NCBI RefSeq assembly: GCF_024207115.1
Contig: NZ_CP100128.1
Location: forward strand, 4,278,001-4,342,000
DNA: 64,000 nucleotides
DNA from: Chromobacterium sp. IIBBL 290-4
GTDB lineage: Bacteria; Pseudomonadota; Gammaproteobacteria; Burkholderiales; Chromobacteriaceae
Direction: 5' to 3'
Shown here: piece after piece, positions 1 to 64,000 of the stretch
Position numbering within the stretch: the first letter of the stretch is position 1
How the letters are laid out: the number at the start of each line of letters is the position of its first letter
Position numbers and translations under genes: made by a program
Notes under the pieces: model-generated
What the model was told of the DNA's origin: nothing
The model's input: only the letters and a program-made list of their open reading frames with translations
Databases searched by the model: none

Positions 1-397
1 TGTGGCTGTCGCCGCACACCACGGTCATGCCCGGCAGCGTAGCACCCTGCTCCGGCCCCATCACGTGGACGATGCCCTGGCCCTTGTCCTTGAACGGGAA
101 GTAGGCCAACGCACCGAATGCCTTGATATTGGCGTCCAGCGTTTCCACCTGCTGGCGCGAGATCGGGTCCTGGATGCCCTGGTCCCAATGGTCGGTGGGC
201 GTGTTGTGGTCCGCGGTGGACACCACGGAATCCACTCGCCACAGCGGGCGGCCGGCCAGTTTGAGGCCTTCGAAGGCCTGAGGGCTGGTCACTTCATGCA
301 CCAGATGGCGGTCTATGTACAGCAGCGCGGTGCCGTCCGCTTCCTGGCGCACCACATGGCTGTTCCACAGTTTGTCGTACAAGGTTTGCGCGCTCAT
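1..397 (-). CDS. leuC: 3-isopropylmalate dehydratase large subunit, 5' part only (cut by window edge)
   Basis: Reading the minus strand from an ATG at 397 gives 132 residues without a stop, running off position 1. The protein begins [16 protein letters not shown] and contains [11 protein letters not shown] and TVVCGDSH, the aconitase-family signatures of LeuC. LeuC is the iron-sulfur subunit that, with LeuD, isomerises 2-isopropylmalate to 3-isopropylmalate in leucine synthesis. The cluster-binding cysteines lie in the missing part. An AGGA ribosome site sits 8 bases upstream of the ATG (ATG preceded by AGGACACGCAAT). It is transcribed away from the XRE regulator at 499. The family assignment is secure; whether leuD and leuB follow cannot be seen. 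Confidence 0.95.
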
Positions 398-450
398 ATT
401 GCGTGTCCTCGGGTCGTCGTTGCACCCATCTTTGACCAGCTTTGATCCTG

Positions 451-480
451 TTACAAGATAAGCCGTTATACTGGTATAAA
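451..480 (+). promoter_or_regulatory. candidate sigma-70 promoter of the XRE regulator
   Basis: TTACAA (451-456) and an extended TGG-TATAAA -10 (475-480) are separated by 18 bases. The overlapping ATACTGGTAT (ATAC/GTAT arms around 468-477) could be an operator. The site lies between divergent leuC and the regulator. This is pattern matching only. Confidence 0.3.
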
Positions 481-498
481 AACCAACAGGATCAGAAC

Positions 499-1275
499 AT
501 GGAATCGACCGCCTCCACCCCGCTCGGCGCCTTCCTGCGAGCGCATAGAGAACGGCTGACCCCGCAGCAGGCCGGCCTGCCTAGCGGCGCGCGTCGGCGC
601 GCCAAGGGCCTGCGCCGCGAGGAAGTCGCGCAGCTGGCCGGCATCAGCCCGACTTGGCTGACCTGGCTGGAGCAAGGCCGCACCGAGTCAGTTTCCGCCC
701 ACACCCTGGGCCATCTGGCCGCCGCATTGCAGCTGTCCGGCGCGGAAACCGATTATTTGTTTGATCTGGCAGGGCTGAAAAACCCCAAGGACAAGCGCGC
801 CGAGGACAATCCGCAAGCGCGGGAGATATTGGCGGAGATGCTGCCGCACATCGCCATTCCGGCTTATGTGCTGGACCGCCGCTGGACAGCCGCCGCCTGG
901 AATGAGGCCGCGGCGGAACTGTTTTGCGACTGGCTGGGCAAGCCGGACGCCAGCCGCAGCCAGCTCGACTTCATTTTCCTGACGCCTGAGGCTCGGACCT
1001 TCCTCGACAACTGGCCGGAACGGGCGCGGCGCATCGTGGCGGAGCTGCGGGCCGACCTGGGCCAGCAACTGGACGATGCGGAAACAGCGGAGATGCTGCT
1101 GCGGCTGCGCCGCGACAGCGCGGAGTTCGACCGGCTATGGCAACAGCAAGACGTGCTGGAGCGAGAAGGCGGCGAGCGCGCCTTCCATCACCCGACGCTA
1201 GGCCGGCTTCACAAGCGGCAGATCACGCTGCGGCCGGCCAACGCGCCGGAACTCAAGCTGGTGATGCTGCTATGA
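499..1275 (+). CDS. XRE-family transcriptional regulator with MmyB-like ligand domain
   Basis: 258 residues. The N-terminal HTH (about residues 8-85) has the pattern [23 protein letters not shown] typical of Xre/helix-turn-helix_31 regulators; the C-terminal half (about 105-255, with [19 protein letters not shown]) matches the MmyB-like ligand-binding domain, so a small-molecule-responsive regulator is likely. An upstream in-frame ATG at 442 exists, but it would place the start inside the putative promoter, so the ATG at 499 ([10 protein letters not shown]) is preferred, although no strong Shine-Dalgarno sequence is seen. Its 3' end overlaps the convergent SnoaL-like gene by 6 bases. The target genes and ligand are unknown; members of this family often control an adjacent gene, and here the neighbours are leuC and the SnoaL/MFS pair. 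Confidence 0.88.
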
Positions 1276-1650
1276 CTCGGCCGGCGGCCCCAGGTGCTCC
1301 TGCAACAGCCGCCAACCCTGCTCATCCTTGATCAACGCGCAGCTGCCGCGCCCGCGCCCCTCCGCGGGCCGCCCATCGACCAGCCCGCGCCAGGAAAACG
1401 CGTAGACGCAGGCGGCGAAATCCTCTCCCACATGGGTCCAGTGCAGATCGGAAATGCGATAGTCCTCGCCGCGTATCCATTCAAAGGTCTGGCGGATGGC
1501 CTCGCACACCGCCGCCTTGCCCTTGAAGGTGCCATCGGAAAACACGAAACAAGCGTTCTCATGCAGCCACGGCGCCACTTGGCGCCAATCATGCGTAGCC
1601 AAGGCTTGCTTGTAACCATCCAGCGCCTGTTGCGGCGTATCGTTCATCAT
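1270..1650 (-). CDS. SnoaL/NTF2-like small protein
   Basis: 126 residues starting MMNDTPQQALDGYKQAL. The sequence pattern (a helix with YKQALATHDWRQVAPWL, then ENACFVFSDGTFKGKAAVCEAI, then WTHVGEDFAACVYAFSWRG and a final KDEQGWRLLQEHLG strand) is that of the NTF2-like cone fold found in SnoaL/DUF4440 proteins. These include isomerases, ligand-binding proteins and many of unknown role; no function can be assigned here. The start ATG at 1650 shares its A with the TGA of the upstream MFS gene (TGATG), a sign of translational coupling; a second ATG at 1647 is equally possible. The last 6 bases overlap the XRE gene tail-to-tail. Confidence 0.8.
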   Translation of the reverse strand: MMNDTPQQALDGYKQALATHDWRQVAPWLHENACFVFSDGTFKGKAAVCEAIRQTFEWIRGEDYRISDLHWTHVGEDFAACVYAFSWRGLVDGRPAEGRGRGSCALIKDEQGWRLLQEHLGPPAES

Positions 1651-2798
1651 CACTTGCTCTTCTGATATCCAGGCTTCAACCACCGCAAACAAACAAGCAC
1701 GCCAATCAAGGCTGCGCAGGCAGACATGGCGAAGGTAGGCAGCACGCCGCCGTGCGGCCAGACCAGGCCGCCGATCAGGCCGCCGCCGCTGCCGCCCAAG
1801 CCAAAGGAAGCGATGATGTACAGGCCCTGGGCGCGACCGTGGTGCTGCTCGTCGAACATGCGGTTGATCAGACCGATAGACGCCGCGTGGTGCAGCGCGT
1901 AAGTGAGCGCGTGCAGCGCTTGCGCGGCGGCGGCCAGCGCCGGCACCGGCAAACAGGTGGCGATCACGCCAAAACGCAGCACGGCGGCCAACAATGAAAC
2001 CAGCATCAGCGTTTCCAGGCCGAAACGGCGCATGATGCGCGGCATCAACATGAACACGCCGACCTCGAAAGTCACGCCCAGGGCCCACAAGACCCCGACA
2101 GCCGCCTTGTCATAGCCGAACTGCTTCAAGCCCAAGGAATAAAAGGTGTAATACGGACCATGGGCGAAAGCCTGCAGAAAACAGCAGGCGAACAGTGCCA
2201 GCACCGCCGGTTTCTTCAGAGTCGCCCAGATGGGCCCCGCCTGCTTGTTGCGGCTGACCGGTTTCACTTCCGGCACAGAACAAGCCACCAGCGCCACGCC
2301 GCCCAGCAAGGCGGAGGCGATCCACGGCGTCGCGCCTATCCCCCACCAATCCAGCAAATAGCCGCCGCCCGCCGCCAGGCAAACGAAACCGATCGAGCCC
2401 CAGACCCGCACCCGGCTGTAGCGGCCAGGGTTTTCGCGCGTGAGATAAGCCGTGCTGGCTTCAACCAGCGGCAGCGCGGCCACCCAGAAGAAATGCGATA
2501 CCGCCAAGCTGATGAACACCCACCAGAAACCATGGTGGACGCCAACCAGGCTGAAGCTGGCGGCAGACAGGATGGAGGTGCTGATGATGATGTTGCGGCG
2601 GCGCCCGCTCTTGTCGGCCAGCCAGCCCCAGAAACCCGGGGCGATGATGCGCGCCAGCGTGGACAGCGCCATCAGCACCGAGATTTGCATGGCGCTGAAG
2701 GACAAGGACTCCAGATACAAGCCCCAGAAGGGGCTGAACATGCCCTGGAAGGTGAAATAAGTGAAGTAGAACCCGGCGAACGGCAACAGCGACTGCAT
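1650..2798 (-). CDS. MFS permease, HcaT/phenylpropionate-permease type
   Basis: 382 residues, about 12 membrane segments. Residues 1-70 (FYFTYFTFQGMFSPFWGLYL and ARIIAPGFWGWLADKSGRRR) and the loop SRVRVWGSIGFV follow the layout of HcaT-like permeases in the MFS_1-like family, which in E. coli import 3-phenylpropionate; the substrate here is not known. It is an inner membrane protein. Translation is coupled to the downstream SnoaL-like gene through a TGATG overlap. Upstream, 61 bases separate it from hslR on the same strand, so FAH-hslR-MFS-SnoaL may be one transcript. The pairing with an FAH-family hydrolase would fit aromatic or keto-acid use, but that is inference. Confidence 0.85.
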   Translation of the reverse strand: MQSLLPFAGFYFTYFTFQGMFSPFWGLYLESLSFSAMQISVLMALSTLARIIAPGFWGWLADKSGRRRNIIISTSILSAASFSLVGVHHGFWWVFISLAVSHFFWVAALPLVEASTAYLTRENPGRYSRVRVWGSIGFVCLAAGGGYLLDWWGIGATPWIASALLGGVALVACSVPEVKPVSRNKQAGPIWATLKKPAVLALFACCFLQAFAHGPYYTFYSLGLKQFGYDKAAVGVLWALGVTFEVGVFMLMPRIMRRFGLETLMLVSLLAAVLRFGVIATCLPVPALAAAAQALHALTYALHHAASIGLINRMFDEQHHGRAQGLYIIASFGLGGSGGGLIGGLVWPHGGVLPTFAMSACAALIGVLVCLRWLKPGYQKSK

Positions 2799-2859
2799 TT
2801 ATTATCTTTCTATTGTTACGCAGTCCGGCGCCAGGCCGGACCGGCGCCGCGTCAGGCGG

Positions 2860-3261
2860 CTAAAACGACGACTTGAAGCGCGAGATTTCGCGCCTGGCCT
2901 TCTTGGTGGGCCGCCCCTCGCCATGCGGGAAGCTGGCGTGATCGGCCTTGAGCAGCAGCCTGCGCTCCTCGCGCGCGGCGATGGAGGCTTCGTCCTCGCG
3001 ATACATCAGAACCGCCTCCTTGGCCGGCCGGCGTTGCGTGGCGAGTTGCAGCACCTCTACGTTGTACTCCAGCTGATTCAGTCGCAGAAACAGCTGATCG
3101 CCTTCTTTTACGATGCGCGAGGCCTTGACCCGGTCGCCATTGACCAGCACCCGGCCCAGCTCCAGCGCTTCATGCGCCAACTGGCGGGTTTTGAAGAAAC
3201 GCGCCGCCCACAGCCATTTATCCAGACGGACCTTGCCGTCGTCCAACTCTTCGCGCGCCAT
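2860..3261 (-). CDS. hslR: ribosome-associated heat shock protein Hsp15
   Basis: 133 residues from the ATG at 3261. The S4 RNA-binding domain is at residues 10-60 (VRLDKWLWAARFFKTRQLAHEAL, GRVLVNGDRVKASRIVKEGD), followed by QRRPAKEA and a basic tail ending GRPTKKARREISRFKSSF, as in E. coli Hsp15. Hsp15 binds stalled 50S subunits that carry a nascent peptidyl-tRNA and helps recycle them after heat stress. A longer reading upstream in the same frame is rejected because it would lie inside the FAH gene. The start overlaps the TGA of the FAH-family gene (TGATG), so the two are probably translationally coupled. Confidence 0.93.
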   Translation of the reverse strand: MAREELDDGKVRLDKWLWAARFFKTRQLAHEALELGRVLVNGDRVKASRIVKEGDQLFLRLNQLEYNVEVLQLATQRRPAKEAVLMYREDEASIAAREERRLLLKADHASFPHGEGRPTKKARREISRFKSSF

Positions 3262-3911
3262 CACGCCACCTTCCAATGCGCCGACACCTGGCCGAACAGA
3301 TTCAGATCCAGCGCGTCGCCGCTCTGGATGCGGGCCACGCCTTCCGGCGTGCCGGTGAAAAGCAAATCGCCGTCGGACAACCCATACACGCGGGACAAAT
3401 AACTGATCTGTTCGGCCACTGGGAACAACATCAGACTCGCGTCGCCACTCTGCCGCAGTTGTCCATTCACGCGGAGCTCGAACTTCAACCGCTGAGGATC
3501 GTCGACCCGCGCCGCCGGCACCATCGCGGACACGCAGGCCGCGCCGCGGAAGCCTTTGGCCTTGGTCCACGGGTGGCCCTTGCTCTTCGCTTCGCTTTGC
3601 GCGTCGCGGGCAGTCAGGTCCAGGCCGATGCCATAGCCGGAAACATGCGAGAGCGCATTTTCAGCGGCGATATTGTCCCCGCCCTTGCCGATCAAAACCA
3701 CCAGCTCGCACTCGTGATGAACGTCGTTGGAATAGTCCGGCAAGGCAATCGCGGACGCCTCATCCAATAAAGCGGAAGTCGGCTTCAGAAAAACCAGCGG
3801 CTCCGCCTCTACCGCATTGCCCAGCTCGGCGGCATGCGCGGCGTAATTGCGGCCGATGCAGAATATATTTCCAACGCGAATGGTATGTAAGCCAAGTTTT
3901 ACACTCGCCAT
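3261..3911 (-). CDS. fumarylacetoacetate hydrolase (FAH) family protein
   Basis: 216 residues, the size of the short single-domain FAHD1/YcgM type. Landmarks are IFCIGRNYAAHAAELGN near the N-terminus, the metal-binding block HHECELVVLIGKGG (about 65-78), GIGLDLTARDAQ (about 95-106), KGHPWTKAKGF and LLFTGTPEGV. Family members are Mg- or Mn-dependent acylpyruvate hydrolases, oxaloacetate decarboxylases or tautomerases and isomerases; which applies cannot be told from sequence. The histidine and acidic ligands look intact. It is the first gene of the minus-strand run with hslR. The start ATG at 3911 has only a weak Shine-Dalgarno (GAGGAATTGCA upstream). Confidence 0.9.
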   Translation of the reverse strand: MASVKLGLHTIRVGNIFCIGRNYAAHAAELGNAVEAEPLVFLKPTSALLDEASAIALPDYSNDVHHECELVVLIGKGGDNIAAENALSHVSGYGIGLDLTARDAQSEAKSKGHPWTKAKGFRGAACVSAMVPAARVDDPQRLKFELRVNGQLRQSGDASLMLFPVAEQISYLSRVYGLSDGDLLFTGTPEGVARIQSGDALDLNLFGQVSAHWKVA

Positions 3912-4165
3912 TGCAATTCCTCGTGAGTAACGCTGTCAATTATCCCATAAGCGACTATTCGGCGCAGCCATGACTGCGACATTTTTGCGCATTGCAGCAA
4001 CAAAACTCAGCCATACCCTGCCCTTAGGCCTTGTTTGACGGCCAGGTGGCGTGAAATTGTCATGCAACCCTGTTACAGTCTGCTGGTACATCTGCTTGAC
4101 CCTCATGTCGCAGACCGATTCAGACAGGCTTCGATAACGCACCAGTTCGTATCAGGAGATTCATC

Positions 4166-5935
4166 TTGTCCCAGAATAGTACCGCTCCGCTGGAAGAGTT
4201 CTTCACCCATCTTTCCACGGCCAATCAACAATGGATGCAGCAGTTCGTCAATTCCCTGTCGCACACCCCCACGCCGGACGCCAATACCGCGCCGCTGTCC
4301 GACGCGTGGTCCAGCTTGATGAATCAGACCAGCCAGCTCTTTCACCTTCAATCCAGCCTGTACCAACAGCAATTGAATCTGTGGTCGCAGTTTCTGGGCA
4401 ACACCTTCCAGCCTGAAGCCCAAAGCGCCGCGCCGGCCAGCGACAAGCGCTTTGCGTCGCCGGAGTGGAGCGACCATCCATTTTACAGCTTCCTCAAGCA
4501 AAGCTACCTGCTGACTTCCAAGTGGATGACCGAACTGGTGGATAAAACCCAGATCGACGAAACCGCCAAAGACAAGCTGGCTTTCGCCACCCGCCAGTAT
4601 CTGGACGCCATGTCGCCCAGCAACTTCATGCTGACCAACCCGGACGTGGTCAAGCGCGCCATCGAGACCAAGGGCGAAAGCCTGGTCGAAGGCATGAAGA
4701 ACATGCTGGATGACTTCCAAAAAGGCCATATCTCGATGTCGGACGAAAGCAAGTTCGAGATCGGCAAGAACCTGGTAGTGACGCCGGGCCAAGTGGTGTA
4801 CCGCAACGAGCTGATCGAACTGATCCAGTACACCCCCACCACGGACAAGGTGTACGAGAAGCCGCTGCTGATCGTGCCGCCCTGCATCAACAAGTATTAT
4901 CTGATGGACCTGCAGCCTGAAAACTCCATGGTCCGCCATTTCGTGTCCCAGGGCTATCGCGTATTCCTGATCAGCTGGCGGTCCGCCGTGGCCGAGATGA
5001 AGCACTTCACCTGGGAAACCTATATCGAGAAAGGCGTGTTCGACGCGGCCGAGGCGATCCGCAAGATCACCAAGCAGCCCACCATGAACGCGCTGGGCTT
5101 CTGCGTGGGCGGCGTCATCCTCACCACCGCGCTGTGCGTGGCGCAAGCCAGGGGCGAGAAATACTTCGACTCCGCCACCTTCATGACCTCGCTGATCGAC
5201 CACGCCGAGCCGGGCGAAATCTCCTTCTTCATCGATGAGTCGCTTGTGGCCAACCGCGAAGCCAAGATGGCGGCCGGCGGCATCATCAGCGGCAAGGAAA
5301 TCGGCCGCACCTTCGCCAGCCTCCGCGCCAACGACCTGGTCTGGAACTACGTGGTCAACAACTATCTGCTGGGCAAAACCCCGGCGCCGTTCGACCTCTT
5401 GTACTGGAACAACGACGCGGTGGATCTGCCGCTGCCGATGCACACTTTCCTGCTGCGCCAGTTCTATATCAACAACGCGCTGGTGCGCCCAGGCGCTATC
5501 ACGCTGTGCGGCGTGCCTATCGACATTTCCAAGATAGACGTTCCGCTCTACGTGTTCGCCGCGCGCGAAGACCACATCGTGCTGTGGGGCTCCGCCTACT
5601 CCGGCGTGAAATACCTCACCGGCGCGCCAAGCCGCCGCTTCGTGCTGGGCGCGTCCGGCCATATCGCCGGCTCCATCAATCCGGTGACCAAGGACAAGCG
5701 CAATTACTGGGTCAACGACAAGCTGCCGGCCGATCCGGAAGAATGGCTGGAGGGCGCGGAAAGCCGCCCTGGCAGCTGGTGGAAAGACTGGGACGCCTGG
5801 CTGTCGCCGCAGTCCGGCAAGCAAATTGCCACGCCCAAGGCGCTGGGAAGCAAGGAATTGCCGCCGCTCTTGGCCGCGCCGGGCAGCTACGTGCTGGCCA
5901 AGGCCATGCCCAGCGTGGCCGCCACGCTTCAATAA
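4166..5935 (+). CDS. phaC: class I polyhydroxyalkanoate synthase
   Basis: 589 residues read from a TTG start, chosen because AGGAGA lies 6 bases upstream (4154-4159). The enzyme polymerises (R)-3-hydroxyacyl-CoA into PHA at the granule surface. It has an N-terminal PHA-synthase domain and an alpha/beta-hydrolase catalytic domain with the lipase-like box GFCVGG (Cys313), Asp469 in AREDHIVLW and His499 in ASGHIAGS. From memory, the catalytic residues of the Chromobacterium sp. USM2 synthase are C291, D447 and H477; all three are offset by exactly 22 here, suggesting a close relative with a longer annotated N-terminus. An internal ATG at residue 24 would be an alternative start near that length. 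phaA follows after 81 bases. No phasin or phaB gene is in the window. Confidence 0.97.
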
Positions 5936-5977
5936 CATAACGATTGCTGACACGACTAACCACCCTCAAGGGAGCAT

Positions 5978-5996
5978 GGCCCGCCCAAGGCGGGCC
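5978..5996 (+). promoter_or_regulatory. 8-bp GC hairpin between phaC and phaA
   Basis: GGCCCGCC (5978-5985), CAA loop, GGCGGGCC (5989-5996). The stem is perfect but only TTAAG follows, so it is not a convincing terminator; it may be an attenuator or an mRNA-stabilising element. The phaA ribosome site AAGGAGA follows about 8 bases later. Confidence 0.5.
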
Positions 5997-6016
5997 TTAA
6001 GCAAAAGGAGATACAC

Positions 6017-7195
6017 ATGGAAGTAGCAATCGTAGCCGCGCAACGCACCGCCATCGGCAGCTTCGGCGGCGCGCTGGCCAAGATTTCCGCGCCGGAACTG
6101 GGCGCCACCGTGATCAAGGCGCTGCTGGAGAAAACCGGCGTCAAGCCGGAAGACGTCAGCGAAGTGATCCTGGGCCAAGTCCTCACCGCCGGCAGCGGCC
6201 AGAACCCGGCCCGCCAAGCGCTGATCAAAGCCGGCCTGCCGGTTTCCACCCCGGCCACCACCCTGAACGTCGTCTGCGGCTCCGGCCTGCGCGCTGTCCA
6301 CCTGGGCGTGCAAGCCATCCTGGCGGGCGATGCCGACATCGTCATCGCCGGCGGCCAGGAAAGCATGTCCTTGTCCCCGCATATTCTGCCGGGCTCGCGC
6401 GACGGCTTCCGCATGGGCAATGCCCAGTTGGTGGACACCATGGTCAACGACGGCCTGACCGACGCCTACAACGCCTACCATATGGGCATCACCGCCGAAA
6501 ACGTGGCCGCCAAATACGGCATCAGCCGCGAAGAGCAGGATGCCCTGTCGCTGCAATCTCAACAGCGCGCCTCCGCCGCGCAAAAGAACGGCAAGTTCAA
6601 AGATGAAATCGTTCCGGTGCTGGTGCCGCAGCGCAAGGGCGATCCCGTCGCCTTCGCCGACGACGAGTTCATCAAGCACGACGCCAGCGCCGAAGGCCTG
6701 GGCAAACTGCGCGCCGCCTTCAAGAAAGACGGCACCGTCACCGCCGGCAACGCCTCCGGCATCAATGACGGCGCCGCCGCCGTGCTGTTGATGTCCGCGC
6801 AAAAGGCCGACCAGTTGGGCCTGAAGCCGCTGGCCATCGTCAAAGGCTATGCGCTGACCGGCTGCGAGCCGGAAATCATGGGCATAGGCCCGGTTTCCGC
6901 CACCCGCAAAGCTGTGGCCAAAGCCGGCTGGAAAGTGGAAGACCTGGACCTGGTGGAAGCCAACGAAGCCTTCGCCGCCCAAGCCCTGGGTGTGGCGCGA
7001 GAGCTGGGCTGGAGCGCCGACAAGGTCAACGTCAACGGCGGCGCCATCGCGCTGGGCCACCCCATCGGCGCCTCCGGCTGCCGCGTGCTGGTGACGCTGC
7101 TGCATGAAATGCAGCGTCGCGATGCCAAGAAGGGCTTGGCCACGCTGTGCATCGGCGGCGGCATGGGCGTGGCGCTGGCTGTCGAACGTCCGTAA
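6017..7195 (+). CDS. phaA: acetyl-CoA acetyltransferase (beta-ketothiolase)
   Basis: 392 residues, the normal length for biosynthetic thiolases. It condenses two acetyl-CoA to acetoacetyl-CoA, the first step towards poly-3-hydroxybutyrate. The acyl-accepting Cys87 is in [12 protein letters not shown], His348 in [14 protein letters not shown] and the proton-abstracting Cys378 in [10 protein letters not shown], all at canonical spacing. A good ribosome site (AAGGAGATACAC then ATG) fixes the start. It lies directly downstream of phaC and ends at a strong terminator, so phaC-phaA forms a two-gene unit. The reductase phaB must be elsewhere, as reported for Chromobacterium phaCA loci (from memory). 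Confidence 0.96.
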
Positions 7196-7218
7196 GCCTG
7201 CCTGCCATTGCCCATATC

Positions 7219-7249
7219 AACCCCGCCCTTGAGGCGGGGTTTTGTTTTT
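7219..7249 (+). terminator. Rho-independent terminator of phaC-phaA
   Basis: AACCCCGCC (7219-7227), loop CTTGA, GGCGGGGTT (7233-7241), then a T-rich run to 7249. The inverted-repeat element at 7255 is inserted just behind it, and its target duplication begins inside the T-run. Confidence 0.92.
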
Positions 7250-7254
7250 CGCGC
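7247..7254. repeat. left target-site duplication
   Basis: TTTCGCGC immediately outside the left inverted repeat is repeated exactly at 8861-8868 immediately outside the right one. The match extends to 11 bp (TTTCGCGCCGC) because the next three bases coincide with the element end. Confidence 0.8.
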
Positions 7255-7276
7255 CGCTTTGAGGTAGCACGTGCAC
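7255..7276 (+). repeat. left terminal inverted repeat (22 bp)
   Basis: It begins CGCTTTGAGGTAGCACGTGC. Compared with the right end it differs only at positions 14 (C/T) and 17 (G/C). Confidence 0.82.
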
Positions 7277-7312
7277 TCGTCGGAGAAGCTAACTTTTCTT
7301 ATGCTTTTCTGT

Positions 7313-7768
7313 ATGAGTGCACGAATCCCTTCCTCCCTGAACTGGCTGATCAACAAACGCGCCAGGCTCCTGAGTGACTTGCAGCAGTTAGAGGAGTCTC
7401 TCTCAGTGCAGCGTCAGTCGTTAGCGGCTGACGTTCAAAAAGCCGAACAAGCTTTGGAGATGGCGCGCCATCGACTCCTGACTATGCCCGAGCACCTCGC
7501 AAGGGTGGTTGAAAATGCAAGGGCCAATCTAGCCGCAGTTGACGCTACCATTCGGCTGCATGAAGTGCAGATCGATCCGGAGATCATTCCACCTATCCGC
7601 AGTCATACGAAGAGAAGATGTTCCCGTTACGGCAACATGACAAGGATGGTCATCAATGTCCTACACGAAGCACAAACGACTCCCTTGACGACAGGCCAAA
7701 TAGCGCAGTTAGTAGGTCCTGCCATGGGTGTCGAATTAGGCGGGAATGGGAGATTTCAGGAGCAGTAG
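7313..7768 (+). CDS. hypothetical coiled-coil protein with C-terminal HTH-like segment, probably 3'-truncated
   Basis: 151 residues from an ATG at 7313 (MSARIPSSLNW); an in-frame ATG at 7271 would start inside the inverted repeat. Residues 15-75 (KRARLLSDLQQLEESLSVQRQSLAADVQKAEQAL) are strongly heptad-like, then comes a conserved-looking HEVQIDPEIIPPIRSHT, then RMVINVLHEAQTTPLTTGQIAQLVG, which resembles a winged-helix start. The protein stops soon after (GRFQEQ), where such a domain would normally continue, so truncation is likely. I do not recognise a named family; similar N-terminal coiled-coil plus HTH proteins occur on mobile DNA. It is the only long uninterrupted gene in the inverted-repeat element. 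Confidence 0.6.
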   Translation: MSARIPSSLNWLINKRARLLSDLQQLEESLSVQRQSLAADVQKAEQALEMARHRLLTMPEHLARVVENARANLAAVDATIRLHEVQIDPEIIPPIRSHTKRRCSRYGNMTRMVINVLHEAQTTPLTTGQIAQLVGPAMGVELGGNGRFQEQ

Positions 7769-8212
7769 CTTGCTTCCTTAAACACTTTTTACCCATTTAT
7801 CATCAACGACATGATACTCATCATTGCCTAGAGAAATCCATTGCTGCAATGGAAAATTTGCCGTGATGCGGCGAAGCAGACAGCATCCATCCATGGCAAC
7901 CGATCCTTTCCGCTAAAACCTGTACGTAGATAAACGGCACCAGAGGTGCCAAGGATCAGCGCCGGCAGCCGTGACTCGCCCCAGGTAATCCCACAAACCG
8001 CAAGCTCACCGGCTGAGCACCGAGTTTCAAACAATTCCCTGGCAATACACTGATTCAATATGGTGATACCCTGATGGACAGGTTTCCGTCACCTGCCGCA
8101 CGCGCCTTTTGAGGTACGACGAAGACGGGGCAATCACGCCCTCCCAAATCATGTTTGATCCCTTGGGTGGCCCGCAAAGCGTGCACCGGACCTACACTCG
8201 AAAGAGATCGAC
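7769..8212. other. interior of the element without a convincing gene
   Basis: About 440 bases. On the minus strand a 76-codon reading (7828-8058, TTG start, no Shine-Dalgarno) has a protein-like composition (GELAVCGITWGESRLPALIL, GAVYLRTGFSGKDRLPW) and continues open upstream of the TTG, so it may be a gene fragment; I do not recognise it. On the plus strand nothing is convincing. Confidence 0.4.
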
Positions 8213-8365
8213 ATGGATACCTCGACATTCAAGGTGTTCGCGCAGCGCTTGCGTGCACATCTCCAACAGCATTGCACCCCCTTGCAGCATGGTCAGGCAC
8301 TTGATCTGGTTGCGTCCATCGCGGGCCTATCCCAAGGCGCTCGATGGTTGTTCTCGCCGCCCTGA
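8213..8365 (+). pseudogene. 50-codon fragment resembling the N-terminus of plasmid-type glyoxalase-superfamily proteins
   Basis: The ATG at 8213 is preceded by AAAGAG and reads MDTSTFKVFAQRLRAHL, then HGQALDLVASIAGLS, then stops at 8363-8365 after ARWLFSPP. The pattern of an amphipathic helix followed by H-x-QALxLxA is the N-terminal helical motif (usually SHSQALELIA) that I know from accessory glyoxalase-superfamily proteins several hundred residues long. Here the remainder is missing and the frame runs into the ORF at 8344, so this looks like a decayed gene. The identification is from memory of the motif and is tentative. Confidence 0.45.
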
Positions 8366-8685
8366 GCGCAGCGGCTGTCCCGAACGGAAAAAGCCCGGCC
8401 AAAAAGCTGCTGAAGCTGACAGAGCCGAAGTATTCGACGGAGCTGGCATACAACGCACTTGCCGATCTGCGCTCACTGGAAGTCCTGATGCACCTGTTCG
8501 CGTTGTTCCCGAGCGAACGGATTCTGCTGTGCACAGGAGACAAAGATTTGGCGCTTTTCTGGGCTGGAATCAGGGCGTCAGACTTCGCTTGGCAGGGTAC
8601 CTACTTCCAATGCAAGTTTTCCCCTGTAGAGGCCTTGCTGCCCAATGTGACGCAGGAACGATTGGCATCGTACTTCAGCGGCTAG
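8344..8685 (+). CDS. short ORF with PIN-like C-terminal motif, probably a gene remnant
   Basis: 113 residues from an ATG at 8344; the frame is closed by a stop at 8302-8304 upstream. The part AYNALADLRSLEVLMHLFALFP followed by RILLCTGDKDLALFWAGIR resembles the second half of PIN-like nuclease folds, where D-x-R-x-L-E and T-G-D-K supply acidic residues. The first acidic motif of a PIN domain is absent, so either the N-terminus was lost or the likeness is accidental. It overlaps the end of the fragment at 8213-8365 by 22 bases in a different frame, consistent with a frameshifted or fused ancestral gene. A hairpin terminator follows 90 bases downstream. Confidence 0.4.
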   Translation: MVVLAALSAAAVPNGKSPAKKLLKLTEPKYSTELAYNALADLRSLEVLMHLFALFPSERILLCTGDKDLALFWAGIRASDFAWQGTYFQCKFSPVEALLPNVTQERLASYFSG

Positions 8686-8774
8686 GGCACCCCTCGGAAA
8701 ACTCAAGCACTGCGCACGCTGATGGGGCAAGTACAGCTCACAGGCCCGCGAAGACCTGAGTCATCATGAAATGA

Positions 8775-8811
8775 AAATGGCGCGCCATGAGAGTAATCTG
8801 GCGCGCCATTT
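8775..8811. terminator. 13-bp perfect hairpin near the right end of the element
   Basis: AAATGGCGCGCCA (8775-8787), 11-base loop, TGGCGCGCCATTT (8799-8811). It is symmetric, with an A-run before and T-rich DNA after, so it can end transcripts from either side and would insulate the GGDEF gene. Confidence 0.75.
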
Positions 8812-8838
8812 CTGCTTGTTTACTAGCTGGTTTTTAAT

Positions 8839-8860
8839 GTGCAGGTACTACCTCAAAGCG
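8839..8860 (-). repeat. right terminal inverted repeat (22 bp)
   Basis: Read on the minus strand it begins CGCTTTGAGGTAGTACCTGC, matching the left end at 20 of 22 positions. Confidence 0.82.
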
Positions 8861-8868
8861 TTTCGCGC
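8861..8868. repeat. right target-site duplication
   Basis: TTTCGCGC, identical to 7247-7254. Joining 7254 to 8869 would restore an uninterrupted phaA-to-GGDEF intergenic region. Confidence 0.8.
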
Positions 8869-8956
8869 CGCGTCACATAAAAAGTTGCACACCCCGGCGG
8901 CAAGCCGGAGCGCCCGCGCCTAAAATGACAATCACTATCAGGCTCAAGGACCGCAT

Positions 8957-11080
8957 ATGCGCCGGTTTTTCGCCAAACGCGCCGGGCGCCCTTTCCGGCT
9001 CGTGCCCTACTTTTTCCTGCTGTCGCTCTTGCTGATGGGCTGCGCCACCGCGCTGATGGCCGGCTACCTGCGCCACTACTCCGCCGAGCAATTGCTGAAG
9101 CTGGAAAAAAGCCGCGCGGCCTCCTTGGTGGAAATGTTCGAAAACTCGCTCTGGAACGACTTCCGCCCGCTGCTGCCGCTGGCCAATGACGCCAATCGCT
9201 TGCAGCAACACGCGCGCCAGGCTCAATTGAGAGAGCGGGTGATCCGCCTGATGCGCGATACCGGCGTGATCAAGCTGAAGGTTTACGCGCTCAACGGCCG
9301 CACGCTGTTTTCCACGGACGCAGTCCAGATCGGCGAAGACGAAAGCGATAATGAGGGCTTTCAATCGGCGGCGGCGGGAGCGCCGGCCAGCGAGTTGGCC
9401 CACAGCCACAGCATAGACGCCTTCGAACGCACGCTGACCGAACGCGACATCATCTCGACTTACGTGCCCGTCCATGGCCCCGGCGGCAAACCGGAAGGCG
9501 TGCTGGAAATCTATCTGGACGCCACGCCCTTCATCGTCGACACCGATGCGCAACTGCGCTGGCTCACTCTGGCCATCTGCGCGCTGATGATCGTGTTATT
9601 TGTCGCCCAGATGCTGGTGGTGCGGCACGCCGGCCGCATCATCGATAAACAGGCCAGATCGCTGGAAGACGCCAATCAAGAATTGGACCAACGCGTATCC
9701 GAACGCACCCGCGAACTCAGCGAGGCCAATGCCCGCCTGGAGGACGAGGTGATTGAACGCCGCCGCGCCGAGGAAACGCTGGACCGGCTGGCGCATCACG
9801 ATCCCCTGACTGGCCTGCCCAATCGCCTGATGTTCCAGCAGCAGCTGGCCGAGGCCCTGAGCCGGGCCGCGCAGCGACCGCATGGCCTGGCGCTGCTATT
9901 CATCGATCTGGATCGCTTCAAAGATGTCAATGACACACTGGGGCACTATGCCGGCGACCAGTTGCTGACATCGGTGGCCGCCCGCTTCTCCGCTCATGTG
10001 CGCCCAGCCGATCTGCTGGCCAGACTGGGCGGCGATGAGTTCATCTGCCTGCTGGACAAGCTGGCCAGCCGCGATGATGCCTCCAGCGTGGCAAACAAAC
10101 TGTTGGCTCTGTTCGAACAGCCTTTCCTGTTGAATGGCAACGAGATTTATTTGTCCGCCAGCGTGGGCATCAGCTTTGCCGCCCAGGACGGCATGGATGC
10201 CGACACGCTGCTGCGCGCCGCGGACTTGGCGATGTATCAGGCGAAAGCAGATGGCCGCAACCGCTGCCTGTGCTATACGCCGCACATGTCCGCCGCGGTA
10301 GCGGAGCGAGTGGCGATTGAAAATCAATTGCGCCAAGCGATTGAACGGCGGGAAATCGAAGTGCACTACCAGGCCAAGGTCGACTCTGCCAGCGGCCTCG
10401 TCATCGGCGCCGAAGCGCTTGCCAGATGGACATCGCCGACCCTCGGCCCCGTCAGCCCGGCCCGCTTCATTCCGCTGGCGGAAGAGAACGGCCTGATTCT
10501 GCCCCTGGGCGCGCTGGTGCTGGAGCAAGCCTGCGCCCAACTCGCCGACTGGCAGCGCGCAGGCTTTGCCCTGCCCGCGCTGTCGGTCAATCTTTCCGTC
10601 CGCCAACTGGCGCAAGCCGACCTGCCGATCTTGGTCGGCGAACTGCTTCGCAAACATGAGCTGCAACCGGCCATGCTGGAGCTGGAAATCACCGAAAGCG
10701 TCATCATGGCCGCAGACAATGCCGTCGCGGCCTTGAACGCGCTGCGCCGGCTTGGCCTCAAACTATCCATTGACGATTTCGGGACGGGCTACTCATCGCT
10801 GGCCTATTTGCGGAACCTGCCTGTCCAAACCCTAAAAATAGACCGAAGCTTTGTGCAAGACATCGGCGCCGGCGGAGAGGCCATCATCCAAACCATCATC
10901 TCGCTGGCCAATAGCCTGCATCTGGACACTGTCGCGGAAGGGGTGGAAACGCGCGGGCAGGTCGACTTCCTGGCCAGCGCAGGCTGCGTGGCGATTCAAG
11001 GCTATTACTACAGCCGACCAAAAGCCGCGCCAGCCTTCCTTGAGGACTGGCAGAACCGCGCCGCCAACATGCTGACGTAA
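8957..11080 (+). CDS. membrane-bound GGDEF-EAL protein (c-di-GMP synthesis/turnover)
   Basis: 707 residues. A first membrane helix (about 17-38), an extracytoplasmic region of about 160 residues and a second helix (about 200-222, WLTLAICALMIVLFVAQMLVV) are followed by a coiled coil and two catalytic domains. The GGDEF motif is intact at 358-362 and has the RxxD inhibition site five residues before it (RPAD, 349-352). The EAL domain has EAL at 486-488, NLSVRQL, LEITES, DDFGTGYSSLAYL and KIDRSFV, so phosphodiesterase residues also look intact. The protein could therefore be bifunctional; the net activity is not predictable. AAGGA lies 6 bases before the ATG. It is flanked by the inverted-repeat element upstream and transposase debris downstream. 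Confidence 0.93.
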   Translation: MRRFFAKRAGRPFRLVPYFFLLSLLLMGCATALMAGYLRHYSAEQLLKLEKSRAASLVEMFENSLWNDFRPLLPLANDANRLQQHARQAQLRERVIRLMRDTGVIKLKVYALNGRTLFSTDAVQIGEDESDNEGFQSAAAGAPASELAHSHSIDAFERTLTERDIISTYVPVHGPGGKPEGVLEIYLDATPFIVDTDAQLRWLTLAICALMIVLFVAQMLVVRHAGRIIDKQARSLEDANQELDQRVSERTRELSEANARLEDEVIERRRAEETLDRLAHHDPLTGLPNRLMFQQQLAEALSRAAQRPHGLALLFIDLDRFKDVNDTLGHYAGDQLLTSVAARFSAHVRPADLLARLGGDEFICLLDKLASRDDASSVANKLLALFEQPFLLNGNEIYLSASVGISFAAQDGMDADTLLRAADLAMYQAKADGRNRCLCYTPHMSAAVAERVAIENQLRQAIERREIEVHYQAKVDSASGLVIGAEALARWTSPTLGPVSPARFIPLAEENGLILPLGALVLEQACAQLADWQRAGFALPALSVNLSVRQLAQADLPILVGELLRKHELQPAMLELEITESVIMAADNAVAALNALRRLGLKLSIDDFGTGYSSLAYLRNLPVQTLKIDRSFVQDIGAGGEAIIQTIISLANSLHLDTVAEGVETRGQVDFLASAGCVAIQGYYYSRPKAAPAFLEDWQNRAANMLT

Positions 11081-11340
11081 GCACGTGTGGCCATGGCTAT
11101 ATACCCAAACCAGCTGGAGAATGCGTCTAGGCATGTCCCGAGAGGACAAACCCGGAGGCTAAGCTGGAGTCAGCCATTCGCAACTACGATAAGCGTCCAT
11201 TACGGCAGGTTCTTGCCCCAACTACAAGCTAGGCGTCGCATCCCAGATGATCATCGGCGCAAACGCCTCTGGAAACTTATCCTGGCCCGCAAGGGTTTGG
11301 ATAAGCCTCTGGAAACGCTCAAGACCCAGGCAACACCATC
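11081..11340. other. gene-free DNA behind the GGDEF gene
   Basis: No terminator hairpin or supported gene was seen. The short readings present have no ribosome site, and the stretch is best seen as part of the same mobile debris as the transposase remnant. Confidence 0.4.
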
Positions 11341-11640
11341 GTCAAATTGCACCAGCAGCTCGCACCACGTCGGCCACTCGCAAAGAGATTCAGCAAGCCA
11401 CCGTCTCTCAGGCCGGGCTGGCCGCTCGCCATAACATCGCCATAGACACCATTCGCAAATGGAAGGGCCGGGAGCCTCAAGGATCGCTCCCACATTGCCC
11501 ATCGACTGCAAACCACGCGGACGCTGGCCCAAGAGCGCATTGCCGTTGAGCTGCGCAAAATCCTCAAGCCGGGGCGGGATGACTTGCTGGTGGCGATCCG
11601 CTAATTTCTGAGCCATGCCGCGCTCCGGGCCAGGCCGACT
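11341..11640 (+). pseudogene. degraded transposase N-terminus (IS481-like)
   Basis: Successive frames give KLHQQ, then ARTTSATRKEIQQATVSQAG and LAARHNIAIDTIRKWKGRE, then after another frameshift SLKDRSHIAHRLQTTRTLAQ, ERIAVELRKIL and DDLLVAIR before a stop near 11603. This is the HTH region of IS481-type transposases (consensus ARTTPAIR...V...RTVRKW and DRSHxPHRLQTTL), broken by at least two frameshifts and an in-frame stop; the DDE catalytic domain is absent. No inverted repeats could be identified. The flanking 11081-11340 and 11641-11781 hold no gene I can support. Confidence 0.7.
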
Positions 11641-11781
11641 GAAGCAATTTACGGGAAGACTGGAGACTGGATCTGGCCTTTCCTAGCAGCCAACCAAGGG
11701 GTGCGTGACACATACAGAAACTTCATGCCGCCCAAAGCTTGGCAACACAAGACCCGCATCTTTCAACTACGATTCCGGCAT

Positions 11782-11815
11782 TGAAAAAACAAGCCCTCCG
11801 GCGATGGAGGGCTTG
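11782..11815 (-). terminator. Rho-independent terminator of speA
   Basis: On the minus strand CAAGCCCTCC, a 6-base loop and GGAGGGCTTG (10-bp perfect stem, 11790-11815) are followed by TTTTTTC (11782-11789). It lies 87 bases after the speA stop. Confidence 0.9.
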
Positions 11816-11901
11816 TCGACAACCAGAGCATCCCAAGAGAGACTCTTTGCCTGAGCGGTGACAAGGTCAAGCCTCTCGCCTAATAGGCGTGGGCCATCTT
11901 A

Positions 11902-13782
11902 TCAATAGGACAGATAAGAAGACTGCTTCAAACCGCGGCAGAACTCGGCGAAGTACAGGCTGCGCTCTTCTTGCGACAGATCGCTTTCGCGAGTCTTGGC
12001 TTCGTAACGGTTCAGCAGATCTTCCGGCGACAGGTGCACATAACGCAGCATGTCCTCGATGGTGTCATGCTCCTCGATGCCGGAAATTTCCAGCTCGCCG
12101 CCATCGCGGACATAGACGTTGACCGAGTCGGTATCGCCGAACAGATTGTGCATGTCGCCCAGGATTTCCTGGTACGCGCCCACCAGGAAAACCGCGATCA
12201 GGTATTCCTCGCCATGCTTCACTTCGTGCACCGACATGCTGGATTCGATGCTCTGCTGATCGACATACTGTTTCAGCTTGCCGTCGGAGTCGCAAGTCAG
12301 ATCCTGCAGCACCGCGCGGCGGGTCGGCTGCTCGTTCAGGCGATGCGCCGGCATGATGGGCAGCACTTGATCGATGGCCCAGGTATCCGGCAGGCTCTGG
12401 AATACCGAGAAATTGCAGAAATACTTGTCGGCCAAGCGATCAGTCAGTTCATCGTACACCTGACGCTGCGAGCGCTGGCTGGCTTGCAGCTGAGTATGCA
12501 GTCGGCGGCACAGCGCGGCGTGCACGTCTTCGGCCAGCGCCTTTTCCTTCAGCGACAGGCGGCCTTCGGCATACATATCGCTGACTTCCGACACGCAGTG
12601 GCTGGCGCGGTAGTAGATTTCGGTGACCAGCTCTTCGTTGTTGAGGTTGGCCAGCTCCAGCAGCTTGCGCAGCGGCAGCGACAGCTCTTCCACATTGGCA
12701 ACCGGCGCGACGGTATCAGGCAGGCGCTCGACATCAGTCACATTCATCAGCAGCACGGCGTGATGCGCGGTCATGGCGCGGCCGGACTCGGACAGAATGC
12801 GCGGATGCGGAATGCCGTTTTCGGCGCAGAACTCGGACAGCATGGACACGATCACATGGGCGTATTCGTCCATGTCGTAGTTGATCGAGCTGTCGTTGCG
12901 CGAATGAGTGCCGTCGTAATCGACGCCAAGGCCGCCGCCGACATCGACATGGTCGACCGGCAGGCCAAGCGAACGCAGTTCGGCGAAATAGCGGATAGCT
13001 TCGCGGAAGCCCAAACGGTAATCGGCGATATTGGCGATCTGCGAACCCATATGGAAGTGCATCAAGCGCACGCAATCGCCCAAACCGGCGCCGATCAGCT
13101 TGTCGGTGGCCGAGATCAGCTGGCCGGCGGACAGGCCGAATTTGCCTTTTTCGCCGCCGGTATCGGACCACTTGCTGGAAGCCAGCGAGGACAGGCGCAC
13201 GCGCAGGCCGATATTCGGAAGCACTTCCAGCTTGCGGGACTCTTCAATCACCAGATCGACTTCGGATTCCTTCTCGATCACGATGAACACCTGGTGGCCC
13301 AGACGTTCGCCGATCAGCGCGAGGCGAATGAATTCACGATCTTTGTAGCCGTTGCAGACGATGGTGCAGCCCTTGGGCGCCAAGGCCAGCACCGCCATCA
13401 GTTCCGGCTTGGAGCCGGCTTCCAGACCGATGGACACATCCTGGGTGGCGATGATGCTCTTCACCACCGCCTCCTGCTGGTTGACCTTGATCGGGTAGAT
13501 AGCGGTGTAGCGGTTGCCGTAGCCTTGCTCCGCAATGGCCTTGTCGAAAGCGCCGCACAGGCGGGTGACGCGATCTTGCAGAATATCGGGGAAGCGGACC
13601 AGCAGCGGCAGGTCCAGGCCCTTGCCGCCCAGTTCGCTGGTCAGACGATACAGATCGATTTCTTTTTGCTGGCGCGCGTTGGGACGCACGACGATATTGC
13701 CGTTGTCTCCGACGTCGAAATAACCAGCCCCCCAATGCCGGATGCCGTACAGGCTCCGGCTATCAGCCACAGACCAAGCCAT
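11902..13782 (-). CDS. speA: biosynthetic arginine decarboxylase
   Basis: 626 residues, the usual length for the large SpeA type. It is a PLP enzyme of the alanine-racemase fold that decarboxylates arginine to agmatine, the entry to putrescine. Landmarks are [12 protein letters not shown] (PLP lysine region, about 96-107), [41 protein letters not shown] and [13 protein letters not shown] near the middle, with a C-terminal region typical of SpeA. The start is set by AGAGGA upstream of the ATG at 13782. It has its own promoter about 140 bases upstream and a terminator downstream, and is divergent from astE. It links to the polyamine catabolic cluster at 53-60 kb only by pathway, not position. 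Confidence 0.96.
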
Positions 13783-14241
13783 GAGTTTTCCTCTCAGAAC
13801 TTATGATGGATAACCCCGCTCCTTAGTGCACGGCTTTCGGGCTCTACAGCTTTTATGTGGGCCTGGGATGTCGGAGCGAAACAGAGTGAATTGTTAGTTG
13901 TTGCATAGCGCAAACGAGCGCGGATTGTAACAACATCTCGCTGATTGACAAGTAAAAATATCAACTCTTTCTCCGTCCGGAACTGCCGCCGCAAAAACCG
14001 GAATTTCGTCATGGTTTGCATGCGAAAGATTCAATGCTGTGAAAACAATGAATTGCACGCCGCGAGCCTGTCGCGCCATGACATCCCTATTCTCCGCCGG
14101 CCGCTCTCGCGGCTGAAAAAAAATCGCCCCCACCCCATGGATAGACCACATTCGCAACAACGCAAACCCTCGCCAGCCATGGCCGGAAGCGGCTGCGGCG
14201 ATTACAATCATGCCATCGCCCTCACTTGAGACTTTCGCGCA
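13783..14241. other. 459-bp divergent intergenic region between speA and astE
   Basis: It holds the speA leader (13783-13917) and promoter (13924-13951). Further towards astE, a TACAAT-like hexamer near 14203 may be the astE -10, without a clear -35. A GCCGC-TCTC-GCGGC mini-hairpin is followed by eight A residues, with no evident role. No small gene is supported. Confidence 0.5.
13924..13951 (-). promoter_or_regulatory. speA: sigma-70 promoter of speA
   Basis: On the minus strand TTGTCA (13951-13946), a 16-base spacer and TACAAT (13929-13924). An AT-rich segment lies upstream of the -35. It predicts a leader of roughly 135 nt before the ATG at 13782. Confidence 0.65.
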
Positions 14242-15252
14242 ATGAACGCCAGCCGATACCTGAGACACGCCCTCGCCCCCGAGCTTGATGCCGCCGAATG
14301 CTGGCGCCTGCCCAACGGCATGGAGGCGCGCTGGGTAGCGCCTGGCTGCGTGCAAATCGACGCGGCGGACAAAGCTGCAGATTCGGTTCTGCTGTCTTGC
14401 GGCGTGCATGGCAACGAAACGGCGCCCATCGAGGTGGCAGACGGCATTCTGGCCGACATCGACGCCGGCAAACTCACATTGAACTGCCGGCTGCTGGTGG
14501 TCTTTGCCAACGCGAGCGCCGTCCGGCAAGGCGTGCGCTATCAGCAGTTCGACATGAATCGGCTGTTCAATGGCGCGCACGGCAAACACCCCGAGCTGGA
14601 GGAAAGCCACCGCGCCGCGGAACTGGAAGCGCTGGCGACGACATTCTTTTCCGCAGCCGCGGGCCGCAAGCTGCATTACGACTTGCACACGGCGATTCGA
14701 GGGTCGGCATTCGAGAAGTTCGCGATCTACCCCTTTCTGCACGAAAGGCGACATGATCGCCAACAATTGGCATGGCTGCAGCATGCCGGCATCGAGGCGG
14801 TCCTGCTGCACACGCAAGCAGCCAACACCTTCAGCTACTTCACAAGCAGGCACTGCCAAGCAGAGGCCTTCACACTGGAGCTAGGCAAAGCCAAACCTTT
14901 CGGTCAAAACGATTTAAGCCGCTTCAGCGGCATCGACGACGCCCTGCGCCGCCTGCTGAGCCGCCCCGAAGCGGAAACGCCAGCGCTCGACGAGCCATCC
15001 CTGCCGCTTTTCCAGGCCAAATACGACCTGATCAAACACAGCGAGGCTTTCAGGCTCAATCTTGCCGACAACGTTGAGAATTTCACCCTGCTGCCTGACG
15101 GCATGCTGATCGCAGAAGATGGAGATACCCGCTACCTTGCCGCCGGCGGCCAGGAGCGCATTCTCTTTCCCAACGCTTCGGTCAAGCCCGGCCTTCGCGC
15201 CGGGATCATTGTGGAGCCGGCCAAACTGGCCAGCCCACCGCTCCATAAATGA
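14242..15252 (+). CDS. astE: succinylglutamate desuccinylase
   Basis: 336 residues. AstE hydrolyses N-succinylglutamate to glutamate and succinate, the last step of the arginine succinyltransferase pathway. Zinc ligands are His56 and Glu59 in CGVHGNETAPIE and His149 in YDLHTAIRGS; the catalytic glutamate is Glu213 in TLELGKAKPFGQND. MNRLF (about 105-109) is also conserved. The other ast genes (astA-D) are not in the window, so the gene stands alone between speA and the flagellar operon. The ribosome site is weak. It ends within a perfect palindromic terminator. Confidence 0.94.
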   Translation: MNASRYLRHALAPELDAAECWRLPNGMEARWVAPGCVQIDAADKAADSVLLSCGVHGNETAPIEVADGILADIDAGKLTLNCRLLVVFANASAVRQGVRYQQFDMNRLFNGAHGKHPELEESHRAAELEALATTFFSAAAGRKLHYDLHTAIRGSAFEKFAIYPFLHERRHDRQQLAWLQHAGIEAVLLHTQAANTFSYFTSRHCQAEAFTLELGKAKPFGQNDLSRFSGIDDALRRLLSRPEAETPALDEPSLPLFQAKYDLIKHSEAFRLNLADNVENFTLLPDGMLIAEDGDTRYLAAGGQERILFPNASVKPGLRAGIIVEPAKLASPPLHK

Positions 15253-15278
15253 AAAGGGCTGCCGCGGCAGCCCTTTTC
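15251..15278. terminator. bidirectional terminator between astE and flgL
   Basis: GAAAAGGGCTGCCG and CGGCAGCCCTTTTC form a perfect 28-base palindrome with an A-run on one side and a T-run on the other, serving astE (+) and the flg operon (-). The astE stop codon TGA overlaps its first two bases. Confidence 0.92.
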
Positions 15279-15294
15279 AATGGTTCGAATCCGC

Positions 15295-16224
15295 TCAACC
15301 AGAGATGTAATTGAACAGGGACAATTGCGACACCTGCGCATACGTCTTCTGCGTGTATTGCAGCGACGTCTGGGTCAGCGTGAAATTGGAGATGGCCTGC
15401 GCCATGTCCACATTCTGCAAATTGCTGATTGCCGTGTTGTATTGCAAATTGAGGCTGGTGCTCATGCCTTGCAGATTGGCGTTCTCTTGCTCCCGCGCGC
15501 CGACAGACGACCCGGCCACCGTCATTTGCTGAGAGACATTGGTAAGTTGATTGATGATGCCAGTCAGCTGCGCGTTATAATTGGCTGGAGAAGGGTTCTG
15601 CCCAAGCAGATTGTACAGGCTGGCCAAACTGTCAAATGCCGCCGTACCGCTCCCGCCCGGCGTGCCGAAAACAACATTGCCCGGATCGGAAATCGTCATC
15701 GTCCGAGATGCGCTCACTTGCACGCTGCGCTGGCCATTATCGCCGTTGTAAGTTGTCACCGGCGGCGAAACGCTCATATTCACGGAAAATGGGGCGGTAT
15801 TGACCAAGTTCCCGCTAAACAAATAGTTGCCGTTGCCATCTGTCGCATTGGCGTAGCCCGTCAGCTCCGCTATGCCCTCGCCTACAGTCTTTTGAATTTG
15901 CTGCAGCTCAGACGGAGACAAAGAGCCGTTGCCGGCATAGATGGCCTGGCTCTTCATCGAGGCCATCAATTTGACCGCATTTTGCACCGCATTGTCAGAC
16001 AGCGACAGCCAGGAGTCCACAGCCTGGGTATTTTTCCCATATTGATCATTCTGACCGCTAGATGAGGAAAGCAGCTCAATCCGGGTCGCAGCGACGGGAT
16101 CATCCGCCGGCGTCACCACCCGCTTCCCAGTATCAATCTGCATATTCAGCTGGTTCAAATCCAGCTGCAGCGCCGACATATTATTGACGCCAGCCGAGTA
16201 CAGCGTGTTTGTACTAATCCGCAT
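15295..16224 (-). CDS. flgL: flagellar hook-filament junction protein FlgL
   Basis: 309 residues starting MRISTNTLYSAGVNNMSALQ, with TGKRVVTPADDPVAATRI near the N-terminus, both hallmarks of FlgL/flagellin-type terminal helices, and a C-terminal coiled helix (LQNVDMAQAISNFTLTQTSLQ). It forms the distal junction zone between hook and filament and is exported by the flagellar type III apparatus. It is the last gene of the flgB-flgL run, 20 bases after flgK, and is followed by the shared terminator with astE. Confidence 0.95.
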   Translation of the reverse strand: MRISTNTLYSAGVNNMSALQLDLNQLNMQIDTGKRVVTPADDPVAATRIELLSSSSGQNDQYGKNTQAVDSWLSLSDNAVQNAVKLMASMKSQAIYAGNGSLSPSELQQIQKTVGEGIAELTGYANATDGNGNYLFSGNLVNTAPFSVNMSVSPPVTTYNGDNGQRSVQVSASRTMTISDPGNVVFGTPGGSGTAAFDSLASLYNLLGQNPSPANYNAQLTGIINQLTNVSQQMTVAGSSVGAREQENANLQGMSTSLNLQYNTAISNLQNVDMAQAISNFTLTQTSLQYTQKTYAQVSQLSLFNYISG

Positions 16225-16244
16225 GTTCTAACTCCTTCGCCGCA

Positions 16245-18044
16245 TCAGGACAGGGCGTTCAGAATGGTGCTGAACGTGCTCTGAGCAATCTGTATCACCT
16301 TGCTGCACGCCTGGTAAGACTGCTGATACTTAATCAAGTTCGCCGCCTCTTGGTCCAGGTTCACGCCGGAAGCATTGGAGTTGTTGGTTTGCGCTTGCTG
16401 CAAGGCTGTCTGCGATGTCTGATACTGCAAATTCACCGTACTAGTTGTACTACCCACCGACGCGACCATGGTCGAGTAATAGCCTTGATACGATTGGCCA
16501 TTAACCAAATTGATATTCTGCTGGGCAGTCAGTTGGCGCAAATTATTGCCATCGCCAGACTGCGCAGTGCTGGTTGCCTGGCCTACGGTGAAAGTCTGGC
16601 CATTCGCCGGGTTGCCGGAGAGCTGGAAGCCTATGCCTAAATCCTGAGCCGGATTGGCCGTGGTTTGAATTTTATAGGCATTCGGCAAGTTAGGATCGAC
16701 CACTACATTATAGGGCCCGCCCGCCGCCGAGCCACCTGCGATGGTGGCCGTCATAGTCACCGGATTGGTGGCGGATGCGCTTATCGTCATATTGGTCATG
16801 CCAATCGACGGGTGCGTCGCCGCTGTGGTCAGCACAGGCGGCGTCTGATTCATCTGGGTCGATACGCTGCCCGGAATCGTAGACCAGACACCGCTCATCG
16901 TGACGCCTGTGCCGCCCGCCCCGCCCGTCGGCGCAAGATTGGAAGCGCACGCCAGGGCAGTCGGATCGGACATCACCACGGCGAATTGGCCGGCGGCATA
17001 CTGCGGCTTGCTCGCATACGCGGATAGATCTTGGAAAATCGGCACTGTCGCGCCCGTCGCCACATTGCCCTTCAAGTCCATGCCTACCGAGTTCTGGTAG
17101 TTCATCGCCGCGGAAAAGTTGATCGCCAGCGAGCCCAATTGATTTTGGGTCTGAGACAACTGGCCGTCGCGGAAATTAAGCAAACCGGTCAGCTGCCCGC
17201 CATTGAACAGATTATCAGGCAGCGGCGTAAGCGTATTATTGGGGCCGGCAAGATTGAGCAGATAATTGCTCGGATTATTGGGGTCTTGCTGTGTTTGCAG
17301 GGCGTAAGTGCTGGTCCCGACCACCAAAGGCTGGCCGCCGGCGATGCTGATATTGTAAGACCCATCGCTATTTTTCGAGACCGAGGCGCCCACCAGCTGA
17401 TTCAGCTGCGTGACGGCCTGGTCGCGCTGATCCAGCAGCGTATTCGGCTGCGAGCCGTTAGGGTTCCCGCCTGTAGCCGCGCCGATTTGCTGATTCAAGG
17501 CGGCGATTTGCTGCGCAATCGAATTGATGCTCTGGGCTGTGCTCTGAATTTGGCCATTCACGCCCTGCTGGATCTGCACCAATTGCGAATTCATCGACGT
17601 CATCGTCGTAGCCAGGTTTTGCGCCATGCCCAGAACGGTCTGGCGGCTGGACACCGAGTTAGGCTGCTGCGTCAGCGTCTGCATCGCGCTGAAAAAATTC
17701 TGGATCGCAGGACTCACGCTTTGCGTGGTGTTCTGGATCATATTGGAAATTTGCTGCAACTGCTGATATTGAGTCGAGTAGTTGCTGTTGGCCGCCTGGG
17801 TGGTTTGCACCTGGCTGGTCAAATACTGGTTGTAGGTACGCAGCACACTGGTGGCGTCGACGCCCTGGCCAAGATAGCCAAAACCCGCGTTAACCGGCGT
17901 GCGGGATGCCTGCGTCATGTACTCGGCATTGTAACCGGCAGTATTGACATTGGATATATTGTTGCCGGTTATGGATAGGGCATTCTGAGCGGCATTCAAA
18001 CCGCTCAAGCCGATACTAAATACATCCGCGCCGATGATAGACAT
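16245..18044 (-). CDS. flgK: flagellar hook-associated protein FlgK (HAP1)
   Basis: 599 residues. The N-terminus (IGLSGLNAAQNALSITGNNISNVNTAGYNAE) carries the rod/hook-type motif and the C-terminus ends in the conserved helix GVNLDQEAANLIKYQQSYQACSKVIQIAQSTFSTIL. The protein forms the proximal hook-filament junction. The long central region rich in Gly, Ala, Asn and Thr is typical for the variable outer domains. It starts 46 bases after the flgJ stop and ends 20 bases before flgL. Confidence 0.96.
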   Translation of the reverse strand: MSIIGADVFSIGLSGLNAAQNALSITGNNISNVNTAGYNAEYMTQASRTPVNAGFGYLGQGVDATSVLRTYNQYLTSQVQTTQAANSNYSTQYQQLQQISNMIQNTTQSVSPAIQNFFSAMQTLTQQPNSVSSRQTVLGMAQNLATTMTSMNSQLVQIQQGVNGQIQSTAQSINSIAQQIAALNQQIGAATGGNPNGSQPNTLLDQRDQAVTQLNQLVGASVSKNSDGSYNISIAGGQPLVVGTSTYALQTQQDPNNPSNYLLNLAGPNNTLTPLPDNLFNGGQLTGLLNFRDGQLSQTQNQLGSLAINFSAAMNYQNSVGMDLKGNVATGATVPIFQDLSAYASKPQYAAGQFAVVMSDPTALACASNLAPTGGAGGTGVTMSGVWSTIPGSVSTQMNQTPPVLTTAATHPSIGMTNMTISASATNPVTMTATIAGGSAAGGPYNVVVDPNLPNAYKIQTTANPAQDLGIGFQLSGNPANGQTFTVGQATSTAQSGDGNNLRQLTAQQNINLVNGQSYQGYYSTMVASVGSTTSTVNLQYQTSQTALQQAQTNNSNASGVNLDQEAANLIKYQQSYQACSKVIQIAQSTFSTILNALS

Positions 18045-18090
18045 GATTAAGCTCCCTCAACCTTTATCGACCGCCCCCGCCAAACCTTGA

Positions 18091-19035
18091 TCAGGTCCTG
18101 GCCACTTGCTGCGCCAAACTGGCCGCCACATCCACCAGCTTGCGCGCGTAGCGCGGGTCAGTTGCATAACCGCCGCTCTGCAACCCTTGGGCGAAACCAT
18201 ACATGTTCTGCCCTTGGTTCAGAACGTTCTTGTAACGAGGAGAGGATTTGAGCACCTTGGCATAGTCGGCAAACGCTTCCGCGTATGATCCATATGAGCG
18301 GAATGTCTCCTGCCTTTTCTGCGCCACGCCGCCCACATATTCAGTGGTCATCACCGTCGTGGTTTTACCCTGCCAATCGCCGCCAGCCTTGATGCCGAAT
18401 AAGTTATGGCTATCCGATCCATCCGGATTGCGGATGGCGCGCTTGCCCCAACCGCTCTCCAGGGCCGCGTGCGCCACGACGCACTCCGGCGCCACCCCCA
18501 ACTGCTGAGCGGCGGTGCGGGCATGCGGCAACAAATTGCCGGCAAAGCTTTTACCTCCGCCAAGCAGCGAAGACTCCGCCCCGACCGCCCCAGATGTCGG
18601 CTGGCCGGCGCCGTAGGCCTGCAAAGCTTTCGCCCCATTGGGATGAACCATCAATGCAGGACCATGCGACGCCAAGCCGACGCCTCCGCCCGCCCCATCT
18701 GCGGCAAAGCCGGATTGCTTGGCGATCTGGCGATAAATCATATCACCCAAACCCATGCCGCCCCGCGCGCACATGCCTTGGATCATCTGCTGGTCCGACA
18801 TGCTCTGAAAGGTGTCCATGCTATTGGACTCCTCGCTCTCATCGAACTTGGTCGCCCGCATGGACTTCAGCATGGTGTTCATCAACAGGGCCTCAAACTG
18901 CGACGCGACCTCGCGCGCGGCAGCCTTGGGATCGCCACTCGCCTTGGCTTTCAGCTTTTGCGTATTGACTGGATCGATCGCCAGCTGACGGCTAAGCGCG
19001 TCGGCCGGCAGCAGGCCCTGAAATTTCGCGGTCAT
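18091..19035 (-). CDS. flgJ: rod cap protein FlgJ with peptidoglycan hydrolase domain
   Basis: 314 residues in two parts. The N-terminal rod-capping domain (about 30-110) has AAREVASQFEALLMNTMLKSMR; the C-terminal glucosaminidase-type domain (about 160-310) has AHAALESGWGKRAIRN, with the probable catalytic glutamate, and HNLFGIKAG. The enzyme opens a gap in peptidoglycan for the growing rod while the cap directs rod assembly. The dual-domain form is the beta/gammaproteobacterial type. It starts 42 bases after flgI. Confidence 0.95.
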   Translation of the reverse strand: MTAKFQGLLPADALSRQLAIDPVNTQKLKAKASGDPKAAAREVASQFEALLMNTMLKSMRATKFDESEESNSMDTFQSMSDQQMIQGMCARGGMGLGDMIYRQIAKQSGFAADGAGGGVGLASHGPALMVHPNGAKALQAYGAGQPTSGAVGAESSLLGGGKSFAGNLLPHARTAAQQLGVAPECVVAHAALESGWGKRAIRNPDGSDSHNLFGIKAGGDWQGKTTTVMTTEYVGGVAQKRQETFRSYGSYAEAFADYAKVLKSSPRYKNVLNQGQNMYGFAQGLQSGGYATDPRYARKLVDVAASLAQQVART

Positions 19036-19077
19036 TTCCTAACTCCTCGACCCATCACCAGCAAAAATCGTGCCATG

Positions 19078-20175
19078 TTAGATGATCTGCAAATCTGCCT
19101 TGAGCGAACCCGCGGATTTCATGGCCTGCAAGATGGAAATCAGGTCTTGGGGCGTCGCGCCCAAGGCATTCAGCGCATTGACCACCTGGGATAGATTGGC
19201 GCCGCCTTTGAGGCCCACCACCTTGCCGCTAGTGCTGTTGATGGTGATGTCGGCTTGATTGGTCACCGTCGTCTTGCCTCCCGACAAGGCATTCGGCTGG
19301 CTGACTTGCGGTGTGTTGTTGATGGTTACCGACAGATTGCCGTGCGACACCGCGCAGGAGCCCAGCGTCACCGCCTGATTCATCACAATGGACCCGGTGC
19401 GGGCATTAATGATCACCAGAGGGGAAACATCTGCCGGATCGACGGCAATATTTTCCATCCGGGACAAAAACTGCACGCGCTGATTGCTATCAAACGGCGC
19501 TCTAACCTCAATCAAACGACCATCCACCGCGCGCGCCGTATCCGGGCCAAAAGTCTTGTTGATCGCCTGAACCGCTCGATTGGCCGTGGTGAAGTCCGCC
19601 TCCTGCAACTCCAGATGGATGAATTCTCCATCGCCCAAGGCCGTTTGGACCTCGCGCTCAACCGTCGCGCCCGCTGGAATGCGCCCCACGCTGAGCTGAT
19701 TGATCTGAGTAGAACTCCCGCCCGCGGAGGCGCCGGCGCCGCCGACCACCACATTACCCTGCGCCATGGCGTAAATCTGACCATCCGCGCCCTTCAGCGG
19801 CGACATCAGCAAAGTGCCGCCGCGCAGGCTCTTGGCGTCGCCTATCGACGAAACCGTGACATCCACCATCTGCCCGCGCTTGGCGAAAGGCGGGAGCGTG
19901 GACGTCAAGGTGACTGCGGCCACATTCTTGGGATCGATCTTGGTTCCCGGCGGAACTTGCACACCCAGCTGGTTCAGCATATTGATCATCGCCTGCCCGG
20001 TGAACGGCGACGAGGTCACCTTGTCGCCGCTGCCGTCCAAGCCCACCACCAAGCCGTAACCGATCAGCTGATTGGGACGAACCCCGCCGATATTGGCCAG
20101 ATCCTTCAAGCGCTGCGCCGACCAGGCCGGCAAAGCGGCCAGCACCAAGCTGGCCATTACAATCCATTTTTTCAT
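19078..20175 (-). CDS. flgI: flagellar P-ring protein FlgI
   Basis: 365 residues with a Sec signal peptide (MKKWIVMASLVLAALPAWSA, cleavage likely after Ser19). The mature protein begins QRLKDLANIGGVRPNQLIGY, followed by GLVVGLDGSGDKV and TLTSTLPPFAKRGQ, all signature blocks of FlgI. It forms the P ring in the peptidoglycan layer around the rod. The chaperone gene flgA is not in the window. It is 18 bases downstream of flgH. Confidence 0.97.
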   Translation of the reverse strand: MKKWIVMASLVLAALPAWSAQRLKDLANIGGVRPNQLIGYGLVVGLDGSGDKVTSSPFTGQAMINMLNQLGVQVPPGTKIDPKNVAAVTLTSTLPPFAKRGQMVDVTVSSIGDAKSLRGGTLLMSPLKGADGQIYAMAQGNVVVGGAGASAGGSSTQINQLSVGRIPAGATVEREVQTALGDGEFIHLELQEADFTTANRAVQAINKTFGPDTARAVDGRLIEVRAPFDSNQRVQFLSRMENIAVDPADVSPLVIINARTGSIVMNQAVTLGSCAVSHGNLSVTINNTPQVSQPNALSGGKTTVTNQADITINSTSGKVVGLKGGANLSQVVNALNALGATPQDLISILQAMKSAGSLKADLQII

Positions 20176-20193
20176 GCTACGTCCTCGCCGCCG

Positions 20194-20877
20194 TCAAATC
20201 GGCATCAGCGACATAAAGAAACGAGACAACCAGCCGGGCTCGTTATACAGGCGATTATTGCCCTTGGTTTGCTGCTCGATGCGCGCATCCGAGAGCTTGA
20301 GCGAAGAAACGGTGCGATCAGACCCGATATCGCGCGGATTCAGCACGCCGGAAAGCCGGATAGACTCGGTATCGCTGTTGATGCGCACCTGCTTCTCTCC
20401 GCTCACCACCAGATTGCCGTTAGCCAGCACATCAATCACCGTCACGGTAATGGAGCTGATAAAGGTGGTGGCGACCTGGCTATTGCCTTTGCCGGTATTG
20501 TTAGCCGAGCCGTTCGCATTGTAATTGGTGCCGCCCAAACCGCTGGCCAAGCCGCCCGGAAGGAAGGGCAACTGCAAACCCGCCGTGATGTTGGAGGTCT
20601 GCGAGGAGGAGCGGGTATTGGTGGTCTGCTCGGACTGCGAAGTGGAAGAGTTTTCCTGGATGGTGATTTGCACGGTATCCCCCACCTGCACCGGCATCGC
20701 ATCCTGGAACATCGGCCGATAGCTGGCAGCCTGGAAAATCGCCCCGTTAGCCGGCAAGGCGACCGGGCGCGGCTGCGGGCGGGCCGTTGTGGGCGTCTGC
20801 ACCAGCGGAGGCTCCTGCACGGCGCAACCGCCCAACAGCGCCAACGCCGACACCGCGACCACCAGATTCGTTTTCAT
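20194..20877 (-). CDS. flgH: flagellar L-ring lipoprotein FlgH
   Basis: 227 residues from the ATG at 20877 (MKTNLVVAVSALALLGGCAV), chosen because GAGGAGGG lies just upstream; an in-frame ATG 24 bases earlier would precede that ribosome site. The lipobox LGGC puts the lipidated cysteine at residue 18. Later blocks AIFQAASYRPMFQDAMPVQVGD and GDTVQITIQENSSTS, and a C-terminal VSGEKQVRINSDTESIRLSG, are FlgH signatures. It builds the L ring in the outer membrane. Confidence 0.95.
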   Translation of the reverse strand: MKTNLVVAVSALALLGGCAVQEPPLVQTPTTARPQPRPVALPANGAIFQAASYRPMFQDAMPVQVGDTVQITIQENSSTSQSEQTTNTRSSSQTSNITAGLQLPFLPGGLASGLGGTNYNANGSANNTGKGNSQVATTFISSITVTVIDVLANGNLVVSGEKQVRINSDTESIRLSGVLNPRDIGSDRTVSSLKLSDARIEQQTKGNNRLYNEPGWLSRFFMSLMPI

Positions 20878-20917
20878 ACGCCCTCCTCGTCGAGCCGCCA
20901 TCTTGGCGACCCGCTCA

Positions 20918-21700
20918 TTACATATTGCTCAACTTCTGCAGCATCTGATCGGCTGTCGTCACCGCCCTGGAGTTCATCTCGAAAGAACGCTGAGCCGTGA
21001 TCATATTGACAAGCTCTTCCGTCACATTCACGTTGGAAGATTCCAGAAAACCCGATTGTATGGACCCGCGATCATCCGTCTGCGGATTGCCATCCTGAGG
21101 ATCGCCGGAGGCTGCCGTTTGCAAGTACAGATTGCTGCCGACGCTTTGCAAACCTTGCGGATTGATGAAGGTCGTCAACAAAATCGTTCCCGCCGTCTGG
21201 GGCGCGGGATTGCCCGACAAGGTGTACTGCACTACGCCGGCAGCGGAAACCGTGATCTGCTGCGCCGTCGTGGGGATATTGATGTTCGGATTCAGCGGCA
21301 AGCCATCCGGATTGACGACATTGCCGTTCGAATCTCTTTGAAACTGGCCATTGCGAGAATAGGCCGTGGTGCCATCCGCCTGCAGCAAGCGGAAAAAACC
21401 ATCGCCTTGGATCTGCAGATCCAAGGGCTGCGTTGTCTGTTGGGCAGGTCCTTGCGTGAAGATGCGGCTTGACGCCACCGCCGCCGCGCCAGTCCCCACC
21501 TGCAGACCGGTGGGGTTGGTATTGCCATTGGCCAATTGCCCGCCCGGCTGGCGCAATGTCTGATAATACAAATCCTCAAACACGCCGCGATTCTTCTTGA
21601 AACCTATCGTGTTTACGTTGGCCAAGTTGTTGGACACCACATCCAGCTGAAACTGGCTGGCATCCATGCCCGTCTTGGCGATATACAGTGCGCGCATCAT
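20918..21700 (-). CDS. flgG: flagellar distal rod protein FlgG
   Basis: 260 residues, the standard length. N-terminus MMRALYIAKTGMDASQFQLD followed by VVSNNLANVNTIGFKKNRG and the FlgG-specific YYQTLRQPG; C-terminus NVNVTEELVNMITAQRSFEMNSRAV. It assembles the distal rod. It starts 34 bases after the flgF stop and ends 40 bases before flgH. Confidence 0.96.
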   Translation of the reverse strand: MMRALYIAKTGMDASQFQLDVVSNNLANVNTIGFKKNRGVFEDLYYQTLRQPGGQLANGNTNPTGLQVGTGAAAVASSRIFTQGPAQQTTQPLDLQIQGDGFFRLLQADGTTAYSRNGQFQRDSNGNVVNPDGLPLNPNINIPTTAQQITVSAAGVVQYTLSGNPAPQTAGTILLTTFINPQGLQSVGSNLYLQTAASGDPQDGNPQTDDRGSIQSGFLESSNVNVTEELVNMITAQRSFEMNSRAVTTADQMLQKLSNM

Positions 21701-21734
21701 AGCGAGTTACCTTTTTATTTTTTCAGCGACGCCA

Positions 21735-22475
21735 TCAACTCATGGACAGCAATTGCGCAGCCTGTTGATCGTTTTGCTGCGTGGTCTGCATCATTTTGAT
21801 ATTCAATTCATACTGCCGGCCGTGGGAAATCATTTGCACCAGCGACTCCACCGAATTGACATTGGACGACTCCAGCGTCTCCGGGACCAACTTGACATCG
21901 GCGCTAGCCGGCAGCGTACCGCCCGCATTGGGATGAAACAAGCGATCTTCACCCTTGTAAACATCTTTGGGCCCCGGATTCACCATCTTGATCTGCCCCA
22001 CCAGCTGCGGGGTGCGATTGTTGCCGCTTTGCGGGATGGCCAAGACCGAGCCATCCGCGCCTAATTGCACTTGCGATCCTACCGGCACGGTAATGGGACC
22101 GCCATCGCCCAAAATCGTCAACCCGCCCTGGGTTTTCATCAGGCCGTTAGGGTCCAGCACAAAGCCGCCGTCCCGAGTGTAAGCCTCTTGGCCATCCGGC
22201 CCTTGAACCGCAAAAAAACCCGGTGAGCCCAAGGCGAAATCAGAAGGGTTGCCAGTATGCTGCAAACTGCCCTGGCTGGCATCGAAACCAATAGTGTTGT
22301 CGACAACATAGGTACGCGTAGGCGCGCCATCGCCCACCACGGGCAAAGCGCGATAGGCCGCCAAGTCCGCCTTGAAACCATTGGTATTGACGTTGGCCAA
22401 GTTATTGGCGGTGGTGGCTTGCTGCCACATTTCATGCTTGGCGCCTGTCATCGCCAAAAACAGCACTCGATCCAT
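21735..22475 (-). CDS. flgF: flagellar proximal rod protein FlgF
   Basis: 246 residues. The N-terminus MDRVLFLAMTGAKHEMWQQA with NNLANVNTNGFKADLAAYRAL and the C-terminus SSNVNSVESLVQMISHGRQYELNIKMM are typical for FlgF rather than FlgG (no YYQTL motif). It is part of the proximal rod. It lies 20 bases behind flgE. Confidence 0.95.
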   Translation of the reverse strand: MDRVLFLAMTGAKHEMWQQATTANNLANVNTNGFKADLAAYRALPVVGDGAPTRTYVVDNTIGFDASQGSLQHTGNPSDFALGSPGFFAVQGPDGQEAYTRDGGFVLDPNGLMKTQGGLTILGDGGPITVPVGSQVQLGADGSVLAIPQSGNNRTPQLVGQIKMVNPGPKDVYKGEDRLFHPNAGGTLPASADVKLVPETLESSNVNSVESLVQMISHGRQYELNIKMMQTTQQNDQQAAQLLSMS

Positions 22476-22495
22476 AGCTCAGCTCGACCTCAGCG

Positions 22496-23761
22496 TTAGA
22501 TGTTCAACAAGGTCTGGATCAAGGTATCCTGGGTCTTGATCGTTTGCGCATTGGCCTGGTAATAGCGCTGGGCGGTAATCATATTAACCAGCTCATTGGT
22601 CAAATTGACATTCGAATCTTCAACCGATCCTGAAATCAAATTGCCGGAATTTCCCGCGCCAGGCTGATTAATGGTTGGGGTGCCGGAATTACCGCTCTGC
22701 TGCCATTGATTGCCGCCAAGATTCAACATGCCTTGCGGATTGACAAACGTCGCCAAAGCCACCTGCCCCAGGGTTTTGGTTTGGCTATTGGAAAAGCTGG
22801 CCTGCACCACGCCGCTGCTAGTGATCGTCACCCCGGTCAAGGTGCCCGGCGCTGCGCCATTCTGCACAATAGGACCATTGCTGCCAGGGCTGGACATCGC
22901 AATCTGAGTCGAACCGGTAAGACTCAGCGCAATCGTCTCAGGCGCAGCCGAGCCATTGGTCGGCGAAAAGGAAACACTGATATTTGCCGGCGTCGTGCCG
23001 GTGATCTGGCCGCTGGTATTGAACTGCATGGTAAAAGTTGAATTACCGCCGCCGCCATTGCCGCCTCCGGCAACAGTTGCCGGCTGGCCATCGACATACG
23101 GCACGCCCGTCCAGGTATTGCCATTCGCGCTGGTAGTAGTGAGCGAATAATATACCGTCATCTGATGGGAGTTGCCCAAGGTGTCATAAACCGTGGTCGT
23201 GGCTGGATAGTTATATGTGCTCGGATTGGTCGGACTTACCGGAGAGACAGTCGGCGTAGTGGAGTTGGAGTTCAACTGCACCGGCCATGTCATTTGCGTG
23301 GTTGCCTGCGGAGCGATCGAAGTATTGGTGATTTGCAGGTTCTGCAGCGGCCCAACCTGCGGGCTGCCCGCCGCATTCACGCCATAGCCTTGAACAAAAG
23401 CCCCGGAATTATTTACCAGGTAACCCTGACTGTTCACCTGGAACTGGCCATCGCGCGAGTAGGTCTGGGTGCCGCTTGGTTGCTTCATCACAAAGAAGCC
23501 GCTGCCGCCAATGGCGACATCCAGGCTTCGGCCAGTGTTTTCAGTATTGCCGGACTGCATATTTGCCGTTACCGCCAACACGGAAACGCCATTGCCTGGC
23601 GAATTGGCGGCATTGCCGAAAATGCTTTGGCCATACAGATCGCCGAATTCCGTACGGGAGCTTTTAAAGCCTACCGTATTGGCGTTGGCCACATTGTTGC
23701 CGATTGAATCCAGCTGCGTCGATGCCGCATTAATGCCGCTCAAACCCTGTTCAAAGCCCAT
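22496..23761 (-). CDS. flgE: flagellar hook protein FlgE
   Basis: 421 residues. N-terminus MGFEQGLSGINAASTQLDSI with GNNVANANTVGFKSSRTEFGD; the D1 region includes GFFVMKQPSGTQTYSRDGQF; the C-terminus is DSNVNLTNELVNMITAQRYYQANAQTIKTQD. It is the hook subunit. The middle is rich in Thr, Ser, Asn and Gly, with NGGGGN, as in variable hook domains. It follows flgD after 36 bases. Confidence 0.96.
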   Translation of the reverse strand: MGFEQGLSGINAASTQLDSIGNNVANANTVGFKSSRTEFGDLYGQSIFGNAANSPGNGVSVLAVTANMQSGNTENTGRSLDVAIGGSGFFVMKQPSGTQTYSRDGQFQVNSQGYLVNNSGAFVQGYGVNAAGSPQVGPLQNLQITNTSIAPQATTQMTWPVQLNSNSTTPTVSPVSPTNPSTYNYPATTTVYDTLGNSHQMTVYYSLTTTSANGNTWTGVPYVDGQPATVAGGGNGGGGNSTFTMQFNTSGQITGTTPANISVSFSPTNGSAAPETIALSLTGSTQIAMSSPGSNGPIVQNGAAPGTLTGVTITSSGVVQASFSNSQTKTLGQVALATFVNPQGMLNLGGNQWQQSGNSGTPTINQPGAGNSGNLISGSVEDSNVNLTNELVNMITAQRYYQANAQTIKTQDTLIQTLLNI

Positions 23762-23797
23762 CTCACCACTCCTTCATTCAAACCGAGCAAGCATCCA

Positions 23798-24514
23798 TCA
23801 AGACATCTGAGCCACGGCCGACAACGGCACAGTCTGATTCCCAGACAATACCAACATCGGCGTGCCGCTAGACCAGGTTACAGCCTGGACTTGCTGATTG
23901 TTATAAGCCGTCGCCGTCGTGGTTCCGCCTGAGCTAGCCTGGGCCACCTGTACCTGGAAGGTGTATTGACCAGCTGGCAGCGCGTTGCCCTTGCCATCCG
24001 TGCCATCCCACTTGAAAGTGTTCATGCCCGCGCTAGGATTGGAAACGCTCATCGTATCCACCACCGTGCCGTTCTTATTCACGATATTGACCTGATAAGC
24101 CGAAGCCGGGCCATTCAACATCACACCCGCCTGCACCGTCTGCCCCGCCGCCGGCGTGTTCAGCGTATTCCCCGCCACCAGAACCTGCCCGCCTATCATG
24201 CCCGCGGCCATCATCGATTGCGAAGCATTCTGCGACGACACCAGCTGCTGCATGGTTTGGTTCAGCGTTTGCAAACCAGACACTTGACTGATCTGAGCCA
24301 TCTGGGTGGTCAACTGGGAGTTGTCCATCGGATTCAATGGATCCTGCGCATTCAACTGCGCCGTCAGCAACGTCAGAAAATTGTTTTGCAGGCTTTGCGC
24401 GCTGGTAGCGCTAGCCGTGTTACCTGAAGAGCCGCCATTGGCCGCCGTAATGGCCTGAGCCCCGGTGGCCAAAGTATTGTTCGCTACGCTGTAGGGATTA
24501 GTTGCCGAAGCCAT
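23798..24514 (-). CDS. flgD: hook assembly scaffold protein FlgD
   Basis: 238 residues. The N-terminal region has QNNFLTLLTAQLNAQDPLNP and MDNSQLTTQMAQISQVSGLQTLN, the FlgD cap signature; the C-terminal part has a FlgD Ig-like segment (FKWDGTDGKGNALPAGQYTFQVQV). It caps the growing hook and is later released. It lies 23 bases after flgC. Confidence 0.95.
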   Translation of the reverse strand: MASATNPYSVANNTLATGAQAITAANGGSSGNTASATSAQSLQNNFLTLLTAQLNAQDPLNPMDNSQLTTQMAQISQVSGLQTLNQTMQQLVSSQNASQSMMAAGMIGGQVLVAGNTLNTPAAGQTVQAGVMLNGPASAYQVNIVNKNGTVVDTMSVSNPSAGMNTFKWDGTDGKGNALPAGQYTFQVQVAQASSGGTTTATAYNNQQVQAVTWSSGTPMLVLSGNQTVPLSAVAQMS

Positions 24515-24537
24515 GGCGGCTCTCCATCATTTGCTGT

Positions 24538-24948
24538 TTACTGTCCCAACTGCAGAGTTTTCTGCAGCAGATTCTTGGCAGTGTTCATCATTTCAACGTT
24601 GTTCTGATACGCGCGGGAGGCGGCGATCATGTCCGCCATTTCCTCCACCACGTTGACGTTGGGCATGGTCACATAGCCTTTCTCATCCGCAAGCGGATTG
24701 CCAGGCTCATACTTCAAGCGCGGCGGGCTTTGATCCTCCACCACGGAGGTCACCCGCACGCCAGCCACATTAGGCTGCGCGTTATCGACCGGCGTCGCGG
24801 TGAACACCACATGGCGGCCTTTATACGGCTGACCTGTCGAACTGGTCGCGCTCTCCGCATTGGCGATATTGCTTGCCACCACATTGAGGCGCATGGACTG
24901 GGCGGACAGCGCCGAGCCGGAAATATTGAACAAATTAGACAAAGACAT
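24538..24948 (-). CDS. flgC: flagellar proximal rod protein FlgC
   Basis: 136 residues, typical for Flg[21 protein letters not shown] and [13 protein letters not shown] at the N-terminus; the C-terminus has [33 protein letters not shown]. It is a proximal rod subunit. Only 5 bases separate it from the flgB stop, so translation is probably coupled. Confidence 0.96.
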
Positions 24949-24953
24949 TTAGT

Positions 24954-25367
24954 TTAACCCCCGCTGCCGCTGCCCTGAATCGCGGTGTTCAAACCGCTTA
25001 TTCGCTTAGTCAGAAAAGTCAGCGTGCTTTGATATTGCAAAGCATTGTCGGCAAAGGCGCCGCGTTCCACGTTCATATCCACCGTATTGCCGTCCAGGCT
25101 GGGCTGCACGGCGCTCCGATACATCAGCGGCACCGCCTCCGCGCCGCCTGCCTGGCTCGCAAGATGGTGTTCATCCGTCGTTGCCAGCTGCAAGCGGCCC
25201 TGTTTGTCCTGCTGAGCCTGCAAGGCTGCCTTGAAGTCGAAATCCACCGCCTTGTAGTAAGGCGTTTCCGCATTAGCGACATTGCTGCCGATCACCTCGG
25301 CGCGATAGGCCTGCAGATTCAGCGCGCGCTGCTGGAAATCGAAATAATGGGCAATCTTGTCTAACAT
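24954..25367 (-). CDS. flgB: flagellar proximal rod protein FlgB
   Basis: 137 residues from the ATG at 25367 (MLDKIAHYFDFQQRALNLQA). AAGGAG lies about 8 bases upstream, so the in-frame ATG 33 bases earlier is not used. NVANAETPYYKAVDFDFKAAL is the conserved rod-protein motif. It is the first gene of the flg operon; the sigma-54-type promoter at 25394-25409 would give a leader of about 16 nt. Confidence 0.95.
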   Translation of the reverse strand: MLDKIAHYFDFQQRALNLQAYRAEVIGSNVANAETPYYKAVDFDFKAALQAQQDKQGRLQLATTDEHHLASQAGGAEAVPLMYRSAVQPSLDGNTVDMNVERGAFADNALQYQSTLTFLTKRISGLNTAIQGSGSGG

Positions 25368-25393
25368 GAGCAATCTCCTTGCCTGGGTGATAA

Positions 25394-25409
25394 AGCACAA
25401 AGCGTGCCA
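25394..25409 (-). promoter_or_regulatory. flgB: sigma-54 promoter of the flgB operon
   Basis: On the minus strand TGGCACGCTTTGTGCT matches the consensus TGGCACG-N4-TTGCW at all but one informative position and has GG and GC separated by exactly 10 bases. It lies 27 bases before the flgB ATG. It implies control by a FleQ-type activator, which is not in the window. Confidence 0.75.
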
Positions 25410-25597
25410 CCCCTGAAAAACAGCTCAAATCCTTATTTTTAAAAGACCCCGCCTCTCGCGCCAAGGCCAGGACCGGCCCAAAGCGGCAAATCTTGCCGCC
25501 CCGGCTGATCAAGCGCAAGGCGCTTCCTGTCGTTGCGATGGCAAAACCTCGCCAAAAGCGTCAATAATACAAACAAGCGGAAAGCGGGAACCAGACC

Positions 25598-26395
25598 ATG
25601 CTGGAACTACCACAACTCCTGATCTCCTTGGCCGAACCCTCTTCGGTTCAAGCCCAGATCATCATCAAATCGCTGGAGGCGCTGGGCGCCACTCAAGTCC
25701 AGCAGCACGCCGCAGGCAATGACTTGCTTGAACACGCCCGGCAAAGACGCCCCGATCTCGTCATCAGCGCCTACTACCTGCCGGACATGACAGGCAGCGA
25801 GCTCGTTGAAGCGCTGAGGAACAGTAGCGACCTATACGATCTGCCCTTCATCCTGATCTCCAGCGAAACGCATCCCGAGCGGCTTGAGTCCATACGCCAA
25901 GCGGGAAGCCTGGCCATTCTACCTAAACCATTTAGCAATGACGAATTACAGATGGCTATGCAATCTGTAATGAATTTCATCAACTGCGACAGCTTGGGCG
26001 CCGAAGTGGACGAGGACATGGCCTTGATGAACGTGCTGATCGTCGACGACAGCAGCACCTCTCGCCACCACATCCGCCAAGTGCTTGAAAAACTTGGATT
26101 CGAGCATTTCTGCGAAGCAGCCAGCGCGGAAGCCGCCATCCCTTACCTTGAACAAGAGTCCTTCAAGCTGATCATCACCGATTACCATATGCCCAATATG
26201 AGCGGCCTGGACTTCGCCAAGCACGTCCGGGCCAGCGGGCTGCAAGAGGGCACACCCATTTTGATGATCACCAGCGACATGGAAAACATAGCGCCGGAGA
26301 TTCTGGAAGAAAGCGGCGTGGCCAGTTGCTGCAAGAAGCCATTCGACATGGAAGAGATGCGCGCGCTCATTCGTCAACTGCTTAACGAATACTGA
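25598..26395 (+). CDS. tandem-receiver response regulator with a degenerate first receiver
   Basis: 265 residues containing two CheY-like domains and no output domain. Domain 1 (about 6-128) lacks the acidic pair (ISLAEPSS) and has Ala58 in the place of the phosphorylated aspartate (LVISAYYLPDMTG), although the conserved lysine (LPKPF, Lys110) remains. Domain 2 (about 144-265) is complete: Asp150-Asp151, phospho-acceptor Asp195 in LIITDYHMPNMSG, Thr225-Ser226 and the KKP lysine. Only domain 2 should take phosphate, with domain 1 probably a protein-binding module. It is divergent from flgB, suggesting a chemotaxis or flagellar role. The ribosome site is weak. CheV is excluded since no CheW domain is present. 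Confidence 0.9.
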   Translation: MLELPQLLISLAEPSSVQAQIIIKSLEALGATQVQQHAAGNDLLEHARQRRPDLVISAYYLPDMTGSELVEALRNSSDLYDLPFILISSETHPERLESIRQAGSLAILPKPFSNDELQMAMQSVMNFINCDSLGAEVDEDMALMNVLIVDDSSTSRHHIRQVLEKLGFEHFCEAASAEAAIPYLEQESFKLIITDYHMPNMSGLDFAKHVRASGLQEGTPILMITSDMENIAPEILEESGVASCCKKPFDMEEMRALIRQLLNEY

Positions 26396-26473
26396 GCCGA
26401 TGCGCTGACTTGAACACAGGGAAAAGTCGCGTCAAAATCGCCCCTTCAAACGCCATGCAGCCATCCGACCATC

Positions 26474-27571
26474 ATGCCTCACCCCTCCCAAGCCCTCGCC
26501 TCCGCATCGCCCGCCTTGCTGATCGAGGCAAGATCCGATGCGCAGGCCGCCCTGAGCTGGCTCGCCGAGCACGCCGACGCCCCCGCCACGCTGAACAGCT
26601 ATAGAAAAGAATCGGAACGGCTGTTGATGTGGCTTGCCCGGCGCGGACAAAAGCTGGCGGAGGTGAAACGGAACGATGTGCTGGACTACCAGACGTTCCT
26701 GGCTTCGCCCTATCCGGAGCAGGAATGGATGGGGCCGGCCAGGCCTCGCAGCCACCCTGACTGGAAACCGTTCAGCAAGCCGCTGACGCCTGCCAGCGTT
26801 CGACACAGCCTGACGGTGCTTGGCGCGATGTTCAGTTATCTCAACGATGCCGGCTACCTCAACGGCAATCCCTTCAAACTCCTGAAGCGAGGAAAAAGAC
26901 AGCATTCACGGCTGGATGAGGATCGCTTCCTGGATGTCGTAAGTTGGCGCCACATCCAGGACACCTTGGACCGCCTGCCTCGCGACACGCCGCGCGAGCA
27001 AAAGCAAGCCGAGCGGGCGAACTGGCTTTTTACCTTGCTGTATCTGACCGGCGCGCGGCGCAGCGAAGTGGCGCTGGCTCGCGCCAGCGATTTGGTAAAA
27101 CGCAATGGCAATTGGTGGTGGCACATCTGCGGCAAAGGCGGGGTCGCGGCCAAGATTCCTTTCACGGACGAATGCATGGCTGCCATGCGGCGTTATCGAT
27201 CCAGCCTAGGCCTGCCAACTGAGCCGACTCCGCAAGACGACACGCCGCTAGTATGCCGAACCAGCGCCAAAAACCTGGCCCAACCCTTGAGCGACAAGGC
27301 CATCTATCTCATCTGCAAAGAAATTTTCACTCGCGCCGAGCAGGAAACAGAAGACGCGGCCATGAAACTCCGCTTGCGCCAGGCCACCACGCATTGGCTC
27401 AGGCATACCGCGGCCAGTCACCAGCTGGAGGCAGGCGTGCCCTTGCTGATGGTCAGCCAAAACCTCCGCCATGCCAGCATCCAAACGACACGGCGGTATC
27501 TGCACAGCGAAGAAGATGCCCGCCACGAAGCCAGCCAACAACATCAACTGCGCGCGGCTGAGGGCAAGTGA
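26474..27571 (+). CDS. tyrosine recombinase (phage-type integrase), orphan
   Basis: 365 residues. The N-terminal SAM-like core-binding domain spans about 22-130 (TLNSYRKESERLLMWLARRGQ) and the catalytic domain about 155-350. The full catalytic set is visible: Arg195 (LTGARRSEVA), Lys221 (CGKGG), His307-Arg310 (HWLRH), His333 (LRHASIQTT) and Tyr342 (RYLH). It is longer than XerC/XerD, with an insert around 80-105 and 240-300, and is not recognisable as either. No tRNA, attachment repeat or phage operon is adjacent, so its substrate is unknown; a small phage-like gene lies 1.2 kb downstream. It should be an active enzyme by residues. Confidence 0.85.
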   Translation: MPHPSQALASASPALLIEARSDAQAALSWLAEHADAPATLNSYRKESERLLMWLARRGQKLAEVKRNDVLDYQTFLASPYPEQEWMGPARPRSHPDWKPFSKPLTPASVRHSLTVLGAMFSYLNDAGYLNGNPFKLLKRGKRQHSRLDEDRFLDVVSWRHIQDTLDRLPRDTPREQKQAERANWLFTLLYLTGARRSEVALARASDLVKRNGNWWWHICGKGGVAAKIPFTDECMAAMRRYRSSLGLPTEPTPQDDTPLVCRTSAKNLAQPLSDKAIYLICKEIFTRAEQETEDAAMKLRLRQATTHWLRHTAASHQLEAGVPLLMVSQNLRHASIQTTRRYLHSEEDARHEASQQHQLRAAEGK

Positions 27572-27733
27572 CACCACCAAGAGCGCACTCGATGCCTCAG
27601 CCGCATGGGGAATTCGCAAAACGCTAGCAATCGGCGGCGCGGCATCAAAACCGAACCGCGCCCCTGCTAGGTGAGCAAGCCATTTCACGGAAGCGACAGA
27701 CGTGTTGATTAAGCAAGGGAATGAAACCGCTTG

Positions 27734-28570
27734 ATGAAGAAAATTCGACGCAAAGCATTGTACTGCCTGGCATGCTTGGCGCTGATCTGGCTAGGCTGGC
27801 AGGTCGCGCAGCGGCTGGTGATTCTGTACCCATCCCGGCAAACCGGCGCCACGCCGAAAGATTATGGCGTCGCCTTCATCGAACAGTGGATAGACGCGCC
27901 GGCGGGCGGCGGCACTCGGGCGGGGCGCGTGCAAGTCTGGTGGATTCCCGCCGCCAACGCCTCTGCGCCTGCCGTGCTCTACCTGCACGGCAACGAAAGC
28001 ACGATGTCTACCGATATCGGCCTCATTCTCAGCTTGCGGCAGGCAGGCTTCTCGGTGATGGCCATAGACTATCGCGGCTATGGCGAAAGCGCCTTGCGAT
28101 TGCCCAGCGAAACTTCCGTCTATATCGATGCCGGCCTCGGCTGGCTCCATTTTCTCGAGCTGACGCCGCAAGCTTCCAAACGCCTGCTGTACGGCCACTC
28201 CATGGGCAGCGCGATCGCAATCGACCTGGCTGGCCGGGCAAACCGGCTTGACGGCTTGATTGTAGACGGCGCCTTCACATCAGCCGCGGACGTAGGCCGC
28301 GCCATGACCGTCAACTGGCTGCCGCTAGCCAGCCTGCTGCGGCAGAAATTTTTGTCTCAGGACAAAATCGAAGACTTGAAGATGCCGCAACTCTTTATCC
28401 ACTGCACCGCGGATGAGGTCATCCCCGTCGATTTGGGTTTGCGCCTATATGGGCTGAGCCAGGCGCCGAAACAGCAGTTATTGATCGAGGGCGGCGATCA
28501 CGATCATTGTTACCGCGCGGCGCCGCAGAGGTGGAGGCAAGCCATTCGAAAAATGGGCGGCATGGATTAA
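27734..28570 (+). CDS. membrane-anchored alpha/beta hydrolase (BEM46-like)
   Basis: 278 residues. An N-terminal hydrophobic helix (about 8-32) without an obvious cleavage site suggests a membrane anchor. The fold has YLHGNEST (oxyanion region), DYRGYGES, the nucleophile Ser156 in LLYGHSMGSA, Asp227 in CTADEVIPVD and a histidine at 256 or 258 (EGGDHDH), giving an intact catalytic triad. Proteins of this BEM46/ABHD13 layout are serine hydrolases of unknown substrate. The ATG at 27734 directly follows a TTG that could also serve as start; the AAGGGA sequence upstream is rather distant. Confidence 0.85.
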   Translation: MKKIRRKALYCLACLALIWLGWQVAQRLVILYPSRQTGATPKDYGVAFIEQWIDAPAGGGTRAGRVQVWWIPAANASAPAVLYLHGNESTMSTDIGLILSLRQAGFSVMAIDYRGYGESALRLPSETSVYIDAGLGWLHFLELTPQASKRLLYGHSMGSAIAIDLAGRANRLDGLIVDGAFTSAADVGRAMTVNWLPLASLLRQKFLSQDKIEDLKMPQLFIHCTADEVIPVDLGLRLYGLSQAPKQQLLIEGGDHDHCYRAAPQRWRQAIRKMGGMD

Positions 28571-28817
28571 ACCCAAGCCAAACAAGAAACGGCGGCAAGC
28601 CGCAAAATAACCACGTCAGCCGTTGATACATTCCAGACAGGCTCGAAACCCATCCCAAATTGAATGCTTATTGCAGCGCAAAGAATCTAAATAAAATCCG
28701 ATCGCAGCTGCCTAGCGCAGCCTGAGAAAATGGCGCTTATTTCATGCTATCCTCGCGAGAGACGCAGTTATTTGCTGATCATTCAATATCAATAACGCCG
28801 CCTCATGCGCGCAGAGC

Positions 28818-29117
28818 TCAACTAGCTTCGGAAGCAGCCAATGCCGCCAAGGGAGACTCGCGCTCCTCACGGCCAACGATCGATGCCTTCAGTTGCTTGA
28901 CAATATTCAAACCCGCTTGCGTGCTGCCGGCATTCCAACCCTCTCGCCATTCATCCCCATCCGCATTCATCTGCATGGCCGCGCAAATTTCCGCGTCTTT
29001 CCTGATCTGTTGCTGCCTGATGCGATCCGCTAAAGCGATCAGGCTCTGGGATGAAATCAGAAACTCGCCGCACCCCAGGTCAATACCGGCTTCTTTGGCA
29101 ATTTTATGGATATCCAC
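28818..29117 (-). CDS. small hypothetical protein, phage-like
   Basis: 99 residues from a GTG at 29117 with AAAGGA 9-10 bases upstream. The sequence MDIHKIAKEAGIDLGCGEFL, then LIALADRIRQQQIRKDAEI and WREGWNAGSTQAGLNIV, resembles small proteins found in prophages (the ADRIRQQQ-x-RKDAE motif is familiar from phage gene lists), but no function is known to me. The region is distinctly more AT-rich than its surroundings, and the integrase gene lies 1.2 kb away. An overlapping plus-strand reading (28744-29124) is rejected for its composition. Confidence 0.6.
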   Translation of the reverse strand: MDIHKIAKEAGIDLGCGEFLISSQSLIALADRIRQQQIRKDAEICAAMQMNADGDEWREGWNAGSTQAGLNIVKQLKASIVGREERESPLAALAASEAS

Positions 29118-29481
29118 TTTTTAATTTCCTTTATTTTTCCAACAAGCAAACTCAAATAACTGACGAACCTGGCTCAGAATTCGAATTTCAACACGGCAGC
29201 AAAGCCTAACATGTCAATTGGCATCAATCACGCATAAATGAATTTGGCATTCAAAAAAACGTCAAAGCATGAAAAAAACCTGCAGAATCATTGCCATAAT
29301 CAGCGCATTATCCCATAAACGCGCCTCGCGCAAAGTGGGACAGACTGATTGCCAGAGAAATCCAGACACGAATGTCGCTTTATTGAAAAATCCATAAAAA
29401 CAAAACCTTGGATCACACCCCAGGCCAGCGAGACGCCAAGCGAAGCCCCCCCCTTGGCACTCAAAAAGCTTCACCCCTGCC
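29118..29481. other. AT-rich intergenic stretch without a supported gene
   Basis: 364 bases, clearly more AT-rich than the neighbouring genes. Short readings occur on both strands but none has a ribosome site or protein-like composition. No hairpin terminator or tRNA was found. It probably belongs with the small phage-like gene. Confidence 0.45.
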
Positions 29482-30474
29482 TCAACCCACTTGTGGCGAA
29501 AACATCGTCAAGACCACCTTACCTAAATTGCGGCTAGCCGCCACATACTCATGCGCATCCGCCACTTGCGCCCATGGATAGCTGCTATCCACCATGATTT
29601 TGATGCGTCCGTCCAAAATCGCCGGCAAGATGCGATCCCTCAGGGCCGCGGCCAAACGCGCCTTTACCTGCAAGGGCTGAGGACGCAAGGTCGAACCCAC
29701 CAGGCTGATCCGCTTCATCAGCAACCGGCCGAAATCCAGTTCTGCCTTGAGGCCGCCCATCACGCCGATGTTCACCAACACGCCATCCGGATTCAGCGCC
29801 TGCAGGTTTTCCGCCAGATAGCTGGCGCCCACCGGATCCAGCACCGCATCGGCGCCGCCCCAGCTCTTCACCAACTCGCCAAAGGCCGGCGTGTCGCGAT
29901 AGTTGAACACCCTGGCCGCGCCTAATTCGCGGCAGAATGCCAGCTTTTCCTCGCTGCCGGCGCTGGCGAAGGCTTGCGCGCCCAACATGGCTGCCAGCCG
30001 GATCGCCGCCGCGCCGACGCCGCTGGCGCCCGCATGGATCAACACCTGGTCGCCGGACTTGACGCCCGCTTTTTCCACCAGATTGAACCAGGCCGTCATC
30101 CAGGCCTCCGGCAGGCTGGCGGCTTCCACCCAGGACAGCTCGTCAGGCTTGGCAATGGCCAAAACCTCGTCCATCAAGACGTACTCGGCATAGCCGCCGC
30201 CTTCCACCAAACCCAATACGGCATCGCCCGGCTGGAAAGCCGAGCCCTCCGCCGCCTCTTCCACCCAGCCCGCCGCCTCCAGCCCCATCAAAGGGCTGGC
30301 GCCCGGCGGCGGCGGATAGCGCCCCTCGCGCTGCATCAAGTCGGCGCGGTTGACGCCGGCCGCCATCACCCGCACCAGCAATTTGCCCGGCGCCAGCCGC
30401 GGTCGCTGCCACTCGCCGATTTCCATCGTATCGACGCCGCCTGGTTCGCGCTGCGTCACCGCTTGCATGGTCAT
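29482..30474 (-). CDS. NAD(P)H quinone oxidoreductase, PIG3/zeta-crystallin type
   Basis: 330 residues from the ATG at 30474 (MTMQAVTQREPGG), fixed by AAAGGA 7 bases upstream. It is a zinc-free medium-chain dehydrogenase/reductase: the GroES-like part has VRVMAAGVNRADLMQREGRYPPPPG and the Rossmann part HAGASGVGAAAIRLA, with YRD and GGADAVLDPVG later. Proteins with the PPPPG loop belong to the PIG3 (TP53I3)-like quinone oxidoreductases, which reduce quinones with NADPH in the cytoplasm. It is divergent from ccoI. Confidence 0.9.
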   Translation of the reverse strand: MTMQAVTQREPGGVDTMEIGEWQRPRLAPGKLLVRVMAAGVNRADLMQREGRYPPPPGASPLMGLEAAGWVEEAAEGSAFQPGDAVLGLVEGGGYAEYVLMDEVLAIAKPDELSWVEAASLPEAWMTAWFNLVEKAGVKSGDQVLIHAGASGVGAAAIRLAAMLGAQAFASAGSEEKLAFCRELGAARVFNYRDTPAFGELVKSWGGADAVLDPVGASYLAENLQALNPDGVLVNIGVMGGLKAELDFGRLLMKRISLVGSTLRPQPLQVKARLAAALRDRILPAILDGRIKIMVDSSYPWAQVADAHEYVAASRNLGKVVLTMFSPQVG

Positions 30475-30598
30475 AGTTTTGTCCTTTGTGCTTGATACTC
30501 GCCAGATGCGGCCACTCTCCCGCAATCGCAAGCCACGCGCCAGCAGACCGTCCGCGATTGAACCGGTCATGCGCTGGATCAAGCAATCCTCGGCTGCA

Positions 30599-30612
30599 TT
30601 GATTACAATCCC
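30599..30612 (+). promoter_or_regulatory. possible FNR-type box in front of ccoI
   Basis: TTGATTACAATCCC matches the FNR consensus TTGAT-N4-ATCAA in 8 of 10 positions, with one perfect half-site. It lies only 6 bases before the ccoI ATG, an unusual position, so it is weakly supported. Confidence 0.25.
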
Positions 30613-30617
30613 ACGTC

Positions 30618-33047
30618 ATGAGCGAGAACTGTTTCCATTGCGGCTTGCCGGTGCCGTCCGGCGCGCATTTCCCCATCCTTTACCGTCAACGCGAAGAAGC
30701 CGCCTGCTGCGCCGGCTGCCAGGCGGTGGCCAGCACCATCATCCAGTCCGGCCTGGCCGACTATTATCAACACCGCACCGAAGGCGCGGCCCGTGCCGAG
30801 GCGCTGCCGGACACCATCCTCGAACAAATCAAGCTGTACGACTCGGACGAATTGCAGCAAAGCTTTGTCCACACCGAGGACGGCCAGCGCCGCGAAGCCG
30901 CATTGATGCTGGAAGGTGTCACCTGCGCCGCCTGCATCTGGCTGAACGAACAGCATCTGCGACAGCTGCCCGGCGTGCTTTCCGTCGACATCAATTACAG
31001 CACCCAGCGCGCGCGGGTATGCTGGGACAACAAGCGCATCCAGCTGTCAGCCATTCTGGAAGCCGTGGCGGCTATCGGCTATCGCGCCCATCCTTACGAC
31101 GCGGAGCGCCAGGAAAAGCTGCAACAAAAAGAACGCAAGCAAGCGCTGGCCCGGCTGTGGGTGGCCGGCTTGTCGATGATGCAGGTGATGATGTACGCGG
31201 TGCCGGTCTACCTGGCGCCCGACGGCGACATCGCGCCGGATTTTCTGTGGCTGCTGCACTGGGCCAGCTTCATCCTCACGCTGCCGGTGCTGCTCTACTC
31301 GGCGCTGCCGTTCTACCGCAATACCTGGCGCGATCTGAAAACGCTGCGCGTCGGCATGGACACGCCTGTCACCATCGGCATTCTCACCGCCTTTATCGCC
31401 AGCTTCTGGGCCCTGATCCATAAATTCGAGCACGGCATTTATTTCGACTCGGTGTCGATGTTCGTGTTCCTGCTGCTCGGCGGCCGTTATCTGGAAGGCA
31501 TCGCCCGCCGCAAGGCCGGCGCCGCCAGCGAAAGCCTGGTCAAACTGGTGCCGGCCTTCTGCCATCGCCTGGCGCATTGGCCGGCCAGCCGCGACAGCCA
31601 TGAAGCCACCGTCGCCAGCCTGCGCGCCGGCGACGTGGTTCTAGTCAAGCCGGGCGAAACCATACCAGCCGACGGCGTGGTGCTGGAGGGCAAAAGCAGC
31701 AGCGATGAATCGCTGCTCACCGGCGAAAGCCGCCCCATCGCCAAACTGGCGGGCGACGCGCTCATCGCCGGCAGCGTCAACGCCGCCAGCCCACTGGTCA
31801 TGAGGGTAGAACACGCGGGCCAGACAACGCGCCTCGCCGGCATCGTTCGCCTGCTGGACCAGGCGCTGTCCGAAAAACCCCGGCTTGCCCGCGTGGCGGA
31901 CCGCTACGCCAGCTGGTTTGTCGCGCTGCTGCTGCTGGCCGCGGCGGCCAGCTATATCGGCTGGCATTTCATCGAGCCCGACCGCGCCTTGTGGATCATG
32001 GTGGCGGTGCTGGTCATCTCCTGCCCCTGCGCCCTGTCGCTGGCCACCCCGGCCGCGCTGACCGCCGCAGCCGGCCACCTGGCCTCGCTGGGCGTGCTCA
32101 CCACTCGCGGCCACGCGCTGGAAACGCTGGCCAAGGCGACCGACGCGGTATTCGACAAGACCGGCACCCTCACTTATGGCCGGATGCGGCTGATAGCCTA
32201 CCAAGGCAGGCTGGCGCGCGAACAAGCGCTCCCCCTCGCTGCCGCCCTGGAGCAAGGATCCGAACATCCCTTGGCACAGGCCATATCACAAGCCGCCCAA
32301 AGCCTGCCGCCTGCGCAGGCCGAAGCGCACGCCAACCAGCCCGGCCACGGCCTGGCGGCCATGATAGGCGGGCAGGAGTGGCGCCTGGGCTCCGCGCCCT
32401 ATATCGGCGACTGGCTGGATCAGCCGTTGGCGGACGACGAGCACTGGCATCCGGAATGCACCCAGGTGTGGCTGGCCAACGCCAGCGGCGTCCAAGGCCG
32501 CTTCGCCATCGGCGACGCTTGCCGCGATGACGCCGCCGAGCTGATCCAGGCACTGCGCGCGCGCGGACTCCGCCCCCATCTGCTCAGCGGCGACGGAGAA
32601 GCGGCAGTGGCCAGCCTGGCCGCCCAATTGGGTATAAACGACTGGCGCGCTCGCGCCGCGCCGGAAGACAAGCTCGCTTTCGTTTCGCAGCTGCAGGCGC
32701 AGGGCCGTAAGGTGGTGATGGTGGGCGATGGCGTCAACGATGCGCCGGTGCTGGCGCGCGCGGATGTTTCCATCGCCATGGGCGGCGGCACCGATGTGGC
32801 CCGCGCCAGCGGCGACATGGTGCTGATAGGCGATCGGCTAGGCCTCATTGGCCAGGCCGTCGACCTGAGCCGCCGCACCTTGCGGGTGATTCGGCAGAAC
32901 CTGCTGTGGGCGGCGGGGTATAATATCGTCGCCCTGCCGCTGGCCGTTTCCGGCCATGTCACGCCCTGGCTGGCCAGCCTGGGCATGGCGCTCAGTTCTC
33001 TGCTGGTGGTAGGCAATGCCTTGCGACTGATCAAACGGGATTCTTGA
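30618..33047 (+). CDS. ccoI: copper P-type ATPase for cytochrome cbb3 assembly
   Basis: 809 residues. The N-terminus (CFHCGLPVPSGAHFPILYR, then CCAGCQAV) is the cysteine-rich extension specific to CcoI/FixI, followed by an HMA domain with Cys103 and Cys106 (GVTCAACIW). Eight membrane segments follow, with the metal-transport motif CPC (469-471). The phosphorylation site is Asp513 in FDKTGTLTYG, TGES is present in the actuator and GDGVNDAPVL closes the hinge. CcoI exports copper for loading CuB of the cbb3 oxidase. Downstream ccoS overlaps by one base (TGATG), the usual pairing; ccoNOPQ and ccoG are not in this window. Confidence 0.95.
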   Translation: MSENCFHCGLPVPSGAHFPILYRQREEAACCAGCQAVASTIIQSGLADYYQHRTEGAARAEALPDTILEQIKLYDSDELQQSFVHTEDGQRREAALMLEGVTCAACIWLNEQHLRQLPGVLSVDINYSTQRARVCWDNKRIQLSAILEAVAAIGYRAHPYDAERQEKLQQKERKQALARLWVAGLSMMQVMMYAVPVYLAPDGDIAPDFLWLLHWASFILTLPVLLYSALPFYRNTWRDLKTLRVGMDTPVTIGILTAFIASFWALIHKFEHGIYFDSVSMFVFLLLGGRYLEGIARRKAGAASESLVKLVPAFCHRLAHWPASRDSHEATVASLRAGDVVLVKPGETIPADGVVLEGKSSSDESLLTGESRPIAKLAGDALIAGSVNAASPLVMRVEHAGQTTRLAGIVRLLDQALSEKPRLARVADRYASWFVALLLLAAAASYIGWHFIEPDRALWIMVAVLVISCPCALSLATPAALTAAAGHLASLGVLTTRGHALETLAKATDAVFDKTGTLTYGRMRLIAYQGRLAREQALPLAAALEQGSEHPLAQAISQAAQSLPPAQAEAHANQPGHGLAAMIGGQEWRLGSAPYIGDWLDQPLADDEHWHPECTQVWLANASGVQGRFAIGDACRDDAAELIQALRARGLRPHLLSGDGEAAVASLAAQLGINDWRARAAPEDKLAFVSQLQAQGRKVVMVGDGVNDAPVLARADVSIAMGGGTDVARASGDMVLIGDRLGLIGQAVDLSRRTLRVIRQNLLWAAGYNIVALPLAVSGHVTPWLASLGMALSSLLVVGNALRLIKRDS

Positions 33048-33223
33048 TGGAAAGCCTTTACCTGCTCATTCCGCTCAGCCTGGTGCTGGCCTTCGTCATC
33101 GGCGCCATTTTCTGGTGGGCTACCCGCTCCGGCCAGTTCGACGATATGGAAGGCCCGGCCCACCGCATTCTGATGGACGATGACACCCCGCGGACGCCGC
33201 TCGACGACGACCCGCCCCACTGA
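33047..33223 (+). CDS. ccoS: cbb3 oxidase assembly protein CcoS
   Basis: 58 residues, MESLYLLIPLSLVLAFVIGA followed by IFWWATRSGQFDDMEGPAHRILMDDD. One membrane helix (about 5-25) then the conserved W-A-x-x-SGQFDD-x-EGPAxRIL-x-DDD block, diagnostic for CcoS. It is needed for cofactor insertion into cbb3 oxidase. The ATG shares a base with the ccoI stop codon, so translation is coupled. It is easily missed because of its size. Confidence 0.95.
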   Translation: MESLYLLIPLSLVLAFVIGAIFWWATRSGQFDDMEGPAHRILMDDDTPRTPLDDDPPH

Positions 33224-33285
33224 CAAAGCCGTACTTGCAGACACAAAGCAGCCTATAACTAAGCTACGTAAGATTACCTAGCCTA

Positions 33286-34548
33286 ATGCCCATGCAACTG
33301 CGTATTTTCCTGTTGACGCTTCCCGTGTGCTTGTTGCTGCCGCTGCTGTTCGCCGCTGCGCCCGCATCCGCCTGGATGATGTTCGCCTGCGGCGCCATCA
33401 GCGGCATTGCCGCCCTGATCTGCCATCAATGCCTGCGCCAGTATTTTTTGATCCATCCCTTGCGCCGGCTGGAAGCCGAGCTGGATCAGATGATGAGCGA
33501 CCCCATCAATCTAAGCCGACCCTTGCCGCAGTTGTCGGAACAACACCCGCTCTATCCCAGCGTAGCCAAGCTCAATCAGCTGCTGAGCCACGCCAATGAC
33601 GCCTTTTGCGTGGTCGCCGGCACTTCGGTCCGTTTGATGCCGATGGCCCAGGAGCTCACCGACACCTATAGCACCATGCTGCAAAAAAGCCTGCTGCAAG
33701 CCAATCACGGCAAAGTGCTGCTGGAAGCCATCAACACCATGATGTCGCAGACAACCGTGTTGCAGCAGGGGCTGGAAGAGATCACCGGCGCCATCAGCCA
33801 TGCCCACCAGGACATGCAGGAAAACCGCGTCGCGACCTTGTCTGTGATCGATGGCGTCACCGAGGTGGCCAGGCTGCTGACCCACTCGGTGCAGGAAGTC
33901 GACACGCTGACCGCCGCCTCCAGCCAGGTTGGGCAGATACTGGGCAATATTCAGGACATCGCCGATCAAACCAATTTGCTGGCGCTGAATGCCGCCATTG
34001 AGGCCGCCCGCGCCGGCGAGATGGGACGCGGCTTCGCCGTGGTGGCCGACGAGGTGCGCAAGTTGGCGCAAAACACCCAGCAAGCCACCCGCGACATCCA
34101 GAACATCATGCAGCAAGTGCAGCACAGCACCGCCAAGGTTTCCGAATCCATGCAGACATCGCACCATCGCGCCAATGCCGCCGCTGGCCATGCCGACCAC
34201 TCGCGCGAACAGCTGGACAAAATCACCCGCTCGATGAGCGAGATCAACCACGCCTCGCACGGCATCGCCGCCGCGGTCACCGAGCAGCACTCCACCGTCC
34301 TGTCATCCAAATCCTCAGGCGACATTCTCATCCAGCTGAATCAGGACGCGCTGGACTCCAGCCGCATCCTGTCGGTTTCCCCTGACGATCTGCGCAAACT
34401 GGGCCATAAGCTGCAGGAAAACCTGGCCGCCTTCGAAACCGGCGACGCGATGGAAAACGATCGCCGCCGCAACATCGCCCGCACCCAGGAACTGCAGCTT
34501 GCCGCCATCAAGGGCACCGACGCCAGCGGCGACATCGAGCTTTTCTAA
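33286..34548 (+). CDS. methyl-accepting chemotaxis protein without a periplasmic sensor domain
   Basis: 420 residues. Two adjacent hydrophobic helices (about 5-25 and 28-48) with almost no loop between them anchor the protein; no Cache, 4HB or HAMP domain is seen. The cytoplasmic part is a long helical coiled coil with the hairpin tip [38 protein letters not shown], which binds CheA and CheW. The signal is probably sensed in the membrane or cytoplasm. It lies alone, 62 bases behind ccoS on the same strand, which could suggest a link to respiratory state; that is speculation. The ATG at 33292 is an alternative start; neither has a good ribosome site. Confidence 0.88.
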
Positions 34549-34679
34549 GCGCCGCCAATCAAACGCGCCATGCCGCCTTGCCTGGCGCCTGCGCTGTCAG
34601 CTTTGGCCTGCCTGAGCGCAGACTCGTCTCCGCGTTTTGTCTTCGACTCGAAGCGAAGCGCTTGTCGCATAAAGAAAAT
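34549..34679. other. intergenic region upstream of the nucleoside transporter promoter
   Basis: About 130 bases with no gene or obvious terminator. The sigma-70 promoter at 34680-34707 and the leader to 34831 follow. Confidence 0.4.
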
Positions 34680-34707
34680 TTGACAAATCAGGGCTTGCTT
34701 ATATAAT
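34680..34707 (+). promoter_or_regulatory. perfect-consensus sigma-70 promoter of the nucleoside transporter
   Basis: TTGACA (34680-34685), a 16-base spacer and TATAAT (34702-34707). Both hexamers match consensus exactly, the strongest promoter seen in the window. It predicts a start near 34714 and a leader of about 118 nt. Confidence 0.85.
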
Positions 34708-34713
34708 CGCCCT

Positions 34714-34831
34714 CTTTCTTCGCAACAGCATCCCCGCAGCCGCGCCGCCCGGCGGCAGCCTGCATCCGGACAGGGGCGGGCCGCGCGTGCCCTTCGCCCC
34801 TTCCCGCTGTTTTCACTCCTGAAGGGCATCC
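34714..34831 (+). promoter_or_regulatory. structured 5' leader with ribosome-site-sequestering pairing
   Basis: The leader contains GCCGCC-C-GGCGGC (34744-34756), AGGGGCG/CGCCCCT (34772-34778 with 34795-34801) and TGCCCTTC (34788-34795), which is exactly complementary to GAAGGGCA (34821-34828) containing the Shine-Dalgarno of the GTG at 34832. The last pairing shares base 34795 with the AGGGGCG stem and uses its loop, so alternative folds are conceivable. No known riboswitch class is recognised. Confidence 0.45.
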
Positions 34832-36133
34832 GTGAATTCCATCCAAGCTCTCGCCGGCATGTTGCTGCTGCTAGGCGTGGCCTATGCTTTTTCCACCGAC
34901 CGCAAGGCGATCAACTGGCGCGCGGCCTTTATCGGCCTGGCCATCCAGAACGGCCTGTTTCTGCTGATCAATTACGTGCCCGCCGTCCACCACGGTTTTT
35001 CCGCTTTCGGCGCGGGCTTCGCCAAGGTGTTGAGCTTCGCCGGCGAAGGCGCCGGCTTCATCTTCGGCGACCTGGCGCGCCCCAATGGCAAGCTGGGCTT
35101 CCTGTTCGCCTTCACCGTGCTGCCGGTGATCATTTTCTTCTCCGCTTTCAGCGCCCTGCTTTACCACTTCGGCATCCTGCAACGCGTGGTTTCCGCGCTG
35201 GCGTTTGTGATGAAACGCAGCATGGGCTTGTCGGGACCGGAAAGCGTCACCACAGCGGCCAATATCTTTTTGGGCCAGTCCGAAGCGCCGCTGCTTGCCC
35301 GCCCCTACATCCAGCACATGACCCGCTCCGAACTGGCCTGCATCATGATTGCCGGCATGTCCACCTTATCCGGCGGAGTGATGGCGGCCTATGTGGCTTT
35401 TTTAGGTGGCAACGATGCGGCTGAGCAAGCGCGCTTCGCCACCTATCTATTGACCGCCTCCTGCATGAACGCCGCCGGCGCGGCGGTGTTCAGCAAGATT
35501 CTGTTTCCTGAAACCACGCCGGATCAGATTTCCAGCAACAAGCTGCAAGCCGGCAAGGAAAAGGCCGAGGGCAACTTTGTCAGCGCAGTCGTAACCGGCG
35601 CGCTGGACGGCATGAAGATGGCCGCCGCCGTAGCCACCATCCTGCTCGCCATCGTGTCCCTGATCGCGCTGGCCAATTTCGCGGTGAAGGACGGCCTGGG
35701 CGAGCTGCTCGGCGTCAACGGTGCCATCAAGGCTTCCACCGGAGGCATGTTCGACGGACTCACGCTGCAATACCTCACCGGCCAGGTATTCCGCGTCTTC
35801 GCCTTCCTGATGGGCATAGGCTGGCATGAGACGCTGGGCGTCGGCAGCTTGCTGGGGCAGAAGATCGTGCTCAACGAGTTCATCGCCTATCTGGACCTGG
35901 CCAAAATGAAGGCTGCCCATACCCTGTCGGATCAGACGGTGATGATCTCCACCTTCGCGCTGGCCAGTTTTTCCAATTTGTCCTCGGTAGGCATCTGCGT
36001 GGCCGGCATCGGCGCGCTGGCGCCGAACAAGCAGCAAGTGCTGGCGTCCATAGGCATGCGCGCCCTGCTCGCCGCCATCATGACCGGTTTCATGACCGCA
36101 TCGGCCACCGGCCTGTGGCTGTCGCTGTTCTAA
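34832..36133 (+). CDS. concentrative nucleoside transporter (CNT/NupC family)
   Basis: 433 residues from a GTG with GAAGGG 5 bases upstream. It is an inner membrane protein with about ten hydrophobic segments; family blocks include FGAGFAKVLSFAGEGAGFIFGDL, the gate-and-nucleoside-binding region SMGLSGPESVTTAANIFLGQSEAPLL, and MSTLSGGVMAAYV. CNT proteins import nucleosides with H+ or Na+. It has an own promoter with perfect hexamers and a GC-rich leader, and a terminator 18 bases behind the stop, so it is a single-gene unit. The exact substrate set is unknown; the name nupC would be by family only. Confidence 0.93.
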   Translation: MNSIQALAGMLLLLGVAYAFSTDRKAINWRAAFIGLAIQNGLFLLINYVPAVHHGFSAFGAGFAKVLSFAGEGAGFIFGDLARPNGKLGFLFAFTVLPVIIFFSAFSALLYHFGILQRVVSALAFVMKRSMGLSGPESVTTAANIFLGQSEAPLLARPYIQHMTRSELACIMIAGMSTLSGGVMAAYVAFLGGNDAAEQARFATYLLTASCMNAAGAAVFSKILFPETTPDQISSNKLQAGKEKAEGNFVSAVVTGALDGMKMAAAVATILLAIVSLIALANFAVKDGLGELLGVNGAIKASTGGMFDGLTLQYLTGQVFRVFAFLMGIGWHETLGVGSLLGQKIVLNEFIAYLDLAKMKAAHTLSDQTVMISTFALASFSNLSSVGICVAGIGALAPNKQQVLASIGMRALLAAIMTGFMTASATGLWLSLF

Positions 36134-36149
36134 GCCTTTGAAGACAGAT

Positions 36150-36187
36150 AGGCGGGAATACGCTAGCATGCGTCTCCCGCCTTTTTT
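36150..36187 (+). terminator. terminator of the nucleoside transporter
   Basis: GGCGGGA (36151-36157) pairs with TCCCGCC (36175-36181), with an inner ACGC/GCGT stem, followed by TTTTTT (36182-36187). Confidence 0.85.
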
Positions 36188-36201
36188 ATTGACGGTGATC
36201 C

Positions 36202-37521
36202 GTGAAAGCCGACTTCTCCTTCTTCGCCACCCGGCGTTTCCTGCCGCTGTTCGGCACCCAGTTCCTGGGCGCATTCAACGACAATATGCTGAAAACCGCC
36301 ATCGTGGTGCTGATCAGCTTTCACGGCCTGTCCTTGCCCGGCCTGCCGCCGGAGCAGTTGGTCAATCTGGCCGCCGGCATTTTCATCTTGCCGTTTTTCC
36401 TGTTTTCCGCCAGCGCCGGGAAACTATCGGAACGCTATGACAAAGCGCGCATCGCCCGGCTGATTAAGCTGGCGGAAATCGCCATCATGCTGCTCGCCGG
36501 CGCTGGTTTCCTGTTGCATTCGGCCGCGCTGCTGATGGGCGCGCTGTTCATGATGGGCACGCACTCGGCCTTTTTCGGCCCGCTGAAATATTCGGTGCTG
36601 CCGCAATATCTGAAAGAGGAGGAATTGATCGGCGGCACCGGCATGATAGAGATGGGCACCTTCCTGGCCATCCTGGTGGGACAGCTCTGCGGCAGCGTAT
36701 TCACCCATAACGGTCCCCTGCTGATCATCGCCGCCCTGCTCGGCACCGCTGTGTTCGGTTTTTTCAGCAGCACGGCCATGCCGTCGGTGCCGGCCGGCGC
36801 GCCTCAGCTGAAGCTGTCCTGGAATTTTCTCGGAGATTCGGTGACGCTGGTCCGTGAAGCCTGGAAGATCCACGACGTGCGCGGCGCCATCCTCGGCATT
36901 TCCTGGTTCTGGCTGATGGGCGCGATCTACACCACCCAGCTGCCCACCTTCACCAAGCTGCATCTGGGCGGCGACGCCGATGTCTACACCTTGCTGCTGG
37001 CGCTGTTCTCCATCGGCATCGGCGTCGGCTCCATCGTCTGCGCCAAACTGTCGCATGGGAAACTGCAACTGGGCATCGTGCTGCTGGGCAGCGCCGGCAT
37101 GACCATCTTCGGCGCCGATCTGGCGCTGGGCGCGCTGGCGCCCTATCACGGCCGGCTCGCCACGCTGCCGCAATTCCTGGCCAAGGGCGGCAGCTGGCGC
37201 AGCATTGTCGATGTGTCGCTGCTGGGCTTTTTCGGCGGCTTCTTCACCGTGCCGCTGTACACTTGGCTGCAGATGGCCAGCCCGGACGAGTTCCGCTCCC
37301 AGGCGGTGGCCGCCAATAACATCATCAACGGTTTCTACATGGTGGCGGCGGCCATTGGCAGCGCGCTGATGCTCAAAAGCTACAACAGCATCGCCATGCT
37401 GCTGCTGGCCGCGGCCGCGCTGAATATTCTGGCCACCGCTCACCTGGCCTGGATCGCCCCGGCCATCTGGCGCCAGCGCTGGGACTGGCTGCGCGCCCTG
37501 CGGCCTGGAGCAGCCAGTTAA
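36202..37521 (+). CDS. MFS transporter, LplT-like (lysophospholipid flippase type)
   Basis: 439 residues from a GTG at 36202 (MKADFSFFATRRFLPLFGTQ); the ribosome site is weak. About 12 membrane segments. FLGAFNDNMLKTAIVVLISF at the N-terminus is characteristic of the LplT family and of the MFS half of LplT-Aas fusion proteins. LplT flips lysophosphatidylethanolamine inward for re-acylation by Aas. Here the protein ends after the permease with no acyltransferase or acyl-ACP synthetase domain, and neither gene is adjacent, so partner enzymes must be elsewhere. It lies 14 bases behind the nucleoside transporter terminator, and converges on the histidine kinase gene with a 3-base gap. Confidence 0.85.
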   Translation: MKADFSFFATRRFLPLFGTQFLGAFNDNMLKTAIVVLISFHGLSLPGLPPEQLVNLAAGIFILPFFLFSASAGKLSERYDKARIARLIKLAEIAIMLLAGAGFLLHSAALLMGALFMMGTHSAFFGPLKYSVLPQYLKEEELIGGTGMIEMGTFLAILVGQLCGSVFTHNGPLLIIAALLGTAVFGFFSSTAMPSVPAGAPQLKLSWNFLGDSVTLVREAWKIHDVRGAILGISWFWLMGAIYTTQLPTFTKLHLGGDADVYTLLLALFSIGIGVGSIVCAKLSHGKLQLGIVLLGSAGMTIFGADLALGALAPYHGRLATLPQFLAKGGSWRSIVDVSLLGFFGGFFTVPLYTWLQMASPDEFRSQAVAANNIINGFYMVAAAIGSALMLKSYNSIAMLLLAAAALNILATAHLAWIAPAIWRQRWDWLRALRPGAAS

Positions 37522-37524
37522 GCC

Positions 37525-39825
37525 TTATTTGGACGCGACTGCCGCGGGCCTCTGGTCCGCGGTTTTCGGCCCATTCTTGCCCAATATCATCTTGCCGTTC
37601 TCCGCATCCGGCAAAGACACATAAAAGCAGATGCCTCCCGCAGGCAGATTCTCTGCATAAATGCTGCCGCCGTGCGCCGATACGATCTGCCGGCAGATCG
37701 CCAAACCCAATCCCGTTCCGCCCGCGCCATTGGATGTCGCGCTGCTTTGCACGAACTTGTCGAAGATGCTTTCCAGTTCATCTTGCGGCACGCCCGGCCC
37801 CTGATCCGCCACCGACAAGGTGAGGATTGAGCCGAAATGCTGCAAGGACACGGTTATGCGCCCCCCAGCGGGGCTGAACTTGATTGCGTTCGACAGCAAG
37901 TTCGCCAATACCTGCTGCATGCATTTTCGATCGGCCCAACAATGGGTGGCGGCACTGGGCAAATCCAGCCTGAGACTCAGATTGCCCGCCTGCATTCTCC
38001 CCTCTTCGCCCCCCGTTATTTCCTGAACCAAGCCGACCAAGTCCAAGGCCTCGCAACGCATGGTCATCCGGCCCGACTCCAGCTTGGCCAGGTCCAGCAA
38101 ATCGTTCAACAGCACCAGCAAGCGCGTGCCGCTGGCGTGGACATTGTCGAAATATCGTTTAAGCCGGGGCCCCGGCGCCTGATCCGACTTGCAGCTGCCG
38201 ATCTCGGCGAAGCTCAAGATGCCGTGCAAGGGCGTGCGCAGCTCATGCGACATATTCGCCAGAAAGTCCGATTTGGCTTGATTGGCGCGCTCCGCGTCCT
38301 CCTTGGCCTTTTGCAAGTCGGCGGTGCGGACCGCGACCAACTCTTGCAAGTGATTACGATGGCGTTGCAATTCCTGCTCCACCCGCTTGCGCTCCGTCAC
38401 ATCGCGCCCTATGCCGCGATAGCCCTGTCTTTCGCCCTTGGCGTTCAATACGGGACAGGCGCTGATGGAGATCCAGCGGCACTCGCCGCCGCAGCTCAGA
38501 TAGCTCAGTTCGAAGTCGCGGACCTCGCGCCCCGCCTCCAGCGCGTCCGCCAACTGTCGGCTGCGCTCGTGATTGAGCCGGATGGGCCGCCACTCGCGCC
38601 AATGCCGGCCAAGCAAACTCTCCAAAGACACACCGGACAGTTCGCTGAAATTTTCGGAACAGTAAATCAGCCGGCCATCGGCATCCAGCTCCCATAGCCA
38701 GTCCGAGGCGATGCGGGCGAACATCCGAAAGCGCGCCTCGCTGCGCTGCAATTCCGAAGTGCTGCGCAATGCCAGCCGCTCCGCCAGATCCCTGCGCCTA
38801 TTGAGCTGCCGCAGATAAAAACCCAGGAAAAGCGTGAACAACAGCCCCGTCGGCATCACCAGCCGCGACGCCGAAAAATTGGCGTTCTCATGCAGGAATC
38901 CCGGCTGCGCGGCCAGCGTCAACAACCAGACGCGCCCGCCGACAAGCAAGCGGCGGGAATAGCTCATCGCCCCGCCGTCCTCCGCCGGCCCCGGCACCAG
39001 GTTGATGGCCGTGCCGTCAGTGACGTCATCCAACCGCAGCCCTATCCCCTTTTCCGGCAAGGTGGGCAGGGCCAAACGAGCCAAACGCGCCGCATTGATG
39101 CCGCCCACCATCACGCCGCCGCGAGCGCCGCGAACCGGAATGATCATGGACACGCCGTTACCGGCCTTGTCATGGAACTGGGCCAGGATCAACGGCTTGC
39201 TGATGCGCGCCTGCCCGCTGGCCAGCGCCAGCTGGATCGCCTGCCGGCGCCTGGGCTCCGACCACAAATCAAAGCCCCAAACCTTGTCATTGCCTGTTTC
39301 CGGGGCCAGCAGCGTGACGGGGAAATACTCGGTCCTCCGCGCCGCCCTGGCCAGCTCCAAGCCAGCCCCGCTCCGCTCCCGGACTTGCAGGTGCCGGGAC
39401 TCATAAGCGCGTCTATCCTTGTCCAATAGATGCGGAGCCCAGCCCACGCCCTGAAACAAGGGCCTGCGCTTGACCAGCGGCAGCGCGAAACGGCTGAAGT
39501 CAGCCTGATCGACCGCCGAAGCATTGGCCATGAACAAGGCCAGCGACTCCAAGGCGTCGACATCCTGCTGAATCAGGCCGGAGAACTGATCCGCGGCCGA
39601 GATCGTCTCATGCTGGAAATTGCTCTCCGCCGCGCTCCTCTCCATCCGATAAAAGTGATGCGTCAACGCGAATGTCAGAATGAGCGGCACCATCAACAGC
39701 AGGCCCTGCACTTCCACTCGAGCCAGCAGGGCATGCCACCGCGCGCTCTTCTCCCACCGCCACAGCACGGCGGCCCCGGCGGAGACCGCGAGCAGCATCG
39801 GCAGCCACAACCAGAAATCGTTCAT
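37525..39825 (-). CDS. CHASE-PAS sensor histidine kinase
   Basis: 766 residues from the ATG at 39825. An N-terminal hydrophobic pair (about 5-20 and 40-55) precedes a periplasmic CHASE domain (about 75-300, with DFSRFALPLVKRRPLFQGVGWAP), a further helix (about 315-335), a PAS/PAC unit (about 365-490, WLWELDADGRLIYCSENFSELSG), and HisKA-HATPase. The phospho-accepting His527 is in NMSHELRTPLHG; ATP-binding boxes are NLLSNAIKFSPAGG, DQGPGVPQDELESIFDKF and GTGLGLAI. No receiver domain is attached and no response regulator gene is adjacent. CHASE domains sense small extracellular molecules; the ligand is unknown. No good ribosome site was found, so the start is uncertain; an in-frame ATG lies 27 bases upstream. 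Confidence 0.92.
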   Translation of the reverse strand: MNDFWLWLPMLLAVSAGAAVLWRWEKSARWHALLARVEVQGLLLMVPLILTFALTHHFYRMERSAAESNFQHETISAADQFSGLIQQDVDALESLALFMANASAVDQADFSRFALPLVKRRPLFQGVGWAPHLLDKDRRAYESRHLQVRERSGAGLELARAARRTEYFPVTLLAPETGNDKVWGFDLWSEPRRRQAIQLALASGQARISKPLILAQFHDKAGNGVSMIIPVRGARGGVMVGGINAARLARLALPTLPEKGIGLRLDDVTDGTAINLVPGPAEDGGAMSYSRRLLVGGRVWLLTLAAQPGFLHENANFSASRLVMPTGLLFTLFLGFYLRQLNRRRDLAERLALRSTSELQRSEARFRMFARIASDWLWELDADGRLIYCSENFSELSGVSLESLLGRHWREWRPIRLNHERSRQLADALEAGREVRDFELSYLSCGGECRWISISACPVLNAKGERQGYRGIGRDVTERKRVEQELQRHRNHLQELVAVRTADLQKAKEDAERANQAKSDFLANMSHELRTPLHGILSFAEIGSCKSDQAPGPRLKRYFDNVHASGTRLLVLLNDLLDLAKLESGRMTMRCEALDLVGLVQEITGGEEGRMQAGNLSLRLDLPSAATHCWADRKCMQQVLANLLSNAIKFSPAGGRITVSLQHFGSILTLSVADQGPGVPQDELESIFDKFVQSSATSNGAGGTGLGLAICRQIVSAHGGSIYAENLPAGGICFYVSLPDAENGKMILGKNGPKTADQRPAAVASK

Positions 39826-39945
39826 CGCGGCGCGCCAAAAGCAAAACCCCATGCGAGGCGGGGCCAGGCATGGGGGATGGAGCGCGGGGAGGACGATGGC
39901 GAATCGTCTGGCACGATAGACATAGCGGCAACGCTCCCGGCAACC

Positions 39946-39962
39946 AATATTTATGAAATATT
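39946..39962. promoter_or_regulatory. AT-rich palindrome upstream of the histidine kinase gene
   Basis: AATATTT-ATG-AAATATT, a perfect 7-bp inverted repeat in an otherwise GC-rich 171-bp gap between the kinase start and the dehydrogenase stop. It could be an operator or part of the promoter. Confidence 0.3.
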
Positions 39963-39996
39963 CATAGCCGGAAATCCGCTTGATGTCTACCCGGAA

Positions 39997-41385
39997 TCAG
40001 GCCAGCTTGCCCGCTGCATCCCTCAGTGCGGTACGCAAGCCTTCTTCGATCACCGGGTGGTAGAACGGCATATCCAGCATCTGCTCGACTGTCAGGCCTT
40101 GCTGATGGCTCCAGGCCAGCAGGTGGGCAAGGTTCTCGGCGCGCGGCCCTATCATTTCAGCCCCGAGGAATCGACCGGTCGCCGCATCGGCATAGACATG
40201 CAGCAGGCCCTTGTTGACGCCCATCACCCGGCTGCGCCCCTGATCCTCGAAACTGACCGCGCCGACCACGAAGCTACCTTCCGGCAAGTCGGCAAAGCGG
40301 CGGCCGACCATCATCATCTGCGGATCCGAGAACACCACGGCGATGGGCGAGCGGCGCAGGCCCGGCGCAACATCCGGATAGCGCGCGGCATTGGCGCCTG
40401 CCGTCTTGCCCTCGCCAGCGGCCTCATGCAGCAGCGGCAGAATATTGTTGGCGTCGCCGGCGATGAATACCGGCGCGCCGGCGCACAACAGCGTTTCCGG
40501 ATCGAACAGCGGCGCGCCGCGGGCGTCGAGCCGCACGCTGGTGTTTTCCAGACCCAGGCCGCGCACGTTCGGCGTGCGGCCGGTGGCGGCCAGCACGTAG
40601 TCGAAGCGCTCTTCCACTTCCACGCCATCGAGATTCACATAGCGGATGCGCGCTGCGTCGCCGTCACTGGCCATCTCCAGCACCTTGGCGTCAGGATCCA
40701 GGTAAAACTGTTCGGCCAATGCCTGGCGGGCGTAATCGCGCACCGCCGGATCGCTCAGGGGGCCCACGCCGCCGCGGGCGCCGAACACCTTCACCCTCAC
40801 CCCCAGGCGCGCCAACGCCTGTCCCAGCTCCAGCCCGATCACGCCGGGGCCGAAAACCGCCACGCTTTGCGGCAGCGTTTCCCAATCGAACACATCGTCG
40901 TTGACGATCAGCCGGTCGCCGAATGCCTGGAACGGCGCCGGAATGGCCGGGGACGAGCCGGTGGCGATCACCACGCGTTTGGCCTGCACCAGCGTATGGT
41001 CGTCCACTTGCAAAGTGGTGTTGTCGACGAAACGGGCGTAGCCGGACAGTTTATCCTCGGCCGGGATGCCGTCCACGCCGCGCACCACGAAGCCGACAAA
41101 GCGGTCGCGTTCGCTCCTGACGCGGGCCATCACCTCGCGCCCGTCTATGCGGACCTCGCCATCCACATGCACGCCGAACATATCGGTATGGCGGGCGTGA
41201 TGCGCGGCCTCGGCGGCGGCGATCAACAGCTTGGACGGCATGCAGCCGACGCGGGCGCAGGTGGTGCCATAGGGGCCGCCTTCGATGATCAAGGCGGATG
41301 CGCCGCCCGCTTTGGCCGCGCGATAGGCGGCCAGGCCTGCGGTGCCGGCGCCGATGACGGCTACGTCGATATGAATGGTTTTCAT
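39997..41385 (-). CDS. dihydrolipoamide dehydrogenase-like flavoprotein disulfide reductase
   Basis: 462 residues from the ATG at 41385 (MKTIHIDVAVIGAGTAGLAA), with GAGGAT upstream. FAD-binding GAGTAG (12-17), the redox pair Cys43/Cys48 in GTTCARVGCMPSK, an NAD-binding segment SVAVFGPGVIGLELGQ, GDAN near the second FAD motif, and the C-terminal His-Pro-x-x-x-Glu of PFYHPVIEEGL are all present, so it should be an active disulfide reductase. It is divergent from the E3 of pyruvate dehydrogenase in the CARVGCMPSK box. Its neighbour upstream on the same strand is the peroxiredoxin-glutaredoxin gene, the same pairing I recall for Neisseria, so a role in thiol redox defence is more likely than in a 2-oxoacid dehydrogenase. 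A terminator between them suggests partly separate expression. Confidence 0.88.
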   Translation of the reverse strand: MKTIHIDVAVIGAGTAGLAAYRAAKAGGASALIIEGGPYGTTCARVGCMPSKLLIAAAEAAHHARHTDMFGVHVDGEVRIDGREVMARVRSERDRFVGFVVRGVDGIPAEDKLSGYARFVDNTTLQVDDHTLVQAKRVVIATGSSPAIPAPFQAFGDRLIVNDDVFDWETLPQSVAVFGPGVIGLELGQALARLGVRVKVFGARGGVGPLSDPAVRDYARQALAEQFYLDPDAKVLEMASDGDAARIRYVNLDGVEVEERFDYVLAATGRTPNVRGLGLENTSVRLDARGAPLFDPETLLCAGAPVFIAGDANNILPLLHEAAGEGKTAGANAARYPDVAPGLRRSPIAVVFSDPQMMMVGRRFADLPEGSFVVGAVSFEDQGRSRVMGVNKGLLHVYADAATGRFLGAEMIGPRAENLAHLLAWSHQQGLTVEQMLDMPFYHPVIEEGLRTALRDAAGKLA

Positions 41386-41463
41386 GGTCTTTATCCTCTG
41401 GTTAGCGGGGATGCGGCACGGCACGCCGCGCAAAAGGGACATGCCGTCCCGCATCCCGGCTGG

Positions 41464-41489
41464 AAAAAACGGCCGGCGGAGCACCGGCC
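41464..41489 (-). terminator. terminator behind the peroxiredoxin-glutaredoxin gene
   Basis: On the minus strand GGCCGG, a 7-base loop and CCGGCC (41489-41471) are followed by G and TTTTTT (41469-41464). A second hairpin (CCGGCGG/CCGCCGG, 41497-41525) lies just upstream. Confidence 0.75.
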
Positions 41490-41542
41490 CAAGATACCGG
41501 CGGCGTCAGGGCCCGAAACCGCCGGCACGAACGTCAGGGGGA

Positions 41543-42274
41543 TTACTTGGCGAAGCGTTTTTCCACTTCGTCGGCGGAGCCGATCAACTGGCCATTGATG
41601 AACACTTGCGGAGCGGTCATCTTGCCGGACACGGCGCCGAGCACCTTGCCGCGGATCTTGTTGTCCAGCGGCACTTCGACGAAGTCGTAACCGTTTTCGC
41701 TGAGCACGGCCTTGGCGCGCGCGCAGTGCGGGCAGCCCACCTTGGTGAATACCACGACTTGGTCAGGCTTCTTGGCGCTCGGGTTGATATAGTTCAGCAG
41801 CGTGTCGGCGTCGGACACTTTGAACGGATCGCCCGGCTCTTGCGGTTCGACGAACATCTTGTCCACCACGCCGTTCTTCACCAGCATGGAGTAACGCCAG
41901 CTGCGCTTGCCGAAGCCCAGATCGGCCTTGTCCACCAGCATGCCCATGCCTTCGGTGAAGTCGCCGTTGCCATCCGGAATCATCACCAGATTGCCGGCTT
42001 CCTGGTCCTTGGCCCATTCGTTCATCACAAAGGTGTCATTGACCGACACGCACAGGATGGCGTCCACGCCGTTGGCGAAGAATGCCGGCGCCAGCTCGTT
42101 GAAGCGCGGCAAGTGGGTGGAGGAGCAAGTCGGGGTGAACGCGCCGGGCAGCGAGAACACGGCGACGGTCTTGCCGTCGAACAGTTCCTCGGTGGTGACA
42201 TCCTTCCACTCGTTGTTTTCGCGGGTGCGGAAAGTGACGTTCGGTACGCGTTGGCCTTCACGATTTTGCAGCAT
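41543..42274 (-). CDS. peroxiredoxin-glutaredoxin hybrid peroxidase
   Basis: 243 residues in two domains. Residues 1-160 are a Prx5-type peroxiredoxin with peroxidatic Cys50 in PGAFTPTC; residues 170-243 are a glutaredoxin with the CPHC site (Cys181, Cys184) and the glutathione-binding [13 protein letters not shown]. Such fusions, known from Haemophilus and Neisseria, reduce peroxides using glutathione as electron donor. A palindromic site lies at 42309-42332 in the promoter region. The start ATG has AAGGAG upstream (AAGGAGATAGCC then ATG). The gene is complete. Confidence 0.95.
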
Positions 42275-42308
42275 GGCTATCTCCTTAGCGGGGTAATGCG
42301 GTTGTTAA

Positions 42309-42332
42309 CTATCGATGCGTGCATTCTGATAG
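42309..42332. promoter_or_regulatory. nested palindrome upstream of the peroxiredoxin gene (candidate operator)
   Basis: CTATC (42309-42313) and GATAG (42328-42332) enclose ATGC-GT-GCAT (42315-42324). It lies 35-58 bases before the ATG at 42274. The CTAT/ATAG arms recall OxyR boxes, but the spacing does not fit the ATAG-N7-CTAT rule, so the regulator is unknown. Confidence 0.4.
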
Positions 42333-42467
42333 CCAAGGCAAAATTCGTCTAATTGATTGTCACAAGAATTTTGATTGTTATTCTTTATCACCCTCTTCTT
42401 CAGCTGGGCAGCCCCGCGCGGGAAAAGCTAAAATGGCGGCATCCACCCCACTCCTGTTTCAACAGCC

Positions 42468-42857
42468 ATGCATATAAGCGGCCTGCACCATGTCGCCGTG
42501 ATCGCTTCCGACTATCAGCGCTCCCGCGACTTCTACCACCGGATATTGGGCCTGGACATCGTGGCCGAAAATTGGCGCGCCGACCGGCAATCCTGGAAAC
42601 TGGACTTGGCCTTGCCCGGCGGCAGCCAGATCGAACTGTTCAGTTTCCCCTCCCCGCCTCCGCGAGCCAGCCGGCCGGAAGCTTGCGGCCTGCGCCATCT
42701 CGCGCTGGCCTGCGGCGACGTGGAAGCCATGCGCGCAAGGCTGCAAAGCGAAGGCGTGCCGGTAGAGCCGATGCGAGTGGACGAATACACCGGCGCTCGA
42801 TTCTTCTTCTGCTCCGATCCGGACCAGTTGCCGATCGAGTTCTATCAGCCGCGATAA
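42468..42857 (+). CDS. glyoxalase-fold (VOC) protein, YaeR-like
   Basis: 129 residues, a single VOC module pair. MHISGLHHVAVIASDYQRSR, then FYHRILGLDIVAE, SWKLDLALPGGSQIELFSF, LRHLALACGDVE and FFFCSDPDQLPIEFYQ follow the YaeR/SMU1112c-type glyoxalase-I-related proteins. Likely metal ligands are a histidine in HHVAV, a glutamate in QIELF, the His of LRHLA and the Glu of IEFYQ. The true substrate of this subfamily is not established. The gene is divergent from the peroxiredoxin gene; slt follows on the same strand after 118 bases. Confidence 0.85.
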   Translation: MHISGLHHVAVIASDYQRSRDFYHRILGLDIVAENWRADRQSWKLDLALPGGSQIELFSFPSPPPRASRPEACGLRHLALACGDVEAMRARLQSEGVPVEPMRVDEYTGARFFFCSDPDQLPIEFYQPR

Positions 42858-42904
42858 AGATTTCCCCGCTCAGCCCTGCGCTGGCGGAAAAACGCTTGAG
42901 ATGC

Positions 42905-42925
42905 GCCGGACAGGCCTTGTCCGGC
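42905..42925. promoter_or_regulatory. 8-bp stem-loop between the VOC gene and slt
   Basis: GCCGGACA (42905-42912), GGCCT loop, TGTCCGGC (42918-42925). No T-run follows, so it is an mRNA hairpin of uncertain role, perhaps a Rho-dependent or stabilising element. Confidence 0.4.
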
Positions 42926-42975
42926 CAGCGCCCGCCGCCGCGACTTGCGGAGGGCAAACCGAAAACGGAAACAAT

Positions 42976-44865
42976 ATGAAAGTCTTGACCCATACACTCC
43001 GCTTAGCCGGCGTCGCCGCCGCCCTGGCCGCCGCGCTCCCCGCCCATGCGGGAGCGGACGATACCTTGATCGCCGCGCGAGACGCCTTCCGCGGCGGCGA
43101 TCTGGCCAAGCTGGCCCGGCTGGGCGAAGACCTGCCCGCCAATTATCCTCTCAAAAACTACCCCGCCTACTGGCTGGCCTGGAAAGCGCTGGATAAAAAC
43201 GATGACGCTCAAGTCATCAGCTTCCTGGCGCAAACGCCGGAAAGCCTGTCCGCCGACCGCATCCGCAATGAATGGTTGAAAAAGCTAGGCATGCGGGAAA
43301 ACTGGACCGCCTTCGCCGAAGAGTGGAAAAAATTGCCGGAGGAAAGCCGGGATGAGGAATCCCGCTGCTACGGCCAATTGCTGCAGTTGCGCCAGGGCGA
43401 AAAGCCAGCCGACCTGAACCGCTTTCTCGACGGCAAGCCTGCCCCTGACGGCTGCACCCGGTTGATAGAGGGCGCCTACGCGCGCGGCCTGCTCGACCAG
43501 GACTGGCTGTGGCGCCGCACGCGCCTGCTGCTGGCTGGCAACTTCGTCACCCAAGCCCGCCAGTTGGCGGCCGATACCCAGCTGCCGCTGGACAACGCCG
43601 CGCTCAACAAGCCGGCCAGTGCCACCTCTGCCACCCCAGGCGGGCAAGAAGCCATGCTGTACGACATCGTGCGCAAGGCCAAAACCAATATCGATGGCGC
43701 ATCGATAGAGCTATTGCGCGTCGGTTCCGAACTGTCTCCAGACCGTACAGGCTTCGGCTGGGGGCAGTTGGCCTTGCTGTCCGCCCGCAAACAGCAGGCG
43801 GGCCAAGCCCTGCAGTGGTTCGAACGGGCCGACCCCAAGCAACTGACCGCCGATCAATGGGAATGGTGGGCGCGCTCGGCGTTGCGGCTGGAGCAATGGG
43901 CGCAGCTGGACGCCATCATCCGCAAGATGCCGGCAGAGGTCGGCGCGCGACCCGCCTGGCGCTACTGGCTGGGCCGTTCCTTGCAGCAGCAAGGCAAGCC
44001 TAACGAAGCCAGCCCGCTGTTCAGCCAGGCCAGCGTCGGCCACAACTATTACGCCTTATTGTCGCTGGAAGAGCTGGGCAACTCCTTGTCTTCCTCGGCC
44101 AGCAAAACCGGCCCCAGCCAGGCCGACATCGACAAAATGAAGACCGACCCGGCGGTGCGCCGCTCTCTGGCCCTGTTGAACATCGCCGAGATCTACACCA
44201 AGCCGGAATTCCGCACCGACGCGCAGCGCGAATGGCGCTGGGCGATGCGCGGCCGCAATGATATGGAGCTGCTGGCCGCCGCGGAAATCGCCCGCAAGGA
44301 AAACTTCTACGACATGGCGATCTACAGCGCAGAGCGCACCAAGGAAGAACACGACTTCTCCTTGCGCTACCTGACGCCCTATCGCGAAGTGACGCAAAAG
44401 TACGCTGGCCAGCTCGATATCGACGACGCCTGGGTCTACGGCCTGATCCGCCAGGAAAGCCGCTTCATCACCATGGCCCGGTCCGGCGTAGGCGCCTCCG
44501 GCCTGATGCAGCTGATGCCGGCCACCGCGAAATGGGCGGCCAAGAAAATCGGCCTGACCCATTTCGCAGTCAACGACATCGATACCAATGTCCAACTGGG
44601 CACTTGGTATCTGCGCTATGTGTTGGATAATCTGTCCGGCAATATGGTGATGGCCACCGCCGCCTACAACGCCGGCCCCAGCCGCGCGCGGGCCTGGCAG
44701 GCAGACCGGACGCTGGACGGCGTGATTTACGCCGAAACCATCCCTTTCAGCGAAACGCGCGACTATGTGCAAAAAGTGATGGCCAATGCCGCCTATTACT
44801 CCAGCACCTTCGGCCACGCCAATATCTCGCTGAAAAAACGGATGGGCGTGGTGCCTTCGCGTTGA
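42976..44865 (+). CDS. slt: soluble lytic murein transglycosylase
   Basis: 629 residues from the ATG at 42976 (MKVLTHTLRLAG), which begins a Sec signal peptide with probable cleavage at AHA-G (about residue 22). A long alpha-helical superhelical region (about 30-470) is followed by the SLT catalytic domain: Glu494 in LIRQESRFITMARSGVGASG and LMQLMPATA, then NVQLGTWYLRYVLDNL and AAYNAGPSRARAW. The enzyme cleaves the MurNAc-GlcNAc bond of peptidoglycan in the periplasm, forming anhydro-muropeptides. Length and order match the Slt70 family 1A. An in-frame ATG at 42901 would place the start before the signal peptide and is not used. Confidence 0.94.
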   Translation: MKVLTHTLRLAGVAAALAAALPAHAGADDTLIAARDAFRGGDLAKLARLGEDLPANYPLKNYPAYWLAWKALDKNDDAQVISFLAQTPESLSADRIRNEWLKKLGMRENWTAFAEEWKKLPEESRDEESRCYGQLLQLRQGEKPADLNRFLDGKPAPDGCTRLIEGAYARGLLDQDWLWRRTRLLLAGNFVTQARQLAADTQLPLDNAALNKPASATSATPGGQEAMLYDIVRKAKTNIDGASIELLRVGSELSPDRTGFGWGQLALLSARKQQAGQALQWFERADPKQLTADQWEWWARSALRLEQWAQLDAIIRKMPAEVGARPAWRYWLGRSLQQQGKPNEASPLFSQASVGHNYYALLSLEELGNSLSSSASKTGPSQADIDKMKTDPAVRRSLALLNIAEIYTKPEFRTDAQREWRWAMRGRNDMELLAAAEIARKENFYDMAIYSAERTKEEHDFSLRYLTPYREVTQKYAGQLDIDDAWVYGLIRQESRFITMARSGVGASGLMQLMPATAKWAAKKIGLTHFAVNDIDTNVQLGTWYLRYVLDNLSGNMVMATAAYNAGPSRARAWQADRTLDGVIYAETIPFSETRDYVQKVMANAAYYSSTFGHANISLKKRMGVVPSR

Positions 44866-44899
44866 AGGATGCGCCAAGCGACAAGATGAGGAAGCGAGC

Positions 44900-45841
44900 A
44901 TGAGTGTGAACAGAGTCTGCATGATCGGCGGCAGCGGCTTCATCGGCCGCCGCATCGCCGCCGAATTGGCCAAGGCCGGCATGCGGCTAACCATCGCCAG
45001 CCGCAAGCCGGCTCAGCCCTTGCTGCAGGTTTTGCCCGGCGCAGAACTCGTTGAGGCGGACGTGCATGACGCCGCCGCCCTGGATAGGCTATTGAGGGGG
45101 CACGACGCGGCGATCAGCATGGCCGGCATCCTGCACGGCTCCCGCGCGCAGTTCGAGAAGGTCCACGCCGAGCTGCCGGAGAAAATCGCCGCAGCCTGCC
45201 GGCGCCAAAGGGTGCCGCGGCTGATCCACATCAGCGCGCTGGGCGCGGCTCAGGACGCGCCCAGCGATTATCAGCAAACCAAGGCCCTGGGCGAGCTGGC
45301 CATGGAGCGCAGCGGGCTGGACTGGACGATTCTGCGCCCCTCCGTCGTATTCGGCCAGGATGACGCCTTTCTCAATATGTTCGCCGGACTGCAGGCCAAG
45401 CTGCCCCTCTTGCCGCTGGGCGGCGCAAACTGCCGGATGGCCCCGGTTTGGGTGGGCGATGTCGCCGCGGCGACGCTGGCCGCATTGCGCAACCGCGCCG
45501 CCATAGGCCGCAAGCTGGACCTGGCCGGCCCGGAAATCTACACTTTGGCCGAACTGGCGCGGCTGGCGGGACGCTGGAGCGGCCACTCGCGCCCCATCCT
45601 CCCCCTGCCGGAAAGCCTGGCCATGCTGCAAGCCGCCCTGATGGAAGCCTTGCCGGGACCGACCTTGCTCAGCCGCGACAACATCCGCTCGCTGCGCTGG
45701 GACAATGTCAGCGAAACGCCGTTTCCGTCCGGGCTGCTGGGCTTCGGGCCTGCCGCTCTGTCCGCCCTCGCGCCCGACTGGCTGGCCGGACGCGATATCA
45801 ACTACTTGTTTTCCCGCTGGCGGGAAAACGCTGCAAGATAA
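44900..45841 (+). CDS. NDUFA9-like atypical short-chain dehydrogenase
   Basis: 313 residues. The Rossmann motif is [13 protein letters not shown] (8-20), followed by [39 protein letters not shown], a YQQTKALGE block (the catalytic Tyr-x-x-x-Lys is reduced to Y-x-x-T-K) and [14 protein letters not shown]. This is the complex-I-NDUFA9 group of extended SDRs, which bind NAD(P) and often have no known reaction in bacteria. A single base separates its stop from cca, and slt ends 34 bases upstream, so slt-SDR-cca-prpF may be co-transcribed. Confidence 0.88.
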
Positions 45842-45842
45842 T

Positions 45843-47066
45843 ATGGACATTTACATCGTCGGCGGCGCCGTGCGCGACCGCCTGCTGAATCTGCCGGTCA
45901 AGGACCGCGACTGGGTAGTGGTCGGCGCCACCCCCGAAACCATGCTGGCCCAAGGCTACCGCCCGGTCGGCAAGGACTTTCCCGTATTCCTGCACCCCAA
46001 AACCCAGGAAGAATACGCGCTGGCGCGCACGGAACGCAAAATCGCCAAGGGTTACCATGGCTTCTCCTTCCACACCTCGCCGGACGTGACGCTGGAAGAG
46101 GATCTGGCGCGCCGGGACCTGACCATCAACGCCATCGCCGAAGCGGCCGACGGCGCCCTCACCGACCCCTACAACGGCCAGGCCGATCTCAAGGCCGGCA
46201 TTCTGCGCCATGTCAGCGAGGCCTTTGTCGAAGATCCGGTGCGCATCTTGCGCTTGGCGCGCTTCGCCGCGCGCTTCGACTTCGCCGTCGCGCCGGAAAC
46301 CATGGCCTTGATGCGGCGCATGGTGGACAATGGCGAGGCCGACGCCCTGGTGGCGGAAAGAGTGTGGCAGGAACTGGCCAAAGGCTTGATGGAGAAAAAA
46401 CCATCGCGGATGTTTCTGGTGCTGCGCGAATGCGGCGCGCTCAAGCGCATTCTGCCTGAAGTGGACGCGCTGTTCGGCGTGCCGCAGCGCGCCGACTACC
46501 ACCCTGAGATCGACTGCGGCGACCACACCATGCGCGTGCTCGACTATGCCGCGGCGGCGGACTATCCGCTGGCAGTCCGCTTCGCCGCGCTGAGCCACGA
46601 CCTGGGCAAGGCCTTGACGCCTGAGCATGTGCTGCCGCGCCATATCGCCCATGAGGAGCGCGGCATCGCACCCTTGGCCGAACTATGCCGCCGCCTGCGG
46701 GTGCCGAACGATTGCCGCGACCTGGCCCACATCACCACCGTCAACCACACCAAAGTGCATCAGGCCTTTGAGCTGCGGCCGACCACCGTGCTGCGCATGC
46801 TCAAGGATTGCGACGCGCTGCGGCGGCCCGAACGCTTCCTGCAAATGCTGGATGCCTGCCTGGCCGACGCGCGCGGCCGCTTGAATTTTGAAGATACGCC
46901 CTATCCGCAAAGGGACTATCTCGCCGACATTTTGGCTGCTACGCTGCAACTGGACGCTGGCGCCATCGCGGCCGCCTGCCAGGACAAGGCCAGCATCCCC
47001 GCCACGCTGGATCAAGCGCGCGCCGAAATCATCGCCAACCGCAAGGAGCATTGGGAGAGTCGTTGA
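45843..47066 (+). CDS. cca: multifunctional CCA-adding tRNA nucleotidyltransferase
   Basis: 407 residues from the ATG at 45843 ([20 protein letters not shown]). Nucleotidyltransferase blocks GGAVRD (7-12), KDRDWVVVG and [10 protein letters not shown] are followed by [16 protein letters not shown] and, as in class II bacterial enzymes with phosphohydrolase activity, an HD domain ([21 protein letters not shown]). It adds CCA to tRNA 3' ends and repairs them. The ribosome site is weak; the gene is tightly packed after the SDR gene. Its TGA overlaps the ATG of the next gene (TGATG). Confidence 0.95.
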
Positions 47067-48184
47067 TGAACAGCTGCTATCGCCTGCCCGCCACGCTGAT
47101 GCGCGGCGGCACCAGCAAGGGTTTGTTCGTGCGCGCCGACGCGCTGCCGGAAGATACCGAGCGCTGGGAGGCGATGTTGCTGCGCGCCATCGGCAGCCCA
47201 GACCCCAACCGCCTGCTGCTGGACGGTCTGGGCCATGGCCGTCCCGGCTCCAGCAAGGTAGTGATTCTCAGCCCCTCGCGCCGCGAGGACTGCGACGTGG
47301 ACTGCCTGTTCGCCCATGTCGCACCCGATGTGCCGCGGATAGACTGGTCCGGCCACTGCGGCAATCTGAGCGCCGCCATTCCGCTGTTCGCGGCCATGGA
47401 AAACATGATTCAGCCGCAGGACGGCGTGGCGACGGTATCGATCTGGCAGGCCAATGTCGGCAAGCGCATCCTGGCGGAGCTGGAGATATTCAACGGCGAG
47501 CCGGTGTGGCAGGGCGACTTCCTGATAGACGGCATCACCTTCCCCGGCGCGCCCATTCGCCTGCGTTTTCTCGATCCGGCCGGCAGCCGCTGCGGCGAAC
47601 TCTACCCCAGCGGCCGCCTGATCGAGGAGCTGATGCTGCCGGACGGCAGCCGGGTAGAGGCCACGCTGATCGATGCCGGCAACCCCACAGCCTTTGTCCA
47701 GGCGAAAGATTTCGGCCTGAGCGGCCATGAAACCCAGCTCGACATCCCGCGGCAAAGCCTGCAGCGGCTGGCGTTGGCCCGCGCCAGCGCCGCGGTGGCG
47801 ATGGGCTTGGCCAAAGATATTTTCGAGGCCGATCGCGAAAGCCCAGCCTCGCCGCGCATCAGCATCCTGGCGCCTGGCATAGAAGGCGAAACCCATCTGC
47901 ACGCGCGCATCCTATCCGGCCATAGATTGCATGACGCCTTCAGCGGCACCGGCGCCATCGCGTTGGCCTGCGCCTGCGCGACGGAAGGCACCCTGCCGGC
48001 CCGGCTGGCTGGCGGCGCCGTGCGCGGCCAAGCCCTCACCTTCAGCCACGGCAAAGGCCTGCAAACGCTGGAAGCCGTGCTGGGACTGGATACGATGGGC
48101 TGGAAAATCGACGAAGTCGTCATGACCCGCACCGCCCGCCCCTTGATGCGCGGCGAAGTTTACATACCCATGGAGCCGCTTTAA
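47066..48184 (+). CDS. PrpF-family isomerase
   Basis: 372 residues from the ATG at 47066 ([20 protein letters not shown]), which shares one base with the cca stop; an earlier in-frame ATG inside cca is rejected. TLMRGGTSKGLFVRADALP, DWSGHCGNLSAAI, AGNPTAFVQAKDFG and MGLAKDI are the signature blocks of the PrpF/DUF453 proteins, a diaminopimelate-epimerase-like fold. PrpF isomerises 2-methylaconitate in the methylcitrate cycle, but no prp genes are nearby, so a different aconitate-like substrate is possible. A member of this family fused by coupling to cca is unusual. Its end overlaps the convergent methyltransferase gene by 4 bases. Confidence 0.88.
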   Translation: MNSCYRLPATLMRGGTSKGLFVRADALPEDTERWEAMLLRAIGSPDPNRLLLDGLGHGRPGSSKVVILSPSRREDCDVDCLFAHVAPDVPRIDWSGHCGNLSAAIPLFAAMENMIQPQDGVATVSIWQANVGKRILAELEIFNGEPVWQGDFLIDGITFPGAPIRLRFLDPAGSRCGELYPSGRLIEELMLPDGSRVEATLIDAGNPTAFVQAKDFGLSGHETQLDIPRQSLQRLALARASAAVAMGLAKDIFEADRESPASPRISILAPGIEGETHLHARILSGHRLHDAFSGTGAIALACACATEGTLPARLAGGAVRGQALTFSHGKGLQTLEAVLGLDTMGWKIDEVVMTRTARPLMRGEVYIPMEPL

Positions 48185-48978
48185 GGGCGTGCCTCCTGCT
48201 GCCGCACGCGCTCGAATAGGCAGACCGTGGCGGCCATCGCCACATTGAGCGACTCCGCATGACCTGGCATCGGAATCCGGATGCGGGCATCCGCCAGCCT
48301 CAACAAGCCATCGCTGACGCCGGCGCCTTCATTGCCGAACACCAAAGCCAAGGGGCCGGTCAGGTCATGGCCGTACAGCGAGCTGGAGCCCTCCAGATGC
48401 GTGACCAGTTTCCGGCCGGCGAATCCTTGCAATTCGGCGGCCAGGTCGGCGTGTTCGTGGATATTGAGCGCGAAATGCGCGCCCATGCCCGAGCGCAGCA
48501 CTTTGGGCGAGAATACGTCCACGCAGCCTTTGGACAGGAAAATCTCATACACGCCGGCCGCGGCCGCCGTGCGCAGTATCGTGCCCAGATTGCCGGGATC
48601 TTGAATGTCTTCCAGCATCACCCGCGCCGCGGCCGCATCCGGCTCGGCGGGCTGCGGCCGCGGGCATAGCGCCAACAACTCCGCCGCGCTGGCCAGCGCC
48701 GTCGCCTTGGCCATCACCGCCTCGGGCAGAGAGACCACCACCGTCCCGGCGGGCAATCGCTCCAGCAACTGCGTCACTTCATGCTTGCTCTGCGCGGCCT
48801 CGTTCAAATACACGCGGGACGGCGCGCCTCCCGCCTGCAGCCAGGATTCGAGCAGATGAATGCCCTCCAGCACCATCACGCCCTCCTTGCGGCGGTCGCG
48901 GCTGGACTGGACCAGGCGCGCCAGCGCCTTGACTTCGTCGTTATGCGGGGAGGTGATGCTCTTGGCGATGTAATGCAT
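48181..48978 (-). CDS. TrmH/SpoU-family RNA 2'-O-methyltransferase
   Basis: 265 residues from the ATG at 48978 (MHYIAKSITSPHNDEVKAL); an in-frame TTG 24 bases upstream is an alternative, and neither has a clear ribosome site. An N-terminal substrate-binding part precedes the SPOUT domain with motif 1 DIQDPGNLGTILRTA, motif 2 LALVFGNEGAG and motif 3 IPMPGHAESLNVAMAATV, all intact. These enzymes use S-adenosylmethionine to methylate ribose in tRNA or 23S rRNA. The N-terminal layout resembles RlmB/TsnR-like rRNA enzymes, but the target cannot be named. Confidence 0.9.
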   Translation of the reverse strand: MHYIAKSITSPHNDEVKALARLVQSSRDRRKEGVMVLEGIHLLESWLQAGGAPSRVYLNEAAQSKHEVTQLLERLPAGTVVVSLPEAVMAKATALASAAELLALCPRPQPAEPDAAAARVMLEDIQDPGNLGTILRTAAAAGVYEIFLSKGCVDVFSPKVLRSGMGAHFALNIHEHADLAAELQGFAGRKLVTHLEGSSSLYGHDLTGPLALVFGNEGAGVSDGLLRLADARIRIPMPGHAESLNVAMAATVCLFERVRQQEARP

Positions 48979-49038
48979 GGCGGTCGTGTCGAATTGCGGC
49001 AAAGGGGCAGAGTGTACTCGCCCCGCCGGTTTCTTGCA

Positions 49039-50364
49039 TCAGCGCGGCATCATGGCGAGCCGGGTGATCATTTCCTTGAAACGATGGTAAGTCTGGTCGT
49101 CTATTTCCCTGCCGCTGACAGCGTTGTCCACGTAGAAGACGCCGCTGAGCGTGTGGCCGCCGAACAGCGTCATGAGCGCGAACTCGTGCTCGCCGACCTG
49201 CTGGAAAAATGCGTCGCCATAGCGGCGCGACAGCTGCCCCCGCACCTCCTTGGGCGCATGGAAGCTTTGCGGCTTGCTGGCGAACACGCCGAAGAAGCTG
49301 CCCGGCTCCAATTCCACCTCCAGCTTGCGCAAGGGGCTGTCCGCCGCCACGCCGACCTGGTAACGCAGCTTCAGCGCGTGGCCATCGTGTTCGTAATGGT
49401 AATACAGTACCCGCTCGAACTTGAGATCGTTGGCCAGGAAACGGATCGACTCCTTGATCGCCGCCTCCAGCTGATCGGCGCCCGATAGCGCCGCCGCCTT
49501 GCGCATTTCCGCCTTGCGACCCTCGCTAGGCAGCATCAGCAAGGCTCGAGCGGGATAGGTATAGCCCGGCACATGCGGATGCTTGGCCACGTTCAGCGCG
49601 GCATGCACCACCGCCATATAGGCCATCTCGGGCGTGCTGTTGATCAGTTTCGCCGCGGTATCCACGCCTACCAGCCAGGTGCTGCGCTGCACGCCGTGCT
49701 CCAGGGAGTTCGCCGTGGCCAGCGCCAACTTCAGCAGCTGCTTGCGCTTGTTCGGCGCGCCGGGGCCGATCAAGCCCTGAAAACCGCCAGGCAGCGGCAT
49801 GTGCTTGATGAAGGACTCCAGCACCTGCGCGTAGTCCACATTGAACGCTTCGGACACTTCCTGCAGCAGCGGCCGGTCCGGCAGCTGATTGCGCTGAATC
49901 ATGTAGAGGCAGCCTGGCATGTTGTACAGCAAGGCGGCGACGAAACAGTCTTCCACCTTCAAGTCGCCCATGATGGACAGCCACTCCTTGACGATGAAGG
50001 CGGCCACCCGGCTGCGCCCCAGCCAGTCGCCCACCGCTTCGTAAACTTCCGCGTCCAGCTTGCCTTCTTCCGGCTCCAGCCCCTCCACCCGGTTGAAGCG
50101 GTTCACTACCGCTTCCAGCCCCATCAGCATCAAGGTCTGCTCTACGGAAGGAATGCCTTCGTTGCGCTGCAAGGCGCGGGAATTGCCCACCACGCGGTAC
50201 AAATCCAGCAAGAGAAAGGGGTCGGACAGGCAGAGATTGGCCAGGTCGGTGAAGTTGATCAGATCGCTGTGGCGCGCAATCTCATCGCGCATCGCAGCCA
50301 GGGTGTCCGGCAGAATCGGCCAGCGTTTTTCGGCCAGCGCTTTGGTCCAGTTATTCAGATCCAT
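49039..50364 (-). CDS. HDOD-domain signalling protein
   Basis: 441 residues. The N-terminal HDOD domain (about 10-240) begins RWPILPDTLAAMRDEIARHS and has SDPFLLLDLYRVVGNSRALQ, PSVEQTLMLMGLEAVVNRFN and VAALLYNMPG; the His-Asp catalytic pair of true HD enzymes is absent, as expected for HDOD. The C-terminal part (about 290-440), with LKFERVLYYHYEHDGHALKLRYQVG, resembles a GAF-like sensor. HDOD proteins act in signalling, often with flagellar or biofilm regulation. The start overlaps the end of the methyltransferase gene by 14 bases, tying it to the motA-motB transcript. Confidence 0.85.
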   Translation of the reverse strand: MDLNNWTKALAEKRWPILPDTLAAMRDEIARHSDLINFTDLANLCLSDPFLLLDLYRVVGNSRALQRNEGIPSVEQTLMLMGLEAVVNRFNRVEGLEPEEGKLDAEVYEAVGDWLGRSRVAAFIVKEWLSIMGDLKVEDCFVAALLYNMPGCLYMIQRNQLPDRPLLQEVSEAFNVDYAQVLESFIKHMPLPGGFQGLIGPGAPNKRKQLLKLALATANSLEHGVQRSTWLVGVDTAAKLINSTPEMAYMAVVHAALNVAKHPHVPGYTYPARALLMLPSEGRKAEMRKAAALSGADQLEAAIKESIRFLANDLKFERVLYYHYEHDGHALKLRYQVGVAADSPLRKLEVELEPGSFFGVFASKPQSFHAPKEVRGQLSRRYGDAFFQQVGEHEFALMTLFGGHTLSGVFYVDNAVSGREIDDQTYHRFKEMITRLAMMPR

Positions 50365-51091
50365 GTGGATGACGCCAGATCAATAGTTCTTTTTGCAAGG
50401 GGCCGCCCAAGGGCAGGCGCTCGTCCGGCTCGATGCCGGGCACTTCGAAAGTATTGCTGATCAACAGGCTGCCGGGGCGAGCCTCGGCCACAAATTTGCT
50501 CCATACCCGCGGCATGGGCTCCGGCGACAGGAAAACATAGATGGCGTCGTAATCGCCCCAATTTTCCCGCCAAAAGCTGCGGCAAGCCACCGCCAGGCTA
50601 GACGGCCTGCCCGCCGCGCGCCAGCGCAGCCAGGCCAGCAGGCAGCTTCCCAAGGCATTTTCCAAGGCATGCAGACGCAGATCCGGCCGCGCCCGGGATA
50701 ATTGCAAGGCCAGGCGGCCATCGCCGCAGCCGGCCTCAAGCACGGCGCTCCTTTGCGCCAGCCTTTGCGCCAGACGCTCCGCGACCGCAGCCGCGGATCG
50801 GTACAAGGGCACCCGCTCCACCAGTGCGTTGCGCCCCACCGCCAGGGTCAACAACAAGGCCAGCAGATACCAGCCCGGAGACACTTGCGCCTGCAGCGCC
50901 AATACAATCGCCGGCGCGAAGAGCAGATGGGCCAGCCGCTGCCAGCCCGGTTGCTTCAACGTCGCCGCGCCCAGCGCCGCCAGCAGCCCCTGCAGCCCCG
51001 CCCAGGGCAAGGGCTGGGCCGCAGGGGCGATGAACACCCAAGCCGCCAAACCGGCCGCCGCCTGGATGCCCAAATGCCTGAGCCGCCCCAT
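50351..51091 (-). CDS. membrane-anchored class I SAM-dependent methyltransferase
   Basis: 246 residues. Two to three hydrophobic stretches fill residues 8-85 (LAAWVFIAPAAQ, LLFAPAIVLALQAQV, WYLLALLLTLAVG), then a Rossmann methyltransferase core starts at about 115 with the SAM-binding motif VLEAGCGDGRLALQLS, later DAIYVFLSPEPM and RPGSLLISNTFEVPG. The substrate is unknown; this architecture (multi-helix anchor plus small methyltransferase) is seen in unassigned bacterial proteins. It starts 9 bases after the motB stop and overlaps the HDOD gene by 14 bases, so four genes motA-motB-MTase-HDOD are likely one operon. Confidence 0.82.
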   Translation of the reverse strand: MGRLRHLGIQAAAGLAAWVFIAPAAQPLPWAGLQGLLAALGAATLKQPGWQRLAHLLFAPAIVLALQAQVSPGWYLLALLLTLAVGRNALVERVPLYRSAAAVAERLAQRLAQRSAVLEAGCGDGRLALQLSRARPDLRLHALENALGSCLLAWLRWRAAGRPSSLAVACRSFWRENWGDYDAIYVFLSPEPMPRVWSKFVAEARPGSLLISNTFEVPGIEPDERLPLGGPLQKELLIWRHPHGSE

Positions 51092-51100
51092 GCCGGCGCC

Positions 51101-52024
51101 TTACTTCTGTTCCGCTTGCGCGGAAGCGCCTTGGGCATTCTCCGCGGGCGGGCCGCCTATCACCTCTTGATTCATTTGCGGCTTGAAGCCATCGTTGAGG
51201 ATGGAGGTTTCGGCCTCTTTGTTCAGCACGACGATGGTGATGCGGCGATTCTCCGGGCTGAACACATCGCTCTTGACCAGCGGATTGGCGGAGGCCAAAC
51301 CCACTACGCGCAGTATCTTGTTTTCGCCCAAGCCCCCCGCTATCAGCTCGCGGCGCGCCGTGTTGGCGCGGTCGGCGGACAATTCCCAATTGCTGTAGCC
51401 GCCTTGGCCGCCGGCGAAAGGCTTGGCGTCGGTATGGCCGGAAATGCTGAGCTTGTTGGACATCTGGTTCAAGTCCGACGCCAGCTGCTGCAACAAGACG
51501 CGGGTATGCGGCAGCATGCGCGAGCTGCCGGAATCGAACATGGGCCGATTCTGCTCATCGACGATCTGGATCTTCAGCCCTTCCGGCGTCATTTCCAGTT
51601 TCAGCTGGTTCTTGTACTGCTTGAGCACCTCGCTGTGATCGATGTTTTCCTGAATTTTTTGCTGCAGCTGGGTCAGCTTTTGCTGCTCCTGCTGCTTCTG
51701 CATGATTTCTTCTTTTCTGGCCCCCGCCTTGTTAACCTGGCCCGCCTGCTTGGTCAGGTCGTTGCCGCCGCCCTTGACCAGAGAGGTGGCGTCGCCGGCG
51801 CCGGAGCCGCCGGACAAGGCCACTTTGAGCGGCGTCTTGAAGTATTCTGCGATGCCGTTCAGCGTGCCCGCCGAGGCCGAGCCCAGCAGCCACATCAGCA
51901 GGAAGAAGGCCATCATCGCGGTCACGAAGTCGGCGTAGGCGATTTTCCAGGCGCCGCCGTGATGGCCGTGGCCGCCTTTCTTGATTTTCTTGACGACTAT
52001 GGGCCGTTGCGATTCGTCTGCCAT
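51101..52024 (-). CDS. motB: flagellar stator protein MotB
   Basis: 307 residues. The basic N-terminus (RPIVVKKIKKGGHGHHGGAWK) precedes one membrane helix containing the essential proton-carrying Asp32 (AYADFVTAMMAFFLLMWLL), then a plug and linker region, a coiled coil (MQKQQEQQKLTQLQQKIQEN) and a C-terminal OmpA-like peptidoglycan-binding domain (LSISGHTDAKPF, LSADRANTARREL). It anchors the stator to the cell wall. It starts 17 bases after motA. Confidence 0.96.
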   Translation of the reverse strand: MADESQRPIVVKKIKKGGHGHHGGAWKIAYADFVTAMMAFFLLMWLLGSASAGTLNGIAEYFKTPLKVALSGGSGAGDATSLVKGGGNDLTKQAGQVNKAGARKEEIMQKQQEQQKLTQLQQKIQENIDHSEVLKQYKNQLKLEMTPEGLKIQIVDEQNRPMFDSGSSRMLPHTRVLLQQLASDLNQMSNKLSISGHTDAKPFAGGQGGYSNWELSADRANTARRELIAGGLGENKILRVVGLASANPLVKSDVFSPENRRITIVVLNKEAETSILNDGFKPQMNQEVIGGPPAENAQGASAQAEQK

Positions 52025-52041
52025 GCTTTACTCTCCCTCGC

Positions 52042-52896
52042 TTACTTCTTCTGCTTGACGTGGTCTTCCAATTCCTTGAAGGAAGGCCGGTCGTTCGAAG
52101 TCAGCGCTTTGCGGCCGAACTCCACCGCCACTTGCGGCGCATAGCCGTTCAGGCTGGCCAGCAGCGTCACCTTGATGGTCTGGTAAACGCGGGTGCCCTC
52201 GCCCAGCTTGTGCTCCAGAATCGTCGCCAGGGGGCCGACGAAACCATAGGCCAGCAGAATACCGAGGAAGGTGCCCACCAGCGCGTGCGCGATCAGCATG
52301 CCCAGCTCGGACGGCGGCGCGCCCACCGAGGCCATGGTGTGCACCACCCCCATCACCGCGGCCACGATACCGAAGGCCGGCATGCCGTCCGCCAGGCCCT
52401 TGACGGCATTCACCGGCACCTCGCCCTCGTGATGGTGGGTTTCGATTTCCACATCCATCAGGTTTTCGATTTCAAAAGCATTGAGATTGCCGCCCACCAT
52501 CAAGCGCAGATAGTCGCAAATAAACTCGACCACATGGTGGTCGTGCATCACCGTCGGGTACTTGGAGAACACCGGGCTGGCGTCTGGATTTTCGACATCC
52601 GCCTCAACCGACATCAAGCCTTCCTTGCGGACCTTGGTCAGAATTTCAAACAACAGCGAGAAGAGATCCATATAAAAGGCCTTGCCGTAAGGACTGCCCT
52701 TGAAGACAGTCGGCAAGGCCTTGGTGGTGGCTTTCAAAGGCGCCCCGCCGTTGGCGACGATAAAGGCGCCGATGGCGGCGCCTGCGATCATGACCACTTC
52801 CAGCGGTTGCATCAGCGCGGCCAGTTCCCCCCCGGCCGCGACAAAGCCCCCCAGCACCGAAGCGAGGATGAGAATGTACCCGATTGCGACGAACAT
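52042..52896 (-). CDS. motA: flagellar stator protein MotA
   Basis: 284 residues with four membrane helices (about 1-22, 30-50, 170-190, 200-225). IAGAAIGAFIVANGG, KVRKEGLMSVEADVENP (the charged cytoplasmic loop that contacts FliG), DGMPAFGIVAAVMGVV and GTFLGILLAYGFVGP are conserved MotA blocks. With MotB it forms the proton channel that drives rotation. AGGA lies 8 bases before the ATG. No sigma-28 consensus was found upstream; a TATAAT hexamer is present near 52963-52968 on the minus strand without a good -35. Confidence 0.97.
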   Translation of the reverse strand: MFVAIGYILILASVLGGFVAAGGELAALMQPLEVVMIAGAAIGAFIVANGGAPLKATTKALPTVFKGSPYGKAFYMDLFSLLFEILTKVRKEGLMSVEADVENPDASPVFSKYPTVMHDHHVVEFICDYLRLMVGGNLNAFEIENLMDVEIETHHHEGEVPVNAVKGLADGMPAFGIVAAVMGVVHTMASVGAPPSELGMLIAHALVGTFLGILLAYGFVGPLATILEHKLGEGTRVYQTIKVTLLASLNGYAPQVAVEFGRKALTSNDRPSFKELEDHVKQKK

Positions 52897-52977
52897 GCGT
52901 CAAGTCCTGTTTTGTGTGTTGCCCAAACCGCCGAATGTGCTGCGGACAGCTTTTTTGCAATTCATTATAGGAATAAT

Positions 52978-53009
52978 AGAAAAAGCGGGTGGAATTGTAC
53001 CAACCCGCT
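52978..53009 (-). terminator. terminator of spuC
   Basis: On the minus strand AGCGGGT (53009-53003), a 12-base loop and ACCCGCT (52990-52984), then TTTTC. It separates the polyamine cluster from motA, whose promoter must lie in or after it. Confidence 0.7.
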
Positions 53010-53071
53010 ATGTCAGCTGTAAAACATGCTGTAGAGATCGACGGCTGGCCCTCAAGCCAGCATAGCCGTTG

Positions 53072-54451
53072 TCACGCCAGTCCGCGCGCCTTGAGCGTCT
53101 GCTCGAACTCCTCCAGACAGCGCGCCGCCAGCGCCAGCATCTCGTCCACCTCGGCTCGCGTCATCACCAGCGGCGGCGCGGAAACAATATGATCGCCGCA
53201 GGCGCGCATGATCAAATTATTGCGGAAGAAGATGTCGCGGCACAGGGTGCCGACCTCGCCGAAGTCCGGGAACAGCTCGCGCGCGGCCTTGTTCTTGACC
53301 AGGGTGAATGCCTGGATCATGCCGACGCCGCGCACATCGTCCACATGCTCGAAGCGGCTGAAGGTTTCGCGCCAGCGCCGCTGCATATACGGCCCGATAT
53401 CGTCCTTGACCCGCTGGACGATGCCCTCGTCGCGCAGCGCCACCACATTGGCGTGGGCGACGGCGGCGCACACCGGATGGCCGGAATAGGTGAAACCATG
53501 ATTGAAATCGCCGCCGGCGATCAGCCCTTCGGCCACGCGCTTGCCGACAAACACCGCGCCTATCGGCAGATAGCCCGATGACAGGCCCTTGGCGGTGGTG
53601 AAGATGTCGGGCTGGAAGCCCAGATGCTGATGGCCGAACCATTCGCCGGTGCGGCCGAAACCGCAGATCACTTCGTCGGCCACCAGCAGCACATCGTACT
53701 TGCGGCAGATGCGTTCGATTTCCGGCCAGTAATTGGCCGGCGGAATGATGACGCCGCCGGCGCCCTGGATGGGCTCGCCGACGAAGGCGGCCACTTTGTC
53801 GGCGCCGATCTCCAGGATTTTTTCTTCCAGCCAGCGCGCGGCCACCAGGCCGAACTCTTCCGGCGTCATGTCCTTGCCGTGTTTATACCACCACGGCTGC
53901 TCGATATGGGCCATGCCGGCGATGGGCAGATCGCCCTGCTCGTGCATATACTTCATGCCGCCCAGGCTGGCGCCGCCTATGGTGGAGCCGTGATAGCCGT
54001 TCCAGCGGCCGATCAGCGTCTTCTTCTGCGGCTTGCCTTGCACATCCCAGTAACGGCGCACCATCCGTATCATGGTGTCGACGGATTCTGAGCCGGAATT
54101 GGTGTAGAACACATGATCGAAATCAGCCGGCGTGACTTCCGCCAGCAGGCTGGACAACTCCACCACCGCCGGGTGGGTGGTCTTGAAGAAGGTGTTGTAG
54201 AACGGCAGTTCTTCCATCTGGCGCTTCGCCACTTCGGCGAAGTCCTTGCGGCCATAGCCGACATTGACGCACCACAAGCCGGCCATGCCGTCGATGATCT
54301 TGTTGCCGTCCGCGTCCCACAGATAAATCCCCTCGCCGCGCGTCATGACGCGCGCGCCTTGCTGGTTCAGCGATGCGGTATCGGTAAACGGATGCAAATG
54401 GTGGGCGGCGTCCATTTCGCGCCATTGGCTGCTGCTACGTTGCTTCTGCAT
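53072..54451 (-). CDS. spuC: putrescine--pyruvate aminotransferase, SpuC type
   Basis: 459 residues, a class III PLP aminotransferase. N-terminal HHLHPFTDTASLNQQGARVM is typical of the SpuC/omega-transaminase group; VFYTNSGSESVDTMIRMVR, VAAFVGEPIQGAGG and LLVADEVICGFGRTG surround the cofactor, and the PLP lysine is Lys288 in TTAKGLSSGYLP. These enzymes transfer amino groups from putrescine (or its glutamylated form) to pyruvate, giving alanine. It lies 126 bases after puuA on the same strand and ends in a terminator. Pyruvate use matches the alanine dehydrogenase gene upstream. Confidence 0.92.
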   Translation of the reverse strand: MQKQRSSSQWREMDAAHHLHPFTDTASLNQQGARVMTRGEGIYLWDADGNKIIDGMAGLWCVNVGYGRKDFAEVAKRQMEELPFYNTFFKTTHPAVVELSSLLAEVTPADFDHVFYTNSGSESVDTMIRMVRRYWDVQGKPQKKTLIGRWNGYHGSTIGGASLGGMKYMHEQGDLPIAGMAHIEQPWWYKHGKDMTPEEFGLVAARWLEEKILEIGADKVAAFVGEPIQGAGGVIIPPANYWPEIERICRKYDVLLVADEVICGFGRTGEWFGHQHLGFQPDIFTTAKGLSSGYLPIGAVFVGKRVAEGLIAGGDFNHGFTYSGHPVCAAVAHANVVALRDEGIVQRVKDDIGPYMQRRWRETFSRFEHVDDVRGVGMIQAFTLVKNKAARELFPDFGEVGTLCRDIFFRNNLIMRACGDHIVSAPPLVMTRAEVDEMLALAARCLEEFEQTLKARGLA

Positions 54452-54577
54452 GACAATCCTTCCAGTTTTCTCCGACGGGGCGGACCGCTTGCCCGCCCCT
54501 CCTGCGCCTGCGGCGTCTTGCTATTCGAATATCCTGTCTGCTCCAGCCATTCTAACCGGATGAATCCCTTTGGCGCA

Positions 54578-55912
54578 TCACACGTGAAGCAGCAGGAACT
54601 TGCGCTCCCACGGGCTGATCACGCGGAAATACTCGGAAAACTCCTTTTCCTTCATCGCCACATACATCGTCAGAAAGCGCGGACCCAGCACCTCGGCGAT
54701 TTCGCTGCAAGCGGCCAGCCGCTGCAAAGACTCTTCCGAGCTATTGGGAAATTGATACGGCAGCTCATAGGCGTCAGTCTGCCTCGGCTCCGAGGGCTTG
54801 AGCCGGTTCTTCATGCCCAGATAACCGCAGGCCAAGGTGGCGGCGATGGCGATGTAGGGATTGACGTCCACGCCCGGCACCCGGTTTTCCACCCGCCGCG
54901 CGGCCGGCGACGAGTGCGGGATGCGCAGACCGACAGTGCGGTTGTCGTAACCCCATTCGACATTGGTCGGCGCCGCGGTATAGCGAGACAAACGACGGAA
55001 TGAGTTCACGTAGGGCGCGAACAAGGGCATGGTCTGCGGAATGTATTTCTGCAAACCGGCGATGAAGTGGAAAAAACAGTCGGACGGGCTGCCGTCCTCG
55101 TTGGTGAACACATTGCGGCCGGTCTGCTTGTCCACCAGGCTTTGATGGATGTGCATGGCGCTGCCGGGCTCGTTTTCCATAGGCTTGGCCATGAAGGTGG
55201 CGTACATATTGTGGCGAAACGCCGCCTCGCGCACCGTGCGCTTGAACAGGAACACCTGGTCGGCCAGCTCCAGCGGATTGCCGTGCAGGAAGTTGATTTC
55301 CATCTGCGCGGTGCCGATCTCGTGGATCAGCGTATCCACTTCCAGGTTCTGCGCGTGGCAGTAGTCGTAGATGTCCTCGAACAGCGGATCGAACTCGTTG
55401 ACCGCGTCGATGGAATAGGAGCGACGGCCAAACTCCGCCCGGCCGGTGCGGCCGATAGGCGCGGCCAATGGAATGTCGGGATCGGGATTGGGAGACAGCA
55501 GGTAGAACTCCATCTCCGGCGCCAGCACCGGCTCCAGGCCCAGCTCGTCATACAGGCCCAGCACCCGCTTGAGCACATTGCGCGGCGCCACGTCCACCGG
55601 GCTGCCGTCGGCGCGGAAGCAGTCGTAGATCAGCTGCGCCGTCGGGTCCACCGCCCATGGCACATAGCGCAGCGTGTTCGGATCCGGTTCCAGCACCATG
55701 TCGGGATCGGTCAGATCCAGCAGGCTGTCGTCGGGATAATCGCCGGTCACGGTCTGGATCAGCACCGCTTCCGGCAGGCGCATTTCCGGGTCGGACACGA
55801 ACTTGTCCTTGGGCACGATCTTGCCGCGGGCGATGCCGGTCATATCCGGCACGATGCATTCGACTTCGGTAATGCGGTGCTCTCGCAACCACTCGTTGAT
55901 CTGGTGATTCAT
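54578..55912 (-). CDS. puuA: gamma-glutamylpolyamine synthetase (glutamine synthetase family)
   Basis: 444 residues. Glutamine-synthetase fold with EMEFYLLSPNPDPDIP, GTAQMEINFLHGNP, MAKPMENEPGSAMHIHQSLV and NVEWGYDNRTVGLRIPHSS, which is the PuuA/SpuI pattern; true GlnA has other loop sequences and an adenylylation tyrosine. It couples glutamate to putrescine with ATP, the committing step of the glutamylated polyamine pathway. In Pseudomonas such genes are called spuI or pauA. The start ATG at 55912 has AGGAAG upstream. It is separated from puuD by a terminator. Confidence 0.93.
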   Translation of the reverse strand: MNHQINEWLREHRITEVECIVPDMTGIARGKIVPKDKFVSDPEMRLPEAVLIQTVTGDYPDDSLLDLTDPDMVLEPDPNTLRYVPWAVDPTAQLIYDCFRADGSPVDVAPRNVLKRVLGLYDELGLEPVLAPEMEFYLLSPNPDPDIPLAAPIGRTGRAEFGRRSYSIDAVNEFDPLFEDIYDYCHAQNLEVDTLIHEIGTAQMEINFLHGNPLELADQVFLFKRTVREAAFRHNMYATFMAKPMENEPGSAMHIHQSLVDKQTGRNVFTNEDGSPSDCFFHFIAGLQKYIPQTMPLFAPYVNSFRRLSRYTAAPTNVEWGYDNRTVGLRIPHSSPAARRVENRVPGVDVNPYIAIAATLACGYLGMKNRLKPSEPRQTDAYELPYQFPNSSEESLQRLAACSEIAEVLGPRFLTMYVAMKEKEFSEYFRVISPWERKFLLLHV

Positions 55913-55983
55913 AACGCTTCCTCTGTAGTCTCCCCGGCCGCTGGCTGCGGCTCTGGATCGGGAGGTGCTTCTTTATGAGTCAT

Positions 55984-56015
55984 CAAAATCCGCGCCGGGT
56001 TCACCGGCCGGCGCG
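55984..56015 (-). terminator. terminator behind puuD
   Basis: On the minus strand CGCGCCGG (56015-56008), a 9-base loop and CCGGCGCG (55998-55991), then GATTTTG. It splits ald-puuD from puuA-spuC. Confidence 0.7.
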
Positions 56016-56022
56016 TTTTGCT

Positions 56023-56781
56023 TCAGGACTGTCTGGCGGCCCTCCTGGCTCGGCAGGCGTCGCCGAAGGCCTGAAAGATGGCCTGCGACGCCGGGTTCTC
56101 CCAAAAACGCCACTCCGGGTGCCACTGCACCGCGAAGGCGAAGTTTTTCGCGTCGCGCACCCGGTAAGCCTCCACCAGGCCATCCTCTGCATGCGCCTCC
56201 GCCGTCAATGGCGGAGCCAGCCGTTTGATGCCCTGCTGGTGCAAGGAATTGACCTGGAGCGAACGCTGCCCCGTCCAAGCCGCCAGCAGGCCGCCGTCGA
56301 TCAGATTGACCGGATGCGATGGCGCGTACATCTCGGCCACGTCTTCGCTTTCCGGCTCGCGGTGGTCATGCAGGCCCGGCTGCTCCTGGACATGCTGATG
56401 CAGCTCGCCGCCCAGGGCCACGTTGATTTCCTGAAAACCCCTGCAAATACCCAGCAGCGGCACGCCGGCTTCCAAAGCCAGCCGGATCAGCGGCAAGGTG
56501 GTGGCGTCGCGCTGCGGATCGTGCAAGGTGCCCTCCCGGCTGCCTGGGCCGCCATAGTGGCGCGGCTCGACATTGGAGGGCGAACCGGGCAGCAGCAGGC
56601 CATCCAGCATGGACAAAGTGGCCCGCAGCAAAGCCTCGTCGCCCAGGGAAGGGATCAACAGCGGCAAGCCGCCCGCCCCTTGCGCCGCCGCCACGATGTA
56701 TTTGTCGCCTACCGCGTGGAAGGGCAGCGCGCCCACCATTTTCACATCGCAAGGAATGCCGATGATTGCTTGCTGCGTCAC
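56023..56781 (-). CDS. puuD: gamma-glutamyl-GABA hydrolase
   Basis: 252 residues, class I glutamine-amidotransferase-like peptidase C26. The nucleophile Cys113 is in LLGICRGFQEINVALGG and the dyad His222/Glu224 in FAVQWHPEWRF; VLLP-type oxyanion block appears as DGLLLPGSPSNVEPRHYG. It releases GABA from gamma-glutamyl-GABA, the last step of the glutamylated putrescine pathway. It follows ald after 18 bases, suggesting co-transcription. Confidence 0.93.
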   Translation of the reverse strand: MTQQAIIGIPCDVKMVGALPFHAVGDKYIVAAAQGAGGLPLLIPSLGDEALLRATLSMLDGLLLPGSPSNVEPRHYGGPGSREGTLHDPQRDATTLPLIRLALEAGVPLLGICRGFQEINVALGGELHQHVQEQPGLHDHREPESEDVAEMYAPSHPVNLIDGGLLAAWTGQRSLQVNSLHQQGIKRLAPPLTAEAHAEDGLVEAYRVRDAKNFAFAVQWHPEWRFWENPASQAIFQAFGDACRARRAARQS

Positions 56782-56799
56782 ACCATTCTCCTCAGGGGT

Positions 56800-57924
56800 T
56801 CAGCCGGCCGCCTTGATGGCCTCGACCGGATCGACAAAGCTGTAACGCAAATCCTGTGCCACCGCCTGATAAGTGACGCGGCCTCGACAGATATTCAAGC
56901 CATTGCGCAGATGCGCGTTGTCGAGCAGCGCCTGGCGCCAGCCCTTGTTGGCCAGTTCCAGCGTATAGGGCAGCGTCGCGTTGGTCAGCGCCTGGGTGGA
57001 GGTGCGCGCCACGCCGCCCGGCATATTGGCCACGCAGTAATGGACGATGCCGTCGACGGTATAAATGGGGTCTTGATGCGTGGTGGCGCGGCTGGTTTCG
57101 AAACAGCCGCCCTGATCGATGGCCACATCCACCAGCACCGCGCCGGGCTTCATGGTTTTCAGCATGGCGCGCGTCACCAGCTTGGGCGCGGCCGCGCCGG
57201 GAATCAGCACCGCGCCTATCACCATGTCGGCGTCGCGTAGGCTTTCATCGATATTGGCGCCGTTGGACATCAGGGTTTTGATGCGGCCGCCGAACACCAT
57301 GTCGATTTCCTTCAGCCGGGTCAGCGACTTGTCCAGTATGGTGACATCGGCGCCGGTGCCCATCGCCATCCGCGCGGCATTCAGGCCGACTACGCCGCCG
57401 CCTATCACCACCACTTTGGCCGGGGCCACGCCGGGCACGCCGCCCAGCAGCACGCCGCGCCCGCCCTGGGCTTTTTCCAGCGCGTGCGCGCCGGCCTGGA
57501 TCGCCATCCGCCCCGCCACCTCGGACATCGGCGCGAGCAAGGGCAGGCCGCCGCGCTCGTCGGTGACAGTCTCATAGGCGATGGCGACGGCGTCGGACTC
57601 GATCAACAGCTTGGTCTGCTCCGGGTCCGGCGCCAGGTGCAGATAGGTGAACAATACCTGGCCCGGCCGCAGCATCCGGCACTCCACCGGCTGCGGCTCC
57701 TTGACCTTGACTATCATCTCGGCGCGCTCGAACACCTCGTCGGCCGAGGACGCGATGGTGGCGCCGGCCTGGATGTACTGCTCGTCGGTAAATCCTATGG
57801 CCAAGCCCGCGTGGGTCTGCACCAGCACCTTGTGCCCGTGAGCGGTCAGCTCGCGGACGCCGGACGGGGTCAGACCCACCCGGTACTCATGGTTTTTGAT
57901 TTCCTTCGGAACGCCAATCAACAT
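56800..57924 (-). CDS. ald: alanine dehydrogenase
   Basis: 374 residues from the ATG at 57924 ([20 protein letters not shown]), chosen because GGAGG is 5 bases upstream; an in-frame ATG 12 bases earlier lies before that site. Family landmarks: VKVKEPQ (substrate lysine), [13 protein letters not shown] (His), [23 protein letters not shown] (NAD fold) and [20 protein letters not shown]. It interconverts alanine with pyruvate and ammonia. Its place in a putrescine cluster next to a pyruvate-dependent transaminase suggests recycling of alanine to pyruvate. It is divergent from puuR across a 212-bp gap. Confidence 0.95.
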
Positions 57925-58136
57925 CGTCGCCTCCATCTGGTTTTGTTCATGGGCAGGCTAACCACAACCGTTTAAGAAAATTCACATACCGCTTGCCCCG
58001 ATGAGTTGATTCTGACTATAAACCTTCATCCTTGCAAAGATATTCGTTTTTGCGACGCAGCAAGCACATTTACCCAAGCCCGAGCTACAATGGCCGTAAT
58101 GTCTAAAATTATTAACATACGGATGGAACAAAGGAT

Positions 58137-58682
58137 ATGGACGTCGGGGCGCGATTGAGAATGGTCAGGACCAAACTCGGCCTGTCGCAGCGGGAGCTGG
58201 CCAAGCGGGCCGGCGTCACCAACGGCACCATTTCGCTGATCGAGCAAAATCGGGTAAGCCCTTCGGTCAGTTCCCTCAAGAAGGTGCTGGAAGGCTTGCC
58301 GATAACCCTGGCAGAATTCTTTACCTTTGATGCGGAACCCTCGCCGCCCAAAGCCTTCTATCAAGCAGACGAGCTGCCCAATCTGGGTAATGAGGACATT
58401 CAGCTGCGCCTGGTCGGCACCAGCCACGACAACCGCCACATCGCCATCCTGCGCGAGCACTACCAGCCCGGCGCGGACACCGGCCCCGACATGCTGGTGC
58501 ACGAGGGCCAGGAAGGCGGCGTGGTGATCAAGGGGCAGATCGAGGTCACGGTGGGCGGCGAGTGCCAGGTCTTGGGCCCGGGCGACGCGTATTACTTCGA
58601 CAGCAAGCAGCCGCACCGCTTCCGCAATGTCGGCGACGGCATTTGCGAGGTGGTCAGCGCCAGCTCGCCGCCGACTTTCTAA
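58137..58682 (+). CDS. puuR: HTH-cupin transcriptional regulator, PuuR type
   Basis: 181 residues. N-terminal HTH_3 domain (about 5-60, RLRMVRTKLGLSQRELAKRAGVTNGTISLIEQNRVSPSVSSL) and a C-terminal cupin (about 105-178, GGVVIKGQIEVTVGGECQVLGPGDAYYFDSKQPHRFRN). PuuR of E. coli represses putrescine degradation genes and is relieved by putrescine. Its place between ald-puuD (minus) and puuC (plus) fits the same role. AAAGGA is very close to the ATG at 58137, so initiation may be inefficient. VOC and puuC follow on the same strand. Confidence 0.9.
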   Translation: MDVGARLRMVRTKLGLSQRELAKRAGVTNGTISLIEQNRVSPSVSSLKKVLEGLPITLAEFFTFDAEPSPPKAFYQADELPNLGNEDIQLRLVGTSHDNRHIAILREHYQPGADTGPDMLVHEGQEGGVVIKGQIEVTVGGECQVLGPGDAYYFDSKQPHRFRNVGDGICEVVSASSPPTF

Positions 58683-58696
58683 ACAGGAGAACCTGG

Positions 58697-59089
58697 GTGA
58701 AGCTGGCTTACACCATCGTTTATGTGCCGGATGTGCCGGCATCGTTGTGCTTCTACGAAGCCGCCTTCGGTTTCAAACGGAAATTCCTGCACGAATCCGG
58801 AACCTACGGCGAACTGGATACCGGCGAGACCACGCTGTCCTTCGCCCAGCACGAGCTGGCCGCCGGCAATCTGCCGAATGGCCATGTCCGCGCCAGCGAA
58901 TCCCCCGCGCCGCTGGGCATGGAAATCGGATTGACGACGGACGATGTCGAGGCCGCGCATGCCAAAGCGCTGGCCTACGGCGCCGCCGAGTTGTCCCCGC
59001 CCAAGCAGAAACCCTGGGGGCAGACCGTATCCTATGTGCGCGCGCCGGACGGCGCGCTGATCGAACTATGCAGCCCCGTTTCAGCCTGA
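58697..59089 (+). CDS. VOC-family protein in the polyamine cluster
   Basis: 130 residues from a GTG at 58697 with AGGAGA 6 bases upstream; only 14 bases separate it from puuR. Two VOC half-motifs: KLAYTIVYVPDVPASLCFYEAAFGFKRK and the later LGMEIGLTTDDVEAAHAKAL and WGQTVSYVRAPDGALIELCSP. The fold houses glyoxalases, dioxygenases and resistance proteins; the substrate is unknown. Sitting between puuR and puuC, it may remove a reactive carbonyl side product of polyamine oxidation, which is only an idea. Confidence 0.85.
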   Translation: MKLAYTIVYVPDVPASLCFYEAAFGFKRKFLHESGTYGELDTGETTLSFAQHELAAGNLPNGHVRASESPAPLGMEIGLTTDDVEAAHAKALAYGAAELSPPKQKPWGQTVSYVRAPDGALIELCSPVSA

Positions 59090-59133
59090 AAGCTTAGTCA
59101 GCTCATATAACGCCTATTTACGAGGAGAGCCGC

Positions 59134-60621
59134 ATGACCCGCAGTCACTCAGAATGGAAGCAATTAGCAGCTGAACTCAAAATCGAAGGCCGCGCCTTCA
59201 TCGCCGGCGAATATCAAGACGCTGCCGACGGCAAGCGCTTCGATTGCGTCAATCCCGCCAACGGCCTCAAGCTGGCCGACATCGCCCATTGCGGCGAAAA
59301 AGACGTGGAAACCGCAGTCAAGGCCGCCCGCCGCGCTTTCGAATCCGGCATCTGGTCCGAGCTCGCGCCGGTGAAGCGCGCGGCCATCCTCAAGCGCTTC
59401 GCCGCGCTGATCCGCGAACACGCTGACGAGTTGTCGCTACTGGAAACGCTGGACGCAGGCAAGCCCATCGGCGACACCAGCTCGGTAGACGTGCCGAACG
59501 CCGCCTACTGCGTGGAATGGTTCGCCGAAGCCATAGACAAAATCGGCGGCGAAGTCGCGCCAGCCGATCCCAAGCTATTAGGCCTGATCACGCGCGAACC
59601 GGTAGGCGTGGTGGCCGCCGTGGTGCCGTGGAACTTCCCCATTCTGATGGCCAGCTGGAAATTCGGCCCGGCGCTGGCCGCCGGCAACGCCGTCATCGTC
59701 AAACCGTCTGAAAAATCGCCGCTGACCGCCATTCGCGTCGCGGGGCTGGCCAAGCAAGCCGGCATTCCCGACGGCATTTTCCAGGTGCTGCCGGGCGCGG
59801 GCGACGTCGGCAAGCTGCTGGCGCTGCACATGGATGTGGACTGCGTGGCCTTCACCGGCTCCACCGCGGTGGGCAAGCTGATCGCAGGCTATGCCGCGCA
59901 ATCCAATCTGAAGCGGGTATGGCTGGAGCTGGGCGGCAAGTCCCCCAACATCATTCTGGCGGACTGCCCGGACATTGAGCGCGCAGCCAACGCCGCTGCC
60001 GGCGCCATCTATTACAATATGGGCGAAATGTGCACGGCCGGCTCTCGCGTGCTGGTGCACCGCGACGTCAAGGCGCGATTCCTGGAAGCCTTCAAGAAAG
60101 CCGCGGAAACCTATTACCCCGGCGACCCGCTGGACCCTGCCACCTCCATGGGCGCCATCGTCGACGGCATCCAACACCGCAAAGTGCTGGGTTATATCGA
60201 CAAGGGCTTGAGCGAAGGCGCCAAGCTGTTGTTTGGCGGCAAGGCCGCGCATGCCGATGTCGGTCTGTTCATCGAGCCCACCGCCTTCGACTGCCCGCGC
60301 CCGGACCTGACCATCTGCCGCGAGGAAATCTTCGGCCCGGTGCTGTCCATCATCACCTTCGACGATGTGGAAGACGCGATCCGCATCGCCAACGACACCG
60401 AGTACGGCTTGGGAGCCGCAGTATGGACCGCCGATGTCTCCACCGCGCACAAGGTGTCGCGCCGCTTGCGCGCCGGCACGGTATGGGTGAACTGCTATGA
60501 AGAGGGAAATGACATGAACTTCCCCTTCGGCGGCTTCAAGCAGTCCGGCAACGGCCGCGACAAATCGCTGCACGCGCTGGAAAAATACACTGAGCTGAAA
60601 AGCACCCTGATCAAGCTGTAA
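59134..60621 (+). CDS. puuC: gamma-glutamyl-gamma-aminobutyraldehyde dehydrogenase
   Basis: 495 residues. NAD(P)-dependent aldehyde dehydrogenase with VVPWNFPILMASWKFGPALAAGN, Glu265 in WLELGGKSPNII and the nucleophile Cys300 in YYNMGEMCTAGSR. N-terminal QLAAELKIEGRAFIAGEYQDAADG matches the PuuC/KauB type rather than betaine aldehyde dehydrogenases. It oxidises the aldehyde made by the transaminase to gamma-glutamyl-GABA. The start follows GAGGAGAGCCGC then ATG. A strong terminator follows the stop. Confidence 0.93.
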   Translation: MTRSHSEWKQLAAELKIEGRAFIAGEYQDAADGKRFDCVNPANGLKLADIAHCGEKDVETAVKAARRAFESGIWSELAPVKRAAILKRFAALIREHADELSLLETLDAGKPIGDTSSVDVPNAAYCVEWFAEAIDKIGGEVAPADPKLLGLITREPVGVVAAVVPWNFPILMASWKFGPALAAGNAVIVKPSEKSPLTAIRVAGLAKQAGIPDGIFQVLPGAGDVGKLLALHMDVDCVAFTGSTAVGKLIAGYAAQSNLKRVWLELGGKSPNIILADCPDIERAANAAAGAIYYNMGEMCTAGSRVLVHRDVKARFLEAFKKAAETYYPGDPLDPATSMGAIVDGIQHRKVLGYIDKGLSEGAKLLFGGKAAHADVGLFIEPTAFDCPRPDLTICREEIFGPVLSIITFDDVEDAIRIANDTEYGLGAAVWTADVSTAHKVSRRLRAGTVWVNCYEEGNDMNFPFGGFKQSGNGRDKSLHALEKYTELKSTLIKL

Positions 60622-60638
60622 GTCTTCTTCATAGGCCG

Positions 60639-60670
60639 GCCGCGCATGAGACATCGTGCGCGGCTTTTTT
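60639..60670 (+). terminator. terminator of the puuR-VOC-puuC unit
   Basis: GCCGCGCA (60639-60646), 10-base loop, TGCGCGGC (60657-60664) and TTTTTT (60665-60670). Confidence 0.9.
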
Positions 60671-60704
60671 GTTTTGCCCAAGCACAAAAATGCCTTGCCC
60701 ACAA

Positions 60705-60720
60705 TATCAGTACACTGATA
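60705..60720. promoter_or_regulatory. palindromic operator, copy 1
   Basis: TATCAGTACACTGATA, perfect 7-bp arms around AC. Aligned with copy 2 it gives TRTCAGYACACTGAYA. Confidence 0.65.
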
Positions 60721-60723
60721 AAG

Positions 60724-60739
60724 TGTCAGCACACTGACA
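60724..60739. promoter_or_regulatory. palindromic operator, copy 2
   Basis: TGTCAGCACACTGACA, perfect 6-bp arms around CACA, three bases after copy 1 (19 bases centre to centre). Compared with copy 1, changes in both arms are compensating, so the symmetry is kept. It overlaps a CATAAT hexamer (60738-60743) usable as a -10 for the GNAT gene. Confidence 0.65.
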
Positions 60740-60757
60740 TAATGAAAGCCATACCCC

Positions 60758-61204
60758 ATGCCGCATCAGATCGTAGAGATTCTGACCGAGTCCGACGCCG
60801 CCGCCTGCTTCCCGCTCATGCGCCAACTCCGCCCGCACCTGGACAGCGCGCAGGCATTCGCTAGCCGCTGGCGGCGCCAGTCAGACACCGCGGGATATCA
60901 ATTGCTGGCGCTGAAACATGAAGGCGAAATTCTCGCCCTGGCAGGCTATCGCTTTCAAGAGAATCTGATCCACGGCCTGCACATGTATGTGGACGACCTG
61001 GTGACCGACGAAAGCCGCCGCAGCCAAGGCTTGGGCGAAGCCTTGCTGGCCCACCTGCGCCGCGAGGCCGAACGCCAGGGCTGCGTCAAACTATTGCTGG
61101 ATACGCCGCTGGCCAATATCGACGGCCATCGTTTTTACTATCGCCAGGGACTGGCCGCGACCGCCCTGCGTTTTCTGCAGATATTGCCGGGAGCGAAAAA
61201 ATGA
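60758..61204 (+). CDS. GNAT-family N-acetyltransferase
   Basis: 148 residues. The acetyl-CoA-binding segment is VTDESRRSQGLGEALLAHLRREAERQG (about 85-112), preceded by MYVDDLVTD, the usual strand before motif A, and followed by LLLDTPLANIDGHRFYYRQGLAATALRF. The substrate is unknown. No good ribosome site precedes the ATG. Twin operators lie directly upstream. The stop overlaps the start of the azoreductase-like gene (ATGA, 4 bases), so the two are translated together. Confidence 0.85.
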   Translation: MPHQIVEILTESDAAACFPLMRQLRPHLDSAQAFASRWRRQSDTAGYQLLALKHEGEILALAGYRFQENLIHGLHMYVDDLVTDESRRSQGLGEALLAHLRREAERQGCVKLLLDTPLANIDGHRFYYRQGLAATALRFLQILPGAKK

Positions 61205-61827
61205 AAACCATCCTGCACCTCAGCGCCAGCCCAAAACTGGACGACTCCCGCAGCCGCGCCGCCGGCGAACGGCTATGCGCCGCGCTGGCTGAAGGCCGAG
61301 CCAGCCGCATTGTCGCGCGCGATGCCGCCCGACTTCCCTGCGACGCCGTCAACTCGTCCTTTATCTCAGCCAGCCTGACGCCAGCCGAGCAGCGCGTCGA
61401 TTCTCAGCTTCAGGCGCTGACGCTATCGGAACAATTGATTGCCGAATTGGAAGCCGCGAACGCCTTGGTGATTTCCACGCCTTTGCACAACTTCGCCTTG
61501 CCCGCTGCGCTGAAACTCTGGCTGGACCTGGTCATCCGCCCCAACCGGACCTTCCGCGGCGGCCCGGCCGGAAAAGTCGGCCTATTGCAGAACAAGCCCT
61601 GCTTCGTCATCGTCGCCAGCGGCGGCCCCTTGGCATCCGATCCCGGCTGGCAGGAAGACTTTCTCTCCCCCTATTTGCGCTACGCGCTGGCCTGCATGGG
61701 ATTGGAGGAGGTGTCCTTCCTGCAGCTGGACAATCAAAGCCGTGGAGAGCCCGCTCGACAAACCAGCGCTCAGCGCGCGGAACAATGGATCAAGCAGCAA
61801 GTGGATCGATTCGCGCTGCCGGCCTGA
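61201..61827 (+). CDS. FMN-dependent NADH-azoreductase / flavodoxin-fold quinone reductase
   Basis: 208 residues. ILHLSASPKLDDSRSRAAGERL near the N-terminus (phosphate loop for FMN), ALVISTPLHNFALPAALKLWLDLVIRPNRTF (the PMYNFxxPxxLKxWxD block of AzoR) and FVIVASGGPLASDP are family motifs. Such enzymes reduce quinones and azo dyes with NADH as protection against electrophiles. Coupled to the GNAT gene by a 4-base overlap and convergent with a marR gene 6 bases further on; this trio looks like a stress-response module. Naming it azoR would be by family only. Confidence 0.88.
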   Translation: MKTILHLSASPKLDDSRSRAAGERLCAALAEGRASRIVARDAARLPCDAVNSSFISASLTPAEQRVDSQLQALTLSEQLIAELEAANALVISTPLHNFALPAALKLWLDLVIRPNRTFRGGPAGKVGLLQNKPCFVIVASGGPLASDPGWQEDFLSPYLRYALACMGLEEVSFLQLDNQSRGEPARQTSAQRAEQWIKQQVDRFALPA

Positions 61828-61833
61828 ATGCTT

Positions 61834-62349
61834 TCAAGCGCCGCCCGGCTGCCCGGTGGCAGCCAGCTGCGCCAGCCAGCGGCGGATGGCCGACTCGTCG
61901 TCCGCCGGCACATGCGCCAGCATCGCGCGCTCCAGCGCCTCTACCCGCTCGCGGCATTGCGCCAGCAAGCTCCCTCCGTCCTCCGTCAGCTCCAACTGGA
62001 GGATGCGCCCATGGCTGGCATGCGGGCGGCTCTCCACCCGCCCCGCCCGCTTCAGATTGGCCACAATGGCGTTCACCGTCTGCGGCGTCAGCAGCGCCAG
62101 CCTGGCGAGATCGGCATTGGACAAACCCGGATACGCCGCCAGCATGGTCATGACCACGAATTGCGGCGGCGTGACGGCCAGATCCGCCAACGCGCGCTCC
62201 ATCCGCAGATGATGCGCGCCTGCGGCCTGCCGCAGCAGATAACCGATATGCCCATCCACGCCGCGTTTGCCTTCTCCGGCAGCGGGCAGCGATGGAGTTG
62301 TTGAATGGAAATCCACGGAATGGCGCTCTGATTCAATTGAGCCGCCCAT
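61834..62349 (-). CDS. MarR-family transcriptional regulator
   Basis: 171 residues. Winged-helix core about 35-145: GYLLRQAAGAHHLRMERALADLAVTPPQFVVMTMLAAYPGLSNADLARLALLTPQTVNAIVANLKRAGRVE and the wing HASHGRILQLELTEDG. MarR proteins sense phenolic or electrophilic compounds and bind palindromes of 16-20 bp. It converges on the azoreductase gene with a 6-base gap. It is the nearest regulator to the twin palindromes at 60705-60739, which are not repeated in its own upstream region, so the link is only plausible. The N-terminal 30 residues look disordered, and the start codon is uncertain. Confidence 0.88.
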   Translation of the reverse strand: MGGSIESERHSVDFHSTTPSLPAAGEGKRGVDGHIGYLLRQAAGAHHLRMERALADLAVTPPQFVVMTMLAAYPGLSNADLARLALLTPQTVNAIVANLKRAGRVESRPHASHGRILQLELTEDGGSLLAQCRERVEALERAMLAHVPADDESAIRRWLAQLAATGQPGGA

Positions 62350-62506
62350 GATAAAGCCCCATCAGCCGGCAGGCCACCCCTCGCAAGCCGCCGCGCCAGG
62401 CGCTCATTCCTTGATCTAAAAGTCTGGGCTAAGTATTTCCCCTGCAAGCCCGGCATGTTCTGTCCGCTATACCACCTATATGGCAGGCCGGGCCGAGGGG
62501 AAGACG

Positions 62507-64000
62507 ATGCGGGACAGCCAGACGCGAGAAGAAGCCTCTATCCTGATCGTCGACGATCAATCCAGCAATGTGATCATCTTGTCTGAAGCCGTGAAAGGGC
62601 TGGGACGGCTGCGCTTCGCCACCAGCGGCCACATGGCGCTGGACATGATGATGCGCGACGCGCCCGATCTAGTTTTGTTGGATATCGAAATGCCCGGCAT
62701 GGACGGCTATGAAGTCAGCCGCCAGATGGGGGCGGACCCCAAGCTCAAGGATGTGCCTATCATTTTCGTGACCTCGCACGATCCGGACGTCCACGAGCAG
62801 CTGGCGCTGGACCGCGGCGGCGTGGATTTTCTGCACAAGCCGCTGAACCTGCCCATCGCCCGTGCCCGCGTCCGCACCCAGCTCTCGCTCAAGCGCAAAA
62901 GCAAGCAATTGGCCACCGCCAAGCGCAACCTGGAAGCCGTCATGGGCAACCTGCCCGCCTTCATCGCCCAGTGGAGCCGGGATCAGCACAATGTATTCTG
63001 CAACGACGCCGCCGGCAGCTGGTTCGGCCTGCCGGCGGAGCAAATGCGCGGCATGATGCTGTCCGACGTGCTGCAGGAAGGCAATTACCTAGCGATGGAG
63101 CCCCTGATCCACGCGGCCCTGCATGGCAGTCCGCAATCGTTCGACCTGACCTTCATCCGAGCCGGCCATCCGCCGCTGTATGGGCAAGTCTCGCTGGTGG
63201 ACTACGACCAGCCGGAGCCGGATGCGGGCTTTCTGATGCTGATCACCGACATCACCGCCCGCAAAGAAGCCGAGATGGCGCTGCATGACGAGAAGGAGCG
63301 CATCCGGGTCATGCTGAACGCCATCGGCGACGCGGTGATCGCCACCGATGCGAACGGCCGCGTCACCTTCATCAACCCCATAGCTGAAACCATGACCGGC
63401 TGGCAAATGGATGAGGCGGCGGGACAGCCGGTGGAGCAGGTCATGCCGCTCCAGCTGGGCGATGGCGGGCAGAGCATGCAAAATCCCATCCGGCTGGCGC
63501 TCAAGGAGAACCGCGCCGTCGGCATGTCGCTGGATTGCCAACTGATCCGCCGCGATGGCGAGCCGCAACAGATCGAGAATTCGGCCTCGCCCATTCTCGA
63601 CCGCACGGGTTGCGTGACCGGCGCCATCGCGGTATTCCACGACATCAGCGAAACCAAGGCTTTGGCGGTCAAGATGACGCACTTGGCCCACCACGACGCG
63701 CTGACCAATCTGCCCAACAAGATGCTGCTGCGCGACCGGACAGAGCTGGCCTTGCAAACCTCCCGCCACTCCAGAGAACGGCGCGTGGCGCTGATGATGC
63801 TGGACATCGATCTCTTCAAAATCGTCAACGACGCCGTGGGACACACGGTGGGCGACCAATTGCTCAAGCAAATGGCGGCGCGGCTGGCGCGTTGCCTGCG
63901 GCCCAGTGATACCCTAAGCCGCCAGGGCGGAGACGAATTCATCGTGCTGGCCCCGGCCGCCGGCGAGGTGGAGCAAATCGGCGCCTTGGCCAATGCGCTG
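62507..64000 (+). CDS. response-regulator diguanylate cyclase REC-PAS-PAS-GGDEF, 3' end beyond window
   Basis: 498 residues are visible from the ATG at 62507, which has GAGGGGA 5-6 bases upstream; an in-frame ATG at 62480 is less likely. The receiver (about 10-130) has ILIVDDQ, phospho-acceptor aspartate in LVLLDIEMPGMDGYEV and the HKPLN lysine. Two PAS units follow (about 145-255 and 265-385, each ending in an ITD/HDIS PAC strand), then GGDEF with RxxD (RPSD) five residues before an intact GGDEF (RQGGDEF). The sequence stops inside the GGDEF domain, so an EAL domain may follow. It is probably a c-di-GMP synthase under phosphorylation control. Confidence 0.92.
   Translation, partial: MRDSQTREEASILIVDDQSSNVIILSEAVKGLGRLRFATSGHMALDMMMRDAPDLVLLDIEMPGMDGYEVSRQMGADPKLKDVPIIFVTSHDPDVHEQLALDRGGVDFLHKPLNLPIARARVRTQLSLKRKSKQLATAKRNLEAVMGNLPAFIAQWSRDQHNVFCNDAAGSWFGLPAEQMRGMMLSDVLQEGNYLAMEPLIHAALHGSPQSFDLTFIRAGHPPLYGQVSLVDYDQPEPDAGFLMLITDITARKEAEMALHDEKERIRVMLNAIGDAVIATDANGRVTFINPIAETMTGWQMDEAAGQPVEQVMPLQLGDGGQSMQNPIRLALKENRAVGMSLDCQLIRRDGEPQQIENSASPILDRTGCVTGAIAVFHDISETKALAVKMTHLAHHDALTNLPNKMLLRDRTELALQTSRHSRERRVALMMLDIDLFKIVNDAVGHTVGDQLLKQMAARLARCLRPSDTLSRQGGDEFIVLAPAAGEVEQIGALANAL

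Follow-up and report, generated by a model that had tools for sequence, protein, structure and literature searches.

A probable transposase-less derivative of an IS1595-family transposon behind phaA in Chromobacterium sp. IIBBL 290-4, with a putative cis-regulatory leader RNA

Introduction

Target duplications of 8 bp are made by several families of DDE transposases, including IS66, ISL3 and IS256. MITEs are short, have no coding capacity, occur in many copies and carry the terminal inverted repeats (TIRs) of a resident IS, and in the ISNha5 group of the IS1595 family the ends start with CGGnnTT and the members are 3.4-7.9 kb long. For IS1595 a duplication of 8 bp is the usual length (PMC8101967). 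The ISNha5 group is reported to carry passenger genes, transcription regulators among them (PMC11891212), and in this the group is similar to the cargo-carrying element described here. The literature searched contained no paper joining "IS1595 family" and Chromobacterium. Among RNAs, the riboswitch-like 5′ UTR leaders of Rfam 15 are conserved, pseudoknotted structures lying just upstream of one gene family, likewise to the leader described below.

The stretch of DNA analysed (the window) comprises 64,000 nucleotides of Chromobacterium sp. IIBBL 290-4. The element (positions 7255-8860, 1,606 bp) lies directly behind phaA, and its features are collected in Table 1.

Table 1. Positions of the features of the element and its insertion site in the window.
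Feature	Position	Strand	Remark
phaA intrinsic terminator (GC hairpin and T run), tail = insertion site	7219..7249	+	from sequence
Left 8-bp target duplication	7247..7254	.	TTTCGCGC
Left TIR	7255..7276	+	CGCTTTGAGGTAGCACGTGCAC
Accessory gene of IS1595-family elements, C-terminally truncated	7313..7768	+	151 aa, homologue alignment
Stretch of G+C 0.49	7769..8060	.	minus-strand ORF 7828-8058
Conserved structured leader RNA, pseudoknotted	8081..8199	+	before the truncated Glyoxalase_8 gene
Leader stem A	8081-8083/8091-8093		
Leader stem B	8086-8090/8124-8128		5′ strand in loop of stem A
Leader pseudoknot	8098-8103/8179-8184		
Leader stem C	8104-8107/8112-8115		
Leader stem D	8165-8169/8195-8199		
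Leader stem E	8171-8174/8187-8190		outermost pair unformed in window copy
Glyoxalase_8 (PF20066) gene start	8213..8329	+	39 N-terminal codons, cut at 8329
C-terminal part of another gene	8329..8685	+	frame differs from Glyoxalase_8 piece
GC-rich hairpin close to right end	8775..8811	.	arms AAATGGCGCGCCA / TGGCGCGCCATTT
Right TIR	8839..8860	-	CGCTTTGAGGTAGTACCTGCAC, inward reading
Right 8-bp target duplication	8861..8868	.	TTTCGCGC, exact match to left copy

Results

The left and right TIRs are complementary at 20 of 22 positions. When the window was searched with the consensus of both ends (at most three mismatches), just these two sites were obtained, against 0.01 expected from shuffles. Inverted pairs (22 bp, at least 20/22 matching, 300-5000 bp apart) occurred in five registers at three places, among which the element's pair alone had an exact 8-bp direct repeat outside. 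The TIRs and the duplication are beyond chance. The initial annotation had regarded them as the footprint of DDE transposition and had taken the tail of the phaA terminator as the insertion site. Both statements stand: the pair is unique in the window in having the duplication, and the site is just 3′ of the T run, the terminator remaining whole. A T run following a hairpin of different sequence was present behind phaA in most of the related genomes read. The G+C content of the element is 0.537, compared with 0.624 for phaC-phaA and 0.623 for the right-hand gene. A transposase inside the element, the absence of which had also been claimed, was not found by tblastn (best E 0.084) with four transposase queries of the IS1595 family, one of which was a C-terminal part.

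A single copy of the element is present in its own genome. Its interior DNA (query 6900-9300) was matched in 1 of 19 genomes of the genus, which was its own, phaA being matched in all 19, and the window sequence to the right of the element was found within about 1.5 kb behind phaA in none of the 18 other genomes (one genome per species). The exact 22-bp TIR consensus gave 0 matches in the genome contig collection, where no sister copy confirming the borders was obtained. The 16-bp TIR pattern with at most three mismatches was counted at 32 places in the own genome versus 80 for the reversed control, and perfect matches were confined to the two ends of the element. Thirteen stretches in viral contigs that matched this pattern were regarded as likely chance, and a phage search gave no match to the element. 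Classification as a MITE was rejected on the grounds that the element is 1.6 kb long with cargo, is in single copy and has a TIR unlike that of the resident IS1595-type IS.

The accessory gene at the left end, which had been annotated as intact, proved to be truncated: nine homologues were obtained at E<=0.001 among 78 candidates, and all are 180-205 aa long compared with 151 aa here. The closest, P0001 of Chromobacterium sp. Rain0013 (190 aa, 98% identity over 96% of the query), continues where the window copy departs from its homologues after about residue 144, so that the last 40 or so residues are absent. An AlphaFold2 model of P0002 from C. violaceum (12 rows; mean pLDDT 81.2, pTM 0.40) had a long coiled coil at residues 21-96 and a winged-helix arrangement of helices and strands at 120-190, and the best Foldseek matches of this model were mostly Z-alpha and other winged helices (best E 0.011, none <=0.001). 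The full-length protein is thus modelled as a coiled coil with a predicted winged helix, of which the window copy would lack the third helix and the wing. The reading frame is open from a GTG at 7271 in the tail of the TIR (GTG CAC). P0002 starts with MHSS and P0003 with MHSP, both matching the window frame that begins in the TIR tail, which suggests a similar terminal position, next to an end of this kind, for their genes. With P0002 as query, the own genome alone was matched among 61 genomes of the family; the accessory protein had no confirmed relative in viral contigs, and the truncated window protein had no match on plasmids.

Relatives of the accessory gene were found at three loci of the genome contig collection, one in Betaproteobacterium AAP99 (L058) and two in Rhodanobacter (L059 and L060). 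A plasmid search gave five Xanthomonas records, and the two that were read (L061, plasmid pXCV183, NC_007507.1, and L062) were near-identical. Of 369 genomes searched across the class, three were matched, namely the own genome, G425 (locus L083) and, weakly, G398 (locus L084). With L061 and L062 taken once, and with L059 and L060 sharing a block that is 94.8% alike, an IS1595-family (ISXO2-like) transposase adjoined the accessory gene convergently at five of six loci (L058, L059, L060, L061 and L083); none was found by tblastn at L084. The transposase follows immediately after the accessory gene in four of these relatives, one ORF lies between them in L061, and the transposase of L083 is split over two frames. 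The three proteins given to Pfam matched PF12762 with 110 (L058), 124.5 (L059) and 105.8 bits (L061).

The left ends of these loci, CGCCATAAGGTAGTTGATGCCCC (L058), CGGTAAGCGGTAGCTGATGCAC (L059 and L060) and CGCTAATTGGTAGCAGAAGCCCC (L061), were aligned by eye with the left TIR of the window. A CGS-N5-GGTAG layout, judged by eye rather than by a statistical test, is common to all of them, and by eye it is also present on both ends of the pXCV183 element. For L058, L059 and L060 an inverted-repeat search gave noise and no right end was found, and none was recognised at L083; the block common to L059 and L060 has no recognisable TIR at its end. The TIR, which the initial annotation could not link to a named IS family, can accordingly be linked to IS1595 through the neighbours of the accessory gene and the CGS-N5-GGTAG ends.

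The pXCV183 element (positions 8943-18244 of L061) resembles the window element in having an accessory homologue at the left, TIRs of the CGS-N5-GGTAG layout (CGCTAATTGGTAGCAGAAGCCCC / CGCTAATTGGTAGCAGATGCCCC) and an exact 8-bp duplication (GTTGTGTG on each side). It carries an IS1595-family transposase and differs in its length of 9,302 bp versus 1,606 bp; its transposase frame is just 183 aa and stands beside an IS1646 copy, more IS copies lie inside, and its accessory protein is 28% identical to P0002. In L058, L059 and L060 the accessory gene is convergent with ISXO2-like transposase frames of 378, 406 and 402 aa, respectively. Their accessory proteins are 26-31% identical, and their left ends are similar to that of the window.

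PF12762 was detected in 3 of the 19 genomes of the genus. In the own genome 18 matches were obtained, all with E 6.4e-13, the same score and a 327-aa frame, and these appear to represent one other IS. Ends were read for six of these copies; each has the TIR GGCTATGTCCCAAT and is flanked by an exact 8-bp duplication. The PF12762 transposase and the 8-bp duplications are in common; the TIR differs from that of the element. A tblastn search with the transposases of L058 and L059 did not reach the resident locus (L065) at E 1e-3, and a matching helper transposase for the element was not found in the own genome.

The remaining interior had been interpreted as cargo gene fragments, an interpretation that was upheld by a Glyoxalase_8 N-terminus and a C-terminal part of another gene. 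The first fragment matched PF20066 with 24.4 bits (cut-off 23.7, E 3.2e-5), and its 39 residues are 56% identical to residues 1-39 of a Massilia plasmid protein. The second is 59% identical to residues 283-386 of a 401-residue Sphingopyxis plasmid protein, and 23 proteins matched it, the window's own among them. Relatives of the cargo fragments are on plasmids. A PIN-like label for the second gene, suggested by one relative named PIN domain-containing protein, was not adopted, since Pfam gave no PIN domain in P0027 or in the two plasmid proteins of L077 and L078. No homologue of the minus-strand ORF was found in one protein search. Short DNA matches in G090 and G243 (L081 of the latter being read) were set aside as chance.

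Two of four plasmid DNA matches started in the stretch upstream of the Glyoxalase_8 gene, and a block that stops directly 5′ of the start codon is common to six sequences (one IMG/VR contig, the window, and plasmids of Massilia, Rhodanobacter, Paraburkholderia and Burkholderia). A 27-pair structure with two pseudoknots was 98.5% paired in the first five sequences, with four two-sided changes over four helices against at most one in slid versions; it was drawn by eye from the same five sequences, and the test therefore leans towards it. In the same test stem E had two unpaired cells, and "further pair types", one of the five measures applied, numbered 8 against a shuffle mean of 9.2, 500 of 500 shuffles being at or above the observed value, which is against the reading. 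Folding of single sequences was uninformative (z -0.15, -1.66 and -1.25), and the RNAalifold consensus of the five sequences was a different fold with a positive covariation term.

For a covariation test on 12 sequences, nine distant sequences were added, and stems D and E were omitted because they could not be aligned. With rows and columns hand-chosen from loci that already showed the motif, 94.9% of the cells over 18 pairs were paired versus a shuffled mean of 73.8%, two-sided cells numbered 43 versus 12.0, and the covariation score was 0.598 versus 0.174 (sd 0.029) for shuffled and 0.152 for the best slid version. Compensatory changes beyond the controls, as looked for in a structured cis-leader, were thus obtained.

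When 399 genomes of the order were searched with a covariance model without pseudoknots (R1), five matched at E<=0.001. The own genome and G321 were convincing; the matches in G020, G234 and G338 look like coding sequence or partial matches and were taken as chance. In G321 the RNA precedes a PF20066 gene, and its pseudoknot is changed from GCACGC:GCGTGC to GCTTGC:GCAAGC and its stem B from CCGTC:GACGG to GTGCA:TGCAC. PF20066 was detected in 7 of 300 genomes of the order and 48 of 398 of the phylum, the own genome being included in both. R1 matched 3 of 6 order loci with PF20066 (E<=2e-6) and 15 of 30 phylum loci searched (E<=0.1), further PF20066 matches being without a locus. Within the genus the leader was present in 1 of 19 genomes, its own only.

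Of 41 loci searched with a regular expression that fixes conserved letters alone, 20 had the core, including the six seeds and fourteen sequences found later; 16 were distinct. The expression partly fixes the pseudoknot helix, and the test was confined to its two variable pairs, which matched in 16/16 sequences (four different combinations) versus 120/240 mismatched partners. Stem B, taken at the better of two offsets, was fully paired in 13/16 versus 20/240; the matches at L105 and L109, probably anchored on the wrong GAA, were counted as they fell. An earlier expression that required pairing (18 of 36 PF20066 loci, some with wrong partners) was not used as evidence. In a further scan of 20 loci, 16 had the core with GGTGAA. 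At each of these an open frame starts 95-138 nt downstream of the first letter of the GCCGC core, and by eye the products of these 16 frames have the same N-terminal domain.

The leader has no credible match in Rfam 15: five weak matches were obtained for window positions 7200-8900 at E<=1, none of them over the leader, at E<=5 the 3′ half of the L085 leader had two unrelated matches (E 1.4 and 1.7) with scores far below the gathering scores of their families, and 11 loci gave no match at E<=0.5. Nothing on such an RNA was found in the literature searched, which is not proof of its absence in print.

Discussion

The accessory gene stands beside IS1595-family transposases in its relatives and their left ends are alike. 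The element is therefore very probably a transposase-less derivative of a transposon of the IS1595 family that carries cargo, and its group would be the one with the accessory gene at the left and a convergent ISXO2-like transposase. Its TIRs, by eye, are related to the ends of the IS1595 group, and its duplication has the 8 bp of the family. The PF12762 (DDE_Tnp_IS1595) transposase by which membership is judged was not found inside, and for this reason the element is filed as a derivative and not as a complete member. Against this explanation it should be noted that P0001, at 98% identity, is known as a protein only and no complete close relative was read, and that no transposase remnant was found in the element and the right ends of L058-L060 were not found.

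An IS1595-type transposase would have inserted the element into the tail of the phaA terminator by DDE chemistry with duplication of 8 bp. As judged from the borders of the fragments, one deletion from inside the accessory gene (about 7760) may have taken its C-terminus together with the transposase, and this single event would explain both losses because the transposase adjoins the accessory gene in the relatives. The junction at 8329, where the head of the Glyoxalase_8 gene, preceded by its leader, meets the tail of another gene, may come from a second deletion. The simplest history would be a larger cargo transposon that underwent these two deletions. The ends of the element look intact, so that it could still be mobile in trans if a matching transposase were present.

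The element may instead have been transposase-less already on arrival, moved in trans by an IS1595-family transposase since lost or left on the donor replicon; this is a variant of the preferred explanation, not its opposite, and we hold it possible at somewhat less than an even chance. In its favour, both TIRs and the duplication are intact though the interior is scrambled, and the relatives of the cargo fragments are plasmid-borne. On the other side, a second copy with the same interior was not found, the genome holding the one, and the resident IS1595-type matches appear to be one other IS whose ends, in the six copies read, are unlike the TIR of the element. Loss of the transposase after insertion fits the data as well as movement in trans.

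Capture of an IS1595 accessory gene by an element of another DDE family with 8-bp duplications would allow for the lack of an internal transposase from which the family could be assigned directly, and is considered very improbable: the accessory gene is directly at the same end as in the IS1595 relatives, the TIR itself resembles their ends, and, to judge by the first residues of P0002 and P0003, the upstream frame of the gene begins in the TIR tail. That the inverted repeats are a coincidence within an ordinary intergenic island is extremely improbable, because the two other places in the window with 20/22 pairs at similar distances are without a flanking duplication whereas the element pair abuts an exact 8-bp repeat, its sequence is similar to that of the left ends in four relatives, which have the same gene as neighbour, and the enclosed DNA is lower in G+C and was not found in the 18 other genomes of the genus searched.

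If the element is a transposase-less IS1595 derivative, as preferred here, members of this IS1595 group that are without transposase may be recognisable by the fixed accessory gene at one end and the CGS-N5-GGTAG termini.

The leader, which combines a stem nested in a loop with a second, long-range pseudoknot, probably represents an undescribed RNA family that precedes PF20066 genes in several of the phylum's families and classes. The RNA and the N-terminal domain occur together for proteins that differ in length and body, and for this reason the leader is likely to be a cis-regulatory switch, putatively a riboswitch or a binding site of the N-terminal domain. The window copy, standing before a cut-off gene, is probably a relic. 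The leader is a concrete candidate for a new class of regulatory RNA and offers a direct way to learn what is sensed or bound by PF20066 proteins, and with its strong covariation, the lack of a credible Rfam match and its tie to one protein domain it outweighs the transposon in importance.

Leader RNA of the PF20066 genes

The pseudoknotted leader RNA found upstream of PF20066 genes showed strong covariation across the copy in the element cargo and those at other loci, and a comparison with Rfam 15 returned no credible match. A gene for a Y-family DNA polymerase was located close to each of two leader-bearing PF20066-type genes (in the stretches L075, 4131-7977, and L087, 1766-4787), and was identified from the annotation in L075 and by our own reading of the ORF in L087.

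Repeats inside the element and behind phaA

The palindrome ATGGCGCGCCAT was present within the element in two copies and one further copy with one mismatch, and the second and third sites listed below together constitute the hairpin near the right end.

An inverted-repeat unit of roughly 102 bp, GCTAACAAAACC...GGTTTTGTTAGC, was detected with exact ends in 12 of the 19 Chromobacterium genomes searched, among which IIBBL 290-4 itself had no such copy. Genome G012 gave one match with a differing interior.

Positions of the leader RNA and repeats
Feature	Locus	Position	Remark
Leader RNA before PF20066 genes	window	8081-8199	
Leader RNA before PF20066 genes	L075, L076, L085, L086, L087, L093, L094, L095, L111, L113, L122-L125, others		
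Palindrome	window	7460-7471	
Palindrome	window	8777-8788	
Palindrome	window	8798-8809	
Inverted-repeat unit, one copy	L004	508-620	directly behind phaA in G003
Variant of inverted-repeat unit	L020	1848-1958	behind phaA in G014

Resident IS1595-type IS

A multi-copy IS1595-type IS (about 1,031 bp, with a 327-aa frame and the TIR GGCTATGTCCCAAT) was found at 18 places in the IIBBL 290-4 genome (e.g., L065, L066, L068, L070, L073, and L074), and its 8-bp targets were for the most part A+T-rich. Five copies compared with the L065 reference were 99.8-100% identical to it. This resident IS has apparently been active recently.
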